Assembly (NCBI GenBank): GCA_002840505.1
Contig: PHBC01000001.1
Location: 257,767-321,766 of the forward strand
Direction of reading: 5' to 3'
From: Deltaproteobacteria bacterium HGW-Deltaproteobacteria-2
Lineage (GTDB): Bacteria > Desulfobacterota > Syntrophia > Syntrophales > Smithellaceae
Length of the DNA: 64,000 nucleotides
A model generated the notes under the pieces. That model made no database searches. It saw only the letters and a list, made by a program, of their open reading frames with translations, and had not been told where the DNA came from. Of this stretch, positions 1-64,000 are shown piece after piece. Position 1 is the first letter of the stretch, and every line of letters starts with the position of its first letter. Made by a program: the position numbers and the translations under genes.

Positions 1-358
1 ATCCTGTTAATCCAATTACAGCAATGGAAAACCGTTTCCTCCATTCATGGGCAAGATCGCCCAACGCAATCAACGTATCTACAACTTTAATCACAGTGAC
101 ATTCTTATCTGTCAGATCTTTACTAACTTTTGCATCATGAACTATAATTCCGGCAGCTCCCAGCTGCAGTGCTTGATTTACGAAATCATGTCCATCAAAC
201 TTTTCACCTTTCAATGCGATAAAAAGATTCCCCTTTTTTACCAGACGAGAATCAGTGGAAATTCCATAAAACGTTTTTTCCGAAGCCCCGGTAACTAAAT
301 TTCCGGTGGTTGCCTTCAATACATCATCTAGCAAAAATTTCGGCGACTCATAATTCAT
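1..358 (-). CDS. murF: MurF, UDP-MurNAc-tripeptide--D-Ala-D-Ala ligase (N-terminal part, cut by window edge)
   Basis: Adds D-Ala-D-Ala to UDP-MurNAc-tripeptide, the last cytoplasmic step of the muropeptide precursor. The reverse strand reads MNYESPKFLLDDV from an ATG at 358 and continues open to base 1. The visible part is the Mur ligase N-terminal domain, with STDSRLVKKGNLFIALKGE and FDGHDF as in MurE/MurF, and it reaches AVIGLTG just before the ATP loop. It starts 4 bp after the murE stop, so it is the next gene of the dcw operon. The rest lies outside the window. Confidence 0.9.
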   Translation of the reverse strand, partial: MNYESPKFLLDDVLKATTGNLVTGASEKTFYGISTDSRLVKKGNLFIALKGEKFDGHDFVNQALQLGAAGIIVHDAKVSKDLTDKNVTVIKVVDTLIALGDLAHEWRKRFSIAVIGLTG

Positions 359-362
359 CAAT

Positions 363-1892
363 TTAACTTAAGCAGCTTCCTGATTCCAAAATTTGTTTTA
401 CAACAATACGATCATCAAACGGCACTTTATCTGTTCCCAAAATCTGATAATCCTCATGACCTTTTCCTGCAATTAGAATAATATCTTCTTCTTGTGCTGC
501 ACTTATTGCGGTTTCAATGGCCTTTCTCCGATCGGGTATTACTGTGTAGCGATGAGCAACATTCTCCGATTGTAAATTGCCGGGCAATATTTTCTGTATC
601 CTGCTTTGATCAATTCCAGTTTCTATCTCAGCAATAATAGACAACGGATCTTCCAGACGGGGATTATCTGATGTCACAATAGTCAGATCACTGTATGTTG
701 TGGCCGCTTCACCCATAAGTGGTCTCTTGCCGTGATCTCTATTCCCGCCGCAGCCGAAAACCGTGATAATGCGTTTCTTCTTCAGCTCTGTTAAATTTTG
801 CAGTACACGCCTCAAAGCATCATCCGTATGAGCATAATCGACAAAAATATTAAGTCCCGATGATGAATCAACTTTCTCCAGGCGACCGGGGACACAAAAT
901 AAATTTTCTATTCCCTTTTTAATTGTTGAAGGAGAAATTTTTAAGACAGAAGCAGCACCGGCAGCAGCCAGAATATTATAAAGATTAAATTTACCTATAA
1001 GCGATGATTCTATAGAAAAAGTCTCCTCGCCTAAACTAACCCGTGCTTTTATTCCGGATAATGCTAATTCATAGCTTGCAGCTCGGATTAAGCTTTCATT
1101 TTCCATGCCGTAAGTTACGACCGGCAAATTAACCTCTTTTAGGATTCTTTGCCCCCACCGATCATCGGCATTAATAATCATTTTTTGCGGGTGAACCTTT
1201 TTGCTTTGAGGCAATACTTCAGCAAAAAATCGTTTCTTAGCCTGAAAATAATTTTCCATCGTCAAGTGATAATCGAGATGATCACGGGTAAGATTAGTAA
1301 AAACACCTAAATCAAAATCACAGTCATCAACCCTCTTTAAATCAACAGCATGAGATGAAACTTCGGCAACAGCATGAGTGACATGATCATCAGCCATCGC
1401 GCGTAAGATTTTCTGCAAATCATAAGATTCGGGAGTAGTATTAGGTGCCGGATAAATCTTATCATTGTAACGGTAATTAACCGTGCCCAAAACTCCGCAA
1501 TTAAAACCTGCCGCTTTAAGTATAGATTCCAGAAGATAAGATATTGTTGTTTTACCGTTTGTCCCCATAACAGCAATAAGCACCAACTCGGCAGAAGGAT
1601 TACCAAAATAATTTTTGGCTAAAACACTTAAAGAACGCCGGCTGTCGACCACCCTAACTGCTGTCACGGCAGAAGGAACATTGAAATCTTTTTCATGAAC
1701 AATGGCCCGCGCTCCACGAGCTATCGCGTCCATAATAAAATCATGCCCGTCATGTTTTAAACCGGCAACAGCAACAAACAGCGAGCCTGCTTCGCATTTA
1801 TCCGCAGAATAACAGACAGAAGAGATATCCTGATGAGAGTCTCCGGAAATATTGATTATGTCTAATCCTTCAATTAAACGACGCAGATTCAT
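363..1892 (-). CDS. murE: MurE, UDP-MurNAc-L-Ala-D-Glu--meso-diaminopimelate ligase
   Basis: Adds the third amino acid to the peptidoglycan stem peptide in the cytoplasm. The 509-residue length is normal for MurE. The ATP loop GTNGKTT is at about residues 110-116. The DNPR motif (SDNPRLEDP, about residue 410) is the signature of meso-diaminopimelate-specific MurE, so the wall is predicted to be mDAP type. HTDDALRR and GKGHEDYQ in the C-terminal domain are also family-typical. It lies 7 bp behind ftsI and 4 bp before murF in one minus-strand operon. Confidence 0.95.
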   Translation of the reverse strand: MNLRRLIEGLDIINISGDSHQDISSVCYSADKCEAGSLFVAVAGLKHDGHDFIMDAIARGARAIVHEKDFNVPSAVTAVRVVDSRRSLSVLAKNYFGNPSAELVLIAVMGTNGKTTISYLLESILKAAGFNCGVLGTVNYRYNDKIYPAPNTTPESYDLQKILRAMADDHVTHAVAEVSSHAVDLKRVDDCDFDLGVFTNLTRDHLDYHLTMENYFQAKKRFFAEVLPQSKKVHPQKMIINADDRWGQRILKEVNLPVVTYGMENESLIRAASYELALSGIKARVSLGEETFSIESSLIGKFNLYNILAAAGAASVLKISPSTIKKGIENLFCVPGRLEKVDSSSGLNIFVDYAHTDDALRRVLQNLTELKKKRIITVFGCGGNRDHGKRPLMGEAATTYSDLTIVTSDNPRLEDPLSIIAEIETGIDQSRIQKILPGNLQSENVAHRYTVIPDRRKAIETAISAAQEEDIILIAGKGHEDYQILGTDKVPFDDRIVVKQILESGSCLS

Positions 1893-1899
1893 TTAAACC

Positions 1900-3873
1900 T
1901 CAATTGTGCAACTCAAAAACAACATTACACACTCGTTCTTCCCCAAACGGAGTGTGGGCTTGTGGATATTGACGCACGGCCCAGCCATTACCGGATACTT
2001 TAAGCTCTATTGATTCGGCCTTTGCTTTTTTCATCGCTTCTCTGATCGTCAAACCCGCAAAATTAGGCATGGTTGATTCATCACTGCTAACAACATTCTG
2101 CTGAGTTAGAGTTTGCTGCGTCGAGACCAGCTCCACTTTATTGGGATCTTTTTCAAAAATAGGGGTCTCCCTGATATTTGTCTTGAAACAATTGAGTATC
2201 TGATCACCGATGTTTTTAAAAACCGGAGCGGCGGCTACTCCACCCCACTTATCTCTTTGCGGTTCATCAAGCATTACCAGAATAGCGACTTGCGGATTAT
2301 CGGCAGGAAAGAAGCCCATGAAGGATGTACGCACCCTCTCCGATGAATATACACCGCGTTTAAAATCGAACTTTTGTGAAGTTCCTGTTTTACCGGCAAC
2401 GGCGACATTAACAATGCTCGCTTTTTTACCTGTTCCGTCGGGAGCACCTACAACCTCCGTAAGCATAGTGGTAAGACGTTTGGCCACACCCGGAGAAATA
2501 ACTTTACGTACTACTGTTGGCGCATATAATTTAACGAGACGATTATTTTTATCGGCAATACCGCGCACGATATAAGGTTTCATTAAGACTCCGTCGTTCG
2601 CTATGGCAGACACAGCGGCGATTAATTGAATCGCCGTAACTGAAATGCCCTGACCGAAAGCAATCATAGCCGTATCAACCGGCACCCAGTTTTTCACCGG
2701 CCTGACCAACCCCGCGGTCTCGCCGGGCAGATCTATACCAGTCCTTTCCCCAAAACCAAATTTTTGAATATAGTCATAGAATTTTTCTCTTCCCATCTTT
2801 TGAGCTATTTTTGCAGCACCGATATTACTGGAATATTTTAATATATCAGGAACTCCCAAATATCCGTGGCGTTTTCTTTGTGCTTCATGAATAACACGAT
2901 TTGCCACTTTATAATTTCCATTTTCACAGAAAAACTTATCTGATTCCTTAATGATCTTTTCTTCCAGCGCAGCAGCCACTAAAAAAGGCTTGAATGTTGA
3001 TCCCGGATCAAAATTATCGGCAATGGCGCGGTTACGCCATTTTTCCGGTGTAAGTCCCTCGATGTTATTGGGATTGAATCCTACCTGGTTGGCAAGCGCT
3101 AAAATTTCTCCCGTCTTGGGATCCATGACAATGGCTACGCCTCCCTTTGCGCCCTTATCCAGAACAGCTTCTTTTAAGTGGGTTTCCACAAGATATTGAA
3201 TCCGATTATCTATGGTTAATACCAGGTTTTCATTTTCGTCTTTTTTTGTTTCACTCTTTTCCACGCGCAAAAACAATTTTTTCCCCTTGGCATCTCTGGC
3301 CCAGGCCAGCTTCTCCGGCTTTCCTTTCAAAGATTCATCATATTTTTTTTCCAATCCTTCCAAGCCGCTGGCATCCAAGCCGACAAATCCCAGCAAATGC
3401 GCAGCCAGTTCGCCATTAGGGTAAAAGCGTTTAGGCTCTTTAACTAAGAAAATGCCTTCGATGTCCGCATTTTCCACCAAAGCAGCTTGTTGCGGAGAAA
3501 TTCTTCTGGCCAGCCAGCAAAAGTTTTTGGGTGACGATATCTTTTTAAAAACTGTTTGATTGTCCAGATTAAGAATCTCAGCAACTTGCCCGGAAACCTT
3601 AGCGGGATCCGCAATTTTGGAAGGATCGGCACAAACGGAATTGGCCATTATGGATATGGCCAGCTTTTCCCCGTTACGATCGAAAATTACACCTCTTTCC
3701 GGCTGCAATTGCAGAACAGTGGTATGCTGCCTGTGTGCCAATGATTTTAGTTTCTGACCGGATAAAACCTGTAATTGGAAAGCGCGTGATATCAAAGCAA
3801 CAAAGAACACTAAGAAAACCGAGAGAATAATGACTATTCTTATTTTCAGCCATTTTTTTGATTCGGCAGCCAT
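1900..3873 (-). CDS. ftsI: FtsI/PBP3-type division transpeptidase with C-terminal PASTA domain
   Basis: Septal peptidoglycan DD-transpeptidase anchored in the inner membrane. One N-terminal membrane helix (about residues 11-33) is followed by the PBP dimerisation domain and the transpeptidase domain. The catalytic motifs are STFK (292-295), SSN (348-350) and KTGT (495-498). Residues from about 594 to the end (STMPNFAGLTIREAMKKA and on) form a single PASTA domain. PASTA is absent from E. coli FtsI but common on division PBPs of Gram-positives and several deltaproteobacteria. It sits 1 bp from ftsL, in the standard dcw order mraZ-rsmH-ftsL-ftsI-murE-murF. Confidence 0.93.
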   Translation of the reverse strand: MAAESKKWLKIRIVIILSVFLVFFVALISRAFQLQVLSGQKLKSLAHRQHTTVLQLQPERGVIFDRNGEKLAISIMANSVCADPSKIADPAKVSGQVAEILNLDNQTVFKKISSPKNFCWLARRISPQQAALVENADIEGIFLVKEPKRFYPNGELAAHLLGFVGLDASGLEGLEKKYDESLKGKPEKLAWARDAKGKKLFLRVEKSETKKDENENLVLTIDNRIQYLVETHLKEAVLDKGAKGGVAIVMDPKTGEILALANQVGFNPNNIEGLTPEKWRNRAIADNFDPGSTFKPFLVAAALEEKIIKESDKFFCENGNYKVANRVIHEAQRKRHGYLGVPDILKYSSNIGAAKIAQKMGREKFYDYIQKFGFGERTGIDLPGETAGLVRPVKNWVPVDTAMIAFGQGISVTAIQLIAAVSAIANDGVLMKPYIVRGIADKNNRLVKLYAPTVVRKVISPGVAKRLTTMLTEVVGAPDGTGKKASIVNVAVAGKTGTSQKFDFKRGVYSSERVRTSFMGFFPADNPQVAILVMLDEPQRDKWGGVAAAPVFKNIGDQILNCFKTNIRETPIFEKDPNKVELVSTQQTLTQQNVVSSDESTMPNFAGLTIREAMKKAKAESIELKVSGNGWAVRQYPQAHTPFGEERVCNVVFELHN

Positions 3874-3874
3874 A

Positions 3875-4222
3875 TCATTCTCCCGATTTCTTTAAAACAA
3901 TTATCTGACTGTTATCAGGATACGACATTTGCAATTTGTTCATTACAATGCTTTCAATCCTCTGCGGTGATTTGAGCATTGCATATTCCAATTTTAATTT
4001 TTTTTGTTCCTCCAACTTCTGCTCTTTGATGCTTAGCTCCGTAGCGATATTATATTCCAATTCAGTCATGCGAATATGAGAACCGACATAGATCAAAGCA
4101 ACAAACATGAACACTATGGCAAAAATAATAAATGTCGAATACTTGATTCCGAAAGAACCTTCCTTCGCCTCCTGAAAACGGGGGACAACTCTTGTTCCGA
4201 CAGATTCTGCAGATTGTGCCAT
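3875..4222 (-). CDS. ftsL: FtsL-like cell division protein
   Basis: Small bitopic protein of 115 residues: a short cytoplasmic N-terminus, one membrane helix (about residues 32-50, STFIIFAIVFMFVALIYVG), then a predicted periplasmic coiled coil rich in E, K and L. This is the FtsL/DivIC plan, and its place between rsmH and ftsI is the conserved position of ftsL. FtsL sequences diverge strongly, so the call rests on position and topology rather than motifs. One base separates it from each neighbour, so it is almost certainly co-translated with them. Confidence 0.8.
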   Translation of the reverse strand: MAQSAESVGTRVVPRFQEAKEGSFGIKYSTFIIFAIVFMFVALIYVGSHIRMTELEYNIATELSIKEQKLEEQKKLKLEYAMLKSPQRIESIVMNKLQMSYPDNSQIIVLKKSGE

Positions 4223-4223
4223 T

Positions 4224-5159
4224 TTAAACTCTCCGGGCTACACGCAACTTAGCACTGCGAGCGCGTGGATTAGCTTCGATTTCTTCTGCCGCAGGAATCA
4301 GCGCTTTTCTAGTCATTATTTCCAGTTTTGCTTCTTTTTGACAAACGCAAAACGGTATGTCCTTCGGGCAGACACAAACTCCGGTTAAAGCGCGAAATTC
4401 ATTTTTTACAATGCGATCTTCCAGCGAATGAAAAGAAATTACGCAAAGGCGACCACCTGTTTTCAGCGCATCAGCCGCAGCGTTAATTGCCGGTTTTATA
4501 TTATCCAACTCGTTGTTGACGGCGATTCTGATAGCCTGAAAGGTTCTTGTGGCGGGATGAATTCTCTGCCATTTTAATTTGGCTGGCATGCAGGAAGCAA
4601 CAATTGCCGCCAGTTCCGCAGTTGTTTCAATGGGTGCGAGTTGTCTTTTCTTTGATATTGTCCTGGCTATTCTTGTTGCCATTTTTTCTTCTCCGTAAAA
4701 CCTGATGATGTTTTCCAGTTCGTTTTGCGCGAAGCTGTTGACAATATCGTAAGCGCTAAGTTTCAAACTGCGATCCATACGCATATCGAGCAGCGCCTGT
4801 TTATTAAAACTAAAACCTCTGTGGTCTGTTTCCAGTTGATGGGAAGAAACTCCTAAATCCAGAAGAACGCCATCAACTTTTTCTATATTTAAACTTTTTA
4901 GTATATTGTCTAAATCAGCAAAGTTAGCCTTGATCAAAATCTTGCGTGAACCGAACTGGGCCAGTCTTTTTTCCGCGAACTGCAGAGCATCATCATCGCA
5001 ATCAATTCCCACCAGCAGCGCGTCAGTTTCTTTAAGTATCGCGTAAGCGTGACCTGCACCTCCCACAGTGCAATCCACGTAAACTCCCGTTCTACTGACT
5101 AAAAGCGATTCAATAACTTCTTTAACCATTACCGGCTCGTGATAGAAGTCGGTAATCAT
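4224..5159 (-). CDS. rsmH: RsmH (MraW), 16S rRNA C1402 N4-methyltransferase
   Basis: SAM-dependent methylation of N4 of C1402 in 16S rRNA. The 311-residue length is typical. The N-terminus HEPVMVKEVIESL and the SAM-binding VDCTVGGAGHA (about residues 28-38) are hallmarks. LLDLGVSSHQL, DMRMD and the C-terminal CVISFHSLEDRIVK and NPRARSAKLRVA are all present. It is the second gene of the dcw operon, 3 bp after mraZ and 1 bp before ftsL. Confidence 0.96.
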   Translation of the reverse strand: MITDFYHEPVMVKEVIESLLVSRTGVYVDCTVGGAGHAYAILKETDALLVGIDCDDDALQFAEKRLAQFGSRKILIKANFADLDNILKSLNIEKVDGVLLDLGVSSHQLETDHRGFSFNKQALLDMRMDRSLKLSAYDIVNSFAQNELENIIRFYGEEKMATRIARTISKKRQLAPIETTAELAAIVASCMPAKLKWQRIHPATRTFQAIRIAVNNELDNIKPAINAAADALKTGGRLCVISFHSLEDRIVKNEFRALTGVCVCPKDIPFCVCQKEAKLEIMTRKALIPAAEEIEANPRARSAKLRVARRV

Positions 5160-5162
5160 GGT

Positions 5163-5609
5163 TTAAATTCCCAGATCAGCTATGAAGTCGGCGCATTTGT
5201 CAATTTCACCGGCGGCCTGTTTCATTCTTTCTTCGAAACGATCTTTCGACCAGATTTCAATATTTTTCAGCATACCGGCCAGAACAATATCTTTTTCCAA
5301 TTGGGCATATTCGCGTAAAGTCGGCGGGATAAGCACACGCCCTTGTCCGTCAATACTGCAATCAACCGCTCCGGACATAAAGAAGCGCTGAAATGAACGC
5401 ACTTCTTTGCGCAACTTGGATTGATGGGCTACTTTTTCTTCAATTATCAACCACTCATCGTAAGGAAAAACCATCAAGTACTGGTCCCAGTTGGTAATTA
5501 CAATCCGATTGTCGTACTCATCCGCAAAAATTTCACGGAACTTGGACGGGAAAATTATTCTCCCCTTTTCATCGATTGTATGATGATATTGTCCTCTAAA
5601 AACAGACAT
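5163..5609 (-). CDS. mraZ: MraZ, dcw-cluster transcriptional regulator
   Basis: AbrB-like double-SpoVT/MraZ-domain protein that binds repeats upstream of its own operon. Two copies of the fold are visible: [18 protein letters not shown] near the N-terminus and [17 protein letters not shown] near residue 85. The ATG at 5609 is chosen over the in-frame GTG at 5612 because the ribosome site GGAGG stands 6 nt before the ATG but only 3 nt before the GTG. First gene of the dcw operon; its own operator and promoter lie directly upstream. Confidence 0.94.
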
Positions 5610-5642
5610 CACTTCCCTCCACGATAAGCCACTTTACTCCAC
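5609..5642 (-). promoter_or_regulatory. MraZ operator: four GTG(G) repeats at exact 10-bp spacing
   Basis: On the minus strand GTGG occurs at 5642-5639, 5632-5629 and 5622-5619, and a fourth, shorter GTG at 5612-5610 overlaps the start region. The period is exactly 10 bp. In E. coli and other bacteria MraZ binds TGGG-type repeats spaced the same way between the mraZ promoter and start codon. The position here, between a good -10 box and the mraZ ATG, fits repression of its own operon. The repeat is read directly; binding is inferred. Confidence 0.7.
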
Positions 5643-5649
5643 TGAGCCA

Positions 5650-5678
5650 ACTATAAAGACCACAATTGTCTTTGTCAA
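5650..5678 (-). promoter_or_regulatory. Sigma-70 promoter of the mraZ/dcw operon
   Basis: Read on the minus strand: TTGACA at 5678-5673, a 17-bp spacer, then TATAGT at 5655-5650. The -35 matches consensus in full and the -10 matches in 5 of 6 positions. The MraZ repeats lie just downstream. Confidence 0.72.
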
Positions 5679-5845
5679 GCAAAAAATTTAATTTTTTTAG
5701 GGTTAAGTAACTTAAAATCACTGAGGAAATACGGAAAAAACAGGCGATCTTTTTTTGAATTGAAAAAAACAGCGGAAATAAAATTTTTTATTAAAAAAAT
5801 AAAGACTTTTTTCGCTATTTTTCATTGAGGTTCTTGCACTTTAAG

Positions 5846-6946
5846 TTACTGTATTGATTCATTATTAATGTATCGATAACGATTTATGGCACGTTTGTGC
5901 TCAACCAGTGAAGCTGAAAAAAAGTGTGAACCGTCTTTTTTGGAAACAAAATAAAGATACTTTACCGGAGCTGGATAAAGCACAGCTTTTAAAGAAGCCA
6001 CACCCGGATTGGCAATGGGACCCGGTGGCAAGCCTTTTATAACATAAGTATTATAAGGAGATTTTCTTCTCAAATGACTGCGCAGGACCTTGCCTTCAAA
6101 ACTATCCAAATCATAAACGGCTGTGGGATCACTTTGTAAGCGCATTCTCTTTCTGAGCCTGTTATGAAATACTGCTGAAATCATGGGCTTTTCCGCATCG
6201 TCACCTGATTCTTTACCGATAATAGAGGCAAAAGTAACAAGTTTATGAATGTCTAATTTCATCTCTCCTGCTCTTTTAATCATTCCCGGTGTAATTTTTT
6301 TCCAAAACTGACTAACCATTATTTTCATAATTTGGCGAGTACTCATCGAGCGGTCAAAAAAGTAAGTGTCCGGAAAAAGGTAACCCTCTATGGAATCCGC
6401 CTGAATATTTAAAGATCCTAAAAAATCTTCATCGCCAGCCAGTTCTAAAAAATTATCTTCGTCAATTAGTTTGTACTCTTTCAAGCGATCAATAATTTCT
6501 TTCAGCGAAAAGTCTTCCGGAATTGTCACTTTATATTTTTTAATATCACCGCGAATAAGTTTTTCAATGATGGCATTGGGAGTTAGGGACGTGTTAAATT
6601 CATATTCGCCTGCACGAATATGGCGTCTGGCGTTTTTTATTACAGTCAAGCTGTAAAAGAAAATACGGTATTTAATCAATCCAGCCCGATTGAGTATTTC
6701 CGTAACCTCTAAAAAGCTGGAACCTGTGGGGATATCAACCAGTACATTCACATTTCTTTTATCAATGGAACTAATTGAATAATTTAATAGCAAAACGCAA
6801 AAGACAAGAATAACAGCAATAAAATATAAAATAACGCGGCGAACTGTTCTGCCGATAAAAGAGGACTTCTTAAAAAAACTGAACAAGAGAATCCGCCTTA
6901 TCCATGAATTTTTCTCTATTCTATTTTTTTTATCAGATTTATTCAT
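5846..6946 (-). CDS. mltG: MltG, endolytic murein transglycosylase
   Basis: Inner-membrane lytic transglycosylase that cuts nascent glycan and is thought to act as a chain terminator. One membrane helix at about residues 37-56 follows a basic cytoplasmic tail. A LysM-like region (about 65-140) precedes the YceG domain. The catalytic Glu is E246 in FASIIGKESGD, and NPGVASLKAVLYPA and NTYVIKGLPPGPIANPG are family-typical. The 366-residue length is normal. It is 24 bp downstream of ruvX on the same strand. An 11-bp inverted repeat (arms 5706-5716 and 5840-5850) lies between it and mraZ, but I see no clear terminator. Confidence 0.94.
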   Translation of the reverse strand: MNKSDKKNRIEKNSWIRRILLFSFFKKSSFIGRTVRRVILYFIAVILVFCVLLLNYSISSIDKRNVNVLVDIPTGSSFLEVTEILNRAGLIKYRIFFYSLTVIKNARRHIRAGEYEFNTSLTPNAIIEKLIRGDIKKYKVTIPEDFSLKEIIDRLKEYKLIDEDNFLELAGDEDFLGSLNIQADSIEGYLFPDTYFFDRSMSTRQIMKIMVSQFWKKITPGMIKRAGEMKLDIHKLVTFASIIGKESGDDAEKPMISAVFHNRLRKRMRLQSDPTAVYDLDSFEGKVLRSHLRRKSPYNTYVIKGLPPGPIANPGVASLKAVLYPAPVKYLYFVSKKDGSHFFSASLVEHKRAINRYRYINNESIQ

Positions 6947-6970
6947 ATTTTTTGAGGAATTAAATTGAAA

Positions 6971-7384
6971 TTATTTAGCGATAGAATCCAGATAACCTTG
7001 AAGAATAACGCAGGCGGCCAGTTTATCAATCTTATCTTTTCTCTTTTTCCAATGCATACCGGATTTGATTAGTATTTCTTCAGCTTCTTTGGTAGAGAGT
7101 GTTTCCGGCCACTTAATAACAGGCAGAGAAAAAGTCTTAACAAGCTGAATCGAGAAACGATTCACCTTTTCACATTGTATGCCCTCTGAACCATCAAGTC
7201 GAACAGGATAACCTATTACAATCTTTTCAACATTGTAGCTCTTGATCAGATTATCCAGGATATCCCAATCATGTTTCTTGCTTTTTCTGATGATTGTGGG
7301 CAATCCTTGCGCTGTCATTCCAAGCTCATCGCAGATGGCAGCCCCAATTCTTTTTTCACCGTAATCTAAACCAAGTATACGCAA
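6971..7384 (-). CDS. ruvX: RuvX/YqgF, Holliday-junction resolvase-like nuclease
   Basis: RNase-H-fold nuclease implicated in pre-16S rRNA maturation and Holliday-junction resolution. The N-terminus MRILGLDYGEKRIGAA carries the first catalytic Asp. IVIGYPVRLDGSEG is the YqgF signature, and DKLAACVILQGYLD ends the protein with a conserved Asp. Full length at 137 residues. A 41-bp piece of this gene (7154-7194) is repeated at 16500-16540 beyond the RiPP island. The original neighbour on the other side was presumably selB, transcribed divergently. Confidence 0.93.
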   Translation of the reverse strand: MRILGLDYGEKRIGAAICDELGMTAQGLPTIIRKSKKHDWDILDNLIKSYNVEKIVIGYPVRLDGSEGIQCEKVNRFSIQLVKTFSLPVIKWPETLSTKEAEEILIKSGMHWKKRKDKIDKLAACVILQGYLDSIAK

Positions 7385-7394
7385 ACATAACCTC

Positions 7395-7686
7395 TTGACG
7401 TATGGTTTCTAACAATTTTAACCAATATTTTCAATCATTAAATCATCGGTTGTTTTCGCGGTTTAATACAAGTTTTCATTCATGCAAATTATAAAAAAAA
7501 TTATAATGTTGTGAAAAAGTGAGGAGTTTGTTATTTTCCACAAAATATTGATCAAATCAAACAGGCAAATATATGAAATATTTTGTTCTTGGCACAGCCG
7601 GTCACGTCGATCACGGAAAAACAGCGTTAATTAAAGCGCTTACCGGAGTAGACACAGATCGTTTGAAAGAGGGGGGGGAAAGGGGA
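7395..7686. repeat. Left copy of the duplicated ruvX-selB junction flanking the RiPP island
   Basis: This block (ruvX-selB intergenic region plus the first ~110 bp of selB) recurs at 16541-16829 in the same orientation. My hand alignment shows about a dozen substitutions and one single-base indel over about 280 bp. The homology resumes inside ruvX (7154-7194 versus 16500-16540), so the original duplicated block was longer and about 200 bp was lost from the right copy. The left copy keeps ruvX whole and selB truncated; the right copy is the reverse. This is the pattern left by single-crossover integration of a circular molecule. Confidence 0.9.
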
Positions 7687-7689
7687 TAA
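7573..7689 (+). pseudogene. Truncated selB copy (first ~34 codons)
   Basis: From an ATG at 7573 this reads [20 protein letters not shown] and on to [10 protein letters not shown], then stops at TAA 7687-7689. The first 34 residues match the intact SelB at 16718 except for Tyr in place of His at position 3. A run of eight G (7671-7678) replaces the A-rich tract of the intact gene, after which the similarity is lost. It contains only the first GTP-binding loop and cannot encode a working factor. It is the truncated arm of the junction duplication. Confidence 0.88.
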
Positions 7690-8001
7690 GCGGACATTGA
7701 GTGATGGAACTTTTGTAAGCGAAGTTGTGGAGAAGGCCGAAGAAAGATTCAAGGAAGGATATCGACTCAGAGCCAGAGGATATGTGGATTCATTAATCAA
7801 ACGAGTTACTGAGATCACTCAAGTAACTCCGGATGAAATATTAGATTCATTAAGAGATGCAAAAAGGACAAAGGCAAGAAGTACCCTGTGTTATTGGGCA
7901 ACGGAAAAGCTTGGAACGCCTCAAATCCAGTTGGCGTAATTGCGAAACGGACACAATCGGCGATTACTTACGCCGCCAGAAGGGGGAAAAGTGATTGTTG
8001 A
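7670..8001 (+). pseudogene. Decayed C-terminal part of a Y1 (REP-associated/IS200-like) transposase
   Basis: Frame +2 from about 7676 reads [20 protein letters not shown], matching the region after the catalytic domain of large Y1 transposases. It is followed by a DnaA-C-like helix-turn-helix region, KARSTLCYWATEKLG. The frame hits TAA at 7937, but the missing end of that domain (IAKRTQSAITYAARRGK) continues in another frame to TGA at 7999-8001. So there is a frameshift plus loss of the whole catalytic N-terminus. It is fused directly to the selB fragment. The longest open piece (7697-7939, TTG start) is not a functional gene. Confidence 0.62.
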
Positions 8002-8122
8002 GAACAATTCATATCTGATCGAATGAGGGGATTGATATTTTGAAGTACGTCCCCTAATACGCCGCCAGAATTGTCATCGATATCAGCTTTTGTCGATGTC
8101 CGTTCGGCTCTGCGCGCAGAAT

Positions 8123-9352
8123 TTAATTTCTTCGTAAGAGCCAATCCTTTAATGTACTTTTTTTATTTGCAAAGATCGCAAAGGTTGACATCTCTTTATC
8201 ACGAAGGAATAACCTCCATACGGTCTGATGGTGCCTCTTCAAAAGACCTTTGAGGCGAAAAAAATATAAAAGATAGACTGACAGTGGATTTCCGGTTTGC
8301 GTCCGCATATTTACCAGTGTTCTTTTGGGTGGAAAAGCGCATTTGATGGCATGAATCAACTTGCTGAGAAGCCGGTCATCATTAAAGAGCTTTACAATAT
8401 TTGGTGATATGGATGCGGCTTTTCTGAATATTAACTCTTCGGCACGAGCCGCAGCATGAAAACTATCATTATATACATCCAAGTCCTTTGTTATTCGTTC
8501 AGGGATAGATGCACCAGCAAATCTCTTAGCTAAAAAGAGGGTCAGGTAAACACATTTGCTCACGCCCCATTCCCTGCTCCTGCTCAGGACCTGCTCCCAA
8601 TCAAGCTTTCCTTCATAATGCTCAATGGCCATTGAGATATCAAACAGCGGCATGATCCCGTTATCAAATACGTGATGGACACCGGCGTGCATACAAAGAT
8701 GAAGCAGCAAATCTTCGTGGCACAATGACAACGCCTCTATCCCCTCTATGAAGCACGTTTGTGCTCTGGCAAACAGTTTTTCAACATCAACTCGATCAGA
8801 AAATGGAGGAGCAACAATGTTGAAATGGATTTCGATGGGTATCGAATCTTTTTTCCTGTACGACGGCAAATGCTCTTGTGCACAACCTGTTTCTTCTTTT
8901 GAGGGGCTGTAGCCCTGTTCGACCAGTATATCCTGCACCTTCAACAGATCAGTCTGTTTCACCAGAAGGTCTATGTCGCCCATCGGCCGCAGGGCGATGT
9001 TCCGATACACAACGATTGCCAGATGCGCTCCCTTGAGCGCGATCACCGGGATACATTGCTGACGCAAGATACCCAAGATTTTTCCCAACTCGTGGTATAA
9101 TTTCATATTCCTGCCGGAGCTCTGGAGATAGGCCTGCCGTAGTCTCTCCATCACATTGGCCGGAATTGCTGTGCCCGGATGGAATGTGGTCAGGCGATGA
9201 TATAACAAAGGCGTAACGTTGTGCTGGGCTGATTTGCAGAGGAGATCGTCCCAATCTACGCTGGATAGTTCTGCTTCACCTGTTATTCCTGTCCCGTCCG
9301 GATTCCTCCGGAGTAAGGAAAGGAGCAGTTCATCGATTCGGGATCGATCCAT
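8123..9352 (-). CDS. Nucleotidyltransferase-fold family protein of the RiPP island (NTP_transf_5-like)
   Basis: A 409-residue protein with LKGAH (about 106-110) and RPMGDIDLLV (about 122-131). This is the pattern of the uncharacterised nucleotidyltransferase family often found beside lasso-peptide and PqqD/radical-SAM peptide clusters. The GDIDLLV motif would supply metal-binding Asp residues. Its substrate is unknown; in such clusters it may modify the peptide or act in self-protection (inference). It is the last gene of the island on the minus strand, 25 bp after the ABC transporter, and GC-rich like the rest. The C-terminal 30 codons run into AT-richer DNA. Confidence 0.72.
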   Translation of the reverse strand: MDRSRIDELLLSLLRRNPDGTGITGEAELSSVDWDDLLCKSAQHNVTPLLYHRLTTFHPGTAIPANVMERLRQAYLQSSGRNMKLYHELGKILGILRQQCIPVIALKGAHLAIVVYRNIALRPMGDIDLLVKQTDLLKVQDILVEQGYSPSKEETGCAQEHLPSYRKKDSIPIEIHFNIVAPPFSDRVDVEKLFARAQTCFIEGIEALSLCHEDLLLHLCMHAGVHHVFDNGIMPLFDISMAIEHYEGKLDWEQVLSRSREWGVSKCVYLTLFLAKRFAGASIPERITKDLDVYNDSFHAAARAEELIFRKAASISPNIVKLFNDDRLLSKLIHAIKCAFPPKRTLVNMRTQTGNPLSVYLLYFFRLKGLLKRHHQTVWRLFLRDKEMSTFAIFANKKSTLKDWLLRRN

Positions 9353-9377
9353 CTAATTACCTCGGTTCGTTAAATCG

Positions 9378-11198
9378 TCAACGGTACTGCCGGGCCTGAG
9401 TTTCAAACAAGTGGGCATACATTCCATCAAAATGAAGCAGTTCTTCGTGAGTGCCTCCTTCGATGATTCTTCCCTCTTTCAGTACATAGATGCGGTCAGC
9501 CATCCGGACGGTGGAAAAGCGATGACTGATCAGGATAGCAGTCCGATCCGCGGCAAGTTTACGGAAATTCTGAAAAATCGTATACTCCGCTTTGGCGTCC
9601 AGAGAACTGGTCGGTTCGTCCAGAATGATGATCTGCGCGTCGCGCAGAAATGCCCGGGACAGCGCAACCTTCTGCCACTCGCCGATGCTGAGTTCCTCAC
9701 CATCCTCAAACAGTTTGCCGAGGATTGTTTCGTAGCCTTTGGGCAATCCGCGGATAACGTCATCCGCTCCCGAGTCTCGTGCCACGGCTATGACCCGCTC
9801 GTGGTCGGGAGGAAGATCGGTATTCCCCAGCCAGATATTCTCGCGAGCTGTCAGGTGGTACTGCGCGTAGTCCTGGAAAAGGACGGAGAATTCACGTCGC
9901 AGGGCCGCGGTTCCAAACCGGCGCAGATCCATTCCGTCGAGGGTGATCGTCCCGCCGGTCGGATCGTACAATCGGCACAACAGTTTGACCAGCGTGGTCT
10001 TTCCTGAGCCATTCTCCCCCACCAGCGCTATGACTTCCCCCGGCCGGATCGCCAAAGACACGTCCTCGAGTACCTTCTGTGCGCCCGTCGGATACTGAAA
10101 ACTGACGTGGTTCAACACGATCCCTGTTTGCATCGGGCGTGGAACGGTAATGGCGTGCGCCGGTTCGACAACCTTCCGTTTCAGGTCCAGGAATTCATGC
10201 ATGTTGGAAAGGAACAGGTTGTCTTCGTAGATCCCGGCAAGGCCGCCCAGCATCCCCTGAAGAAAACCCTGCCCGCGCTGAAAGGCCATGAAGTACATGA
10301 TCATGTCCCCCAATGTGTTCGTCCCCTGCATCGTCCGGTACGCGATAAAGGCCAGTGAACCGTAGATCGCCGCAGTGGCGCAGGTCTGCGCCGCCAATTC
10401 GGCGACGGAACGACGGCCTGTGATTCTCAAACGCTCTTTACGAAGTTTCCGTCGGAGATCGCGAAAACGGCGCACCAACAAGGGACCGAGATTATATAAG
10501 CGGATTTCTTTGGCATGGCTGCCGCCGGTGAGCATCCAGTTGAGATAGCCCGCCTGCCGTTCTGTCGATGTCTGTTCACGTTGCCAGCGATACATCGTGC
10601 CGGCATACCCCAATCGCACGACGATACCGGGAAGAACGGCAACGAATAGTATGACTGCGACGATCCAGTGGAACAAAAAGAGTAATCCCGCCATCGCCAG
10701 CAGAGAGATCGCGTTCTGGGCGACTTGAACCAGACCGTTAACGAGGTGGGTGGGCCGGTAGGGGGCCTCCCGCTGGGCACGATGGAGCGTGTCGTAATAT
10801 TGCGCGCTTTCATAATACTCAAGATCTACCTCAATGGACTTGGCATGGAGGACATTGTTCATGTGATCTGTGACGGCCAGTGACTGCGCTTCGCTGACCA
10901 GGCCCGCTATCGAGCGGGCCAATACGCCTACCAGAGTTACGATACCCATAAGACAAATGAGAAATAACACCTGTCTAAAAGCCATACCTTTGTCAGAAGC
11001 TGTAAGCCCTGCGGTCACCGCATCTACCATGAGCTTCATGAGATAAAGCGGCAATAACGGCAATACCCCTTGCACCACAAGGAGAACCCCGTTTGCTATT
11101 GTCCAGCCTTTCGCGCTTTGCCAGACAAAACTCAACGCCCGCCTGAGCTGCAATACGCGCTGTATTTTCAGTTTTACCGAGGCAGTCTGTTCTTGCAT
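9378..11198 (-). CDS. ABC transporter, fused permease and ATPase (peptide exporter candidate)
   Basis: A 606-residue half-transporter: six-helix type-IV exporter membrane domain (about residues 20-330), then an ATPase with Walker A GENGSGKTT, a signature LSIGEWQK (LSIGE instead of LSGGQ), and Walker B IIILDEPTSSLD. There is no N-terminal C39 peptidase domain, so leader cleavage must come from elsewhere, probably the S26-type peptidase of this cluster. I use the ATG at 11198 rather than 11216. The upstream gene ends in TGA directly before it (TGATATG), and GGAGG stands 8 nt upstream. Likely exports the modified peptide; ATP must be hydrolysed by a homodimer. Confidence 0.9.
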   Translation of the reverse strand: MQEQTASVKLKIQRVLQLRRALSFVWQSAKGWTIANGVLLVVQGVLPLLPLYLMKLMVDAVTAGLTASDKGMAFRQVLFLICLMGIVTLVGVLARSIAGLVSEAQSLAVTDHMNNVLHAKSIEVDLEYYESAQYYDTLHRAQREAPYRPTHLVNGLVQVAQNAISLLAMAGLLFLFHWIVAVILFVAVLPGIVVRLGYAGTMYRWQREQTSTERQAGYLNWMLTGGSHAKEIRLYNLGPLLVRRFRDLRRKLRKERLRITGRRSVAELAAQTCATAAIYGSLAFIAYRTMQGTNTLGDMIMYFMAFQRGQGFLQGMLGGLAGIYEDNLFLSNMHEFLDLKRKVVEPAHAITVPRPMQTGIVLNHVSFQYPTGAQKVLEDVSLAIRPGEVIALVGENGSGKTTLVKLLCRLYDPTGGTITLDGMDLRRFGTAALRREFSVLFQDYAQYHLTARENIWLGNTDLPPDHERVIAVARDSGADDVIRGLPKGYETILGKLFEDGEELSIGEWQKVALSRAFLRDAQIIILDEPTSSLDAKAEYTIFQNFRKLAADRTAILISHRFSTVRMADRIYVLKEGRIIEGGTHEELLHFDGMYAHLFETQARQYR

Positions 11199-11199
11199 A

Positions 11200-12072
11200 T
11201 CAGCGGCCTCCCTCAAGCATCTGCTCGATCTCTTGCCAGAAGGCGCCTGTTAAACTGATATGAAGTATGTGTGCGGGTACGACCCGGGCCAACGCACAAA
11301 GGTTATTGAACCGTTCCAGATGCAGGGCGCGGGTTTCTTCTTTACTCAGACCCTGTGCCATGAACATGGAGGCCTGTTTCACACACTCGACGAGCAGGCT
11401 GACCGCATGCCCGGTGCCTACGGATGCCACCCGATCTTCAACCGCATGGGATAAAAAGAATATACCCTTGAGAGGAACAGCGCTTTGCACGTCCCACGTG
11501 CCGCCCGGCCCCCCGTCCAGAAAACGGCTCCAGGTGGGCCAGGGGTGCGCCCGGTAGTTCCCTTGGGAATCCCGCACAACTAATGTTGTATCATCGCACA
11601 GCGAGTGCCACGGGGCCGGAAGCCTGTCGCTCGCTGTGGTCTTTCCCGTCCCGCCCGGCGCAGCCAGGATCACACCAGTCCCGTTTCGTTCCGCAAGGGC
11701 TCCGTGGATGAGGATTCCTCCCCGGGCCTGCGCTTCGCGGGCAATGATTAACGATAGCTGCATAAGCTGGATATACAGCCCATCGCTGTGATTGCATGGG
11801 CGCAGAACGCAAACGGCAAAACCTTCGTCATCAAATGGTAACGAAGCATGACAATCCGCCGCGGATGCGCGCAAGTCAACCGAAACAAGAAGTCGACGCA
11901 CAATGCCGTGATGAGGATGTTCGATTGCCCCTGTAGAAGGACATAACTGCATTGCGCATCCCAGTTGTGAAACGATGGATACAGCCTCCTCGTCCCCGGC
12001 AGCAATTTCCCAACGGCTTCCATCAGCCCAAAAAAGGTTATGCTGTAATCGCTGCTTCAGTAGATGGTTCAA
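11200..12072 (-). CDS. HPr-kinase-like P-loop protein (resembles SynChlorMet ScmC)
   Basis: 290 residues with a P-loop APGGTGKTT at about 138-146, preceded by IHGALAERNGTGVIL. This is the arrangement of HPr kinase/phosphorylase C-terminal domains and of the HprK-related kinases in lasso-peptide clusters. The following CDDTTLVV may hold the second nucleotide-binding motif. Target unknown; it could phosphorylate the peptide, a carrier or a small molecule. Its place beside two SPASM radical SAM proteins and a PqqD-like protein fits, from memory, the conserved hypothetical of the SynChlorMet cassette. Its stop is 1 bp from the ABC transporter start. Confidence 0.68.
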   Translation of the reverse strand: MNHLLKQRLQHNLFWADGSRWEIAAGDEEAVSIVSQLGCAMQLCPSTGAIEHPHHGIVRRLLVSVDLRASAADCHASLPFDDEGFAVCVLRPCNHSDGLYIQLMQLSLIIAREAQARGGILIHGALAERNGTGVILAAPGGTGKTTASDRLPAPWHSLCDDTTLVVRDSQGNYRAHPWPTWSRFLDGGPGGTWDVQSAVPLKGIFFLSHAVEDRVASVGTGHAVSLLVECVKQASMFMAQGLSKEETRALHLERFNNLCALARVVPAHILHISLTGAFWQEIEQMLEGGR

Positions 12073-12113
12073 TGTTTGCTGTCCTTAATTAAACTCAATA
12101 GTCCGGTTAGGTT

Positions 12114-12758
12114 CTAATCGGGCCGCTCTTGGAGGATTCTATCATCCACAAACAATCGAAATGGCCGTTGGATATACCATTGATGTTTCTGGTCATCGTA
12201 TCGCCCAATGATACGCGGTCCCAGCAGAAGATGAAACTGATCCCGGCCCCGGGCATGGAAAACGATGACTCGGGGACGAAATGGAGCAGGCAATAATCTG
12301 GCGATCACAGCCCGGTGAGACAGGGCGTAATAAAGGGAATGCACCAGAGGAGACACGCTACGGTCAAGGACACCTCGCCAATGAAGCCAACGGCTTGTCA
12401 ACCGGCCTTGTAATCCGCCCGCGATCTTCCGCCGCTTCTGACCACGCCACGCGGCCACCACCCGACCTTTAATATTCCCGAACGGTAAGAGAAAGGTATC
12501 CTCATGAGTGTTGTTGTCACCGAATGTGGATATACCTGCCGGGGTCACACGGATAATGCGATGTACGACCGGCTGATCATTTTTCGGCGGCAGGAAAAAT
12601 ACTACATCGCCAACGCGTAAGGGTCTGCGATCATAAGGCATGATCTCCATCATCTCCGATTCACGTAAAGTGGGATTCATGCTGGGACCGGCATAAGCGG
12701 CAAAGAACATTTTTTCGGGTCTATTCTTTTTAGCAGGCTCAAATTCTTTCGGGTGCAT
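12114..12758 (-). CDS. S26/S24-family serine peptidase, signal-peptidase-like, no membrane anchor
   Basis: Likely leader peptidase of the island. From ATG 12758 it is 214 residues. AGPSMNPTL holds the nucleophile Ser (about S26). RVGDVVFFLPP is followed by VVHRIIRV, where a His (about H66) takes the place of the general-base Lys, as in ER/archaeal/SipW-type signal peptidases. FGDNNTHED (79-87) gives the conserved Asp region. I see no hydrophobic anchor before the Ser, so it may work in the cytoplasm. The open frame extends to 12995, but that part lies over the radical SAM gene. The start 12758 has AAGGGGA in front and follows the upstream stop by 14 bp. The C-terminal ~100 residues are basic and unrecognised. 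Confidence 0.75.
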   Translation of the reverse strand: MHPKEFEPAKKNRPEKMFFAAYAGPSMNPTLRESEMMEIMPYDRRPLRVGDVVFFLPPKNDQPVVHRIIRVTPAGISTFGDNNTHEDTFLLPFGNIKGRVVAAWRGQKRRKIAGGLQGRLTSRWLHWRGVLDRSVSPLVHSLYYALSHRAVIARLLPAPFRPRVIVFHARGRDQFHLLLGPRIIGRYDDQKHQWYIQRPFRLFVDDRILQERPD

Positions 12759-12772
12759 ATTCACTAATCCCC

Positions 12773-13897
12773 TTACCGTGCTGCTTTTTCTCCCAAACGT
12801 GAGGATGGAAAGAGACCCGCCTCTTCCGCCTGCGCACAGAACCAGAACGGCGCCCACAGGCTTCCTGTGGTGTAATAGTTCTGAGCAACGCACGAGCCCA
12901 GGCAGCGCCCCTTCATCAGGCAATGACTGCATACCCCTTCCAGTCTCTCGGGCAATCCCTCCCGCAGTGTTTTCAAGATGGCGTTTTCTCGCCATACCAC
13001 TTCCAGTATGTCCTTTCCTACCTCACCGAAGACCAGATCCGGCACCTGCTCTCCAATGCCGCACAAGGCATAGTGTCCGCTGGCGATTACACCCAGGATG
13101 CCCAAAATCCCGCAAACACCGCACCCATCCCCTCTGGCAATGCTATGGAGAGCTTTAAAAGCATGCGGGTAATGAAAGAAAATCTTCACCTTGGCCTTAG
13201 GCGCCAGTTCCTGTTCCACATGCCGCCCCAATGCGATGAGGTCGGCGATGTTCAGGGTCTCCTGATCTTTATGCAACTTTTCGCCTCGCGCTGTTGGTTG
13301 CACCACATTGAACTTAACCGAGGCCGCTCCCAGTTTTTCGGCTATGTGCACGATGGCATCCACCTGACCGGCATTACCGCGCATCACCGTGAAAATGATC
13401 TGCGGCCTGGTGCCGGTGGCTACAAGGTTGCTCACAGCTTGCTGGGCGGCTTCAAAAGACCCCGGTACACCGCGCACCCATTCGTGAGTCTCCGCATCCG
13501 CTCCGTCAATACTTACGGATACGAATCGGTCGGGAGATTTAGCGATCTCAGCAGCGATCTCCTGTGTGCACAGCAGGCCATTGGTCTCGATCGTCAGCTT
13601 CAACTCTTCACGCCGGACAATCTCCAGCAAACGCGTGAAGTGGGGATGCAACAATGGCTCGCCGCCTGTAAGTTTGACGCCGCTCATCCCCAGCGGCTTG
13701 GCTTCGCGAATCGCCGTCTCGAACAACTCCACTGGCAAGGTGGGATAATGGTTGCCTGTGGCGTCGAACCGGGGACCCATCCAGCAATGGCGGCAGGCAA
13801 GATTACATCCTTCGGTCAAATAGAAATACAACGTGTTGATCGCAGGTATTCCATTCTGTCCCTTCTTCTGTTTTTTCATACCGCCAGGCCCGCTCAT
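12773..13897 (-). CDS. Radical SAM/SPASM peptide maturase 1 (resembles SynChlorMet ScmF)
   Basis: 374 residues. The radical SAM 4Fe-4S motif is CNLACRHCW (Cys at about 31, 35, 38), followed by KLTGGEPLLHP (the GGE SAM-binding motif). The C-terminal third is Cys-rich (CGVCGILG, LCGIGEQ, CSHCLMKGRCLGSC) and fits a SPASM domain with auxiliary clusters, as in PqqE and sactipeptide maturases. Its start overlaps the stop of the other maturase by 4 bp (ATGA). Probably installs a crosslink on the Cys-rich peptides at 15412 and 15721 (inference). A long antisense frame over this gene (12923-13978) is a GC artefact. Confidence 0.88.
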   Translation of the reverse strand: MSGPGGMKKQKKGQNGIPAINTLYFYLTEGCNLACRHCWMGPRFDATGNHYPTLPVELFETAIREAKPLGMSGVKLTGGEPLLHPHFTRLLEIVRREELKLTIETNGLLCTQEIAAEIAKSPDRFVSVSIDGADAETHEWVRGVPGSFEAAQQAVSNLVATGTRPQIIFTVMRGNAGQVDAIVHIAEKLGAASVKFNVVQPTARGEKLHKDQETLNIADLIALGRHVEQELAPKAKVKIFFHYPHAFKALHSIARGDGCGVCGILGILGVIASGHYALCGIGEQVPDLVFGEVGKDILEVVWRENAILKTLREGLPERLEGVCSHCLMKGRCLGSCVAQNYYTTGSLWAPFWFCAQAEEAGLFPSSRLGEKAAR

Positions 13898-15027
13898 GGA
13901 ACTGTGCCCCCTTCTTCAAGAAATCGTCGTAAACAAGCATCCGGACTGGGATGGTCTACCTTGCCTGTAATGGTATAGGCCAGCCCCGGACAGTTACCCG
14001 TGCAATAGGGGACGTATGAACAACCGGCGCATAACTCAAACCAGGTCAACGGGATCGTATGTCGGTTGCGGAGTTTGTTCAGCGTTGGGCTGTGTTGCCA
14101 AATTTCCGCCAACGAATCCTGGTTGATTTGCCCCAGTTCGCTGTGGGCTAGCATGGAGCATGGAACAATTACGCCGTCGGCGCGCACGGCAATCTTACTG
14201 CTTGGACAGCCGCACGCAGTAAGGCGACCTCTATTGGGGAATGCTGGAGCATTCTGTGCCCGTGCCTCCTCCATCTGGCGCCAGACGAGCCCTTCAGCTA
14301 ATGGACCGGCACTTGCCGAGATGCGGTCCGGGTATTTCTCCGCCAGGCACAGCAATTTTGCAATGGCCAACTGTCGCTCTGTAATGGTCAGCATAACATC
14401 ATTCGCATTCAGGCGGCATGTGCCCAGGTACTCGGCGGAGTTGGTGCCAAAAGCAGGCAGGCCCAGTTCTTCCAGAAGGAAGTGAGCGATATTTTCCAGA
14501 TCGTTAACATTATGATGATGAATGGTGACACGCACTGCCACATTAACCCGATGGCGCTGCAGGGTGCGAATGCCACGTATCGCATCGTCGAAAGAGCCTT
14601 TGCCGCGACAGGAATCATGTACCGCCGCACAGGAACCATCCACTGATACCTGTACATTCTCGCAACGACCGGTGTGGGCGATAAAAACCGCCATCTCGTC
14701 GTCAATCAGTGTACCGTTGGATAGGAGGGAGAAACGCATTCGATTACGGACAATACTTTCAAGAAGTACGGGCAGGTCTTTCCGGATAAACGGCTCTCCG
14801 CCTGCTAGAATTACATTCATTACACCGAGCAACCCCAGCTCATCGAAGAATTTAAGCCACTCGTCTGTAGCTAAATCCCGGTATTCTACCGCCGGGTTAT
14901 TGAAGAAGTAGCAGTAGTGGCAGCGAAGGTTGCAGCGTGCGGTAATTTCAATGTCCAGAGTGCGGGGAGTGCGCATGACTCTTGATGCCGTTGGTTCTAT
15001 CTTGTCCATCTTGAGTTCCTCAGGCAT
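13894..15027 (-). CDS. Radical SAM/SPASM peptide maturase 2 (resembles SynChlorMet ScmE)
   Basis: 377 residues. The cluster motif CNLRCHYCY (Cys about 32, 36, 39) is followed by LAGGEPFIRKDL. The C-terminal SPASM region includes CGCPSSKIAVRADG, PCSML and LCAGCSYVPYCTGNCPG, the spacing seen in PqqE-like enzymes with two auxiliary clusters. It starts 3 bp after the PqqD-like gene and overlaps the next maturase, so PqqD-like and both maturases look like one translational unit. Two different maturases in one operon with two precursors suggests either sequential modifications or one enzyme per peptide; the sequence does not decide. Confidence 0.9.
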   Translation of the reverse strand: MPEELKMDKIEPTASRVMRTPRTLDIEITARCNLRCHYCYFFNNPAVEYRDLATDEWLKFFDELGLLGVMNVILAGGEPFIRKDLPVLLESIVRNRMRFSLLSNGTLIDDEMAVFIAHTGRCENVQVSVDGSCAAVHDSCRGKGSFDDAIRGIRTLQRHRVNVAVRVTIHHHNVNDLENIAHFLLEELGLPAFGTNSAEYLGTCRLNANDVMLTITERQLAIAKLLCLAEKYPDRISASAGPLAEGLVWRQMEEARAQNAPAFPNRGRLTACGCPSSKIAVRADGVIVPCSMLAHSELGQINQDSLAEIWQHSPTLNKLRNRHTIPLTWFELCAGCSYVPYCTGNCPGLAYTITGKVDHPSPDACLRRFLEEGGTVP

Positions 15028-15030
15028 CCG

Positions 15031-15318
15031 TTATTTGCTCTCCAGTTCCAACCCCACAAAACCCTGTTCCGCCAGTGTGCTGACAAAGGTGGTAATCTCT
15101 TCGAGGGCGGCCTCTGGAACATCTTCAAAACTGATTTTGATCTCCGCGACAATATCCTTAAGGCTTCGCTTGCCGTCCATCCGTTTCCAGACCAATACAC
15201 CGACAGGATTGGTTCCCACAGCATCGGCCGTATCGGGATTGAAGAGAATGGCCCAATCGTCGAATTCCTCCCTGAGCACAACGATGGGATTAGCAATCGG
15301 TCTATCCGTTTGATTCAT
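15031..15318 (-). CDS. PqqD-like RiPP recognition element protein (resembles SynChlorMet ScmD)
   Basis: Stand-alone RiPP precursor-binding protein of 95 residues from ATG 15318. Recognisable PqqD features: REEFDDWAILFNPDTADAVGTNPVG followed by VLVWKRMDGKRSLKDIVAEI, then a C-terminal helical segment ending in FVSTLAEQGFVGLE. Family members bind the leader peptide and present it to the radical SAM enzyme. The start at 15318 is preferred over 15348 because GGGAG lies about 9 nt upstream of it. It lies between the precursor peptides and the maturases. Confidence 0.85.
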   Translation of the reverse strand: MNQTDRPIANPIVVLREEFDDWAILFNPDTADAVGTNPVGVLVWKRMDGKRSLKDIVAEIKISFEDVPEAALEEITTFVSTLAEQGFVGLELESK

Positions 15319-15411
15319 AGTTAGTAACTCCCACTTTCGATCACACACGTTACCCTAACCGAAGATCCCATTACCGGACGGGTTGCGTCATTCCTAATTT
15401 ACCGAGGATTA

Positions 15412-15615
15412 CTAGTTGCCTGTTGTCCCGGTCCCGCAAGTAGTTCCGGCAGTTACCCCGGAACCGCAAGAAGTATTTGCGCCGAACCCGCTACCGCAAG
15501 AATCATCAGGATTTGACCCATTAGCGCAACTACCAGACCCCTTGGATATCTCCCCCAAGGGGACGAAGACCGACGTTTCGTACTTAGGCTTTGTCGTCTT
15601 CTCATTGTCCGACAT
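15412..15615 (-). CDS. Cys-rich RiPP precursor peptide, four Cys at exact 10-residue spacing
   Basis: 67 residues. The leader-like N-terminus includes KPKYETSVFVPLGEISKGSG and is followed by a core with four repeats of the form C-x-x-G. The cysteines are at 30, 40, 50 and 60, exactly ten apart, in a Gly/Ser/Thr/Asn-rich background. The first 28 residues align without gaps with the peptide at 15721. The ribosome site AAGGGGAT precedes the ATG. The pattern fits a thioether-type substrate of the SPASM maturases, with cleavage perhaps near the KGxG that ends the leader (inference). I know of no characterised peptide with this layout. Confidence 0.82.
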   Translation of the reverse strand: MSDNEKTTKPKYETSVFVPLGEISKGSGSCANGSNPDDSCGSGFGANTSCGSGVTAGTTCGTGTTGN

Positions 15616-15720
15616 AGTGAGATCCCCTTATTGCACTAGAGCGTCAGGCAAGCGGCAATGCACTCCGCTACTGCTGGTGGCGAACCGTTCGTTAACACGT
15701 TGGCCCAGCCGCGCAATCTG

Positions 15721-15957
15721 TTAACCAGGTGAAGTGCCGCCAGTGCAGGTAGGGCTTGCACTACCACCGTCCGAGCAAGTCGCCCCATTATTAGTAACGC
15801 CGGCCGTGCAAGCCGTCTGTGCTAAAGGACCAGCCGTGCAGGCATCTGTATCTCCACTTCCCGCTGTGCAGGCTCCCGCCCCTTTGGCCAGCCCACCTAA
15901 GGGTATGACGATGGGAGCTTCGTACTTAGGCTTTGTCCCCTCATCTTTCTTAGACAT
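15721..15957 (-). CDS. Cys-rich RiPP precursor peptide, five Cys in a near-decad repeat
   Basis: 78 residues, paralogue of the peptide at 15412. The leader has KPKYEAPIVIPLGGLAKGAG; the core has C-x-x-G units at Cys 30, 40, 50, 61 and 71, three of them CTAG. The leader is the conserved half (TKPKYE, PLG, KG-x-G-x-C), as expected if it is the docking site for the PqqD-like protein. The core keeps the Cys-x-x-Gly spacing but changes residues between. A strong ribosome site AAGGAG is 9 nt before the ATG. First gene of the island operon, about 105 bp before the second precursor. The gap between them holds no gene I can recognise. Confidence 0.82.
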   Translation of the reverse strand: MSKKDEGTKPKYEAPIVIPLGGLAKGAGACTAGSGDTDACTAGPLAQTACTAGVTNNGATCSDGGSASPTCTGGTSPG

Positions 15958-16065
15958 AGCAAAATCTCCTTCCCCTATGTTATCGTTACTTATGATAATG
16001 TTTCAGTTCCAGTGATTCGTCTTTTGCTTTGTTTATTCATACTGTAAATTGCGTTTTTGTAATAT

Positions 16066-16093
16066 ATCATAAGTTCTGTGGCATATAAATCAA
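16066..16093 (-). promoter_or_regulatory. Candidate promoter of the RiPP operon
   Basis: Minus strand: TTGATT at 16093-16088, 16-bp spacer, TATGAT at 16071-16066, about 110 bp before the first precursor peptide. The surrounding DNA is AT-rich, so chance matches are common. No operator or regulator gene is seen in the island. Confidence 0.3.
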
Positions 16094-16222
16094 TTTTCAT
16101 GATCGTGGTTTTTTTTAAAAGAGGATATTAAAGAATCTTTCTAATTAATTGTATTCTTATTCTAAGGTTTTGCAATTAATATTAAAGGATATCAGGATTG
16201 TTCGCTGAACATTACTGCTAAG

Positions 16223-16330
16223 TTAACACTTCCAACCCCTTACCACCGCAAGAGCGACCTCTAATCTTCCTTCTTCCAACCCTTCTTCCAACCCTTTAAT
16301 TCCCTGTGGGGTGACATAATCATATGACAT
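16223..16330 (-). pseudogene. Possible C-terminal scrap of an Rpn/PD-(D/E)XK-type transposase
   Basis: A 35-residue piece, MSYDYVTPQG then GLEEGLEEGRLEVALAVV. The repeated EEG pattern resembles the C-terminal tail of Rpn-family (YhgA-like) nuclease-transposases. It is too short for a firm call. It lies at the right edge of the island, as an element remnant would. Confidence 0.25.
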
Positions 16331-16499
16331 TAACGTATGATAATAACATCGACATAAAAGTTCTGTTTTAGTATTACTAATCACATTCGTTGGAAACCGA
16401 TCTATTTAAGATGTAAATTATTTTTCTGAAAAATCGATTTATAAAAAAAGCCAAAACAAGAGGATGATGTTATGAAAAAAATTGTTCCAGCAAGGAGTT

Positions 16500-16829
16500 G
16501 AAACGATTCACCTTTTCACATTGTATGCCTTCTGAACCATTGGACGGATGGTTTCCAACAATTTTAACCAATATTTTCAATCATTAAATCATCGGTTGTT
16601 TTCGCGGTTTAATGCACGTTTTCATTCATGCAAATTATAAAACAAATTATAATGTTGTGAAAAAGTGAGGAGTTTGTTATTTTCCACAAAACATTATCAA
16701 ATCAAACAGGCAAATATATGAAACATTTTGTTCTTGGCACAGCCGGTCATGTCGATCACGGAAAAACCGCGTTAATTAAAGCGCTTACCGGGGTAGACAC
16801 CGATCGTTTGAAAGAGGAAAAAAAAAGGG
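16500..16829. repeat. Right copy of the ruvX-selB junction
   Basis: 16500-16540 matches 41 bp inside ruvX (7154-7194) with one mismatch. The next base jumps to sequence matching 7395 onward, so the 5' part of ruvX (about 200 bp) is missing here. From 16541 the copy runs through the intergenic region and into the start of intact selB. TATAAT (16648-16653) is conserved in both copies (7502-7507) and may be the selB -10 box. Confidence 0.9.
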
Positions 16830-18631
16830 GAATTACTATTGAGCTTGGTTTTGCTTCACTTGCTCTTCCTTCCGGTCAAACACTCGGCATTGTGGATGTT
16901 CCCGGACATGAAAAGTTCATCAAAAACATGGTGTCCGGCGCGGCGGGTATTGATTTAGTCATGATGGTCATAGCTGCAGACGAGGGTATCATGCCTCAGA
17001 CGAAAGAACATTTACATATTTGCTCGCTTTTGGGAATCTCCAAAGGCCTCGTTGCCCTAACCAAAACAGATATGGTGGAAAAAGAATGGCTTGATCTAGT
17101 CCAATCGGAAATTACTGAATTTCTACAGGGGACTTTTTTAGAAGGCGCGCCTGTTGTGCCGGTATCAGCCGTTAAGCAAGAAGGACTTGCCGATCTGATA
17201 AAGGCAATTGATGCAACTGTAAGCAAGATCAATGAAAAAGCGGATGATGGAATTTTTCGTCTGCCTGTGGATCGCGTATTTACGATGAAAGGATTCGGCA
17301 CAGTCGTTACCGGCACACTGGTTTCCGACTATATCAAAACCGGCGAAGAAGTTGAAATACTTCCGGGAGATATTGCCGCCCGTATCAGGGGCATCCAAGT
17401 GCATAACCAATCAGTGGAAGATGCCTGGGCCGGCCAACGCACGGCGATTAATCTTCAAGGTGTCGAAAAATCGATCATAGAACGGGGCAATGTGCTTGTG
17501 CGCCCTAAAACTGTCTGGCCATCACAAAGATTGGATGTTTTTGTAGAATTCCTCACCTCTAATTCTAAAAATTTAAAGAACAAGGCGCTCATCCGCCTGC
17601 ATACGGGCACAAGCGAAATCATCGCTCGCATAACATTACTGGACAAAGATGAGCTTGCACCTGGACAAAAAGCCTTTGCTCAATTGGTTCTGGCCAATAA
17701 AGATGTGATTGTCTCCGGTGATCGTTTTGTTCTGCGCAGTTATTCGCCGATAACAACTATTGGCGGTGGTCAAATCATTGATCCCCTTCCCTCGAAACAT
17801 AAAAGGCAAAACGAAAAAATTATTGCCGCTCTGAATATATTGCAGAGCGGATCGCTGGCGGAGAAAATTTCCGTAATCATGGAGAGAACAGGATTTTCCG
17901 GCATCAATCTGCGCGGGCTTAACTTTCGTCTTGGTGTGAACACAAAGAAAATACGCGAAGCGCTGGATGGTCTGCTTTCCGCTAAAAAAGCTATCCTTCT
18001 GGATAGTGAAGATACAACTGTCATCTCCGCTTACTTTTACAATCAGGTGGAAGAACTCATTGGCAAAAATCTTGCCGACTATCATCAGAAAAACCCTTTG
18101 CAGGTGGGCATTTCCAAAGAACAGCTCAAAGAAACTCTCGGTCGCGCCATATCGGTAAAACTATTTAATCTGGCGTTGCGCAGCCTGGGCAAAAAAGAAA
18201 CTATTATCAGCGACAAAGACAATGTCCGCCTGTCAGGGCATCAGGTGGAACTGGCCGGTGATCTTGATTCTCTGCGTCACAGCATTGCCCGGATTTATAG
18301 TGAGGCGGGACTTACACCGCCTTCGCTCACCGATGTTGTCAACGATTTTAAGGATCAAAAAGCCAAAGCGCAAAGCATTATCAAACTTATGCTCAAAGAC
18401 GGAGATTTAATTAAGATCAATGAAGAAATGTGTTTTTCGAGTGGCGCTTTGAGCAAATTGCGTGATGATTACAAGGCAATGCTGGTAAAAGACGGCAAGG
18501 CGACACCGGCGACATTCAAAGATCTAACCGGCCTTTCGCGCAAATACATTATCCCGCTGATGGAATATTTTGATGTAAACAAGCTGACCGTCCGAGTGGG
18601 CGATCATCGCATCCTAAGAGAAAAAATATGA
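16718..18631 (+). CDS. selB: SelB, selenocysteine-specific translation elongation factor
   Basis: Delivers Sec-tRNA to UGA codons marked by a SECIS hairpin. The 637-residue length is typical. The GTPase motifs are GHVDHGKT (10-17), DVPGHE (60-65) and TKTD (115-118). EF-Tu-like domains 2 and 3 follow, and the last ~250 residues form the winged-helix repeats that bind SECIS RNA, ending [19 protein letters not shown]. The organism should therefore make selenoproteins such as formate dehydrogenase, though I recognised none in this window. Insertion of the island left this copy whole because its promoter region was duplicated. Confidence 0.96.
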
Positions 18632-18719
18632 GTAAGACGATAAAAAACAATTGCTTCCCCTTATGCATGTGGTAAAGGTATTAATGAAAATTTATTCTTA
18701 AGGAAGGGCAAACGACAAT

Positions 18720-19673
18720 TTGAAGACTAAAGAAATTTATCTAAAAGACATCAAACAGGGCGATAAGGTAGCTTCCACCTTTTTGGCCACCGAAAAGAAT
18801 ATGGCTTTTTCTTTGAAAGGTTCTCCGTATTTGAATGTGCGACTAAAGGATAAAACCGGTGAACTCGATGGTAAGGTCTGGGATAATGCAATTGAATTAG
18901 ATCAGCAATTTAAGAAAGGTGATGTAATTTATATTGAAGGGAAAGCTGCCAATTATAAAAACTCTATTCAAATATCTATTATTAAAATCAAAAAAACGGT
19001 ATGGGAAGATGTCGAACCCACCGACTATTTACCCGCAGTTAAAACCAATGTTGCTGATATGTTTAATGAAATATTGGCCTACATTGAAAAAATTCAGACC
19101 AAACCGCTGCAAGATTTGTTGCAGTCTTTTTTGCACGATCAAGAAACAGCCGAGCTTTTTCAGCGAGCGCCTGCAGCAAAAGGCTTTCACCATATTTATT
19201 TAGGTGGACTTCTGGAACATACACTTTCGGTTGTACGCTTATTAGAGAGAGTATCAGAACATTACCCCACCCTCAACAAAGATATGGTTATTACCGGCGG
19301 CATTCTACATGATATAGGCAAAATATATGAATTTTCTTATGATTATACAATCGACTACAGCGATGAAGGAAGATTAATCGGTCATATTGTCATGGGCGTG
19401 GAAATGATCGATAAAAAAATTGCCGCTATTGATGACTTTCCCCGGCAATTAGCTTTGGAATTACGCCATATTATCTTAAGTCATCATGGAGAATTTGAAT
19501 TCGGCTCTCCCAAACGTCCGAAAACTCTGGAAGCGCTGGTCGTTCACTATATCGACGATATGGATGCTAAATTCAATGCTTTTCAAACACTTATCGATGA
19601 TTCCAATAATGCCGATTCCGACTGGACGAACTACAACCGTCTTTTGGACCGATTTATTTATAAAAGGAAATAA
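18720..19673 (+). CDS. YhaM/CBF1-like 3'-5' exoribonuclease (OB fold plus HD domain)
   Basis: 317 residues. The N-terminal OB fold (about 15-100) has LNVRLKDKTGELDGKVWD. An HD domain follows, with HHIYLGGLLEHTLSVVRLL and GGILHDIGKIYEF carrying the metal ligands, and LSHHGEFEFGSPKRPKT near the C-terminus. This order is that of Bacillus YhaM, a 3'-5' exonuclease acting on RNA and single-stranded DNA. The start is a TTG at 18720 with AAGGAAGG about 11 nt upstream. A terminator follows at 19766. It is 88 bp behind selB and may share its transcript. Confidence 0.85.
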   Translation: MKTKEIYLKDIKQGDKVASTFLATEKNMAFSLKGSPYLNVRLKDKTGELDGKVWDNAIELDQQFKKGDVIYIEGKAANYKNSIQISIIKIKKTVWEDVEPTDYLPAVKTNVADMFNEILAYIEKIQTKPLQDLLQSFLHDQETAELFQRAPAAKGFHHIYLGGLLEHTLSVVRLLERVSEHYPTLNKDMVITGGILHDIGKIYEFSYDYTIDYSDEGRLIGHIVMGVEMIDKKIAAIDDFPRQLALELRHIILSHHGEFEFGSPKRPKTLEALVVHYIDDMDAKFNAFQTLIDDSNNADSDWTNYNRLLDRFIYKRK

Positions 19674-19765
19674 ACCCTATTTAGACCTTTTAGGTTATAT
19701 ACGAATTTAAACTTGATTTTTTAAGCAAAAAAATACTATGAAACATATGTCACAAAAATGAAACT

Positions 19766-19792
19766 AAAGAGCAACTAAATGCTCTTTTTTGT
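19766..19792 (+). terminator. Rho-independent terminator after the YhaM-like gene
   Basis: Stem AAAGAGCA / TGCTCTTT (19766-19773 and 19780-19787) with a 6-nt loop, followed by a T-rich run. Confidence 0.75.
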
Positions 19793-19845
19793 TTAATTGT
19801 AGATTATCTACACAAGAAAAATCGTTCAAAAGAAAGGATGGAATT

Positions 19846-21852
19846 ATGGCTTACAGGATGGATACTTTATGCGGGATTTTCCATAATCAGGCATTGCGTT
19901 ATGGAGATCAGGTCGAACTTCTTCGGGCTAAGTTAGACAAAAATGGCGACCCGAGCAGTCAATGGCATTCGCGAACATGGAAAGAAACACGCGACGAAGC
20001 GATAGGTCTTGCCAAAGGGTTAATGGTTTTAGGATTGAAGAAAGGCGACAGGATAGTCATCTTTTCCGAAAGCAGACCAAGATGGATAATAGCCGATCAA
20101 GCTATTCAAGCCTGCGGCGCTATTGGCGTTCCCCTCTACCCCACCTTAACTGTGGAGGAACTGGGGTATATGACATCAGACAGCGGATCCAAAATTGTCA
20201 TCGCCTCTTCTCAGGACAGAGGAGAAATGGCCCTCAAAGCAAAAGCGCATGGTGTCCCTATAGAAAAAATTATTACTATGTGTTCCTGGAATGGCACAAA
20301 ACCGGAAGGTGTATATACTTTTGATGAAGTAATTGCTTTAGGTAAGGGAAAAATAAGCGATGAGGAAATAGAAAAAAAGATAAACAGTGTTGGTCCCGAC
20401 GACGTTACCTCTATAATCTATACTTCAGGAACTACGGGAAAGCAGAAAGGCGCTATCCTTACACAGAAAAACTGGATTTCCAATCTTCATCAGTGTTCTA
20501 ATTCCACTCTTCTGCGCCGTCAGCGGGATTTGGGAATCCATTTGACATTCCTTGTTCATCTGCCCATGTGTCACGTTTTTGGCAGGACAAGCGATTATCA
20601 TGTAGGGGCTCTTCAACAAGGGGGCATTCTCGTTTTTGCCGAAAGCTTCGAAAAAATACCGAAAAATCTTCTGGAGATTAGGCCTAATGTAGTCATCAGC
20701 ATTCCCCGATTGTGGGAAAAAATTTATGACACCACAAAATCCATCGTCTCCCGGCAAAACAAGACCACTCAATCCATCTTTAACTGGGCATTGAAGCTCG
20801 GCGGAAAATATTCCGATGCTATGGCAACCGCTACAAGAATGAATCAAATTGATTTGCTTCAATTCGCTCTGGCCAATGTTCTGGTTTTCAATAAGATTAA
20901 AAAGACGGCAGGCTTGGACCACGTAATTCTAGGTATATCGGGCGGCGGCAAACTTTCCAAAGATGTTTGCGTGTTTATCCGCTCATTGGGTATTCAGCTC
21001 AGCGAAGGCTACGGACTTACGGAAACATCGCCTGTCATTAACTTCAACGAACCGGAGTTCAAAGGTTACGACCCCAGCAAGGCTGGCTGGTTTGGCAACA
21101 AGATGATTGACTTGACGGTGGATTTGATGGTTACCAAACAAGCAAAGGGATTGTCGCCTTATACCAATCCAATCCGCTCACTGAGTCTTTCCCTAGCGTA
21201 TAATACTGTTGCCCATAAACTGCAGATCAAGCCCGGTACCGTCGGGAGACCGGTTCTCTGGACAGAAGAAAAAATCGCCGAAGATGGTGAAATTCTTGTC
21301 AAGGGCCCTCAAGTCTTCAAAGGATACTGGAATTTGCCTGAAGCAACGGCCGAAGCATTTACTGAAGATGGATGGTTTAAAACCGGCGATATAGGTGAAT
21401 TTGATAAGGAAGGATTTCTTCTGATTACAGACCGCAAAAAGGAACTATTTGTCACTTCAGGTGGCAAGAATATCGCTCCCCATCCCATTGAACTGGCCTT
21501 GACAGCCAAACCTTATATAGAACAGGTCTGTCTCCTCGGTGACGCCAGGAAATATGTCTGCGCTCTTATCGTTCCTGATTTCCCAGAACTCCACCGTTTT
21601 TCCAAACACAGCGGCATTCCGGCATGTTCGGATAAAGATCTTGTCGAAAGTGCACAGATAAAGGAATTGATCAAAAAACAAGTTGATGAAGTCAACGAAA
21701 CATTGCCTCGTTACGAACAAATCAAGTACTATAAGGTGTTGGATAAACCCTTCAGCGTTGAGTCAGGCGAGCTGACACCGACTTTGAAACTGAAGCGCAG
21801 GATTGTTTTTGAAAAATTCAAAGACGACATTGAGAAAATGTACACTAACTAA
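19846..21852 (+). CDS. Long-chain acyl-CoA synthetase (AMP-forming)
   Basis: Activates fatty acids to acyl-CoA through an acyl-adenylate. From ATG 19846 it is 668 residues. The AMP-binding loop YTSGTTGKQKGA, the adenylate motif SEGYGLTETSPV, GWFKTGDIGEFDKEGF and the C-terminal DRKKELFVTSGGKNIAP are all present. The upstream ATG at 19789 overlaps the terminator, and AAAGGA stands before 19846, so the shorter start is preferred. With a crotonase close by, it fits fatty-acid turnover in a syntrophic or fatty-acid-using anaerobe. Confidence 0.92.
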   Translation: MAYRMDTLCGIFHNQALRYGDQVELLRAKLDKNGDPSSQWHSRTWKETRDEAIGLAKGLMVLGLKKGDRIVIFSESRPRWIIADQAIQACGAIGVPLYPTLTVEELGYMTSDSGSKIVIASSQDRGEMALKAKAHGVPIEKIITMCSWNGTKPEGVYTFDEVIALGKGKISDEEIEKKINSVGPDDVTSIIYTSGTTGKQKGAILTQKNWISNLHQCSNSTLLRRQRDLGIHLTFLVHLPMCHVFGRTSDYHVGALQQGGILVFAESFEKIPKNLLEIRPNVVISIPRLWEKIYDTTKSIVSRQNKTTQSIFNWALKLGGKYSDAMATATRMNQIDLLQFALANVLVFNKIKKTAGLDHVILGISGGGKLSKDVCVFIRSLGIQLSEGYGLTETSPVINFNEPEFKGYDPSKAGWFGNKMIDLTVDLMVTKQAKGLSPYTNPIRSLSLSLAYNTVAHKLQIKPGTVGRPVLWTEEKIAEDGEILVKGPQVFKGYWNLPEATAEAFTEDGWFKTGDIGEFDKEGFLLITDRKKELFVTSGGKNIAPHPIELALTAKPYIEQVCLLGDARKYVCALIVPDFPELHRFSKHSGIPACSDKDLVESAQIKELIKKQVDEVNETLPRYEQIKYYKVLDKPFSVESGELTPTLKLKRRIVFEKFKDDIEKMYTN

Positions 21853-21879
21853 TAACAAAGAAAATACGTAGTAAAAGGA

Positions 21880-21917
21880 AAAGCGGCGCGCCTCATCTGA
21901 GGAGCGCCGCTTTGTTT
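21880..21917. terminator. Bidirectional terminator between convergent genes
   Basis: Long hairpin AAAGCGGCGC / GCGCCGCTTT with an inner CCTCA / TGAGG stem, flanked by A-rich and T-rich runs. It separates the acyl-CoA synthetase (plus) from the crotonase (minus). Confidence 0.8.
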
Positions 21918-21954
21918 TAAGGTTTTTACCATGTCCTCATTAAATACGAGATGT

Positions 21955-22755
21955 TCATTTACCCTTAAAATCCGGTTTCCTTTTTTCCATAAAAGCAATG
22001 AAGGCTTCCTTCAAATCTTGCGTTGTTAATAAGAACATATTCTTTTGTACAGCCAAAGCCATGCCTTCGCTCACGCTTGTATAACGGCTAAAGTTAAGAA
22101 CCTCTTTAGTGCATTGTATGGCAAGAGGAGCGTTTGCAGCTATTTCATTTGCCAATTGCTGCGCGGCTGCCATAAGCGCATCTTTATCCGCATAAACATC
22201 ACTGACCAGTCCCATTTTTTCGGCTTTTCGCGCGGGATAATTACCAGCCGTATAGGCCATCTCTCTGGCAAAGCCTTGGCCGATTATCAGTGGAAGCCTC
22301 TGCAGCACACCCATGTCAGCAACTAATCCGATGTTTGCTTCTTTTAAACTGAAAATTGCATCTTCGCTGCATATACGTATATCGCAGGCAGCTATCATAT
22401 CAAGCCCTCCACCGATGCATTTACCATGCACAGCAGCAATAACCGGCTTTGGACATTCCTCAATCGCGTTGCAGCAATCAAACAATGGCTGGATTCTCTT
22501 GATGGCGTTGAAAATGCCCTTTGCCGAGTCACCAAAGCTTGAAGCAGCATCTTTCAAGTCAAGACCGGCGCAAAAAATTCTGGCCTTGCTTTGCAGTATA
22601 GCTACCCTTACCTCGTCCATAGCTCCCAGTTTTTTAAAAACATCAGTAATCTCCAGAGCTAATTCCAAACTTAAAGCATTCAGGCTTTCCATTCTGGCCA
22701 AAGTTACTGTCGCGACATAATCCTTAATATCCAGTTCAATAAATTTATAAGTCAT
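21955..22755 (-). CDS. Crotonase-family protein resembling delta(3,5)-delta(2,4)-dienoyl-CoA isomerase
   Basis: 266 residues with the enoyl-CoA hydratase fold: FCAGLDL and GKCIGGGLDM form the oxyanion hole. Asp119, Glu139 and Asp147 are spaced 20 and 8 residues apart, as are the catalytic Asp/Glu/Asp of mammalian dienoyl-CoA isomerase (ECH1), and the context EANIGLVADMGVLQRLP matches that family closely. So isomerisation of dienoyl-CoA is more likely than simple hydration. The ribosome site GAGGAG precedes the ATG. It lies 10 bp after nadD. Confidence 0.82.
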   Translation of the reverse strand: MTYKFIELDIKDYVATVTLARMESLNALSLELALEITDVFKKLGAMDEVRVAILQSKARIFCAGLDLKDAASSFGDSAKGIFNAIKRIQPLFDCCNAIEECPKPVIAAVHGKCIGGGLDMIAACDIRICSEDAIFSLKEANIGLVADMGVLQRLPLIIGQGFAREMAYTAGNYPARKAEKMGLVSDVYADKDALMAAAQQLANEIAANAPLAIQCTKEVLNFSRYTSVSEGMALAVQKNMFLLTTQDLKEAFIAFMEKRKPDFKGK

Positions 22756-22765
22756 ATATTTCTCC

Positions 22766-23416
22766 TCATGATTTTTTGTAGAGAGAATTTTTAGTGATGT
22801 ATTGACGGACTTTATCCGTTGTAAGATATTTTATTGATCTTCCCTGTTGAGCCATCTCTCTCATTCGTGATGATGAAATATCCAGAAAACTAACATGACG
22901 GAAATATATGGCGTGTCCCGTCGGGCCCTTAAATCCATCAATTTTTTTATCGTAGGCAAACTTCGCGGCAAATTCTTTCGGCAGAATTTCGTCCAATCTC
23001 ATATCGTCATAACCGGGACGGGTCATCACGGCAAAATTGCACAAAAGCAGCAATCTTTCCCAATCCTTCCATGTTGTCACCGCCTGAAAAGCATCCTGGC
23101 CCACAATGAAGAATAGCTCCAGGTCCTCCATGTACTTACTGAGAATGTATTCAACTGTTTCCACGGAATAAGATTTGCCGGCACGTAATTTCTCGACTTC
23201 AGAAAAAGAAAAATTAACATTATCTTCAATCGCCAGGCGAATCATTTGTTCACGGTGATTAAAAGAAGTTATTTCCCCCTCCAGTTTATGCGGCGGCCTG
23301 GATGAAGGCACGAAAATAATGCGGTTCAAATTAAAAATTTCCAGCATTTCCTCCGCGCCGCGCAAATGACCGAAATGAATCGGATCGAATGTTCCGCCTA
23401 AAAGTCCCCATCTCAT
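22766..23416 (-). CDS. nadD: NadD, nicotinate-mononucleotide adenylyltransferase
   Basis: Makes nicotinate adenine dinucleotide in NAD biosynthesis. 216 residues: [17 protein letters not shown] at the N-terminus is the nucleotidyl-transferase HxGH motif, with [16 protein letters not shown] and DISSSRMRE downstream. The start overlaps the proA stop (ATGA). The proA-nadD pair is a common arrangement in deltaproteobacteria. Confidence 0.95.
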
Positions 23417-24669
23417 GTTCTCACCTGTCCGTTACCATAAATTATAAATTTTGATGTAGTTAATTCCTCCAGCCCCATTGGACCGAAAGCATGAAGCTTT
23501 GTCGTGGAGATGCCGATTTCGGCACCAAGACCCAGTTCAAAGCCATCACTGAAACGAGTCGAAGCATTAACCAGCACAGTCGAAGAATTAACCTCATTTA
23601 AAAATCGCTGAGAATTAGCATAATCATTGGTAATGATTGATTCCGTATGTAAGGAACCGTACTTTTCGATATGAGCGACGGCTTCATCAAAATCTTCGAC
23701 TACTTTAATGGCCAGTATCAAATCGAGATATTCTTCGTACCAATCAGCCTCTCCGGCTTTTTCAATATTCTTCAGAATTAACTTTGTTTTTGCGCATCCC
23801 CTCAAAACAACACCGGCCTTTTTTAATTTATTTGCTGCCAGTGGTAAAAATTTACCTGCTATATCCTTATGCACCAACAGGGTTTCCATAGCATTGCATA
23901 CTCCCGGACGCTGAGTTTTAGCGTTCAGACAAATACTGATAGCCATGTCAATATCCGCCTGCGCGTCTACAAAAATATGGCAGACGCCTTTATAGTGTTT
24001 GATCACAGGTATTCTGGATTGAGCAACTACGGCGCGAATCAATTCTTCTCCGCCACGGGGTATGATTAAATCAATATACTCATCCAATTGCAGCATTTCC
24101 GTTACAGCTTCACGATCGGTAAACGGAATTACCTGAATCGCGTTTGCGGGTATTGATGTTTCCTGCAATACTCGCTGCAGAACGGAAGCAATCGCCAGAT
24201 TGGATTTTATTGATTCGGAACCACCCCGCAAAATCACCGCATTACCGGACTTGATGCACAAAGCGGCAGCATCAACGGTAACGTTAGGACGCGACTCATA
24301 AATAATACCGATGACTCCCAGAGGGATGCGCATTTTACCGACCAGGAGCCCGTTGGGTCTGCGCCACATGGAAGTAACCTTGCCGACGGGATCGGGCAGT
24401 GCAGCCACTTCTCTTAATCCTTGGGCCATCTGTTCAATTGTAGCCTGTTTCAGCGTCAGACGTTCCAACATGGCGCGGGGAATGCCGGATTTCTTGGCTT
24501 TGGCCACATCCTTTAAATTCTCTTCCAGAATAAATTTAGCGTTAAGTTCCAGTTCCTCCGCCATGCGCAAAAGGACTTTATTTTTTTCCATCTCTGTTAC
24601 ACGGGAAAGTTTTCGCGAAGCCGACGCCGCGTCCCTGGCAATTTGTTGTACAGAACTTTTTATATCCAC
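23413..24669 (-). CDS. proA: ProA, gamma-glutamyl phosphate reductase
   Basis: NADPH-dependent reduction of glutamyl phosphate to glutamate semialdehyde in proline synthesis. 418 residues, full length. The active-site region [13 protein letters not shown] contains the catalytic Cys, and [19 protein letters not shown] with [17 protein letters not shown] closes the protein as in the family. No proB is adjacent in this window. Confidence 0.95.
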
Positions 24670-24848
24670 AATACAATCCTTAAAAATAAACTTGCATTTT
24701 CTCCTATATTATTGATAAAAACTCCCGCCTAAACAGATAGCAAAAACGCTGAATAACTTGATTGTTTTTAGCTTTTAACAATAAGAATTACTGATGTCAA
24801 TCTACAAAACAAAAGTTTACGTGTCAAGGCCTTTGCCCAACAGAAATT

Positions 24849-25916
24849 ATGAGCCGAATACGAATTAAAGCCGGTAAAAATATTTACCAAATAATTAAAG
24901 ACGGCGGATTTAACTTTGATTCTGTATCAACTTATTTCGGACCGGCGGTGGGGCCAAGGTGGCTTATTGCCAGTGGATTCGATTTGACTCTTCTGAAGGG
25001 TGGCTTTTTAGGACGTTCAAAACCAGCTCAACTGGTAGGTGCCTCTGCGGGTGCTTTTCGTTTTGCCGCCTGGCTGCAACCCCAAGCCATCGAATCCTAT
25101 CAAAAACTTCTGGAAGCCTACATAAACGTAACGTATAAAAAACAAGATACGCCGTCAACATCACTGGGTGAAATTACCAATATTGTTAACGTCTATCTGG
25201 AAGATGACGCCCTGCCTTTCGCTCTGGCTAACAAAAAATACCGTCTGGTTATAATTACCGCGCGGGCGCGCGGCCTTGTCGCTTATAAAAATACCGGGTT
25301 ACAAAAACTGGGATTGGCAGCCTGTTTTGTATTCAACTATTTCAACCGGGAAAACATTTATAAGTTTGCGGAAAGAGTTGTTTTTTATAACGCTTCCAAA
25401 CCGCCGGCATTTTGCCTTAGATCGCGATTCCGCGGAACTTATGTACAGCTAAACGAGGTTAATTTTAAATACGCCGTTCTGGCTTCAGGCGCTATTCCTC
25501 TGGTTATTGAAGGTGTGCGTGATATTTACGGCGCGCCTCGCGGTGTCTATCGCGACGGAGGCCTCATTGATTATCATCTGACGCACCAGTTTGCCGCCAA
25601 AGAGAATGAAATTGTGCTTTTCTTTCATCATCAGGAACGGATTATTCCGGGTTGGCTTGATAAAAATATTACCCGGCGTGTGCCGGAACCTTATAAGTTA
25701 AACAATGTTTTGATGGTTTTCCCTGCGCAGAGCTTTATCGAAAGTCTTCCAGACGGAAAAGTTCCCGACCGCACCGATCTGCTTACCTTCATTAACGATC
25801 AGGAAACAAGAATTAAAAACTGGCGCAAAGCCGTTGAGTTATCCGCGCCGCTGGGCGAAGAATTTCTGGAACTGGTGGAAAGCGGGAAGATTAAAGACAT
25901 AGTAGAAAAGATTTAA
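24849..25916 (+). CDS. Patatin-like phospholipase
   Basis: 355 residues. The serine lipase motif GASAG is at about 64-68 and the catalytic Asp is in YRDGGLIDYH, giving the Ser-Asp dyad of patatin. FGPAVGPRW near residue 30 may form part of the oxyanion region, though the usual G-G-x-R/K-G is not obvious. No signal peptide is visible, so it is likely cytoplasmic or peripheral. Substrate unknown. It precedes the radical SAM gene at 26008, with an inverted repeat in between. Confidence 0.75.
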   Translation: MSRIRIKAGKNIYQIIKDGGFNFDSVSTYFGPAVGPRWLIASGFDLTLLKGGFLGRSKPAQLVGASAGAFRFAAWLQPQAIESYQKLLEAYINVTYKKQDTPSTSLGEITNIVNVYLEDDALPFALANKKYRLVIITARARGLVAYKNTGLQKLGLAACFVFNYFNRENIYKFAERVVFYNASKPPAFCLRSRFRGTYVQLNEVNFKYAVLASGAIPLVIEGVRDIYGAPRGVYRDGGLIDYHLTHQFAAKENEIVLFFHHQERIIPGWLDKNITRRVPEPYKLNNVLMVFPAQSFIESLPDGKVPDRTDLLTFINDQETRIKNWRKAVELSAPLGEEFLELVESGKIKDIVEKI

Positions 25917-25919
25917 GTA

Positions 25920-25991
25920 ATTAAGATTTAAGAAAAAAGGATTGCGCGAAGCGCTTCAATCATACTTAACCCTTAAACCTTAAATCTTAAT
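25920..25991. repeat. Perfect 13-bp inverted repeat with nested palindrome
   Basis: ATTAAGATTTAAG (25920-25932) is mirrored at 25979-25991. Between them lies the smaller palindrome GAAGCGCTTC. The transcript would fold into a long hairpin in the gap between the patatin and radical SAM genes. It is not followed by a T run, so it is a structure or element remnant rather than a standard terminator. Confidence 0.6.
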
Positions 25992-26007
25992 ACTTTTTGG
26001 TTTAATT

Positions 26008-26922
26008 ATGATCATTCAATCCCTACTGGATATCTACAAATCCTGCACGCTTTGCCCGCGCGCCTGCCGTGTTGACCGGACAAAAGGTGAGTTAGGCTAT
26101 TGCCGTCTGCCTGCCGATATAGTCATGGATTGCGCGCTGGCTCATCACGGCGAGGAGCCCCCTCTTTCCGGAACACGCGGCGCCGGCACAATTTTTCTTT
26201 CATCATGCAACCTGGGTTGCATCTATTGCCAGAACTATCAGATTTCCCACAGCGCGCAGGGACGCCATCTGACGGTGTTAGAGCTGGCTAAGGTTATGCT
26301 GGATCTTCAAAAAAGTGGATGTCACAATGTCGAACCGGTCACACCGACACATCAGGTTCCGCTGATTATGGAGGCACTATGCATGGCGCGAATGCAGGGG
26401 CTTACGGTACCGTTTGTTTACAATTGCGGCGGCTATGAAAATCCGGAAGTTATTCGCTTGCTCGACGGCATGGTGGATATTTATCTGCCGGACTTTAAAT
26501 ACGGTCTGGAAGATGATAGCATCATTTTTTCTTCTGCACCGGAATATCCCCGTTTCGCTTTGGATTCCATCAAAGAAATGGTGAAACAAGTCGGGGACGG
26601 TCTGGAGTTGAAAAACGGCGTGGCTCAAAAAGGACTGATTATTCGCCATTTGGTTTTACCCGGTAGAATAGAAAATTCCAAAGAAGTCTTAAGACTGATC
26701 AAAAAAGAAATATCAACGTCGGTTCAACTTAGCCTCATGGCCCAATACACGCCTATTGTCAAAGTACGTCATCATCCGATTTTAGGACGCAGAATTACAA
26801 AAAGCGAATACGACCAAGTTTTGGATTATGCTTACAAGCTGGGGTTCAATAACTTATTTATTCAGGCAGTCAACGATTATGAACTGACACCCAATTTTGA
26901 CCAAAAAAATCCCTTTGATTAA
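26008..26922 (+). CDS. PflA-like radical SAM protein (COG1313 type)
   Basis: 304 residues. The radical SAM motif CNLGCIYCQN has Cys at about 67, 71 and 74. An extra N-terminal Cys set (CTLCPRACRVDR and GYC) may bind a second cluster. SGTRGAGTIFLSS, PVTPTHQVP and VYNCGGYENPEVI are typical of the uncharacterised proteins related to pyruvate-formate-lyase activase. No glycyl-radical partner is adjacent, so the substrate is unknown. A repeat element begins 2 bp after its stop. Confidence 0.82.
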   Translation: MIIQSLLDIYKSCTLCPRACRVDRTKGELGYCRLPADIVMDCALAHHGEEPPLSGTRGAGTIFLSSCNLGCIYCQNYQISHSAQGRHLTVLELAKVMLDLQKSGCHNVEPVTPTHQVPLIMEALCMARMQGLTVPFVYNCGGYENPEVIRLLDGMVDIYLPDFKYGLEDDSIIFSSAPEYPRFALDSIKEMVKQVGDGLELKNGVAQKGLIIRHLVLPGRIENSKEVLRLIKKEISTSVQLSLMAQYTPIVKVRHHPILGRRITKSEYDQVLDYAYKLGFNNLFIQAVNDYELTPNFDQKNPFD

Positions 26923-26924
26923 TT

Positions 26925-27052
26925 GATACCAATTCGCATTCATTCGTCTACCTTTGTTGGCCGCGTCGTCGGCTTCCTCAACGTATTGTACTATACGACT
27001 GCGTCGCCTCTTCCTCGCCGCCTCGGTATACTTTTGACTGCAAATTAGTATA
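26925..27052. repeat. ~126-bp inverted-repeat element, copy 1 (central CGTAT/ATACG palindrome)
   Basis: The ends are related as inverted repeats (ATACCAATTCGCA at the left, ATACTAATTTGCA on the opposite strand at the right; 11 of 13 bases agree). The interior on the minus strand carries GAGGCGGCGAGGAAGAGGCG, a palindrome around CGTAT/ATACG, then GAGGAAGCCGACGACG and CCAACAAAGG. The same interior recurs at 48816 and its tail at 60487. It starts 2 bp after a stop codon. Confidence 0.7.
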
Positions 27053-27125
27053 ATTTCTGTTTGAGTGGATATCGAAAAAATCAGCCGGAACATTAGCGAT
27101 CGACTGGCTTGATTTTGTAGACAAC

Positions 27126-27710
27126 CTATCTTCTCATGCCCTTTGAAAAATGAATTCTAGGTATTTTAATCAATTTACCATCTTTTTCCAAACTTCCGAT
27201 ATCAAGTGTAAAGTTTTCCTCGACCGACGGTGGTGGTGGCTGGACATTAAAATACAAGATGAAGCAGTCACCTCTCTTCCCTTTGTAAGGGGGATCTTTC
27301 AGGGGTGCACGTTCCTTCAGGTTATTATATGACTCAAACGTTGCAAGACTATAAATCGTGTAGCGACAAGGAAAATCTTTTGACGAGACAGTCTTCCCAT
27401 TTGGCAAGGTAAGAATATTGGCGGACGGTGTATATATGTATGTTGACTTTTCTGACGTCTCAAATGCTACCTTAATTGTAAAGATGTTGTCTCTAACATA
27501 GTCGTTTTGGGCTTCTACTCTAACAGTAACGTCCTTGCCCACTAAAAAATCAACTATTTTGGCACAACCTTCATATCCGCATTTCTCTTCAATATGCCAG
27601 TCAGGATTTGGTTCTATTTTTGCAACACTTGTAGGCCTTGCAAAATGGAAGCAGCCGCTTAGAGAGCAAAGAAAGATTACAACGCCGATTATGGACCCAA
27701 TACATTTCAT
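27126..27710 (-). CDS. Predicted lipoprotein of unknown function
   Basis: 194 residues. A hydrophobic N-terminal signal ends in the lipobox LSGC (Cys about residue 20), so it should be lipid-anchored in the envelope. The mature part is mostly beta-like, contains the Cys-bearing GYEGCAKIVDF and a proline run (QPPPPSVEE). I do not recognise the family. It stands alone on the minus strand between two copies of the inverted-repeat element family. Confidence 0.7.
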   Translation of the reverse strand: MKCIGSIIGVVIFLCSLSGCFHFARPTSVAKIEPNPDWHIEEKCGYEGCAKIVDFLVGKDVTVRVEAQNDYVRDNIFTIKVAFETSEKSTYIYTPSANILTLPNGKTVSSKDFPCRYTIYSLATFESYNNLKERAPLKDPPYKGKRGDCFILYFNVQPPPPSVEENFTLDIGSLEKDGKLIKIPRIHFSKGMRR

Positions 27711-27840
27711 GTTCTATTTCCTTTTATCTAACATTTAATATACCAAGTTGGTGTTTTACGAACTTTTGTGCAATTTTATTTCATTTTATAACAAATAAAA
27801 AGAGAAAATTATGAATAATGGGCTGTAAAAAAAACTCAAT

Positions 27841-27966
27841 AGGGGCTGTTCAAAAATGTTCAGATGCAAGGCGCGCAAAAACTGAACCGCGAGGCGTATA
27901 TAAACATACGTTGAGCGGTGCGGTTTGCAGCGCAACGCCGCAGATGGGCGTTTTTGAACAGTCCCT
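27841..27966. repeat. 126-bp inverted-repeat element, copy 2
   Basis: Terminal inverted repeats AGGGGCTGTTCAAAAATG and, on the opposite strand, AGGGACTGTTCAAAAACG differ at two positions. The interior has CAAGGCGCGC, then GAGGCGTATATAAACATACG TTGAG, the same central design as copy 1 although the ends differ. The right terminal base is also the last base of the lolA stop codon. Confidence 0.82.
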
Positions 27967-28700
27967 CAGGGCATTTCAAAAACTTGGATTCCCGCCGGCG
28001 GCTTGAACTGGAACATTTTTTGCGCCACTCCAGTATTGATGGAAATATTGGAAAATTTCAGCGTGGTAGAATTGCCCATAACGTCATCGAAACTTACCTG
28101 TAAAATATAAAAATTGTTTTTGTCAACGACAAGCTTAACTGAATTGCAGGCAGCCGTCTTTTCCCTGGGAATCAACATAAGTAAATAATTGCCGTCTTTA
28201 TCCTGAGCTTTTGTTTCGGCATGTTTTATTAAAAAATCATCCTGTATTTTCCCCGCTCCGGCAAAAAAGTTTATTAAAAACTTCGACTGGAAAATACTTT
28301 CCGACTTCTGCTTATAAGCAACCTTTTCCTTGGCAAGGTAGAGCCACGCGGTTTTACTGTTAATCACCAGTTTTTTACCTTTGGGGTTGTAGTATTCCCA
28401 GAGCATATTCTTCGGATTCTTAAAATAAACGCGGCCTTCTTCCCTTTGAGTTTTCTTGACTGATGTTAATGTTGCTTCCTGAATGAAATTAGCCTTCAGG
28501 TCTTTCGTTTCCTCATAAGTGCTCTGAAGCTTTTGGGCAATATCGCCAACTGCATGAAGTTCTTCGGAAAAAACACAACAAGGCAAAGCCAACAGCGATA
28601 GAATAAGGCCAAGAACAATCTTTGTTGCCGTAAATAGCTTATTTGTATTGAAAATAAAATTTATCATTTTTTTATAAAAAAATGGCCATTGATGGCACAC
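27966..28700 (-). CDS. lolA: LolA, outer-membrane lipoprotein carrier
   Basis: Periplasmic chaperone that moves lipoproteins from LolCDE to the outer membrane. A signal peptide is visible (hydrophobic run IVLGLILSLLALPCCVFSEE). The mature part has LKANFIQEATL, EGRVYFKNPKNMLWEYYNPKGK and NTGVAQKMFQFKPPAGIQVFE, all family-typical. The start is uncertain: GTG 28700 has AGGA just upstream, while ATG 28667 gives a more usual signal peptide. Its stop codon overlaps the end of the repeat element at 27841. The two lipoproteins in this window (27126, 52262) are possible clients. Confidence 0.88.
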   Translation of the reverse strand: MCHQWPFFYKKMINFIFNTNKLFTATKIVLGLILSLLALPCCVFSEELHAVGDIAQKLQSTYEETKDLKANFIQEATLTSVKKTQREEGRVYFKNPKNMLWEYYNPKGKKLVINSKTAWLYLAKEKVAYKQKSESIFQSKFLINFFAGAGKIQDDFLIKHAETKAQDKDGNYLLMLIPREKTAACNSVKLVVDKNNFYILQVSFDDVMGNSTTLKFSNISINTGVAQKMFQFKPPAGIQVFEMP

Positions 28701-28727
28701 TTTTTCCTGTGAAGTTTATATCTGTCT

Positions 28728-28902
28728 TTATCCATGCCTCTTAAGTGACGATGATATAAGGCCATATTGATAAGTTATTGATTATATTGAATGTTTTAAT
28801 TGCCTAAACCTTGTGCAATTTGGTGTAAAATCGTAACAATTACACACTTAGAGACATTATCAACAAAGTTATCAACAACCATTTCCACAGTGTTGTGGAA
28901 TA
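28728..28902. other. Cluster of DnaA-box-like sites beside an AT-rich stretch
   Basis: TTATCCATG (28728-28736), TTATCAACA twice (28857-28865 and 28869-28877) and two weaker sites (TTTCCACAG 28882-28890; TGTGGAATA 28894-28902) resemble the DnaA box TTATCCACA. The sequence between is AT-rich. It lies between lolA and the aminotransferase gene, without dnaA, dnaN, rpmH or gidA nearby, so replication-origin function is unproven; DnaA titration or regulation is also possible. Confidence 0.3.
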
Positions 28903-28942
28903 CAAACCCAAGTGCCTGTATCAAAGAAGAAAAATAAAAATT

Positions 28943-30040
28943 TTACTTCCTGGAAGTCTTTTTCCCGTCTAATATTTTGACGCGCCAGCCGAATGGATCA
29001 TTCTTCAATCCATACTGAATTTGCAGGATTTCATTATATAATTTCTCCGCCAGCGCTCCGGTCTTGCCGCCGTTAATTGAATATTCCTTTCCGCGGAAGT
29101 GAATATGTCCTACCGGCGAAACTATTGCCGCCGTTCCGGATGCAAAAGCTTCTTTTAATGAACCGTTTTTAGAAGCAGCAATAACTTCGTCAATGGATAT
29201 AGGTCTTTCCACAACCTTGGTTTTTAGATGTTTTGCCAAAGTTATCACTGAATTACGCGTCACACCCGGTAAAATCGATCCGGCTAAAGGAGGCGTGACT
29301 AATTCATTGCCAATGACAAAAAAGATATTGCTTGTTCCGACTTCTTCCACATATTTCTTTTCGACGGAATCAAGCCAGAGAACCTGCGTGTATCCCATAT
29401 TAGTGGCTATCCTGCTGGCATAAAGGCTGGCGGCATAATTACCGGCTGCCTTTATGTGACCGATCCCTCCGCGCACCGCGCGAACATATTCCTCCGATAC
29501 ATACATTTTTGTCGGAGAAAATCCCTGAGGATAATAAGCACCCACAGAACCTACCACTATAAAAAAGAGATATTCACTAGCCGGATGCACACCCAGTGCC
29601 GCTTCAGTGGCAATCATCGTCGGACGTATATATAAAGATGTTCCTTCACCACGGGGTATCCATTCCTTTTCCAGAATAACAAGCTTCTTGATAGCTTCCA
29701 GAAAAATTTTCTCATCCATCTTTGGCATGCAGAGTCTTTCTGCGGAAACATTCATTCTTTTAATGTTTTCCATAGGACGGAAAAGATAAATTTCGTCTTT
29801 TGGACCGCGATAGGCCTTGAGACCTTCAAATATCTCCTGACCGTAATGCAAACACATAGCCGTTGGATCCAACTGTAATTTACGGTATGGCTCAATTACC
29901 GGATCATACCACCCTTTGCCTTCTTTATATTTCATATTGAAAAAGTGGTCCGTAACCACCTTGCCAAAACCAAGCTTGGACTCATCACGTGGTTTAGCTT
30001 TTCTTTCTTTAGTTGGTGTTTTTCTTATTTTAATTTCCAT
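28943..30040 (-). CDS. ilvE: Branched-chain amino acid aminotransferase
   Basis: PLP-dependent transaminase for Leu/Ile/Val. 365 residues from ATG 30040, which has AGAGAGG 6 nt upstream (an in-frame GTG at 30055 lies before that site). Class IV motifs: LHYGQEIFEGLKAYRG, IRPTMIATE, KAAGNYAASL with the PLP Lys, EVGTSNIFFV and SGTAAIVSPVG. The length and the extended N-terminus fit the eukaryote-like BCAT subgroup. No ilv or leu genes are adjacent. Confidence 0.93.
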   Translation of the reverse strand: MEIKIRKTPTKERKAKPRDESKLGFGKVVTDHFFNMKYKEGKGWYDPVIEPYRKLQLDPTAMCLHYGQEIFEGLKAYRGPKDEIYLFRPMENIKRMNVSAERLCMPKMDEKIFLEAIKKLVILEKEWIPRGEGTSLYIRPTMIATEAALGVHPASEYLFFIVVGSVGAYYPQGFSPTKMYVSEEYVRAVRGGIGHIKAAGNYAASLYASRIATNMGYTQVLWLDSVEKKYVEEVGTSNIFFVIGNELVTPPLAGSILPGVTRNSVITLAKHLKTKVVERPISIDEVIAASKNGSLKEAFASGTAAIVSPVGHIHFRGKEYSINGGKTGALAEKLYNEILQIQYGLKNDPFGWRVKILDGKKTSRK

Positions 30041-30130
30041 AAATGCCTCTCTCACCAGGCTGTAGCCTCAGATATATTCTTCTACTATCCGCAAATCGGT
30101 CTGGTATTAAAATTTTTCTTTGACATAGCA

Positions 30131-31660
30131 CTAAATTAAACTTCTATCAAGACTTCGGTACTGAATTGCTTCGGCAACATGAGCAGGTTGAATATTCTTT
30201 TTGTTTTCCATATCGGCGATAGTACGGGACACTTTTAAGATACGGTTTACTGCCCGGGCGCTCAACCCCAGTTTTTCAATAGCCATTTCAATAAGCTTAT
30301 GAGCTTCCTCATCTATCTGGCAGAAATTACGAATCTGCTTTTCAGTCATTCGGGCGTTACAAAAAATACCATTGGAGCCAAAACGTTTTTTCTGTAAATC
30401 CCGTGCTTTATTCACCCGTTCCTTAATTGTCTCGGAAATTTCACCGACTTCTTTATCGGACAAAGCCCGGTATTTAACTGAGGGGACTTCAATGTGTAAA
30501 TCTATCCTATCCAATAGTGGTCCGGATATTTTAGACTGATACTGACGAATCTGTTGCGGGGTGCAGCGACAAGTATGTACGCGATCGCCGAAATAGCCGC
30601 AGGGACAAGGATTCATCGCCGCTACCAGCATGAATTTCGCGGGAAAAGAAGCGGTTACTGAAGAACGAGTGATTGTTATTGTGCCATCCTCCAAAGGTTG
30701 TCTCAGAGCTTCCAGAGCGTTTTTTTTGAACTCAGGAAGTTCGTCCAGAAAAAGGACGCCCAAATGGGCAAGGCTTATTTCTCCGGGGCGCGGTGTCTGG
30801 CCACCTCCAACCAGACCGGCATCGGATATCGTATGATGCGGTGAACGAAAGGGACGCACTGCCATTAACGTTTCTTCCTTATTAAGGAAACCGGCAATAG
30901 AAAATACTTTGGTCACTTCAATTGCTTCATCAAAGGAAAGATCCGGTAAAATCGTCGGCATCCTTTTTGCCAGCATACTTTTTCCTGAGCCGGGCGGTCC
31001 GATCATCAAAACGTTATGTCCGCCGGCTGCCGCTATTTCCAGAGCTCTTTTGGCCTGCTTCTGCCCTTTTATTTCGTTAAAATCCAAATCATATCTACTT
31101 GTTCTTTGAAAAATTTTACTTATGTCCAGATCAAGCGGTTCAATGTTCTTTCTGCCTTCCAGAAATTCCACAACATCCGGTAATGTTTTTACCGGGATTA
31201 CCTTAATCTCTTCCACCATGGCCGCTTCCGCTGCGTTTTCTTCAGGAACAAAGACAGACTTAATGCCTATTTCCTTCGCCTTGAAAGTAGCCGGCAAAAC
31301 GCCGTTTACTCTTTTTATACTTCCATCAAGAGATAGTTCCCCGATAAAAAAACAATCCTTTAAATTATCTTCTTTAATTAATTCTTCTGCGGCCAGAATG
31401 CCCACAGCGATGGGAAGATCAAAACCGGTGCCCTCTTTTTTAATGTCGGCAGGCGCCAAATTAATGGTTACATGACTGCGGGGGAAACGATAGCCGGAAT
31501 TTTTTATAGCGGCTTTGATTCTGTCCCTGCTTTCTTTAACTGAAGCATCCGGCAAACCTACCGTAGCAAACTGAGGCAGCCCCTGAGATGTATCAACTTC
31601 CACGAACACAGGGTATGATTCCATGCCAATAACGCTCATACTTATTACTTTAACGAACAT
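30131..31660 (-). CDS. comM: ComM/YifB, Mg-chelatase-like AAA+ ATPase
   Basis: Branch-migration helicase used in natural transformation and recombination. 509 residues: an N-terminal Lon-protease-like domain without a catalytic Ser-Lys dyad, then an AAA+ core with Walker A GPPGSGKSML, GEISLAHLGVLFLDELPEF, and an MNPCPCGYFGD zinc-like motif with HTCRCTP. The C-terminal Mg-chelatase domain ends SARAVNRILKVSRTIAD. Full length. Confidence 0.95.
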   Translation of the reverse strand: MFVKVISMSVIGMESYPVFVEVDTSQGLPQFATVGLPDASVKESRDRIKAAIKNSGYRFPRSHVTINLAPADIKKEGTGFDLPIAVGILAAEELIKEDNLKDCFFIGELSLDGSIKRVNGVLPATFKAKEIGIKSVFVPEENAAEAAMVEEIKVIPVKTLPDVVEFLEGRKNIEPLDLDISKIFQRTSRYDLDFNEIKGQKQAKRALEIAAAGGHNVLMIGPPGSGKSMLAKRMPTILPDLSFDEAIEVTKVFSIAGFLNKEETLMAVRPFRSPHHTISDAGLVGGGQTPRPGEISLAHLGVLFLDELPEFKKNALEALRQPLEDGTITITRSSVTASFPAKFMLVAAMNPCPCGYFGDRVHTCRCTPQQIRQYQSKISGPLLDRIDLHIEVPSVKYRALSDKEVGEISETIKERVNKARDLQKKRFGSNGIFCNARMTEKQIRNFCQIDEEAHKLIEMAIEKLGLSARAVNRILKVSRTIADMENKKNIQPAHVAEAIQYRSLDRSLI

Positions 31661-32126
31661 CAGGACCTCTGCAACAACAATTTTTTAATACCATTTTAAT
31701 TGGAAGCTGCCGCCTGCAAGGTAGTAATTACAAGCGAATTGGCGTAAAACACTATCTAATCGGAATCTCAATATCAAGATATTTTCTTGCTTTTCCCAAT
31801 TCTAAATCAAAGCGCTATTTTTGTTGGTCCCGATTCATCGGGATTGTCGGCTTCCTCAACGTATAACCTAAAGGTCCCACGTGTATAATACGCCTCAGAG
31901 TTTACCCGGCGCATGCCGGGCATTAAGCCTAGCCCCGCTGAAGCGGGACAGTTCAACTAATGAATTCCAGTTTACTTTGTTCCTGCAATTCGAGTTTCAC
32001 TGCCGCCTCAATATCATCTTTGATCGGGAGCGCATCCCCTTTAGGGGGCGCATAATAAATAGAAACTTTCATTGCCGAGAATTTTCGCCAGCATGGCGAA
32101 AACTTCCTTTAAAAATGGGATTGCTT
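31661..32126. other. 466-bp gene-free region with repeat remnant and a series of hairpins
   Basis: No convincing reading frame. It holds a partial copy of the 126-bp element family (31794-31896) and then hairpins: CCCGGC/GCCGGG (31905-31920), CCCGC/GCGGG (31934-31947), CCCCT/AGGGG (about 32035-32047) and TTTTCGCCA/TGGCGAAAA (32082-32102). The last lies 25 bp after the stop of the FkbM-type gene and may end its transcript. Confidence 0.6.
31794..31896. repeat. Partial copy of the 126-bp element family
   Basis: On the minus strand this has GAGGCGTATTATAC, TATACGTTGAGGAAGCCGAC, then CCAACAAAAATAGCGCTTTG. The last part matches the right half of the element at 48953 (CCAACGAAGATAGCGCTTTG). A small hairpin (ATCCCGATGAATCGGGA) is inserted within it and no partner end is visible. 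Confidence 0.6.
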
Positions 32127-32930
32127 CTATTTCTCGTTGTACCAGCATTTAGGCAAAGGAAGAGAGGGCTTGTCTTTCGTATTATCAATGTCTAAAGGGT
32201 GCGGGAAAATTTTAGCAAATGATGAACTACTGATGCGATCATTGCGCAAGAAGGTAAGTTCAGTCACCATAGGAAGCTCTATATCTTCGAATTTTACAGA
32301 ATCGGAACAATTATTGGGATGGTTGTGTACACATGTATGCGTCTGTAATAGTCTTTCAAATACCAGCGATGCCATATTAAAAAATGGTTTACTCCAAAGT
32401 TCGTTTAGAGAATGAAATTCAACCACAATAATCCTGAAACGTTTCAACAGATCATCAGAAGCGATTAATAATACCTCATATTCAGAACCTTCAATATCCA
32501 TTTGCAACAATAAATCACCTTGCGAATCAGGCCATGATGATTTTACCCAATCGTCAATATTCATAAAATTATCGTTGGTTTTTATACCGATATGCTTTTT
32601 TGTAAACACAAAAAGCTCGTGAGACAGGCTTGGTTGATCTAAAGATCCATCTGCTAAAAAAACCTTCATTCCTCTGTTCGCACAATCTTTTTCAAATACG
32701 GAATCAAAACCCACACCGGGTGAAAAACATGCTTCAATTCCCGCAAGGTCATCCGGGACAAGATAACCTCCATCACCTATTGCCCCTAAACGAATCAATT
32801 CTTTGTCGCAGGATACAGGCTGCAATTTGTTCAATAATGATTGTAGCTTGTCTTTTTTTGTCAATCCACGGTAATGTAGACTCATTGCCACAAATAAACT
32901 AAGTGCAGGTTCATTTATAAATTTTTTCAT
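32127..32930 (-). CDS. FkbM-family methyltransferase
   Basis: 267 residues. LIRLGAIGDGGYLVPDDL and the acidic SAM-pocket motif LQMDIEGSEYEVLL mark the FkbM (Methyltransf_21) family, which O-methylates sugars and secondary metabolites. ACFSPGVGFDSVFEKDCA fits the SAM-binding loop. It lacks glycosyltransferase or sugar-biosynthesis neighbours, so the substrate is unknown. No signal peptide. Confidence 0.8.
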   Translation of the reverse strand: MKKFINEPALSLFVAMSLHYRGLTKKDKLQSLLNKLQPVSCDKELIRLGAIGDGGYLVPDDLAGIEACFSPGVGFDSVFEKDCANRGMKVFLADGSLDQPSLSHELFVFTKKHIGIKTNDNFMNIDDWVKSSWPDSQGDLLLQMDIEGSEYEVLLIASDDLLKRFRIIVVEFHSLNELWSKPFFNMASLVFERLLQTHTCVHNHPNNCSDSVKFEDIELPMVTELTFLRNDRISSSSFAKIFPHPLDIDNTKDKPSLPLPKCWYNEK

Positions 32931-33138
32931 TATTGATGCTCAGTTCATATTTATTGTTTAAATTAACATACGATTTTTCCAATTAAAATTTCTTTTAAAA
33001 GACTAACTAATCGAAATATTTATATCAAGACTTTTCTCAAAAAATGGGCATTTGGTTAATGAGAATTTTAGAAAAAACAAGATTATGCACTTCTCTTTTT
33101 ATTCAAAGTTTCTAGTGTTAAGAATTGATACTTTGAGA

Positions 33139-33960
33139 TTATGGGTCACTTTCCAAATACTCAAGCAGTAAACGGTTCAAGCGCTCCGGTACATCAAGTG
33201 GAATCCAGTGGCTCGCGCCGTCGATCATCTCGTATCTCCACGGACCATCAACATAGGCGGCACTTTTCAACATTTGCCCCTTGGACAAAAATATATCACC
33301 GCTGCTCCAAATACCGAAGACCGGAACTTTTACATGCGGGAAATCGTCAAAAAGTAGACGTGAAAAATTTGCGCGGTACCAGTTCAGGCCTGCCGTTAGG
33401 CGGCCTTTCCTGGAAAGATCGCTGATCCAGTTATTTGTTTCTGTATGGTTTCCCGTAAGCTTTCGCAAAAGGAACCAGTCTATGGCACTGACCCCCAATT
33501 CCGAAAGAAAGGGAATTTGAAATAAAACTGCATACCAGGATCGTAATTTTTGTATAAAATCAGATCGGTAGGCCAGCGGATGGCCGACAGATATGGCAAC
33601 GTAGCACTCTACGCGTTGTGGATGTTTGATAGCCAGTATCCATCCGACAATGGCTCCCCAATCATGACCCACCACTAAAGCCCGATTAATGCCGAGCTGA
33701 TCCATTAGAGCCGTCACGTCACCGACTATGGTCTCGAGGGTATAATTTTCTTTGCCTTCCGGAGCGTCGGAATCACCGAATCCCCGAAGATCCGGAACAA
33801 TCACTTGAAAACCACGGCTTGTCAAGAATTTGATCTGATCACGCCAGATACGGGCCGAATCCGGAAAGCCGTGCAGAAGAATAACCGGCCGCCCCTTCCC
33901 CTCTATAACAACATTCAGATTAATATTATTGACTGTTATTTTCTGACCTTTAAGGCTCAT
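33139..33960 (-). CDS. Alpha/beta hydrolase (epoxide-hydrolase-like)
   Basis: 273 residues. The oxyanion motif LHGFPDSARIW near residue 29 and the nucleophile elbow VVGHDWGAIVGW carry a catalytic Asp rather than Ser, as in epoxide hydrolases and haloalkane dehalogenases. DLRGFGDSDAPEG and the catalytic His in GASHWIPLDVPE complete the pattern. No leader peptide. An epoxide or ester substrate cannot be told from the sequence. It is 48 bp after the methyltransferase at 34009. Confidence 0.83.
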   Translation of the reverse strand: MSLKGQKITVNNINLNVVIEGKGRPVILLHGFPDSARIWRDQIKFLTSRGFQVIVPDLRGFGDSDAPEGKENYTLETIVGDVTALMDQLGINRALVVGHDWGAIVGWILAIKHPQRVECYVAISVGHPLAYRSDFIQKLRSWYAVLFQIPFLSELGVSAIDWFLLRKLTGNHTETNNWISDLSRKGRLTAGLNWYRANFSRLLFDDFPHVKVPVFGIWSSGDIFLSKGQMLKSAAYVDGPWRYEMIDGASHWIPLDVPERLNRLLLEYLESDP

Positions 33961-34008
33961 TCAATTCTCACCATTTCCTCATAAAAACTTGTAAACATCA
34001 CTATTATT

Positions 34009-35028
34009 TTATTTTCTGCAAACCGCGATTCCGTGGATTTTAAACGGTTCGTAAACTAGTCGGATTTCTCCCGCCGTAAACCCACCATGAATGAGCAGGT
34101 CAGCGAATTCTTCTTCGCTGCGATAGATCATGGGCCAAATAAGCACCCAATCAAGAAATATCTTTTCCCTGTTTTTTCTAATGTTACAAGTGATAAAAAT
34201 TCCACCTTCCGGAAGCTGCATTTTGATTCGATCAATTAAAGTTATCGCCTGGCTGCGAGAACGGTAATCCAGAAAGCCCACCATTTCAATGATATGGGGT
34301 TGGAAAACACTGGCAGCATTTTCTATGACTTTGATCGTGTCATGAACATAAGAAAAGTGAGCATCAAAGCCAGCTTCTCTGACCAGTTTTTTCGCTTCGT
34401 TGATGGCGCTGGCATCGGCATCAAGTAGGAGGACTTTGATATTGAGATGCGGACATCTTTTCATGGCCTCAATTACTTCCTGGGCAGCGCCGGAAGCAAT
34501 TGAAAGGAGTCTAATTTCTTTGTCTGCAGGAAATTCGGAAAAGGCAGCAACCAGAAGGTCAATAACAACTTTAAATCTGTTGGTCACGGCCTGGCGGTTT
34601 TCAAATTTACCGATCCAATGACGCGTTATCCATCCTTCAAAATTCCCTTTTAATTGCGGCTTTATTTTCTCGTGATAGTTGTAAAACAAATCAAGCGAGC
34701 GCCAGCCAGCCGCCCCGTATTTTGCCTGGCGATTGAATTTACTCAAACGGTCAAAGGCGAAACTCGAAATATGATTACGATCCCGTCCCATATTCCAGAG
34801 GATCTTATTAAGAGAACCGCCGCCATTGGCTGCTTTCCTGTACAAAGCCTGAGCAAGATTAGTTGCCATAGCAACCATGCTGGTGACCCATACACCGCCA
34901 ACATAGCAAATGTTTCGGCGGTCATATTCTCCGCCGAAGTCATCAGGGTCAAATATATATACGGGCAATTCACCTTTTACTGTTTTTATTCTGTAATGTT
35001 TTATTACTTTTGTCCCCGCTTCACTCAT
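34009..35028 (-). CDS. Class I SAM-dependent methyltransferase of unknown substrate
   Basis: 339 residues from ATG 35028 (a GTG at 35049 is also in frame; neither has a good ribosome site). The C-terminal two thirds carry a Rossmann-type SAM pocket: RLLSIASGAAQEVIEAMK, KVLLLDADASAINEAKKL and HIIEMVGFLDYRS. The N-terminal ~150 residues, with NICYVGGVWVTSMV and repeated aromatic residues, are not recognised. Same strand as the hydrolase after it; the link between the two is unknown. Confidence 0.62.
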   Translation of the reverse strand: MSEAGTKVIKHYRIKTVKGELPVYIFDPDDFGGEYDRRNICYVGGVWVTSMVAMATNLAQALYRKAANGGGSLNKILWNMGRDRNHISSFAFDRLSKFNRQAKYGAAGWRSLDLFYNYHEKIKPQLKGNFEGWITRHWIGKFENRQAVTNRFKVVIDLLVAAFSEFPADKEIRLLSIASGAAQEVIEAMKRCPHLNIKVLLLDADASAINEAKKLVREAGFDAHFSYVHDTIKVIENAASVFQPHIIEMVGFLDYRSRSQAITLIDRIKMQLPEGGIFITCNIRKNREKIFLDWVLIWPMIYRSEEEFADLLIHGGFTAGEIRLVYEPFKIHGIAVCRK

Positions 35029-35083
35029 ATTTAATATTATGCCATACACCAGGAATTATCACACAACATATCCCTTCCTGAAA

Positions 35084-37114
35084 TTATGAATCTGAACAAG
35101 TTCTGTTCTTCCCATTTTTTTTCCCCTGGTACATAAGATGATCAACCCTGTTAACGAAAGCCTTTACGTCCTCCTGTTTCTTGTATTGCGCAACTCCTAT
35201 GCTCACTGTTAGATAAACTTGTTTATTGGGCATCGGAGAAAAATTCTCTTTTTTCAATTCTTCTCTTATTCTTTCCGCGGTAACAACGCCTTCCTCGCTT
35301 GTTGTCATAGGCAAAATAATTGTAAATTCCTCGCCACCATAACGATAGGCGGAATCTTCCTTGCGCAGGCATCTTTTTATAACCTGACCGAGTCGTAATA
35401 AGACCTGATCTCCCTCAATATGACCATAAGTATCATTGAAAGCCTTAAAATCGTCGAGATCAAGAAGGAGAAGAGTTAATGAATATTCACGCCTTTCCAG
35501 TCGATCGATCTCTCTTTTAAGCTGATGGTAAAAATATCTGGAATTGTAAAGCTGGGTAAGGTCATCGATAATACTTAACTCGCGGTACCTTTTTTCACTA
35601 TCTTTTAACTTCTTCTCCACCAATTTGCGGTCCGTGATATCGCGAACAATAGCCTGAAGGTAGTATTTGCCCATATTGCTAAAGGCGTTCAGGCTGACAT
35701 CTGCGTCAAATAGAGTTCCATCGTAACGCCGGTGTTTCCACTCAAAGTACTGCGTCTGACCTCTAAGCGCCGCCTGGATCTTCTCCCGGGCTTTCTCTAT
35801 GGATCTTCTTCCATCAAGCTGAAATTCCGGGGAAAAAAGATAAGGATGCTGCCCGACGATCTGTTCCCTGCTGCAACGAAACATTTCCAAGGCCTTGAAG
35901 TTGCAATGAATAAAAATATCCTGATCCATTAAAAAAACAGCATCGTTGGCCGTCTCGAAAAGAGTCCGGAATTTGGATTCGCTCTCCTGCAAAGCTTCCT
36001 CCGCCCGCTTGCGGTCGGTAATATCCTGATATATAATTTGGAATTGTTTTTCACCATTCCAAAGTATCTCTTTGCGAAAGACCTGGAGATTACGGACTTC
36101 ACCATTTTTTCTGATGATATCTATTGTATATTCGAACGGAACATCGACACCTCGTTTTATTTTCTCATTTCTGATCTTGAATTCTGAATAGCTTTTTTTT
36201 GTATAGCGTTTCTCTACGGGGATCATTTCCAATTCTTCAATGCTATCATAGCCATAGAAATCCAAAATAGCCCGATTGGCATACAAGGTTTCCTCTTCTT
36301 TGGTCACGATGCGCACACCCAGCGAAGACTCATTTATAGACCGGCGAAAATTATCTTCGCTCAACCTTAATGCTTCCACCGCCTGTATGTGGCTGGCGAT
36401 TTCCTGCTCAAGCGCCTGATTAATAATCTGATAATCAGCAGTTCGTCTTTTCACTCGCTCTTCCAACTCCTGATTCACCTTATTAACCTTCTCCCGCTCA
36501 ATCTCCAATTGCTGCGTCAGAAAAAAATCATGTCGAGCATAGAATTCGATGAAATAACTGGCCAGCATTCCAAGGGCGTTTGCGCTGATTAAAAAAAAGT
36601 TATTATTGATCAGAATATCAAAGGGCACAGGATTTATCCAGATAACCACGACTTCATACAATATAACCAGCACCCATCCAGCCAATGCAGCCCAAAGAAA
36701 ACGAAGACGGATAAACATGTAGCCCCACATAAAAACAAGCATAAGGCCGGCATAATAGTAATAACTGACTGGCGGCGGTGCAATAGCGATCATACAAATA
36801 ATGCCCCCGCCAGCCACAATTAGGATGCTGGCCAGTATCGGCTGCATATACCGTTCAAAAAAATCTGAAAACGATATCAATAAAACCACTAACAGCAGAG
36901 GACAAACGACAACAAAACGAATAAACCATATTGTAGTTTTTTGTTGAGGCATAAGGAGCGCATCGAGGATACCAAAAGTCGCGTAAAGCAGCGATCCCAA
37001 TACCAGAAAGGTGCGGATTTGTGTAAGTGATAGACGATAGTAATTATTCTGGAACAGTGCTTCAAGATTTGAATATTTACCGGAAAATTTCAGCGTCAGC
37101 AGATGCAATTTCAT
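35084..37114 (-). CDS. Membrane diguanylate cyclase with two PAS domains
   Basis: 676 residues. About six membrane helices (about 35-195), a coiled coil (195-245), two PAS domains (about 252-370 and 378-500, each followed by a PAC-like DITDRK), then GGDEF. The active-site motif is GGEEF, and the inhibitory I-site RKED stands five residues before it, so it should make cyclic di-GMP and be product-inhibited. The PAS domains imply sensing of an internal or membrane signal. No effector gene is adjacent. Confidence 0.88.
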   Translation of the reverse strand: MKLHLLTLKFSGKYSNLEALFQNNYYRLSLTQIRTFLVLGSLLYATFGILDALLMPQQKTTIWFIRFVVVCPLLLVVLLISFSDFFERYMQPILASILIVAGGGIICMIAIAPPPVSYYYYAGLMLVFMWGYMFIRLRFLWAALAGWVLVILYEVVVIWINPVPFDILINNNFFLISANALGMLASYFIEFYARHDFFLTQQLEIEREKVNKVNQELEERVKRRTADYQIINQALEQEIASHIQAVEALRLSEDNFRRSINESSLGVRIVTKEEETLYANRAILDFYGYDSIEELEMIPVEKRYTKKSYSEFKIRNEKIKRGVDVPFEYTIDIIRKNGEVRNLQVFRKEILWNGEKQFQIIYQDITDRKRAEEALQESESKFRTLFETANDAVFLMDQDIFIHCNFKALEMFRCSREQIVGQHPYLFSPEFQLDGRRSIEKAREKIQAALRGQTQYFEWKHRRYDGTLFDADVSLNAFSNMGKYYLQAIVRDITDRKLVEKKLKDSEKRYRELSIIDDLTQLYNSRYFYHQLKREIDRLERREYSLTLLLLDLDDFKAFNDTYGHIEGDQVLLRLGQVIKRCLRKEDSAYRYGGEEFTIILPMTTSEEGVVTAERIREELKKENFSPMPNKQVYLTVSIGVAQYKKQEDVKAFVNRVDHLMYQGKKNGKNRTCSDS

Positions 37115-37665
37115 AATGTGCCAGATAATTTATGACTAATTAGGCTATTTTTTTAAGTCGAAAAAAGCTATTTCTTTTAATACTATTGATTTTGTTCTCT
37201 TATGTAACCATCATAATTCTTAGCAATGTTATATTTTTTCAACTATCTATCTATTCATTAGCTCCTGATACTAAGAAAATTGAGCACAATAATTATTTTA
37301 CTTCTTTATTATTATATACATATCATCATAACCGGGAAATAACAACCTTCATTACAAGATTAAATTATTAGTTCTTACGAATGTTTATACTTACGAACTA
37401 CGATAAAAATAAAGCCCGAACAAATATACTAAAACCGGATGAATTTAAAAAATATTTAAAAAAATAGTTACGTTTCTTGACTCATTAATTGGCCTATGTT
37501 AAAGGTCAACAAAATCGAGTGGAACTATTCCGCAAATAGTACATTCAGCTCTGTTTGCTAATGCGACTTCGCACGATTAAAGTCAAATTCATTCATCTGT
37601 TGAAGTCGTGAATTTCAAAGTCGCTGATTTGATTCAACAACAAATTCTTAGAGTCAATAAATGCC
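37115..37665. other. 550-bp AT-rich region between the diguanylate cyclase and moaC
   Basis: Divergent intergenic region. A 61-codon frame (37186-37371) is very AT-rich and has no ribosome site, so I do not call it. I looked for a molybdenum-cofactor riboswitch before moaC and saw none. TTGACT at 37477-37482 could be a -35 box, but a good -10 is missing. Confidence 0.5.
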
Positions 37666-38142
37666 ATGAAAAAATTGTCCCATGTGAATGATGAAGGCCA
37701 CGTCCAAATGGTAGATGTTACAGCAAAGGCTCAGACTTTCCGCAAGGCGAAAGCCCGGGGGATTGTCAAAATGGATCCTCAAACTTTAAAATTAATAGAA
37801 AAAGGTAAAATTGCCAAAGGGAATGTTTTGACAACGGCAAAAATTGCAGGCATTATGGCTGCAAAGAAAACGGGAGAACTCATTCCCCTCTGCCATCCGC
37901 TGCAATTAACGGGAATTGACGTCGATCTGAATATCGATCATAAAAACTCGCAAATTGTAATAGAAGCTCAGGTGCAAATAGCAGGGAAAACAGGTGTGGA
38001 AATGGAAGCGCTAACAGCCGTGAGCATTGCCGCTTTAACTATTTACGATATGTGTAAGGCTGTAAATAAGAAAATAGTTATCGGAGAAATCATGCTTTTA
38101 GAAAAAAGTGGCGGCAAAAGCGGCACTTTTATTCGTGACTAG
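37666..38142 (+). CDS. moaC: MoaC, cyclic pyranopterin monophosphate synthase
   Basis: Second step of molybdenum-cofactor synthesis. 158 residues, full length. The N-terminal MVDVTAKAQTFRKAKARG, KKTGELIPLCHPLQLTG and the catalytic-region KTGVEMEALTAVSIAALTIYDM are diagnostic. It ends GGKSGTF as usual. No other moa gene is adjacent. It fits use of molybdenum or tungsten enzymes such as formate dehydrogenase. Confidence 0.96.
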   Translation: MKKLSHVNDEGHVQMVDVTAKAQTFRKAKARGIVKMDPQTLKLIEKGKIAKGNVLTTAKIAGIMAAKKTGELIPLCHPLQLTGIDVDLNIDHKNSQIVIEAQVQIAGKTGVEMEALTAVSIAALTIYDMCKAVNKKIVIGEIMLLEKSGGKSGTFIRD

Positions 38143-38213
38143 TTAGAAGCAAGTAAAACCATTCGGAAAAGCAATATTTGCATGTTTTATTAATCAATCA
38201 AGGGAACTAATAA

Positions 38214-38729
38214 ATGACACAAAGTATTTTTAAAATTAAAAGGACTTTCCTCATACCTTTTATCACTTTCGTTGTTCTTCTCTTCTTATTGTTTCTAATC
38301 AGTTTATTTAAAGGTCAAATGCTGGAGAAAATCATTCTGGCAGTTTCTTTCGCCATTACCTTATTTATTGCTGTTGAAGCAACAAAAAGAAAAATTATTG
38401 TAACTAACGAGGGCTTAAAAATAGAGAAGTTTTTTCGTATAAAAGAATTTACCTGGGCAGAGATTACACAATTAGGAGTTGTTATCCTGCGTAATAAAAT
38501 TTATTTTATATTAACAACGACCAAGGGATTTTATTTTTTTTCCAACTTATTAGAAAACCATGCTTTACTTATTCGTTCTCTTGTGGATAAGGTGGAAAAT
38601 GAGAAAGTCGAAATAGAAGTTAAGAATTATCTGGAAAATCCTGTGGAACAACGTTCTTTGATTGTGATGTGTTGGTTCGGTGTCTTAATCTGTACTGCCT
38701 TTATAATTTTAAAATTGTTATCATTTTAA
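38214..38729 (+). CDS. Membrane protein with PH-like domain, unknown function
   Basis: 171 residues. Two N-terminal membrane helices (about 12-32 and 38-56), a beta-rich middle (RKIIVTNEGLKIEKFFRIKEFTWAEI is split by Gly and fits a bacterial PH domain), and one C-terminal helix (about 150-168). The family is not recognised beyond this. It lies between moaC and the Fis-type regulator on the same strand, with 71 and 65 bp gaps. Confidence 0.6.
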   Translation: MTQSIFKIKRTFLIPFITFVVLLFLLFLISLFKGQMLEKIILAVSFAITLFIAVEATKRKIIVTNEGLKIEKFFRIKEFTWAEITQLGVVILRNKIYFILTTTKGFYFFSNLLENHALLIRSLVDKVENEKVEIEVKNYLENPVEQRSLIVMCWFGVLICTAFIILKLLSF

Positions 38730-38794
38730 GTTTGGAATTAACCATTCTTTTTAAGTACATTTTACTTTCTTAGTAAATTCTACCCGAAAGGAGT

Positions 38795-39115
38795 ATGCTT
38801 CAAAAAATGCGATCGAAAAAGCACAACAAGTCAGAAATGGTTATGAATGTGAAGGCAACCCCTTATGTAGCTGTTGAAGAAATAATGGAAAAAAAACTGG
38901 AAGATATTACTACTATTTTATCTTCTTCCGGTGATCGCAAAAGCAAGCTTTATGAAGAAGTCCTGAGTATGGTGGAAAAGGGTTTATTTAAAATTGCTTT
39001 GCGCCGGTCAAATGGCGTAAAGAGTTCCGCTGCAGTATTTTTAGGCATTAACCGCAACACATTTACTGATAAAATGGCTAAACTGGGTATTAGCTGTGGG
39101 AAAAATCATAAGTAG
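38795..39115 (+). CDS. Fis-type DNA-binding regulator
   Basis: 106 residues. The C-terminal ~50 residues (LYEEVLSMVEKGLFKIALRR, then SAAVFLGINRNTFTDKMAKL) match the Fis/NtrC C-terminal helix-turn-helix. There is no AAA+ domain, so it is a small stand-alone regulator. The start is doubtful: GGAG is only 1 nt before ATG 38795 and 13 nt before the in-frame ATG 38807. It lies 17 bp before the beta-helix gene and may regulate that unit or act as a nucleoid protein. Confidence 0.72.
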   Translation: MLQKMRSKKHNKSEMVMNVKATPYVAVEEIMEKKLEDITTILSSSGDRKSKLYEEVLSMVEKGLFKIALRRSNGVKSSAAVFLGINRNTFTDKMAKLGISCGKNHK

Positions 39116-39132
39116 TCTTTTAAAAAATATTT

Positions 39133-40413
39133 ATGACTAGAACGATTAAAAAAACTGTAACCTTATCTCCAAAGGTAATTTGTCTCTTAAAAAAAGGGGT
39201 TCGGATGACGGCCCCTTTTTCTGTGGAAATCGGTGATGAAGTAAATCTGGAAAAGATTGACGATTCCTCAATAATTTATGGCGCCGCAAGGATTTACGGT
39301 GAAAACACATTAATTTCTCCGGAAGTAAAACTGGGATTCGAAGGACCAGTTACTTTAATTAATTGTCAACTGGGCACTGCAGTAGAACTCAAGGGCGGAT
39401 ATTTTACCAATTCGGTATTTTTAAATAAGTCAACAATGGGCAGCAATGCGCAGGTTCGTTCCGGCTGCCTCTTGGAAGAAGAAGCAGGCGGAAATCATTG
39501 TGTCGGTTTAAAACAAACAATTCTCTTCCCTTTCGTGCAGCTGGGAAGTCTGATTAACTTTTGTGATTGCCTGATGGCTGGTGGCACGAGCCGCAGGAAT
39601 CACAGTGAAGTGGGCAGTTCCTACATTCATTTTAATTATACTCCACGGCAGAATAAAGCGACTCCTTCATTAATCGGCGATGTGCCGCGCGGAGTAATGT
39701 TGCGGGAGCCACCTATCTTCCTGGGCGGTCAGGGTGGCATTGTGGGACCGGTACAAATTGATTATGGAACGGTGATTCCCGCAGGTGTTATTTGCCGGCA
39801 AGATTTTAAAACCGAGGGAATACATTGGACATCGTTAACCTCGCTGGAGAAGAAGAAAGAGTCTGCCGGTGCCTACGGCAGCGACATCACTCGAAAAGTT
39901 AAGCATAACATAGAGTACGTGGCTAATTTGTCGGCTTTGAGGCAGTGGTATCGCCATGTGCGTCGCGAGTTTTTTATGAAAGAACCGTATGGCGATCTTC
40001 TTTATTCCGGAGCGGGCATGGTTCTGGATGAAGCCATTGCAGAAAGGGTCAAGCAGCTACGCCTGTTTGCACAAAACATAGAAACTTCTATGGAAGTAGT
40101 CACAAAAATAATGGAAAAAATATATCCGGGTAGCGTGTCGCGTGCTCAGAAACAGTTTTTGCAAAATTGGCCCCGAATGGAAGAATATCTTTCCGGTAAC
40201 AATGAGGAAAAGATTGGGCTGAAGAAGAGAGATTCGTTTGTAAAAATAATGCATCGCCTTTCCAACAAAGGAAACTCTTATCTGGAATCAATACAATTGT
40301 TAACGCCTGCACAAACTCAGGAAGGTACGGACTGGTTAAGAGGTATTACTAAAAACATTATAACTGAGTGTATAAATAATAACCCTGACGCTTCGCGGCG
40401 GAAAGAAAAATAA
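39133..40413 (+). CDS. Left-handed beta-helix protein, GlmU-like acyltransferase fold without uridylyltransferase domain
   Basis: 426 residues. Hexapeptide-like turns run from about 40 to 230 (for example IIYGAARIYGENTLISPEVK, VTLINCQLGTAVELKG, NHCVGLKQTILFPFVQLG, GGIVGPVQIDYGTVIPAG), as in the C-terminal domain of GlmU-type enzymes. The last ~180 residues are helical and unrecognised. No N-terminal nucleotide-sugar pyrophosphorylase domain is present. Its stop overlaps the next start (TAATG), so it is coupled to the giant GlmS-like protein; the pair suggests a joint role in amino-sugar metabolism. Confidence 0.65.
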   Translation: MTRTIKKTVTLSPKVICLLKKGVRMTAPFSVEIGDEVNLEKIDDSSIIYGAARIYGENTLISPEVKLGFEGPVTLINCQLGTAVELKGGYFTNSVFLNKSTMGSNAQVRSGCLLEEEAGGNHCVGLKQTILFPFVQLGSLINFCDCLMAGGTSRRNHSEVGSSYIHFNYTPRQNKATPSLIGDVPRGVMLREPPIFLGGQGGIVGPVQIDYGTVIPAGVICRQDFKTEGIHWTSLTSLEKKKESAGAYGSDITRKVKHNIEYVANLSALRQWYRHVRREFFMKEPYGDLLYSGAGMVLDEAIAERVKQLRLFAQNIETSMEVVTKIMEKIYPGSVSRAQKQFLQNWPRMEEYLSGNNEEKIGLKKRDSFVKIMHRLSNKGNSYLESIQLLTPAQTQEGTDWLRGITKNIITECINNNPDASRRKEK

Positions 40414-43400
40414 TGTTTATTGCGCGAATGCTCAATACCATAAAAAATATGGGCCGGTTTCTTGCGGTCTGTCAAATATTTATAGGAAAACATCCGGCAA
40501 ATGTTTCCGTTCCGGCAATAATCTTTTTCCCGGTTATGACTTCTCAACTTAACTGCGGCTTTGCCGGACTGATGACTTTCCATCCCGATAAAAAACCTGC
40601 GGAATCAACCGAAGATCTGGAACTGGCAACGTTGTGGAAAAAGATCAAAAGTTTTGGTTTAAAAAATGCCTTAACCGGAAAGATTATCGCAGAAAAATAC
40701 TTAGACGGGCTCGAAACTCTCAGCTCCATGGAAAAAATTACATTGGAGCTAAAGCAGGAAAGTAATCAGGAATTTCTTTTCTTCCATAATGCAAGATCCA
40801 AAAAACTTCTAAGTTTAGTTGAAAAGATGAAATTATTTCTGGCGGAAGAAGAAAACATCCTGGAAGGTAACGCCACTAAATTTACTTCCACCGATCTGGA
40901 AATTATTAATAGCCGGATGATTCTGTTTAAAGATATCCAATGGATTTTAGAGAAAGATATCCTGGCTAATTTCCCGAAGATTCTTGATCTTTCCGGAGCA
41001 AAAAAGATATCCGAAATCAAACCGGCGTCCTTCAAAAAATACCGGCAAATTAATTTATTGCTCAATGCACTGGACCGATTGGAAGTCCGAGGCAGAGATT
41101 CCGCGGGACTGCAAATTGTCTTTACACTGGAAAATGAAAAAGACATGGAAAAAATATTGGTTAAGTTGATAGATAGCAACTTGTATCAAAATTATTTAAC
41201 TCGGGTAAAGGAAGGAGACCTTCTTAATGATTCAATATCCGTCACAGCGGATAGAAGAACCCTGGCTTTTACTTATAAAACATTTTCCATTGTCGGCGAA
41301 TTGGGACGCAATGTCAGCAACCTTAGGCAAACAATTAAAAAAGATGAAATTCTCCGGCACCTTGCTTCTTTGGATACGTTATACGAGACCGCTCTCACTC
41401 ATACCCGCTGGGCTTCTGTCGGTTCCATAACAGAAGAAAATTGCCATCCGGTAAATAATTATAAACCTAACCAGATAAGTCCGCTTTTCCCTTTTTATCA
41501 AAAGTCCGTAGCTCACATTAATGTTATTCTGAATGGTGATATTGATAATTATCCGGCATTGTACACGAACCTGGAAATAGGCAAAGAACCTATTAACCCG
41601 GAAGTTACCACTGATACAAAAATTATTCCTCTGCAAATCGAGAAATATCTGAAGGCGGGGCAAAATCTTGCCGAGTCCTTCCGCCTTGCCTTAAATGATT
41701 TTGAAGGTTCACACGCCATAGCCATGACCAGCGATCTGGAACCGGGAAAATTCTTTTTGGCGCTCAGGGGCAGTGGCCAATCAATTTACGTTGGCATTAG
41801 TTCTGATCAGTGTATGTTTTCTTCAGAACTCTATGGCTTAGTGGAAGTAATGCCTCATTTTATCAAAATGAATGGAGAAATTAATGCTTCCGGCGAAAAC
41901 GCAGCAGCGGGACAAATTTTTATTTTAGATCAGAATTCTTCCGGAAGATTAGCAGAAATCAAGGCTTCCTATTATGATGGCACCAAAATTTCTTTAAAAG
42001 AAAACTCCTTGCAAAAAGCTGAAATTACAACAAGGGACATTGATCGCGGCGATTATCCTCACTTTTTCCTCAAGGAAATTTCCGAATCGGCTGTTTCCAT
42101 CAAGAGAACTTTGCGGGGCAAATATCGAATTGTGACGAAGAATGATTCTTTATCGCAGGTTATTTTTAATTTAGGAATGAATATCGTACCAGCCGCTGTT
42201 CAATCGGGCCTTAAAAACGGCACCATCAAAAATATAATTGTTATCGGTCATGGAACAGCAGCAGTTGCCGGAACAGTGGTGGCCGATGCTTTGGATCATT
42301 ACTTGAAAGATAAGAACATTAATGTAACGGCCAGACTGGCTTCCGAATTAAGCGGTTTTTTGTTAAAAGAGGATCTTTCCGATACATTGGTAATTCCTAT
42401 AACCCAATCCGGAACAACTACTGATACGAATCGCGCCGTGGCTATGGCCAATGAACGAGGTGCTTTCATTATTTCCATCGTCAACAGAAGGCAGTCGGAC
42501 ATAACCGTAAAATCGCACGGTGTATTTTACACGAGCGACGGCCGTGATATTGAAATGTCAGTAGCCTCTACTAAGGCCTTTTATTCTCAGATTATTGCAG
42601 GCCAGGTTTTAGCGCTTTTTGTTGCACAACTTTTAGGAGCCCGGACAGACGATTACATTGCCGCTAAATTGCGTAATTTGGAGGCAGCGCCTCAACTGAT
42701 GGCCCGCGTCTTTGCCCGAAGAGATCAAATCTCTGCGTCCGTTAAAAAAACTTCAGCTAAAAATTTCTGGGCCATAGTTGGAAGCGGACCCAACAAAGCG
42801 GCAGCGGATGAAATCAGAATCAAGCTCAGTGAACTTTGTTATAAAACTATTTCTTCAGACATAGTGGAAAATAAAAAACATATTGATCTTTCAGCCGAAC
42901 CTTTAATTTTGGTTTGCGCTGCCGGAAATCCGGCACAGGTTATAGAAGATATTGTCAAAGAGGCTGCGATTTTTAAAGCGCATAAAGCCGCTGTTGTTGT
43001 TTTCGCAGAGGAAGACGACCATCGTTTTGATAAAATTGCCGATGCCGTAATTTACATTCCTGCCGCCCGGATGCCTCTGCCGGTAATTCTCAATACAATG
43101 GCTGGACACTTATGGGGTTATTATGCCGCCTGCGGCATTAATGAAGAAGCTCTCATTTTTAAAGAATTCAGAAATAACTTAAGTCTGGCTACAGCCAGGC
43201 AGGATAAAAATAATTATTCTCTTTACGAAAAAATTGCCGATGGCAGCCTGCGCCAAATAATCAATAAGTTTTATAAATCTTTCAATCACTATCGCAATGA
43301 AGGTTCCTTCACTTTATTAAGTGTCAGGACCATGTCCGATTTGATACTTTTAATAAAATATTCTGCCGGGAAGTTGCCACTGGAAGATTTTAGTCACGAA

Positions 43401-44129
43401 TTCAAAGTCGATGAAAATTATGTCTCACCGATCAGTTTCCTGGATGTTATTCTGGGAAAGGCGATTGATGAACTTACCAGACCGATAGATGCCATTCGCC
43501 ACCAGGCCAAAACGGTTACAGTAGGCACAACCCGCAGGGAAAAAGTATTTAAAGGAATCATCTTTGATTTGTTGGAAGGGCTTAATTTTTCCATCAAAGA
43601 TCTAACTTATAAAAATGTTATGACTGTAAGCAGAATACAACCCGTTGTTTTAGCTGTGCGTGGTTACACCATCTACGATATTAACAATCTCGACGCGCAG
43701 GGCAATCCCGCAGAAGATTCAACAATCACCATTCTGAAAAAGGAAGGAGTAGCCAGTCAAATGACATCCCGAACAGAAACTTCCAAGCTATTGATGGGAA
43801 CAAAAAGAACTATTGTCAGCACCGGCCAAGTCTATATCGGCAAAGGTAAAGCGGATGGTGCATCCATAGTAATTTTACCGCTACGCGGGAAAAGTGATTT
43901 TATCGGTAATCTGCTTTTGCTTCATGTTGACTACGACGAGCATTTATCCCTTCTGGAAAAGAAGAAAGCTCTGGGTTACCGTTACAACGATATCCGCAAT
44001 CTGGTCAACGAATATAATATTAACTGGGATGACGGTTATTTGGAAAAAATCCCAATCGCTGATTTGTTTAGTGAACCGGTGGAAACTCTGGCCGGGCGCA
44101 TTAAACAATTGGTCATTACAGATAATTAA
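40413..44129 (+). CDS. Giant GlmS-like protein (glutaminase-like plus two SIS domains, with long insert and C-terminal extension)
   Basis: 1238 residues, about twice normal GlmS. GATase parts: NCGFAGL (Cys48), RGRDSAG (226-232), HTRWASVG (330-337) and NGDIDNY (374-380). Isomerase parts: QSGTTTDT (665-672), SVASTKAF (716-723), a second SIS domain (about 785-910) and AKTVTVG (1032-1038), which matches the C-terminal end of ordinary GlmS. Between Cys48 and RGRDSAG there is a ~175-residue helical insert, and ~200 extra residues follow the GlmS end. The nucleophile Cys is normally at residue 2; here 47 residues precede it, so processing or loss of glutaminase activity is possible. Start by TAATG coupling with the beta-helix gene. 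Confidence 0.78.
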   Translation: MFIARMLNTIKNMGRFLAVCQIFIGKHPANVSVPAIIFFPVMTSQLNCGFAGLMTFHPDKKPAESTEDLELATLWKKIKSFGLKNALTGKIIAEKYLDGLETLSSMEKITLELKQESNQEFLFFHNARSKKLLSLVEKMKLFLAEEENILEGNATKFTSTDLEIINSRMILFKDIQWILEKDILANFPKILDLSGAKKISEIKPASFKKYRQINLLLNALDRLEVRGRDSAGLQIVFTLENEKDMEKILVKLIDSNLYQNYLTRVKEGDLLNDSISVTADRRTLAFTYKTFSIVGELGRNVSNLRQTIKKDEILRHLASLDTLYETALTHTRWASVGSITEENCHPVNNYKPNQISPLFPFYQKSVAHINVILNGDIDNYPALYTNLEIGKEPINPEVTTDTKIIPLQIEKYLKAGQNLAESFRLALNDFEGSHAIAMTSDLEPGKFFLALRGSGQSIYVGISSDQCMFSSELYGLVEVMPHFIKMNGEINASGENAAAGQIFILDQNSSGRLAEIKASYYDGTKISLKENSLQKAEITTRDIDRGDYPHFFLKEISESAVSIKRTLRGKYRIVTKNDSLSQVIFNLGMNIVPAAVQSGLKNGTIKNIIVIGHGTAAVAGTVVADALDHYLKDKNINVTARLASELSGFLLKEDLSDTLVIPITQSGTTTDTNRAVAMANERGAFIISIVNRRQSDITVKSHGVFYTSDGRDIEMSVASTKAFYSQIIAGQVLALFVAQLLGARTDDYIAAKLRNLEAAPQLMARVFARRDQISASVKKTSAKNFWAIVGSGPNKAAADEIRIKLSELCYKTISSDIVENKKHIDLSAEPLILVCAAGNPAQVIEDIVKEAAIFKAHKAAVVVFAEEDDHRFDKIADAVIYIPAARMPLPVILNTMAGHLWGYYAACGINEEALIFKEFRNNLSLATARQDKNNYSLYEKIADGSLRQIINKFYKSFNHYRNEGSFTLLSVRTMSDLILLIKYSAGKLPLEDFSHEFKVDENYVSPISFLDVILGKAIDELTRPIDAIRHQAKTVTVGTTRREKVFKGIIFDLLEGLNFSIKDLTYKNVMTVSRIQPVVLAVRGYTIYDINNLDAQGNPAEDSTITILKKEGVASQMTSRTETSKLLMGTKRTIVSTGQVYIGKGKADGASIVILPLRGKSDFIGNLLLLHVDYDEHLSLLEKKKALGYRYNDIRNLVNEYNINWDDGYLEKIPIADLFSEPVETLAGRIKQLVITDN

Positions 44130-44197
44130 ATTTTATTATCAAACTTGTGTCCGAAGCGTTTGATTTTTTACAGTCATAAATATGTGGAAAGTATTGA

Positions 44198-47165
<2,968 letters not shown>

Positions 47166-47543
47166 TTTTATTCAAACCACTTCAAATATTATGACAAACA
47201 CTTTAAAACTATGTACAAATATTGAATTAAATAATTTTTAATATTGCGTCACAGAAATTCGATGAAACTTATGTTCTCTGGAAGTATCTAGATGGTCTGT
47301 TTATATAAAGAAAAAACATTATGTCAAGAAAATTTAAGTGTTTTTTAAAAACTTTTGAAGCAAATTTATACTTTCCTATAAAAAACAATGAGATACGGTG
47401 GGGCAATAATCCAGTTTGTGCTTGACAGCCCCTAATAATTAAGCTAATCAACAAACCCTATTTAAGAAAACTCAAATATTACAAACGCAGCAAGGTAATA
47501 TTTAACAAAACTTTTATAAAAAATTAAGTTCAGGAGGATGCTT
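47166..47543. other. AT-rich region upstream of rpsT
   Basis: About 370 bp without a credible gene; frames on both strands are short and AT-rich. TTGACA at 47422-47427 with TAATCA 17 bp on is the best promoter candidate for rpsT, though the -10 is weak. AGGAGG (47532-47537) is the rpsT ribosome site. Confidence 0.5.
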
Positions 47544-47807
47544 TTGGCAACACATAAATCAGCAGAAAAACGTGATCGGCAGAACAAAAAAAACCGCGCG
47601 CGCAATATCGCCGCCAAGTCCGCACTAAAAACAAAGATTAAATCAGTAGTTGAAAATGTGAACAGCAAGAATAAAGAAAAATCTATTAATGCGCTTAAAA
47701 CTGCTATCCCCGCATTGAATAAAGCAGCAAGTAAAGGCTTAATTCATAAGAAAAATGCTTCACGCAAAGTTTCCCGACTGACTAAAAAAGTCAACGCTGT
47801 TAAATGA
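47544..47807 (+). CDS. rpsT: Ribosomal protein S20
   Basis: Small-subunit protein binding the 5' domain of 16S rRNA. 87 residues: ATHKSAEKRDRQNKKNRARN and the Lys/Ala-rich helices, with SKGLIHKKNASRKVSRL, are diagnostic. I place the start at TTG 47544, 6 nt after AGGAGG; the in-frame ATG 47538 directly abuts that site and cannot be used well. TTG starts are known for rpsT in other bacteria and keep it autoregulated. A terminator follows at 47911. Confidence 0.95.
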   Translation: MATHKSAEKRDRQNKKNRARNIAAKSALKTKIKSVVENVNSKNKEKSINALKTAIPALNKAASKGLIHKKNASRKVSRLTKKVNAVK

Positions 47808-47910
47808 CCCTCGCTAGTGAGTCCCAAATTTTTTAAGTAAAACGCGCTGAAATTTGTCGGACGCATTATCCCAGAAGCAAAGCGACGTGGGATCAATAAT
47901 AAAAACGCAT

Positions 47911-47946
47911 AAAGCGGCCAGTTCTAATACCGGCCGCTTTTTATTT
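47911..47946 (+). terminator. Rho-independent terminator after rpsT
   Basis: Stem AAAGCGGCC / GGCCGCTTT (47911-47919 and 47932-47940) with a 12-nt loop, followed by TTATTT. Confidence 0.78.
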
Positions 47947-48046
47947 ATTATTAAAGCACTTATTTCCTCTCTCTGCTAATCCTTAATATTAGTATTTGCT
48001 TTGTTCCGAATAATCATTTAGACACTAATCAAAAGAAGAGCTTATT

Positions 48047-48778
48047 ATGAAAGCAAAAAAACACGACGAATCATCTTACGGCGATTTAATAGTAGATATC
48101 GGGTTTCTTTTTATTAACAAGCTCTACAAAGTGGGAACGCTTGAGAAATCCGGTAAAGAAAATTTGATTGTCAATGTATCGGCCTTTGATTGTACTACTT
48201 TGGTGGAAACTGTTCTTGCACTTGCCCAATGCGTCACTGCCGGGAATATTTCAAAGCATGAATTCCGGAAAAATCTAAAATCAATACGTTATCGCCATGG
48301 GAAGATTGATGGCTACTCTTCGCGCCTGCATTACTTCACTGATTGGTTACGCGATAATGAAAAAAAGGGAATTTTAACTGACGTGTCTAGTAGTCTTGGC
48401 GGCAAACCTCAACAAAAAAAAATAAATTTCATGACTGTTCATCGTGAATTGTATCCTGCATTGCAAAACAAAGCGCAACTTGCCAGAATGGCATCGATTG
48501 AAAAGATACTTTCCCGAAAAGCTTTCTCTGTAATTGAAAAAGATAAAGTAACCACGCAAAAATCAAAAATATATAATGGCGATATCATTGCCTTTACCAC
48601 AAATCAGGAAGGACTGGACGTTGCACACCTGGGCTTTGCCTTATGGCAGGGGAAAAGCCTGCGCCTGCTTCACGCCTCAAGCAAGGAAGGAGCAGTGGTC
48701 ATCTCGAAACAAAATCTCGTTGCCTATCTGAAATCCAATAAAAAATTTGCCGGCATCATCGTCGCCCGCCCATTATAA
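48047..48778 (+). CDS. DUF1460 family NlpC/P60-like amidase
   Basis: 243 residues. FDCTTLVETVLALA carries the candidate catalytic Cys, and VAHLGFALWQGKSLRLLHAS the catalytic His with following segment, as in DUF1460 proteins, which have an NlpC/P60 fold and cleave muropeptides. IRYRHGKIDGYSSRLHYFTDW is also typical. No signal peptide is visible, which suggests action on muropeptides in the cytoplasm. It belongs to the set of peptidoglycan-salvage candidates spread over 48-62 kb. Confidence 0.82.
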   Translation: MKAKKHDESSYGDLIVDIGFLFINKLYKVGTLEKSGKENLIVNVSAFDCTTLVETVLALAQCVTAGNISKHEFRKNLKSIRYRHGKIDGYSSRLHYFTDWLRDNEKKGILTDVSSSLGGKPQQKKINFMTVHRELYPALQNKAQLARMASIEKILSRKAFSVIEKDKVTTQKSKIYNGDIIAFTTNQEGLDVAHLGFALWQGKSLRLLHASSKEGAVVISKQNLVAYLKSNKKFAGIIVARPL

Positions 48779-48815
48779 TTACGACTTTAAATATATCTAA
48801 ACATTCATCGCATAT

Positions 48816-48955
48816 AATAATTTATTTTCAAAAGTATACCGCGGCGGCCAAGAGGAAGCTCCCCCGCATACGCGGGGCAGGATCCGGCGTATTTTTTTAT
48901 ACGTCGAGGAAGCTGACGATGCAGTCAACAAAGGCAGGCGAATGAAAATATTATT
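48816..48955. repeat. Inverted-repeat element, copy 3, next to copy 4
   Basis: Interior AAAAGTATACCGCGGCGGCC shares its start with copy 1. It continues through a CCCCCGCATACGCGGGG hairpin, GGCGTATTTTTTTATACG, GAGGAAGCTGACGATGC and CAACAAAGGCAGGCGAATGA. The ends are imperfect inverted repeats (AATAATTTATTTTCA and, from the other strand, AATAATATTTTCA). It touches copy 4 at 48953. Confidence 0.65.
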
Positions 48956-49078
48956 CCGATTTCAGATCAAAGATGATAGCAAGGCGGAGAGGAAGAAGCT
49001 CCGCAGGCATATATGTTAATATGTCGAGGAGCTGATGACGAATCCAACGAAGATAGCGCTTTGATGTGAAATCGGAAT
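48953..49078. repeat. 126-bp inverted-repeat element, copy 4
   Basis: Ends ATTCCGATTTCAGATCAAAG and, on the opposite strand, ATTCCGATTTCACATCAAAG: 19 of 20 bases agree. The interior has AAGGCGGAGAGGAAGAAGC, a central CATATATGTTAATATG and GAGGAGCTGATGACG. The last base, 49078, is also the final base of the stop codon of the M15 peptidase gene, as with copy 2 and lolA. Confidence 0.8.
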
Positions 49079-49632
49079 CAGGGTTTCTCGAAATGATGAT
49101 AGTCCTTCGGTTGTTCAAAGTTACCGCCCCAGTGCCAGCCTCGCTTGAGAAATTCCTGGACGATAGGGTTGTCGGCCATAAATGTTCCCCTTTCTTCCGG
49201 CAGGTATTTTGCGCCGGAAGGTGCAACAACTCCGTTGGGATAGATAACCGGATTTTGTACCGGATTGATATCCACGGCTTTACCAAGTGAATGCATGGAT
49301 AATTTTGTCGTTCCTTCTATAACCCTGAAATTGAAAGATGAAGAATTATTGTCCGCCATGGAATTATGATCATTCCATTGATAAGCGACTATGGGGATAA
49401 CTTTTCCAACAGGGAATAAAATCTTTTCAATAAGGTTAAATATGTCATAAACATCATCTTCCAGTTCCCGGTTGACGATAATCTGTCCCTGATGCTTTCT
49501 GCCGTCAAAAGAATAGTAGCAGACATCTATCATTGATAAGAGATCGATAATCTCCAGTGGCGCATTTATTCCTTCTATCGCTTCGGAAAAGCTCATCGAG
49601 CTGTCTATAATTATATCTTCGGTAAAAAACAT
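49078..49632 (-). CDS. M15-family peptidase (D-Ala-D-Ala carboxypeptidase/endolysin type)
   Basis: 184 residues from ATG 49632, which has AAAGGA 8 nt upstream (an in-frame GTG at 49638 overlaps the previous stop). The zinc-site pattern is H-x6-D in MHSLGKAVDINPVQNP, plus WHWGGNFEQPKDYHHFEK with the H-x-H ligand and catalytic Glu nearby. This is the M15 subgroup of L,D- or D,D-peptidases cutting peptidoglycan peptides. No signal peptide. It is coupled to the GT2-DUF4922 gene. Confidence 0.82.
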   Translation of the reverse strand: MFFTEDIIIDSSMSFSEAIEGINAPLEIIDLLSMIDVCYYSFDGRKHQGQIIVNRELEDDVYDIFNLIEKILFPVGKVIPIVAYQWNDHNSMADNNSSSFNFRVIEGTTKLSMHSLGKAVDINPVQNPVIYPNGVVAPSGAKYLPEERGTFMADNPIVQEFLKRGWHWGGNFEQPKDYHHFEKP

Positions 49633-49637
49633 TTTCA

Positions 49638-52040
49638 CTATCCTTTTACAATTTCTTTAATTATTGAATTCATCACATTCTCCGGTAGTGATACTTCGCT
49701 GTAAATTTCGCGAATGGCATTATAATCCAGTTGATTGTAATTATCCAGAAGCGGCGTGATTACAAATCCTGCCATATCAACGGCACCCGGAGAAATAAAT
49801 ATTCTATCTTTGCCTTCTGCAAAATAGGAATTCGGACGGTGTTTCTGACGCAGGAAGACAGCCAACCTCCAGCGTTTACCTGAATAGTCGCAAATGATAT
49901 TTAACTTCGGTTCATCATTTATCTTAAGTATTCTTTGCGCTACTGTTAGTAAATTAAAAAATTGTTCGCTTAATTTTTTCGCATTTTTTGCTTCCAACAG
50001 AATTACGGAACGGTCAAAAATTTCCCACCGGCTGTATCTTACATAAGAATTTTCTTTAACCGTCGACAGCTTTTTAAATTCCCGGAAGAAAGGAAGGCCG
50101 CTTTTTGGAACCGCCTGAAAATGCAGATGATCGGGTGCGGATGCGCCGCAGGCCGGACCGTTGTAAAGGATAGCATATTCCGACGAAAAATCGTCAGCCA
50201 ACTGCAAAAGAGAAAGCAGAGAGGATGCTATCTTCTGTGGTTCGTGTTTAATCGCTACTATTGTAAAATGATTTATAAAAATCGGCGCCGGATTACAAAG
50301 AATTAAATATTTGTTTCTGTATAAAATTCCTTTCTGCTCCACTGGAATATTTTCATGACATAAAAAGCAATGTCTTTTCTTAATTGACTCTGCATCAACC
50401 GCGGCTCCGCTGCTTATAGCGCGGGCGGAATTGTATTGCAGATAAGCTTTATATTTCCCTGATAGCTTTCTATTATTAACGGCATTTAAGTCACGGCAGG
50501 CATCGGCTAGTCGTGGCCAGTTTTTCTTTTGCGAATCATAAAGACTTTGGCAAAGCAAGGCCAACGATAAACCTTTTCCTCCATCAAATTCGGCAAAAAT
50601 TCCTTCCTTGTTGAAAAAAGGTTCTTCTTTACCGGCTGATCTTCTGGCCCCAATTTCCGTTGTGCGCAGCTTATCTTTATAAAAATCATTGGCGTTTTTT
50701 TTCTCCATAGAAAGTCGGGCGTCCGTGTTGTTCTTCCAGCGACGACAGAGATATAGGCTGTCATAAATTCTTCCGACTTTATATTCACGAGTAACCCTCA
50801 GAGCCACAGCGTAATCCTCGCCGTAACTGACATTGGGAAATCCTATCCGGCGAATCACGGAAGCATCGAAAGCGCGGGGTGCTCCCATACCGTTGACACG
50901 CAACAAATTATTGTGTCCATTAGCCTGCGTCCATTCTTTGTGGTTAATAATCCCCGGCGGAATCTTTTTTAGTCTCTCATTGACAATCGTGTAAGAGCCC
51001 ACAACCATTGCGTTTCGGCCCCGGCGCAGAGTGTTCACGATTTTTTGCAGTGTTTGCGGTGAGCTGTATAGATCATCGGAATCGAGTTGAACAACATAAC
51101 GTCCGCAGTACTTCGAATAGATTGCTTCATTCCAGCAGCCACCGATGCCAAGGTCGCGTCTCGTGGGAATAATATGATGGACATGGGGATATTTTGCCGC
51201 GAATTTTTTCAAAATACCCGTGGTATCGTCCGTGGAATGATTGTCCACAACGATAATATTGAATGGAAAATCGGTTTTTTGTTCCAAGGCACTGGTCAGC
51301 GCGGCGGCAATCGTCTTTTTACGATTGAGCACGGGAATGACGATGCTGGAGTTCCACTGCAAGTCATCCTGTCCTTTATTCACGCTTTTTGTACGTGGAG
51401 GCAGATATGCTCCGATGCGCTTCAGGTGATCTGTTGCTATCTTTTCGAGCTTTTTTTGACGAATCAAATTTTCTTTAGCAACGTAAGCAAAATGCGCCTC
51501 TGTTTGCCTACCGGATTTTTTTATCTTTTTTTTATTTTCCGTGGATACAGTGTACAGAAATTCCGGTACGTGAACTATTTTATGGTCAGTGGAAATTTTC
51601 AGACGCAAATCGTAAAAAGCCGCATCCTCATCAGAAGGCAGCGAGCCGTATTTTTGCAGACTTGATTTGATTGCGGCACAAGAAAATAAAAAAAGATGTC
51701 CGAAATTAAAATCGTCGCGAATACTGCCCGCCTGATAATCTATAAGCGGATGTTCAACCAGCCTATTTCCGTCGCGCAAAATAAAATCTGAATAAATCTT
51801 GCCTGCTTGATTTGTTTCGGCAGCGCTAACGAATTCGCGCAAAGACAATTTATCAATAATAATCTTTGGGTCGGCATCAATTACCAGTAAATATTTGCTT
51901 GACAATTTTTTCAGGAATAAAGAAAGATTTTTTGTTTCCTGGACATCATGCGCGCCGGACCGCCAGACGCTTAGCGCCTCCTTTGCGTCATTGACGGGCA
52001 GAAGAAAGAATCGGCCGAATTTTCTAACTGAAGGCGTCAT
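49638..52040 (-). CDS. GT2 glycosyltransferase fused to a HIT-like DUF4922 domain
   Basis: 800 residues. The N-terminal ~210 residues are a degraded GT2-like region (KYLLVIDADPK). A full GT2 domain (about 228-460) has SSIVIPVLNRKKTIAAALTS, VVDNHSTDDTT and QLDSDDLYS. A helical linker with an HCFLCHENIP Cys pair (about 560-575) leads to a HIT-like phosphorylase domain with GASAPDHLHFQAVP, matching DUF4922. The DUF4922 part resembles ATP adenylyltransferase/GDP-sugar phosphorylases. The fusion of a sugar transferase and sugar-nucleotide phosphorylase is odd. In Bacteroidetes, from memory, DUF4922 is found near SpoIID proteins, as here. Confidence 0.72.
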   Translation of the reverse strand: MTPSVRKFGRFFLLPVNDAKEALSVWRSGAHDVQETKNLSLFLKKLSSKYLLVIDADPKIIIDKLSLREFVSAAETNQAGKIYSDFILRDGNRLVEHPLIDYQAGSIRDDFNFGHLFLFSCAAIKSSLQKYGSLPSDEDAAFYDLRLKISTDHKIVHVPEFLYTVSTENKKKIKKSGRQTEAHFAYVAKENLIRQKKLEKIATDHLKRIGAYLPPRTKSVNKGQDDLQWNSSIVIPVLNRKKTIAAALTSALEQKTDFPFNIIVVDNHSTDDTTGILKKFAAKYPHVHHIIPTRRDLGIGGCWNEAIYSKYCGRYVVQLDSDDLYSSPQTLQKIVNTLRRGRNAMVVGSYTIVNERLKKIPPGIINHKEWTQANGHNNLLRVNGMGAPRAFDASVIRRIGFPNVSYGEDYAVALRVTREYKVGRIYDSLYLCRRWKNNTDARLSMEKKNANDFYKDKLRTTEIGARRSAGKEEPFFNKEGIFAEFDGGKGLSLALLCQSLYDSQKKNWPRLADACRDLNAVNNRKLSGKYKAYLQYNSARAISSGAAVDAESIKKRHCFLCHENIPVEQKGILYRNKYLILCNPAPIFINHFTIVAIKHEPQKIASSLLSLLQLADDFSSEYAILYNGPACGASAPDHLHFQAVPKSGLPFFREFKKLSTVKENSYVRYSRWEIFDRSVILLEAKNAKKLSEQFFNLLTVAQRILKINDEPKLNIICDYSGKRWRLAVFLRQKHRPNSYFAEGKDRIFISPGAVDMAGFVITPLLDNYNQLDYNAIREIYSEVSLPENVMNSIIKEIVKG

Positions 52041-52261
52041 GTTTAAAATAATTTAATCAATTAAATTAGCTCGCGTTATCACTCTCCACGAGAAATTACA
52101 TGTCACTTCGAACCCAGTTTTATCGCGGTGAGAAGTCTTATTTTATAATTGTTTAAGATTCCTCATCCCGACACGTCGTGATTTACCCTAAAGGGCACTA
52201 TGCAGAATGACATTCTTTAATGTTATGAGTCAGTCTGCACACCGGTGTGACATTAATGAAG

Positions 52262-52798
52262 TTAAAATCCTGACATCATCAGGTTAAAGGTTTTTTCCGC
52301 CAAGTCATTGGCCAGCTTCATCAGAGCTTGTTTTCTGGTTGTGGGAAGCAGATTAATATCATCGTTGAGCTTATAATCAACCGATTGTGTCATGTTCTTC
52401 GCGCTCCAGATTACTTTGCCGTTTGAATTATCCTGAAAAACAACTTCTATGATAACCGCCGCCCGTTCTTCGGCTGCAAGACCATCTTTTATATATGAAA
52501 GCGGTGATGTATTAAGATTAAGAATTTTACCCCTTACTACCGCGTCCGCACCCTCCGCACTGGACGCGATTTTAAAACGGCTATTTTGAATAAACTGATT
52601 AATAAAAGCTGTCCTGACGTAATTTTCTATTTCCGCCTGCGCTGTTTTGTTGTCAAATGATTCCACGTAAACTTTTTGAATACGGTTATCTATTGACTCT
52701 CCACGTGATGTAAATGAATAGCCACACCCAAACAGGCAAGCAAACAAAAAACAAATAAAAGCGACTTTAATTTTCAAATGATTTTTCCTTTTTATCAT
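52262..52798 (-). CDS. lptE: LptE, LPS-assembly lipoprotein
   Basis: Outer-membrane partner of LptD. 178 residues with signal peptide and lipobox LFGC (Cys25), then GYSFTSRGESIDNRIQKVYV, the typical LptE start after the anchor, and a two-layer fold ending ALMKLANDLAEKTFNLMM. Its place behind leuS is the usual one in Proteobacteria. The organism should therefore carry lipopolysaccharide. Confidence 0.85.
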   Translation of the reverse strand: MIKRKNHLKIKVAFICFLFACLFGCGYSFTSRGESIDNRIQKVYVESFDNKTAQAEIENYVRTAFINQFIQNSRFKIASSAEGADAVVRGKILNLNTSPLSYIKDGLAAEERAAVIIEVVFQDNSNGKVIWSAKNMTQSVDYKLNDDINLLPTTRKQALMKLANDLAEKTFNLMMSGF

Positions 52799-52836
52799 AA
52801 TAACACCACTCGTATCTTTGCAAAACTGTACCTCAA

Positions 52837-52928
52837 GTCATTTCGAGGAGTCCCGATGTATCGGGACGACGAGAAATCTTTATTTTATGTCATTAACTTA
52901 TAAGATTTCTCCCTTCGGTCGAAATGAC
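52837..52928. repeat. GTCATTTCGA-type inverted-repeat element between leuS and lptE
   Basis: Perfect 10-bp terminal inverted repeats GTCATTTCGA / TCGAAATGAC enclose an inner TCCCGATGTATCGGGA hairpin and a second GAGAAATCT/AGATTTCTC pair. Another copy is at 58081. Widespread repeats of this kind often lie between co-directed genes. Confidence 0.75.
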
Positions 52929-52968
52929 AAATCGATAATAGTGCAAAGGTCTCACCATTATTTTGTTA

Positions 52969-55545
52969 TTAACCGACAACAATATTGACCAGCTTTTTAG
53001 GTACGTAAATAACCTTCTTTATTTGTGTCCCCTCGGTCATGGCCTTGATTTTTTCATCAGCCAACGCGTTTGCTTTGATTTTCTCCGGGTCCTCATCCAC
53101 AGCCACAGTCATCCTGCTGCGCAGTTTTCCGTTAATCTGCACGACGATTGTCATCTCTTCTTCACTGGCAATCGCCGGATCAAATTCCGGCCACGCAATA
53201 TTGGCAGCCAGATCTTTATGACCAAGCAACTGCCAGAGTTCTTCCGTGATGTGCGGCACAATCGGCACCAGCAAAATTATGGCGGCCTCCAGCGCTTCTC
53301 TCACAGTAGACAGCGCCACTTTATCATCGCTGTCGGGACGTTTAGTGTGATAGACAGTATTTACTAACTCCATTACCGCGCTGATGGCCGTGTTGAAATG
53401 AAAACGGTCTTCGATATCAACGGTCACTTTACGGATAGTCTGGTGGGTTTTGCGCCGCAACGCCTTTAACTCACCTTCCAGTTCAAAGGCACCGGACAGA
53501 GGTGCAACAGGCTTTATGTCTTCAAGATATTCTTCAACGATGCGCCACAGACGACTGAGAAAGCGGAAAGAGCCTTCCACACCTTGATCGCTCCATTCCA
53601 GATCCTTCTCCGGCGGCGCCGCAAACAGACAAAATATTCGTGCCGTATCGGCTCCGTAGGTTTTTATCAGATAATCGGGATCGATAACATTCTTCAGCGA
53701 TTTGGACATTTTTTCGGTCTTGCCGATAATTATTTCCTGTCCGCAGATGCGGCATTTGCCATCCGCCACCTGCTCAGGGAAAAGATATCCGTGTTCTTTG
53801 CATTTCATCGTCTCTTTGCAGACCATGCCCTGCGTCAGCAGATTGGTGAAGGGCTCGTCCACGCCGATCACGCCAAAATCGCGCAGGACTTTAGTGTAAA
53901 AGCGCGAGTAAAGCAGATGCAAAATGGCATGTTCAATGCCGCCGATGTACTGATCAACCGGCATCCAGTAATCAAGTTTCTTGCGGTCGAGACCGGGCTT
54001 GGTGTCGCAATCAGGACAGCAGAAGCGATCGAAATACCACGAAGATTCCACGAACGTATCCATCGTGTCCGTCTCGCGAACGGCTTTACCACCGCACTTG
54101 GGGCAGGTCGTATTGACAAATTCGGGAAGCGACGCGAGCGGCGAACCACCTTCGGTGCTTAATTTAACATTTTCCGGCAGTATGACAGGCAGATTCTTTT
54201 CATCAACCGGAACGATGCCGCATTTAGCGCAGTTAATCATGGGAATCGGCGCGCCCCAGTATCGCTGACGGGAGATGCCCCAATCGCGCAAGCGGTACTG
54301 GATGGTGCGTTTGCCCTTCCTTTCTTTTTCCAGAAAATCAGCGATAGCTTCCAAAACCTTGGTGTTTTCCATTCCATCAAATTGTCCGGAGTTAACAAGG
54401 ACTCCTTCATCAACGTAAGCTTCTGTCATCATCGCCGGATCGAGCATTCTGTCTTTCGGAGAAATGACCACAATCAGCGGCAGATTGAATTTTTTGGCAA
54501 ATTCGAAGTCACGCTGATCGTGTGTGGGCACAGCCATGACACAGCCGGTGCCGTAATCGGCCAGAACGAAATTGGCCGCGTAAATCGGCATTTCCTTCCC
54601 TGTTAAAGGATTTTTACAATAGGCATCTAGAAACATGCCTTCCTTTTCATAATATTCGGAAGTCCGCATCAGCTTATCCTGCTTTTTGACTTTTTCGACA
54701 AACTGCAGGACCTCTTTTTCAATGGCCTTGCCCTTGCTTAATTGCATAACCAGCGGATGTTCCGCAGCAACCAGCATGAAGGTCGCTCCGAAGAGTGTAT
54801 CCTGACGCGTGGTGAATACCTTGATGGCACTGTTGCCATCGGCCATTGGAAAATCCACTTCACAGCCGTAGCTTTTGCCGATCCAGTTTTTCTGCATTGT
54901 CATAACGCGTTCCGGCCAGCCGGGCAGTTTGTCGCAGTAGTCCAGCAGTTCTTCGATATAGGCCGTGATCTTGAAAAACCACTGATCCAGCACCTTCTCC
55001 TGCACTTCCGTGCCGCAGCGCCAGCACTGGCCGCCTTCCACCTGCTCATTGGCGAGCACCGTGTCGCATTGGGTGCAGAAATTAACTGTGGAGCGTTTTT
55101 TGTAAGCCAGACCTTTTTCATACATCCAGATAAAAAAGAGCTGTTCCCAGCGGTAGTATTTCGGCTCGCAGGTGGCGATTTCCCGGTCCCAGTCATAGCT
55201 AAAGCCCATGCGCTTGAGCTGCTTTTTCATGTGATCGATATTTTCGTGCGTCCACTTCGATGGATGAATTTTATGTTCGATAGCGGCGTTTTCCGCGGGC
55301 AGGCCGAAGGCGTCCCAGCCCATCGGGTGCAGAACATTGAAACCTTTCATTCGCTTGTAACGCGCCACGACATCGCCGATGGTGTAATTACGGACATGGC
55401 CGATATGAATTTTGCCGGAAGGATATGGAAACATCTCCAGCAGATAATATTTTTTCTTTTGCGGGTCTTCGGTAACCTTGAAGGACTTTTCATCCTCCCA
55501 TTTTTTCTGCCATTTTTCTTCAATTGTGATTGGTTCGTACTTCAT
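52969..55545 (-). CDS. leuS: LeuS, leucyl-tRNA synthetase
   Basis: Class Ia aminoacyl-tRNA synthetase. 858 residues, full length. HIGH (47-50) and KMSKS (about 617-621, [12 protein letters not shown]) are intact. The editing domain (about 225-420) has [15 protein letters not shown], and four Cys pairs of zinc-type form FCTQCDTV and CWRCG, plus CAKCG and CPKCGGKA. It is followed by lptE after a 170-bp gap that holds a repeat element. Confidence 0.97.
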
Positions 55546-55960
55546 TTTAAAAATCTCTCCGGATTGTGAATATTGATGATTTGCTTAACATATCGGAATG
55601 ATGAGCGCAATGCCTTTGTCGAAAGGAAATTATTTCAAATTGATATTATTTATTTGAAATGAAGCGAAAAGGGATTATTGTATGATAATTTTTGCATATA
55701 CCATCAAACGTGCCACCAAACGAAAAAAATCGCTATCTGAAACTTGGCGCCTTCTGGCTGTCAAAGAAAGGCACAGGCTTTCGCACCGAGCCTCTTATTG
55801 ACAATGACCGTAATGATATTGACAGCCAAACCCAGTCTTGTTATAAGCGTCCAATAAGTAAGTTCTTATATACTTTACATCATGCAATTTTATTACCGCC
55901 GACGTGTTGCTGCGGCTGCTGATATAAAAAAATACATCCATAAAGGAAGCAACTGACGCC
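55546..55960. other. 415-bp region upstream of leuS and the hypothetical gene at 55961
   Basis: Divergent intergenic region. It holds a hairpin ATTTCAAAT / ATTTGAAAT (55632-55640 and 55652-55660). A 76-codon frame (55692-55922) has no ribosome site and no recognised protein, so I do not call it. No promoter stands out. Confidence 0.5.
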
Positions 55961-56782
55961 ATGAAACCCATTTACCGTTTATTGACAATAGAAACCGTCT
56001 TGGCGATACTTTTCATTCTCTCCTCTTTGGTATTTTTCAACTCGGACACCTTTGCCCGCATTGCTGATGAAATTGCCGCTAAGACCGACGGTAAATCGCC
56101 AGTGATCAATGCCACCATTACAGACTATGGCACGTTCATGAACGGAGTGAAAAACCGAAAGTGGCTGTCGGTTCGACCGCTTCTGGATAATTGGACCGGT
56201 TTCGTGGCGGTAAAAAATACTGGAACCACCTTTATCGACCACTTTACACTCACTTTTTCTTGTCCCATGAAAGACTCAGATGCCCTCCGCATCGACCTGG
56301 TTTCGCCCGCCATGCCGTCCTGGATGTGGAAGCCTTTTGCCGGCGACCTGCTCAGCTTGTGCACCCGAGATATGCTCTTTACGGTTAAAGACGGCAGCCT
56401 AAAAATCTGTGACGCCACATCCGGCACACCGATCGCGGTGACCCGGTTGATTTCTTCCAGATTATTGGGGTCGGCCGGACTGGCCCCGGGACAAGCCGTG
56501 ATGGTTGAATACACGGAACCCTACGACAAATGTATGGAGGGTTTTGTGAACAGTATCGCGACAAGAAAAAAAATGGTTATCGAGACTAAAATCACGAACA
56601 GGGAAAACAACGTGATGCAATTGACCATGAAAAATTTTAAAATCACCTTCCTGACCTTTGACCAAATTGTGGCCGACATCACTTTCCGGGGATGTGGCGA
56701 ATATGGTAGCTGCGATCTGAAGCTTTCCATAGACGGAAAGCTGATGGATTCGGCACCGTGGATTCAATATGAATGGAAATGA
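55961..56782 (+). CDS. Membrane-anchored protein of unknown function
   Basis: 273 residues. One N-terminal membrane helix or uncleaved signal (about 8-27, IETVLAILFILSSLVFF), then a mostly beta region with five Cys residues, including CGEYGSCDL near the C-terminus. AAGGAAG lies about 9 nt before the ATG. No family is recognised. It is slightly GC-richer than its neighbours and stands alone, so horizontal origin is possible. Orientation is opposite to leuS. Confidence 0.6.
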   Translation: MKPIYRLLTIETVLAILFILSSLVFFNSDTFARIADEIAAKTDGKSPVINATITDYGTFMNGVKNRKWLSVRPLLDNWTGFVAVKNTGTTFIDHFTLTFSCPMKDSDALRIDLVSPAMPSWMWKPFAGDLLSLCTRDMLFTVKDGSLKICDATSGTPIAVTRLISSRLLGSAGLAPGQAVMVEYTEPYDKCMEGFVNSIATRKKMVIETKITNRENNVMQLTMKNFKITFLTFDQIVADITFRGCGEYGSCDLKLSIDGKLMDSAPWIQYEWK

Positions 56783-57072
56783 ATGAGCGCAGTGGCTTTA
56801 TCGAAAGCACAGCACGAATTGATAATTTTACAAAGCAAACACCATCAACTCATCTTCAAACAAATCATTTGTTTCATGCTTTAGACATTAACCCAAAATC
56901 ACCTTTCTGGAAAAGCGGGATCCCGACTGGAAAATGTCAGCCGGCAAAAACCTGCCTGATTTTCTGAACGATTCTTTTTAAAAAGCCGCCCTGGACCATA
57001 TTAGGGGAATTCAGGCGACAGTATACTTAATTATTCATCACGATAGTAATTATATTTTAAGTCCTAAATTTT

Positions 57073-58065
57073 CTAATAATTTCTCCGGGCGAGGATTGTT
57101 TCACATTCAATTGCCAGATCGTTGAGCGTTTCCAGGCCGCTTACGTTATCGACGGCCGTGAGTAAGTTCTCCAGGCCATTGCCGATATGCCCAAGAAAAG
57201 CCGGTTTATTTTTTTTGAGGCCGAGAAAACCGTAAGCACCCAGTGCCTGCAAAAGCCGTTGTACCGATCCCATCCAAAAATTATGGATAAATTCATCATG
57301 GCTGTATGAAAGATTCATCAGCTCATAATAAAAATCTAACAACTCTTTTCTTTCTTCGTCAGTAAAGGTGACGTAAGGATCGCAGAGCAGCGAGCCAAGA
57401 TCATAAAAAAGGCATCCTTCGCGCATCCCCTGAAAATCAATCAATACCGGTCTTTCGTTTTTAATCATGATGTTTTGCGATTGAAAATCTCGGTGAATCA
57501 GACAGGGCTCAATTTTTTGCAGGCGGGCGGACAGCGCGTCCAGTTCTTTCATCAACTTTGCGGCGTCCGATGATGAAAGTTTTATCTTGCAGACTTCCCC
57601 GACAAGATTCTCCAGAAAATAGTCATGCTCCCATTTATAGAGTCTGGGGCCGTAACCCTCGGACAATTTTACATCCGCGGGAATCGATTTCAGATCAAAG
57701 GAATGCAGACGGTAAATTTGCGTGAGTGCCTGAAAATAATAATCGCGTCTTTCCTCCCAGGACTCAAATCTGAGCGACCACAAATCAACTTCGCCTAAAT
57801 CTTCAATCAGGATAAAATGCTTTGAGATGTCCTGTGTGATAATCCGCGGTACATTCATATCCAGCGATGCCATGAATTTATTGATGCCGGCCCAGTGGGC
57901 GTTTTCTGCAACGTCATCGCCGTAATGCATAAAAACAAAACTGTCTCCATGAGGTAAAGACACCCTGAAAAATTGGCGGTCGGAACCGCCCTTCTTGATC
58001 GGCTCAAGCTTGAAATCAGCCTTGCCCAGATGTTGAGTTAAAAATTTTTGTATTTCTTTATGCAT
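57073..58065 (-). CDS. amgK: AmgK-like anomeric MurNAc/GlcNAc kinase
   Basis: Phosphorylates MurNAc at C1 in cell-wall recycling. 330 residues of the aminoglycoside-phosphotransferase fold: CLIHRDFQSQNIMI carries the catalytic Asp and metal-binding Asn, and VLIDFQGMREG the second Asp. GGSDRQFFRVSL fits the nucleotide loop of AmgK. The gene directly before it in transcription order is MurU, the partner of AmgK in Pseudomonas, which strengthens the call. Other sugar kinases of this fold cannot be excluded. Confidence 0.8.
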   Translation of the reverse strand: MHKEIQKFLTQHLGKADFKLEPIKKGGSDRQFFRVSLPHGDSFVFMHYGDDVAENAHWAGINKFMASLDMNVPRIITQDISKHFILIEDLGEVDLWSLRFESWEERRDYYFQALTQIYRLHSFDLKSIPADVKLSEGYGPRLYKWEHDYFLENLVGEVCKIKLSSSDAAKLMKELDALSARLQKIEPCLIHRDFQSQNIMIKNERPVLIDFQGMREGCLFYDLGSLLCDPYVTFTDEERKELLDFYYELMNLSYSHDEFIHNFWMGSVQRLLQALGAYGFLGLKKNKPAFLGHIGNGLENLLTAVDNVSGLETLNDLAIECETILARRNY

Positions 58066-58080
58066 AGATTGCCATGTTTA

Positions 58081-58153
58081 TGTCATGTCGAACCGCAGGG
58101 AGACATCTTGTTTAAAAAAAAGATTTCTCGTCTCTGCGTTCCTCGAAATGACA
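58081..58153. repeat. GTCATTTCGA-type inverted-repeat element between murU and amgK
   Basis: TGTCATGTCGA (58081-58091) and TCGAAATGACA (58143-58153) are inverted repeats with one mismatch. The interior has AGATTTCTCGTC as in the copy at 52837. It lies in the gap between two genes likely transcribed together. Confidence 0.72.
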
Positions 58154-58154
58154 A

Positions 58155-58871
58155 TCAAGTTATACCTTCCCTCTTCAACTTCTCATATTCTGAGATAGAA
58201 CCTACATCATACCAAGAGCCGTCATCTATAACTACACCGCCGACCGAGCGCGGATTTTCTTTTATCATCTCCATCAGCGGTAAAACAATCGATTCGATTT
58301 TGCCCGCGGTCAATCGCTTCAGGAAAGATTTTTCCACTATATAGATGCCGGCAAAAAGGCAACTCTTGACGCCTTCATTCTTCAAAATATGCCGCATGTC
58401 GCAAACAAAACCTTCTTGATCAACATTGACATTGAGCAGCGGTCCGATTGAACGCAGCGCCAGCGTGACGGTTGTTTTCAATTCAAAATGTTTTCTAATA
58501 AGCAGTTCAATCGGCATGTTGGTAATGATGTCTCCGTTGTAGACGATAATGCGTTCGTCTTCGGCAATCAGGTCTTCGATGTTTTTAATGCCGCCCGCAG
58601 TATCCAGTAAAACAGGCTCGTGGCGAAACGTAATCGGAATGCCTTTCCAGTTATTTTCGGAAAAAGCCCCGGTATATTTTTCGGCACAATGATGCGTGTT
58701 GACAATAAACCGTTTTATCCCAACAGCTCGCAGATGTCCCATTGCATAAGTGATGATCGGATGTCCGCCGATCTCCAGAAGCGGCTTGGGCGTGTTTTCG
58801 GTGAGTGGCCGGAGCCTCGTCCCCAGCCCCGCGCCTAAAATAAATGCCGTGTTGATTTGTTTGTCATTCAT
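58155..58871 (-). CDS. murU: MurU-like MurNAc-1-phosphate uridylyltransferase
   Basis: Makes UDP-MurNAc from MurNAc-1-phosphate, bypassing de novo synthesis. 238 residues: nucleotidyltransferase start FILGAGLGTRLRPLTENTPK, then HEPVLLDTAGGIKN, IVYNGDIITNMP and WYDVGSISEYEKLKRE. The short length and beta-helix-free end match MurU rather than GlmU or RfbA. It precedes amgK, giving the AmgK-MurU pair. No UDP-GlcNAc-type acyltransferase domain. Confidence 0.82.
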   Translation of the reverse strand: MNDKQINTAFILGAGLGTRLRPLTENTPKPLLEIGGHPIITYAMGHLRAVGIKRFIVNTHHCAEKYTGAFSENNWKGIPITFRHEPVLLDTAGGIKNIEDLIAEDERIIVYNGDIITNMPIELLIRKHFELKTTVTLALRSIGPLLNVNVDQEGFVCDMRHILKNEGVKSCLFAGIYIVEKSFLKRLTAGKIESIVLPLMEMIKENPRSVGGVVIDDGSWYDVGSISEYEKLKREGIT

Positions 58872-58978
58872 AATTTTTATTTCATATCGCAGAGTAGAAT
58901 CAATCTTTCAAATCTTTTCTATCATTATCCAGCTTGACCGGATAATCCAGTACTATTAAGTTCTGGATTCCCACATAC

Positions 58979-59186
58979 GAGACTGTGTCGTAATAATAGA
59001 TATAGTCATTTAATGTTCTCCGCTGGCGGAGGTGTCACGCAGTGACGGAGGTGGATAAAATTCACGTAATACGTAACTGGCCAATATTACGTATGTTCTG
59101 TTCTAAAAACTTTCACCCCCGACCCCCGCCAGCGGGGGACATTACTCATTACGCACAACCGATATTTGCAATTACGACACAGTCTC
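58979..59186. repeat. 208-bp element with perfect 16-bp terminal inverted repeats
   Basis: GAGACTGTGTCGTAAT at 58979-58994 and its exact reverse complement at 59171-59186. The interior holds CTCCGCTGGCGGAGG and CCCCGCCAGCGGGGG hairpins, and an ACGTAATA/TATTACGT pair. Contains no gene; the rest of the 345-bp gap between murU and the transporter is also gene-free. Confidence 0.78.
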
Positions 59187-59216
59187 TGCGCGAGGAATGA
59201 CAGACTTAAGAACTTT

Positions 59217-60545
59217 TCACGGAGTCGCTTTCTTCCCGTACTCCGGATCAATTTTAACCAAAGCCGCTACAATAAATCCGGGAATGGTCGTAATCAAAAT
59301 CCAGATGAAGAAATTTTTATAGCCCAACATTTCCTGAATCCAGCCGCTGCCCATCGCGGGAATCATCATACCCAACGCCATAATCCCCGTGCCTATGGCG
59401 TAAAAGACAGTTTTATATTCACCTTGCGAAACCATGATCATATAAATCGTATAGGCGGTAAAGCCGAAGCCATAACCGAATTTTTCAATTGCCACGGCGG
59501 AACCGACCAGCCATAAACTCTCCGGCTGATAGTGAGATAGATAGACAAAAATCAAATCCGGCAGGTGCATAATCAAAACCATTGGCCACAGCCAGAATTT
59601 TAAACCTTTCTTATAAATGACGAACCCGCCCAGAAGCCCGCCCAGCATCAGAGCTATGACACCGACCGTGCCGTAAATGATGCCAACATCCGCCGTCGTT
59701 AAATCCAAGCCGCCTTTAGTGCGCACGTCAAGCAAAAACGGCACGACCATTTTAGTGAGTTGCGCCTCGGCAAAACGGTAAAATAAAAAGAAGCTGATGA
59801 TGATAAGAATATCCTTGCGCCGGAAAAACAGGGTCAAAACGCGGAAATATTCCGTCAAAAAATTTTTCGATTTATCCCATGGCGCGCTGATATCGGATGC
59901 AGGCCTGGGCAGAGCGAAAAGGTGATAAATAAAAAACGCGAGAAAAACAGCCGCGACACCGATAAAAGAAAGAGACCAGGCGCTCGCTGCCGGATAACCG
60001 TAATTTTCCAGCGTTCCGGCCATAAATACCAGACCGCCTTCGGCGGCAATAGTGGCAATACGATAAAAAATAACGCGCACACCGACAAACGCCGCCTGCT
60101 GCGGCGTATCGAGTCCCAGCATATAGAAACCATCCGCAGCTATATCATGCGTAGCGGAACAAAAAGCCATAATCCAAAAAATAGCCAAAGAGTAGCGCAC
60201 AAAATTAGCCGCGGGCAGAGTCAAGGCAACGCAGGCCAGTGACGCGCCGATGGCCAGTTGCATTGCCAGTATCCAGAAACGTTTGGTGCGGAAAATATCA
60301 ACAAACGGGCTCCAGAGAGGTTTGATTACCCATGGGATATAAAGCCAACTTGTATAAAAAGCTATTTCGGTATTGGAGAGTCCCATATCTTTGTAAAGTA
60401 CAACGCTGACCGTCATGGCAATCACGTAAGGAATGCCTTCGGCAAGATATAGGGAAGGAACCCAGAACCATGGACTCCGGCTCGTATTCATTCGCCTGCC
60501 TTTGTTGGCATCGTCATTATTTGTGTCTGTTTTTATTTCGGACAT
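59217..60545 (-). CDS. AmpG-like muropeptide MFS transporter
   Basis: 442 residues with about 12 membrane helices. SPWFWVPSLYLAEGIPYVIA near the start and CSATHDIAADGFYMLGL match AmpG permeases, which import anhydro-muropeptides. The gene lies between murU/amgK and the SpoIID-domain gene, fitting muropeptide salvage. The N-terminus is unusual: residues about 10-20 (NDDANKGRRMN) are encoded by the tail of the 126-bp repeat family. The true start may be the ATG at 60491 inside that tail, giving 424 residues; neither start has a strong ribosome site. Confidence 0.82.
   Translation of the reverse strand: MSEIKTDTNNDDANKGRRMNTSRSPWFWVPSLYLAEGIPYVIAMTVSVVLYKDMGLSNTEIAFYTSWLYIPWVIKPLWSPFVDIFRTKRFWILAMQLAIGASLACVALTLPAANFVRYSLAIFWIMAFCSATHDIAADGFYMLGLDTPQQAAFVGVRVIFYRIATIAAEGGLVFMAGTLENYGYPAASAWSLSFIGVAAVFLAFFIYHLFALPRPASDISAPWDKSKNFLTEYFRVLTLFFRRKDILIIISFFLFYRFAEAQLTKMVVPFLLDVRTKGGLDLTTADVGIIYGTVGVIALMLGGLLGGFVIYKKGLKFWLWPMVLIMHLPDLIFVYLSHYQPESLWLVGSAVAIEKFGYGFGFTAYTIYMIMVSQGEYKTVFYAIGTGIMALGMMIPAMGSGWIQEMLGYKNFFIWILITTIPGFIVAALVKIDPEYGKKATP
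60487..60515. repeat. Tail of the 126-bp element family inside the AmpG-like coding region
   Basis: On the minus strand GACGATGCCAACAAAGGCAG and the following GCGAATGAA match the end of copy 3 (48918-48946) with a 3-base indel. It carries a candidate start ATG at 60491. Confidence 0.62.
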
Positions 60546-60620
60546 AATTTAGTTACTGGATTCCCGCCTTCGCGGGAATGACAAATATTAAATATTTCGT
60601 TTCTAAAAAATTACTACATA

Positions 60621-61940
60621 TCAATATAGCTTTTGTATTTTTGCGCCGGTGAAGTAGTGCGTTAGTATTTCTTCCGCTTTAAATCCTTTGGACGCCATCA
60701 CCGCAGCGCCAATCTGGCAAAGACCTACACCGTGACCCCAGCCGCCACCCTGCAAAATAAAACGGCTTATTTCTCCGGCTGCCGTTCGCTCCACCGATAC
60801 TATAAAAGCACTGCTTAAAAGATGACTGGGTGAGAGCCAGCGGCGGATTTCCAATTCCTTGCCGACAATTACGGTTTTTTTCGAACCTTCAATTTTCAAT
60901 TTATAGATTCTTCCCGACGGACCGCGTTCCAGAGGAGTAAGGTTTTTCAATTCACCAAAATCAATACCTGATTTTTTTTGGATTATTTCCTCCAGTTCTT
61001 TTCTTGTATAGATCACCTGCCAGCGATAGAAATTCGGTGTTTCCTGATCAAACGCGGGCAGAATATTTTTCAATAATTCCTCGTCAGTCGTGTCGCAAAA
61101 AGCCTGCGGTCTGCCTCTCAGCCATTTTTCCGCATCCGCTTCCGAACAAACAGGCGGATGATGCTCAGCATCATCGCTTATGTTTTTCAAATATCCTGGA
61201 TTTATATCCTCCCAGGCAGTCGCAAAAATTTCCGTCTGACCGCCACAGGATTTGTAATAGCGGGCATCACAGATTTCTCCGCTATAAATCAGAAACATCC
61301 CCCGTGTTTGCTTTATCGCTTCACGAACATTTTCTGAAATAATTCTGGTTATTCCCTGATAGCGCTGGCAGTGATCATCAGCGCATACATCAAATCCCTC
61401 GTGATCGTTGACATCCTGCCAGACGACAATTTCATTGTCGTTTTTCAATTGTGTCGAATACCTGGCAGATTTTTTTTTAGCGAGCATACTCACCAGCCAG
61501 CTACGGGCGACAATTGCCTGAGCTCTTAAAAATTCCAGTGGCGCTTCAGCGGACATCTCCGAGGAAATAACGCTTTCCAAATAATTTTCCAGATGAATTT
61601 TGTTGATGAGATTAAAAGTGGATTCGGAAACGGCCGATAAAAACAAATTGCCGCGAAACGATTGTTCCTGAGTTCGTTGCCAGTGGAAATCAATGCCGAT
61701 TTTCACATCGGACACGGTGAAATATGCATCGCCCTCCGGCGTCATCAAGATTTCTTTTTGGCGGATGATTTCTTTCCCTGAAGAATCCTCAAGCAGAACA
61801 AATCCTCGCTCCGCGCGAACAATGAAGCGGCCATCCGGCGCGCATCCGTCAGGTGGGAGAAATCGTCCATTAAAAGCGACACTCGCTTCATTGTAGTTTT
61901 GCAGTAAGGCGACCTTAATTTCAGGTTCACTGTTAATCAT
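60621..61940 (-). CDS. SpoIID/LytB-domain protein without signal peptide
   Basis: 439 residues from ATG 61940 (TTG 61964 also in frame; no clear ribosome site for either). SpoIID motifs: VISSEMSAEAPLEFLRAQAI near residue 125, then RYYKSCGGQTEIF, and at the end FILQGGGWGHGVGLCQIGA with YFTGAKIQKLY. The family includes SpoIID lytic transglycosylases and amidase enhancers. No signal or membrane helix is seen, so a cytoplasmic or released-sugar substrate is possible. It fits the peptidoglycan-salvage set with AmpG-like, MurU and AmgK. Confidence 0.82.
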   Translation of the reverse strand: MINSEPEIKVALLQNYNEASVAFNGRFLPPDGCAPDGRFIVRAERGFVLLEDSSGKEIIRQKEILMTPEGDAYFTVSDVKIGIDFHWQRTQEQSFRGNLFLSAVSESTFNLINKIHLENYLESVISSEMSAEAPLEFLRAQAIVARSWLVSMLAKKKSARYSTQLKNDNEIVVWQDVNDHEGFDVCADDHCQRYQGITRIISENVREAIKQTRGMFLIYSGEICDARYYKSCGGQTEIFATAWEDINPGYLKNISDDAEHHPPVCSEADAEKWLRGRPQAFCDTTDEELLKNILPAFDQETPNFYRWQVIYTRKELEEIIQKKSGIDFGELKNLTPLERGPSGRIYKLKIEGSKKTVIVGKELEIRRWLSPSHLLSSAFIVSVERTAAGEISRFILQGGGWGHGVGLCQIGAAVMASKGFKAEEILTHYFTGAKIQKLY

Positions 61941-62074
61941 GGTTAGTTTTAAGAATAAAAGCAAAATAAGTCAAGGAAGTTATCCTTCAATAAATCGCAG
62001 AAAACAATAAATTAATACTTGAATATCAATATTTTATCATGTATGACTCTCGTAAATCATAAATTGGATGGCTT

Positions 62075-62995
62075 ATGGCGCATATCTGGCCAATTGGAGG
62101 CGGCAAAGGAGGATCAGGCAAGAGTTTCTTAACCAGTTCCCTGGGGCGTCTTTTAGCAAAGGCGGGCAGGAAAACTCTGCTGATTGATCTCGATCTGGGT
62201 GCGGCAAACCTGCATACGATGGTTGACGTCCCTTATCCGGAGAAATGTTTTTCCGATTTTATCACAAAAAAAATAAGCTTATTGGAAGACATTGTTCTGG
62301 CAACTCCTTTCCCCAATCTCTTTTTGATCAGCGGCGCTCACGATAGTCTGGACATTGCCAACCTTCCCTATGAAAAAAAGATAAAAACGCTGAAGTCCAT
62401 AGCCAAACTCAAATACGAATATATTATTCTGGATCTGGGAGCAGGCACAGCCTTTAACACTCTTGATTTTTTTCTCGCCTCCCAAAACGGCATATTCATC
62501 ACTACGCCGGAGCCGACTTCCATTGAAAATGTTTACCGGTTGATGCGCGCCATATATCTGCGCCGTATCCGCCATTATTTTTCCGCGGCCGATTTCAAGA
62601 TGCTGGAAAAGAAAGTTCGAGAGCACCTTGGCGATGATTCTATCAACAAACCCGAAAATATCGCTTCCGTTGTCAGGAAAGAATACCCCGAAAAATTCGC
62701 ACTGATCAAAAAGGATTTTAATTCTTTTCACTTCAAACTTATTCTTAACCAATTGCGCAAACAGGACAATGTAGAGTTGGGTTCACAGATATGCAAGATC
62801 ATCAAAAAGCACCTCGGGCTGCATGTTGATTTTGCCGGCAACATCGCTTACGATGAACACGTTCACGATGCCATTTGCCAGAGAGTATCGTTTTTAGATC
62901 GTTATCCTCACACTCGTGCCGCCAATGATCTGCGCGAGCTGAACAGGAAAATGAGTAATTCCTTAGGCGAACAATTGATTCTTAACTATCTTTAA
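62075..62995 (+). CDS. MinD/ParA-family ATPase
   Basis: 306 residues. Deviant Walker A GGGKGGSGKS (8-17) with the signature Lys, LLIDLDLGAANLHTMVDV, and IILDLGAGTAFNTLDF as Walker B. Such proteins position cellular machinery by ATP-driven membrane or nucleoid cycling. The C-terminus lacks an obvious amphipathic membrane helix. The gene is 23 bp before a J-like/HTH protein, a pairing I recall from deltaproteobacterial genomes; the partner could act as its localiser. Confidence 0.85.
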   Translation: MAHIWPIGGGKGGSGKSFLTSSLGRLLAKAGRKTLLIDLDLGAANLHTMVDVPYPEKCFSDFITKKISLLEDIVLATPFPNLFLISGAHDSLDIANLPYEKKIKTLKSIAKLKYEYIILDLGAGTAFNTLDFFLASQNGIFITTPEPTSIENVYRLMRAIYLRRIRHYFSAADFKMLEKKVREHLGDDSINKPENIASVVRKEYPEKFALIKKDFNSFHFKLILNQLRKQDNVELGSQICKIIKKHLGLHVDFAGNIAYDEHVHDAICQRVSFLDRYPHTRAANDLRELNRKMSNSLGEQLILNYL

Positions 62996-63018
62996 AATTT
63001 ACCAGTTTGAGGCCGTAA

Positions 63019-63672
63019 ATGGAAAAAGATTTCGCCCAGTTGAATTATTACGAAATGCTGGATATTAAAACGAATGCAACAGCTCTGGAAATTCGTGCAG
63101 CTTACAATTCCGCATTACAGATGTATCAGTCCAATTCGCTGGTCAGTTATTCCTTTTTTTCGCAGAAAGAAAGGAAAGAAATACTCGCATATCTGGAAAA
63201 AGCTTACTTCACACTCATCAATGAAAAAGAAAGAGAACTCTACGATAATGAACTTATCAAGGCCGGGATTATAACTCCGACGGAAAGAGGCCCGGCAGCT
63301 AAAGGACCTGTCAGTATTTTCGATTTTAACCGGCAGAAGGATACCTCCGGTACTCTGAAAACTCATACTTCTGAATTAAAAGCAAAAATTTCCCAAAATC
63401 AACGCATCAGAGAAATCATTTCCCGGCAGGAAATCAGAGGCTCTGATCTTAAGGAAATACGAAGCGAACTGGGCATCGCCGTTGAAACAATTCATCAGCA
63501 AACAAAAATCCGCCTCGATTATCTGCACTGGATCGAGGATGATAAAATAGAAAAATTGCCTGCCGCTGTTTTTCTCAAAGGTTTCATTAAATCCTATTTA
63601 AAATGCCTCTGTATAGAGCCGGCAGATGAGATTAGCGCCCGTTACGTGAATTTTCTGGAGCGCAAAAATTAG
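63019..63672 (+). CDS. J-like domain protein with RodZ-type HTH
   Basis: 217 residues. Residues about 8-75 resemble a J-domain (NYYEMLDIKTNATALEIRAA and EKAYFTLINEKERELYDNEL), but the HPD tripeptide between the helices is absent (MYQSNS instead), so DnaK stimulation is unlikely. Residues about 135-215 match the cytoskeleton-linked HTH_25 of RodZ (LKEIRSELGIAVETIHQQTK, AVFLKGFIKSYLKCL). No membrane helix follows. Probably works with the MinD-like ATPase before it. Confidence 0.7.
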   Translation: MEKDFAQLNYYEMLDIKTNATALEIRAAYNSALQMYQSNSLVSYSFFSQKERKEILAYLEKAYFTLINEKERELYDNELIKAGIITPTERGPAAKGPVSIFDFNRQKDTSGTLKTHTSELKAKISQNQRIREIISRQEIRGSDLKEIRSELGIAVETIHQQTKIRLDYLHWIEDDKIEKLPAAVFLKGFIKSYLKCLCIEPADEISARYVNFLERKN

Positions 63673-63825
63673 CTTGACAGGCTACGCCTTTGATGTGCAT
63701 TATTTAACAGTAATAATCAATTAAAAATGTTTTTAAATGCGGATTTTTATTTCTTATTTTTTCAGCATCTTTGGAAAATAGACGTTTCAACATACAATAA
63801 CATAAGATGATTTTAAGGAGCATTA

Positions 63826-64000
63826 ATGAAAAAATTATCAGCATACTTATTATTGTTGAGTTTGATTATAATTTTTATATCCGCCTGCTCGTCCGGTAGC
63901 GATACACCACCGGTTACGCCATCACCACCTTCTATATTGGGTGCGCAACTGAGAGCCGAAGCCGGAGATCAACAAGTCACTCTTTCCTGGCCGATGGTAG
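63826..64000 (+). CDS. Lipoprotein, N-terminal part (cut by window edge)
   Basis: ATG 63826 with TAAGGAG just upstream. A signal peptide (KKLSAYLLLLSLIIIFI) ends in the lipobox SAC, then a Ser/Pro/Thr linker (SSGSDTPPVTPSPPS). LRAEAGDQQVTLSW looks like the first strands of a fibronectin type III domain. It stays open to base 64000. Confidence 0.75.
   Translation, partial: MKKLSAYLLLLSLIIIFISACSSGSDTPPVTPSPPSILGAQLRAEAGDQQVTLSWPMV

Follow-up and report, generated by a model that had tools for sequence, protein, structure and literature searches.

Cys-x-x-Gly repeat peptides as probable substrates of a SynChlorMet-type radical SAM cassette

The peptides encoded by two small adjacent genes of Deltaproteobacteria bacterium HGW-Deltaproteobacteria-2 (Smithellaceae) are, judged from their sequences, almost certainly the raw material of the SynChlorMet cassette that lies beside them. 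The genes belong to a stretch of 64,000 nucleotides of contig PHBC01000001.1, here called the window. Both peptides had been named as substrates of the cassette in the original prediction, and this is borne out by the conservation of leader and core and by co-occurrence, relatives of the peptides being detected at 25 of 35 cassette loci and at none of 54 control loci. A cassette for which no paper was found in open-licence PMC thereby becomes a testable pathway, with a substrate family of 45 peptides and a predicted motif, cleavage site and bond.

Gene Cluster and Encoded Proteins

On the minus strand the genes follow the order peptide 1, peptide 2, ScmD, ScmE, ScmF, S26 peptidase, ScmC, MsbA-like ABC exporter and NTP_transf_5 nucleotidyltransferase (Table 1). 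ScmC, ScmD, ScmE and ScmF lie in one cluster and all exceed their curated NCBIfam cut-offs, which confirms the earlier assignment of the neighbours to the SynChlorMet cassette.

Table 1. Features of the peptide and cassette region in window coordinates.
Feature	Coordinates	Strand	Details
Direct repeat, left copy	7389-7672	+	284 bp, 95% identical to 16535-16817
NTP_transf_5 nucleotidyltransferase	8123-9352	-	PF14907 E 9.5e-62
MsbA-like ABC exporter	9378-11216	-	PF00005, PF00664; ATG option 11198
ScmC, HprK-like kinase, PEPCK fold	11200-12072	-	TIGR04249 204.6 bits, cut-off 125
S26 (SipW/archaeal-type signal peptidase I-like), likely leader peptidase	12114-12758	-	ATG 12758, alternative 12710
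ScmF, second radical SAM/SPASM maturase	12773-13897	-	TIGR04251 526.8 bits, cut-off 400
ScmE, radical SAM/SPASM maturase	13894-15027	-	TIGR04250 559.7 bits, cut-off 400
ScmD, stand-alone PqqD-like RiPP recognition element	15031-15318	-	95 aa, ATG at 15318; PF05402
Precursor peptide 2	15412-15615	-	67 aa, four C-x-x-G units
Peptide 2, predicted leader	15538-15615	-	residues 1-26
Peptide 2, predicted core		-	residues 27-67
Precursor peptide 1	15721-15957	-	78 aa, five C-x-x-G units
Peptide 1, predicted leader	15880-15957	-	residues 1-26
Peptide 1, predicted core		-	residues 27-78
Direct repeat, right copy	16535-16817	+	covers upstream region and start of selB

The two open reading frames are adjacent, and an ORF check together with the alignment upholds the claim of a common leader, since the products align without a gap up to Cys30 and share KPKYE, PLG and KG-x-G-x-C. 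Purine-rich, Shine-Dalgarno-like stretches (GGGGAAGGAG and AAGGGGA) lie upstream of both starts. The Cys positions had also been read correctly (30, 40, 50, 61 and 71 in peptide 1; 30, 40, 50 and 60 in peptide 2), and all nine Cys open a C-x-x-G unit, an outcome reached in none of 200,000 shuffles of the cores. The leader Pro is absent from peptide 2, in which YETS stands in place of YxxP.

ScmD scores 112.2 bits against TIGR04248 (cut-off 100), and its AF2 model (pLDDT 93.6) has as best fold matches 5v1v and 5v1u, in which TbiB1 is complexed with lasso leaders, with a TM of 0.73 by query length; a search of its sequence against the PDB gave four matches at E of at least 0.13, PqqD-family and TbiB1 among them. 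SPASM maturases carry the pattern CxxxCxxC plus CX9-15GX4C...CX2CX5CX3C...C, and both elements are present in ScmE and in ScmF. The Cys residues concerned are invariant in 9 of 9 aligned ScmE sequences (C32/C36/C39 and C272/290/333/336/342/346/365, a complete 7-Cys SPASM pattern) and in 24 of 24 aligned ScmF sequences (C31/C35/C38 and C262/279/323/326/332/336/354). The solved structures that the two enzymes match, SkfB, PqqE and others, are all distant, and no solved thioether synthase is close to either. When five of the proteins were submitted to PADLOC, the sole matches were viperin/radical-SAM, for ScmE and ScmF.

Among NCBIfam models the S26 protein is matched best by TIGR02228, for archaeal signal peptidase I (E 2.5e-11, under cut-off), and the protein contains GPSMNPT and GDVVFF...VVHRI, which we take to be Ser and His boxes of the archaeal/SipW type. 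Among 19 S26 ORFs compared, the SM box is found in 18 and the GD...HR pattern, as written, in 11. ScmC retains H123, G143-K144 and D160-D161 in all 23 aligned sequences, and its AF2 model (pLDDT 89) has a PEPCK fold (VIA Z 14.7 over 255 residues, rmsd 4.1); PEPCKs occupy the matches listed by the fold search, HprK is not among the matches listed, and a comparison of the ScmC sequence with the PDB gave nothing credible. For the ABC exporter the best NCBIfam match is MsbA (284.9 bits, cut-off 602).

Anatomy of the Peptide Family

The peptide profile is based on a set of 33 peptides (A2), 30 of which have at least three C-x-x-G units. This set omits ORFs with at least three such units that resemble chance frames (L019, L026:17875, L034:562 and L039), as well as L045:5459-5659, whose leader had been removed by the start-codon rule. 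Family statistics were taken on 45 peptides, excluding L131, which ends at a contig end, and L139. C-x-x-G was a criterion in the selection of many of the 45, and the Cys and Gly statistics are therefore partly given by construction; with this reservation, 229 of 264 Cys residues (87%) have Gly at +3, where shuffled sequences average 22% and never exceed 29%, and 156 of 220 Cys-Cys distances are 10 or 11, where shuffles average 8% and never exceed 14%. The decad spacing put forward in the original prediction holds as the mode of the family and fails as a strict rule. Among the 11 peptides that only the profile brought in, 58 of 62 Cys have Gly at +3 and 39 of 51 distances are 10 or 11. Gly at +3 or +4 combined accounts for 252 of the 264 Cys, some units being C-x-x-x-G. 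Over offsets from -9 to +9, none comes near the +3 level except -7 (136 of 219), which is the echo of Gly+3 from the neighbouring repeat.

Conservation of the leader spans bacterial phyla and extends to methanogens. Pro occupies Tyr+3 in 44 of the 45 peptides, some of which had been selected with the YxxP motif, and YxxP is also present in all 11 profile-only peptides. Every one of the 45 has Val, Leu, Ile, Met, Phe, Thr or Ala at Tyr+5 and Leu, Ile, Met, Phe or Val at Tyr+8. From this Tyr to the first Cys the spacing is 17-25 residues in the A2 peptides and +18 in both window peptides. A search of PDB sequences with the peptide profile returned no credible relative. One precursor, at L038:12373-13035 (-), is 220 aa in total and has CQPG/CQVG repeats followed by a long tail rich in Ser, Lys and Pro.

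Co-occurrence of Peptides and Cassette

Among the best 80 matches of a ScmE search, 26 represent cassette loci (L021-L046; 44-77% identity, L045 partial) and the 54 weaker ones, other radical-SAM loci (L047-L100), served as controls; eight further cassette loci (L013-L020) were added. The hosts of L021-L046 include Brocadiaceae, Anaerolineales, Aminicenantes, Syntrophaceae and Desulfobacteraceae, and also Nitrospirae, Omnitrophota, Chlorobiaceae, Lentisphaeria and methanogens, among others. For each cassette locus the profile was rebuilt without that locus's own rows, and the controls were scanned with the full profile. On this leave-one-locus-out basis the 25 positives among 35 cassette loci include the window, in which peptide 1 scores 48.0 bits (E 6e-13) and peptide 2 scores 42.0 bits (E 4e-11). 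The original prediction had stated that a lack of such peptides near other cassettes would count against it, and the opposite is seen, most other genomes with the cassette having them; after removal of the duplicates L028 and L039, 24 of the 33 distinct loci are positive, and L020 adds a 25th that was recognised only through its motif. The L020 peptide is an A2 row, yet is missed by the full profile; G042 scores via two other peptides.

Where no peptide was seen on the stretch, it was in some cases found elsewhere in the same genome, as for L017/L039 (G031) and L019 (G157), and the G031 peptide adjoins ScmC, S26, exporter and nucleotidyltransferase. Six of the 33 distinct loci have no such peptide on the stretch or elsewhere. 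In L021, L023, L025 and L041 a contig end lies within about 1.1 kb of ScmE, in L031 it lies within 1.5 kb, and in L046 no peptide is present despite about 10 kb on each side. Of the 25 distinct loci with a peptide gene on the stretch, 20 have one next to ScmC or ScmF; that of the window adjoins ScmD.

A draw of 247 genomes of the same phylum gave ScmE (E<=1e-100) in nine and a peptide match in 18, with all nine ScmE genomes in both sets; only G157 and G031 are independent (two of two), because the other seven had supplied profile rows. Several of the peptide-only genomes carry parts of a related cassette: in G072, G051 and G013 a divergent ScmD-E-F-C set lies beside the peptide, and short contigs of G023 (ScmF, ScmC, S26) and G116 (ScmC, S26) hold some of the genes. 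G005 and G078, also on short contigs, are from the genus of G042, a genome with ScmE. The match in G075 lies inside a 664-codon open frame and is probably spurious. In G087 a peptide gene (L123:8341-8547, +) stands alone, with no Scm enzyme within about 8 kb. A further 12 loci, L121-L132, are all positive and were not used as evidence, because the same profile had selected them.

G260, a member of the same genus found later, has a divergent cassette (L139) with a ScmE of 346 bits, under cut-off, and with two peptides of the family, scoring 41.5 and 30.3 bits, close to a 506-aa fusion of ScmC with the S26 peptidase (L139:6114-7634, +); one of these precursors is mostly built of C-x-x-x-G units. 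In L014 and L024 it is the nucleotidyltransferase to which S26 is fused, and the two kinds of fusion support one common pathway. A second PqqD-domain protein of 144 aa, with an N-terminal twin-Arg-like hydrophobic stretch, is encoded beside the L014 cassette (L014:7416-7850, -), and weak ScmD-profile matches of similar length occur near the L027, L036, L037 and L038 cassettes.

Simpler detectors proved less specific than the profile. Counting C-x-x-G alone (at least three units) selected 24 of 34 cassette loci and 14 of 54 controls, and at least L019 and L039 were positive only through chance frames. Requiring in addition a [YW]xxP-hydrophobic leader gave 24 of 34 against five of 54, and the profile (0/54) was preferred; four of the five positive controls resemble chance frames. 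The Micromonospora control L050:8392-8529 (+), which has a WTTP leader and a CACGCAGG core near another radical-SAM gene, could be a genuine precursor for a different, unrelated radical-SAM RiPP. It is nevertheless very improbable that chance frames or small, unrelated proteins rich in Cys and Gly account for the ORFs under study. Their low complexity, the C-x-x-G triples of the control loci and the lone gene of G087 would be expected of such frames, but the absence of any profile-positive control, a leader kept from bacterial phyla to methanogens and the presence of ribosome-binding sites would not.

Relation to the Designated Precursor ScmA

To our knowledge, descriptions of the cassette had left its precursor unidentified. 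That statement, repeated in the original prediction, does not survive, for NCBIfam already contains TIGR04252, 'SCM_precur_ScmA', a model of 49 positions with a cut-off of 35 bits. All 49 positions are matched in L045, and this end-to-end cover of a YxxP-type leader and a CxxG core indicates that TIGR04252 models the same kind of peptide. Peptide 1 scores 23 bits against it, under the cut-off, and peptide 2 gives no match. None of the 33 related peptides reaches the cut-off either, so that at its cut-off the NCBIfam precursor model misses every one scanned; matches at E<=0.1 are obtained for ten of the 33, the strongest at E 2.4e-7 (30.8 bits). A wider description of ScmA-like peptides (YxxPx[LVI] leader, C-x-x-G repeats, Scm cluster) does fit the window, with peptide 2 lacking the Pro. 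Since the model exists, the window peptides are divergent members of a designated precursor kind and no first discovery. As a detector TIGR04252 was set aside: at E<=0.001 it finds nothing in 40 genomes, the peptides' own included, and nothing in controls, and at E<=10 it also matches in 8 of 14 control genomes. Searches of open-licence PMC, where absence is weak evidence, found no literature on SynChlorMet or TIGR04248-TIGR04252, and for ScmE/ScmF with radical SAM returned only titles unrelated to the cassette.

Origin of the Cassette

The G+C content is 52-57% over 9-16 kb and 44% over 8-9 kb; the remainder of the first 32 kb has 36-46%. In several relatives within the genus, for example G247 (95% identity), G256 and G258, the two flanks lie together without the insert, and in several the matches to the left and right repeats overlap, as for a single copy, an arrangement that reads as a duplication-type insertion. 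The same flanks are about 12 kb apart in G030, so that site may hold something else. A ScmE match at E<=1e-60 is missing from 15 of 16 other genus members, and the ScmE of a Brocadiaceae genome, among the best 80 matches, shares 76-77% identity with that of the window. Taken together, the G+C content, the insert-free relatives, the direct repeats and the Brocadiaceae identity make the cassette read as a horizontally acquired island. At its left edge an 80-aa ORF (7697-7939, +) has a weak match to a DnaA C-terminal domain (E 0.0029, under cut-off) and by resemblance is perhaps, we assume, the remnant of a REP/IS200-type transposase.

Proposed Pathway and Chemistry

A pathway in which ScmA-type precursors are handled by ScmD, ScmE, ScmF, ScmC, S26 and the exporter is probable as a whole. 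We infer each of its chemical steps, its cut site and its order of events from what the analysis observed, namely the genes, their co-occurrence, the conservation of motifs, the folds and the conserved active-site residues. The stand-alone recognition element ScmD would bind the leader motif YxxPx[LVI]xx[LI] and offer the core to ScmE and ScmF, whose most likely product is one Cys thioether for each unit of about ten residues, at -2 Da each. The best candidate for the bond joins Cys-S to the C-alpha of the conserved Gly at +3 (or +4), which would give a string of small rings.

SPASM enzymes catalyse many kinds of reaction, and ScmE and ScmF might instead form C-C bonds, epimers or oxidised Cys on the same substrates, with thiols, free or modified, that bind a metal or a redox partner. 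We regard this as unlikely, though deserving of attention, since PqqE (C-C bond) stands alongside SkfB among the solved relatives matched, and since a Cys with Gly at +3 could equally be a ligand or turn motif. However, no unit position other than those of Cys and Gly is dominated by one residue, the next best being Ala at +6 (42%), so that Cys is the obvious donor, and SPASM enzymes that act on Cys-rich cores often make thioethers.

The Cys-Gly thioether, our preferred bond, is the most specific hypothesis because of the conservation of Cys and Gly+3 and because of streptosactin and thuricin CD. According to the passages of those papers drawn on here, GggB, a SPASM enzyme, installs a Cys31-Gly34 sactionine in streptosactin (PMC8172795) as part of a pair of 4-residue rings (PMC13361665), and in thuricin CD two radical-SAM enzymes, acting as a complex, modify two precursors (PMC12093266). 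The window shares with streptosactin a SPASM enzyme with Cys as target and the C-x-x-G spacing of the sactionine, and with thuricin CD the pairing of two enzymes with two precursors. In contrast, streptosactin is a 14-mer with two rings and the window peptides are long decad repeats whose chemistry is here hypothetical; the same passages name no kinase, S26 peptidase or nucleotidyltransferase, whereas the window cluster has all three. Counting against the thioether model, ScmE and ScmF are distant from solved synthases, and a strict i,i+3 ring is strained by the C-x-x-x-G units of L139.

The kinase ScmC would phosphorylate Ser or Thr of the core, and from sequence the Ser directly after the first C-x-x-G may be the site. 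Outside the AYA/AHA group it is found in 16 of 37 peptides, both window peptides among them, against 19 of 132 after later units (p 0.0004, post hoc and on related sequences; p 0.09 for Ser or Thr combined). In the system of the linear polyphosphorylated peptides (LPP), so far as the relevant passages report, deletion of the kinase gene abolished phosphorylation at Ser3 (PMC13381572). Phosphorylation of this LPP-like kind could even be the main modification, with the radical enzymes as accessories, a reading that would suit the LPP-like chassis of the cassette (PMC13381572), the unvarying H, GK and DD residues of ScmC and the post hoc Ser enrichment. We consider it distinctly improbable, because the conserved part of the core is the Cys/Gly repeat and because ScmF occurs in 28 of 34 fetched stretches against 17 of 34 for S26, alone or fused (many of these stretches end early). 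With thioether formation kept as the main step, the nucleotidyltransferase may extend the phosphate added by ScmC, a role left unsupported by LPP, in which deletion of that gene caused no detectable change according to the same passages (PMC13381572).

The SipW-like S26 peptidase would then remove the leader after about residue 26, where the window peptides have the small-x-small sites AKG|A and SKG|S. A small-x-small site whose last residue falls at Y+14 to Y+16 is present in 39 of 45 peptides (shuffles 20.8 +/- 3.0; 0 of 2000 reach this). In the LPP passages available, loss of the peptidase gene likewise abolished leader removal, there after Thr-1 (PMC13381572). The occurrence of S26 in only half of the fetched stretches speaks against this step, and none was seen near L027, L036, L037, L038, L046 and L121. 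The MsbA-like exporter would release the finished product. More tentatively, and with the odds somewhat against the full combination, the cassettes may define a hybrid RiPP class of anaerobic bacteria and methanogens in which every decad is cross-linked by SPASM enzymes as 4-residue Cys-Gly sactionine rings, with phosphorylation and capping by the kinase and nucleotidyltransferase and release by the SipW-like peptidase.

Comparison with Known Systems

The window agrees with a SynChlorMet cassette with ScmA in having ScmC-ScmF over their cut-offs and an adjacent precursor with YxxP-type leader and CxxG core. It differs in that its peptides fall under the ScmA cut-off and that its S26, ABC and nucleotidyltransferase proteins match no SynChlorMet-named model.

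Lasso clusters with kinase and nucleotidyltransferase have been described, in the passages at hand (PMC10368454, PMC8498205). The Paeninodin/Bsf type resembles the window in its recognition element, HprK-like kinase, nucleotidyltransferase, transporter and YxxPxL leader; the nine proteins scanned in the window cluster, however, include neither a macrolactam cyclase nor a B2 peptidase.

A further likeness is to LPP, a 2026 description of which, in the parts used here, gives as the conserved set a recognition element, an HprK-like kinase, a SipW-like peptidase, an NTP transferase and an MsbA-like transporter (PMC13381572). All five parts are found in the window, the SipW-like signal peptidase I included. 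The original prediction made no mention of this likeness of peptidase, kinase, nucleotidyltransferase and exporter to an LPP/lasso set. That source gives the lasso recognition motif as [Y/W]xxPx[L/V/I/A/F/Y] and the LPP leader motif as YxxPxVLxHQxIxFETxxS, of which the window leader has the YxxPxV part only. Counted along the latter motif, Thr-1 is Y+15 and Ser3 is Y+18, close to the predicted cut at Y+14 and the first Cys at Y+18 in the window. On the other side, the passages describe LPP as confined to Bacillota, a term search of the paper gave no occurrence of radical SAM (PMC13381572), and the longer HQxIxFETxxS motif is missing here. Because the full LPP leader motif is missing, the cassette is not filed as LPP. 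What is new is the combination of the LPP core set with two complete SPASM enzymes, and a window leader that carries the lasso/LPP motif YxxPx[LVI]. As a working model, the cassette is an LPP/lasso chassis joined to two complete SPASM enzymes and like LPP up to the chemistry of the core, which ties the phosphorylated LPP/lasso toolkit to radical-SAM chemistry.
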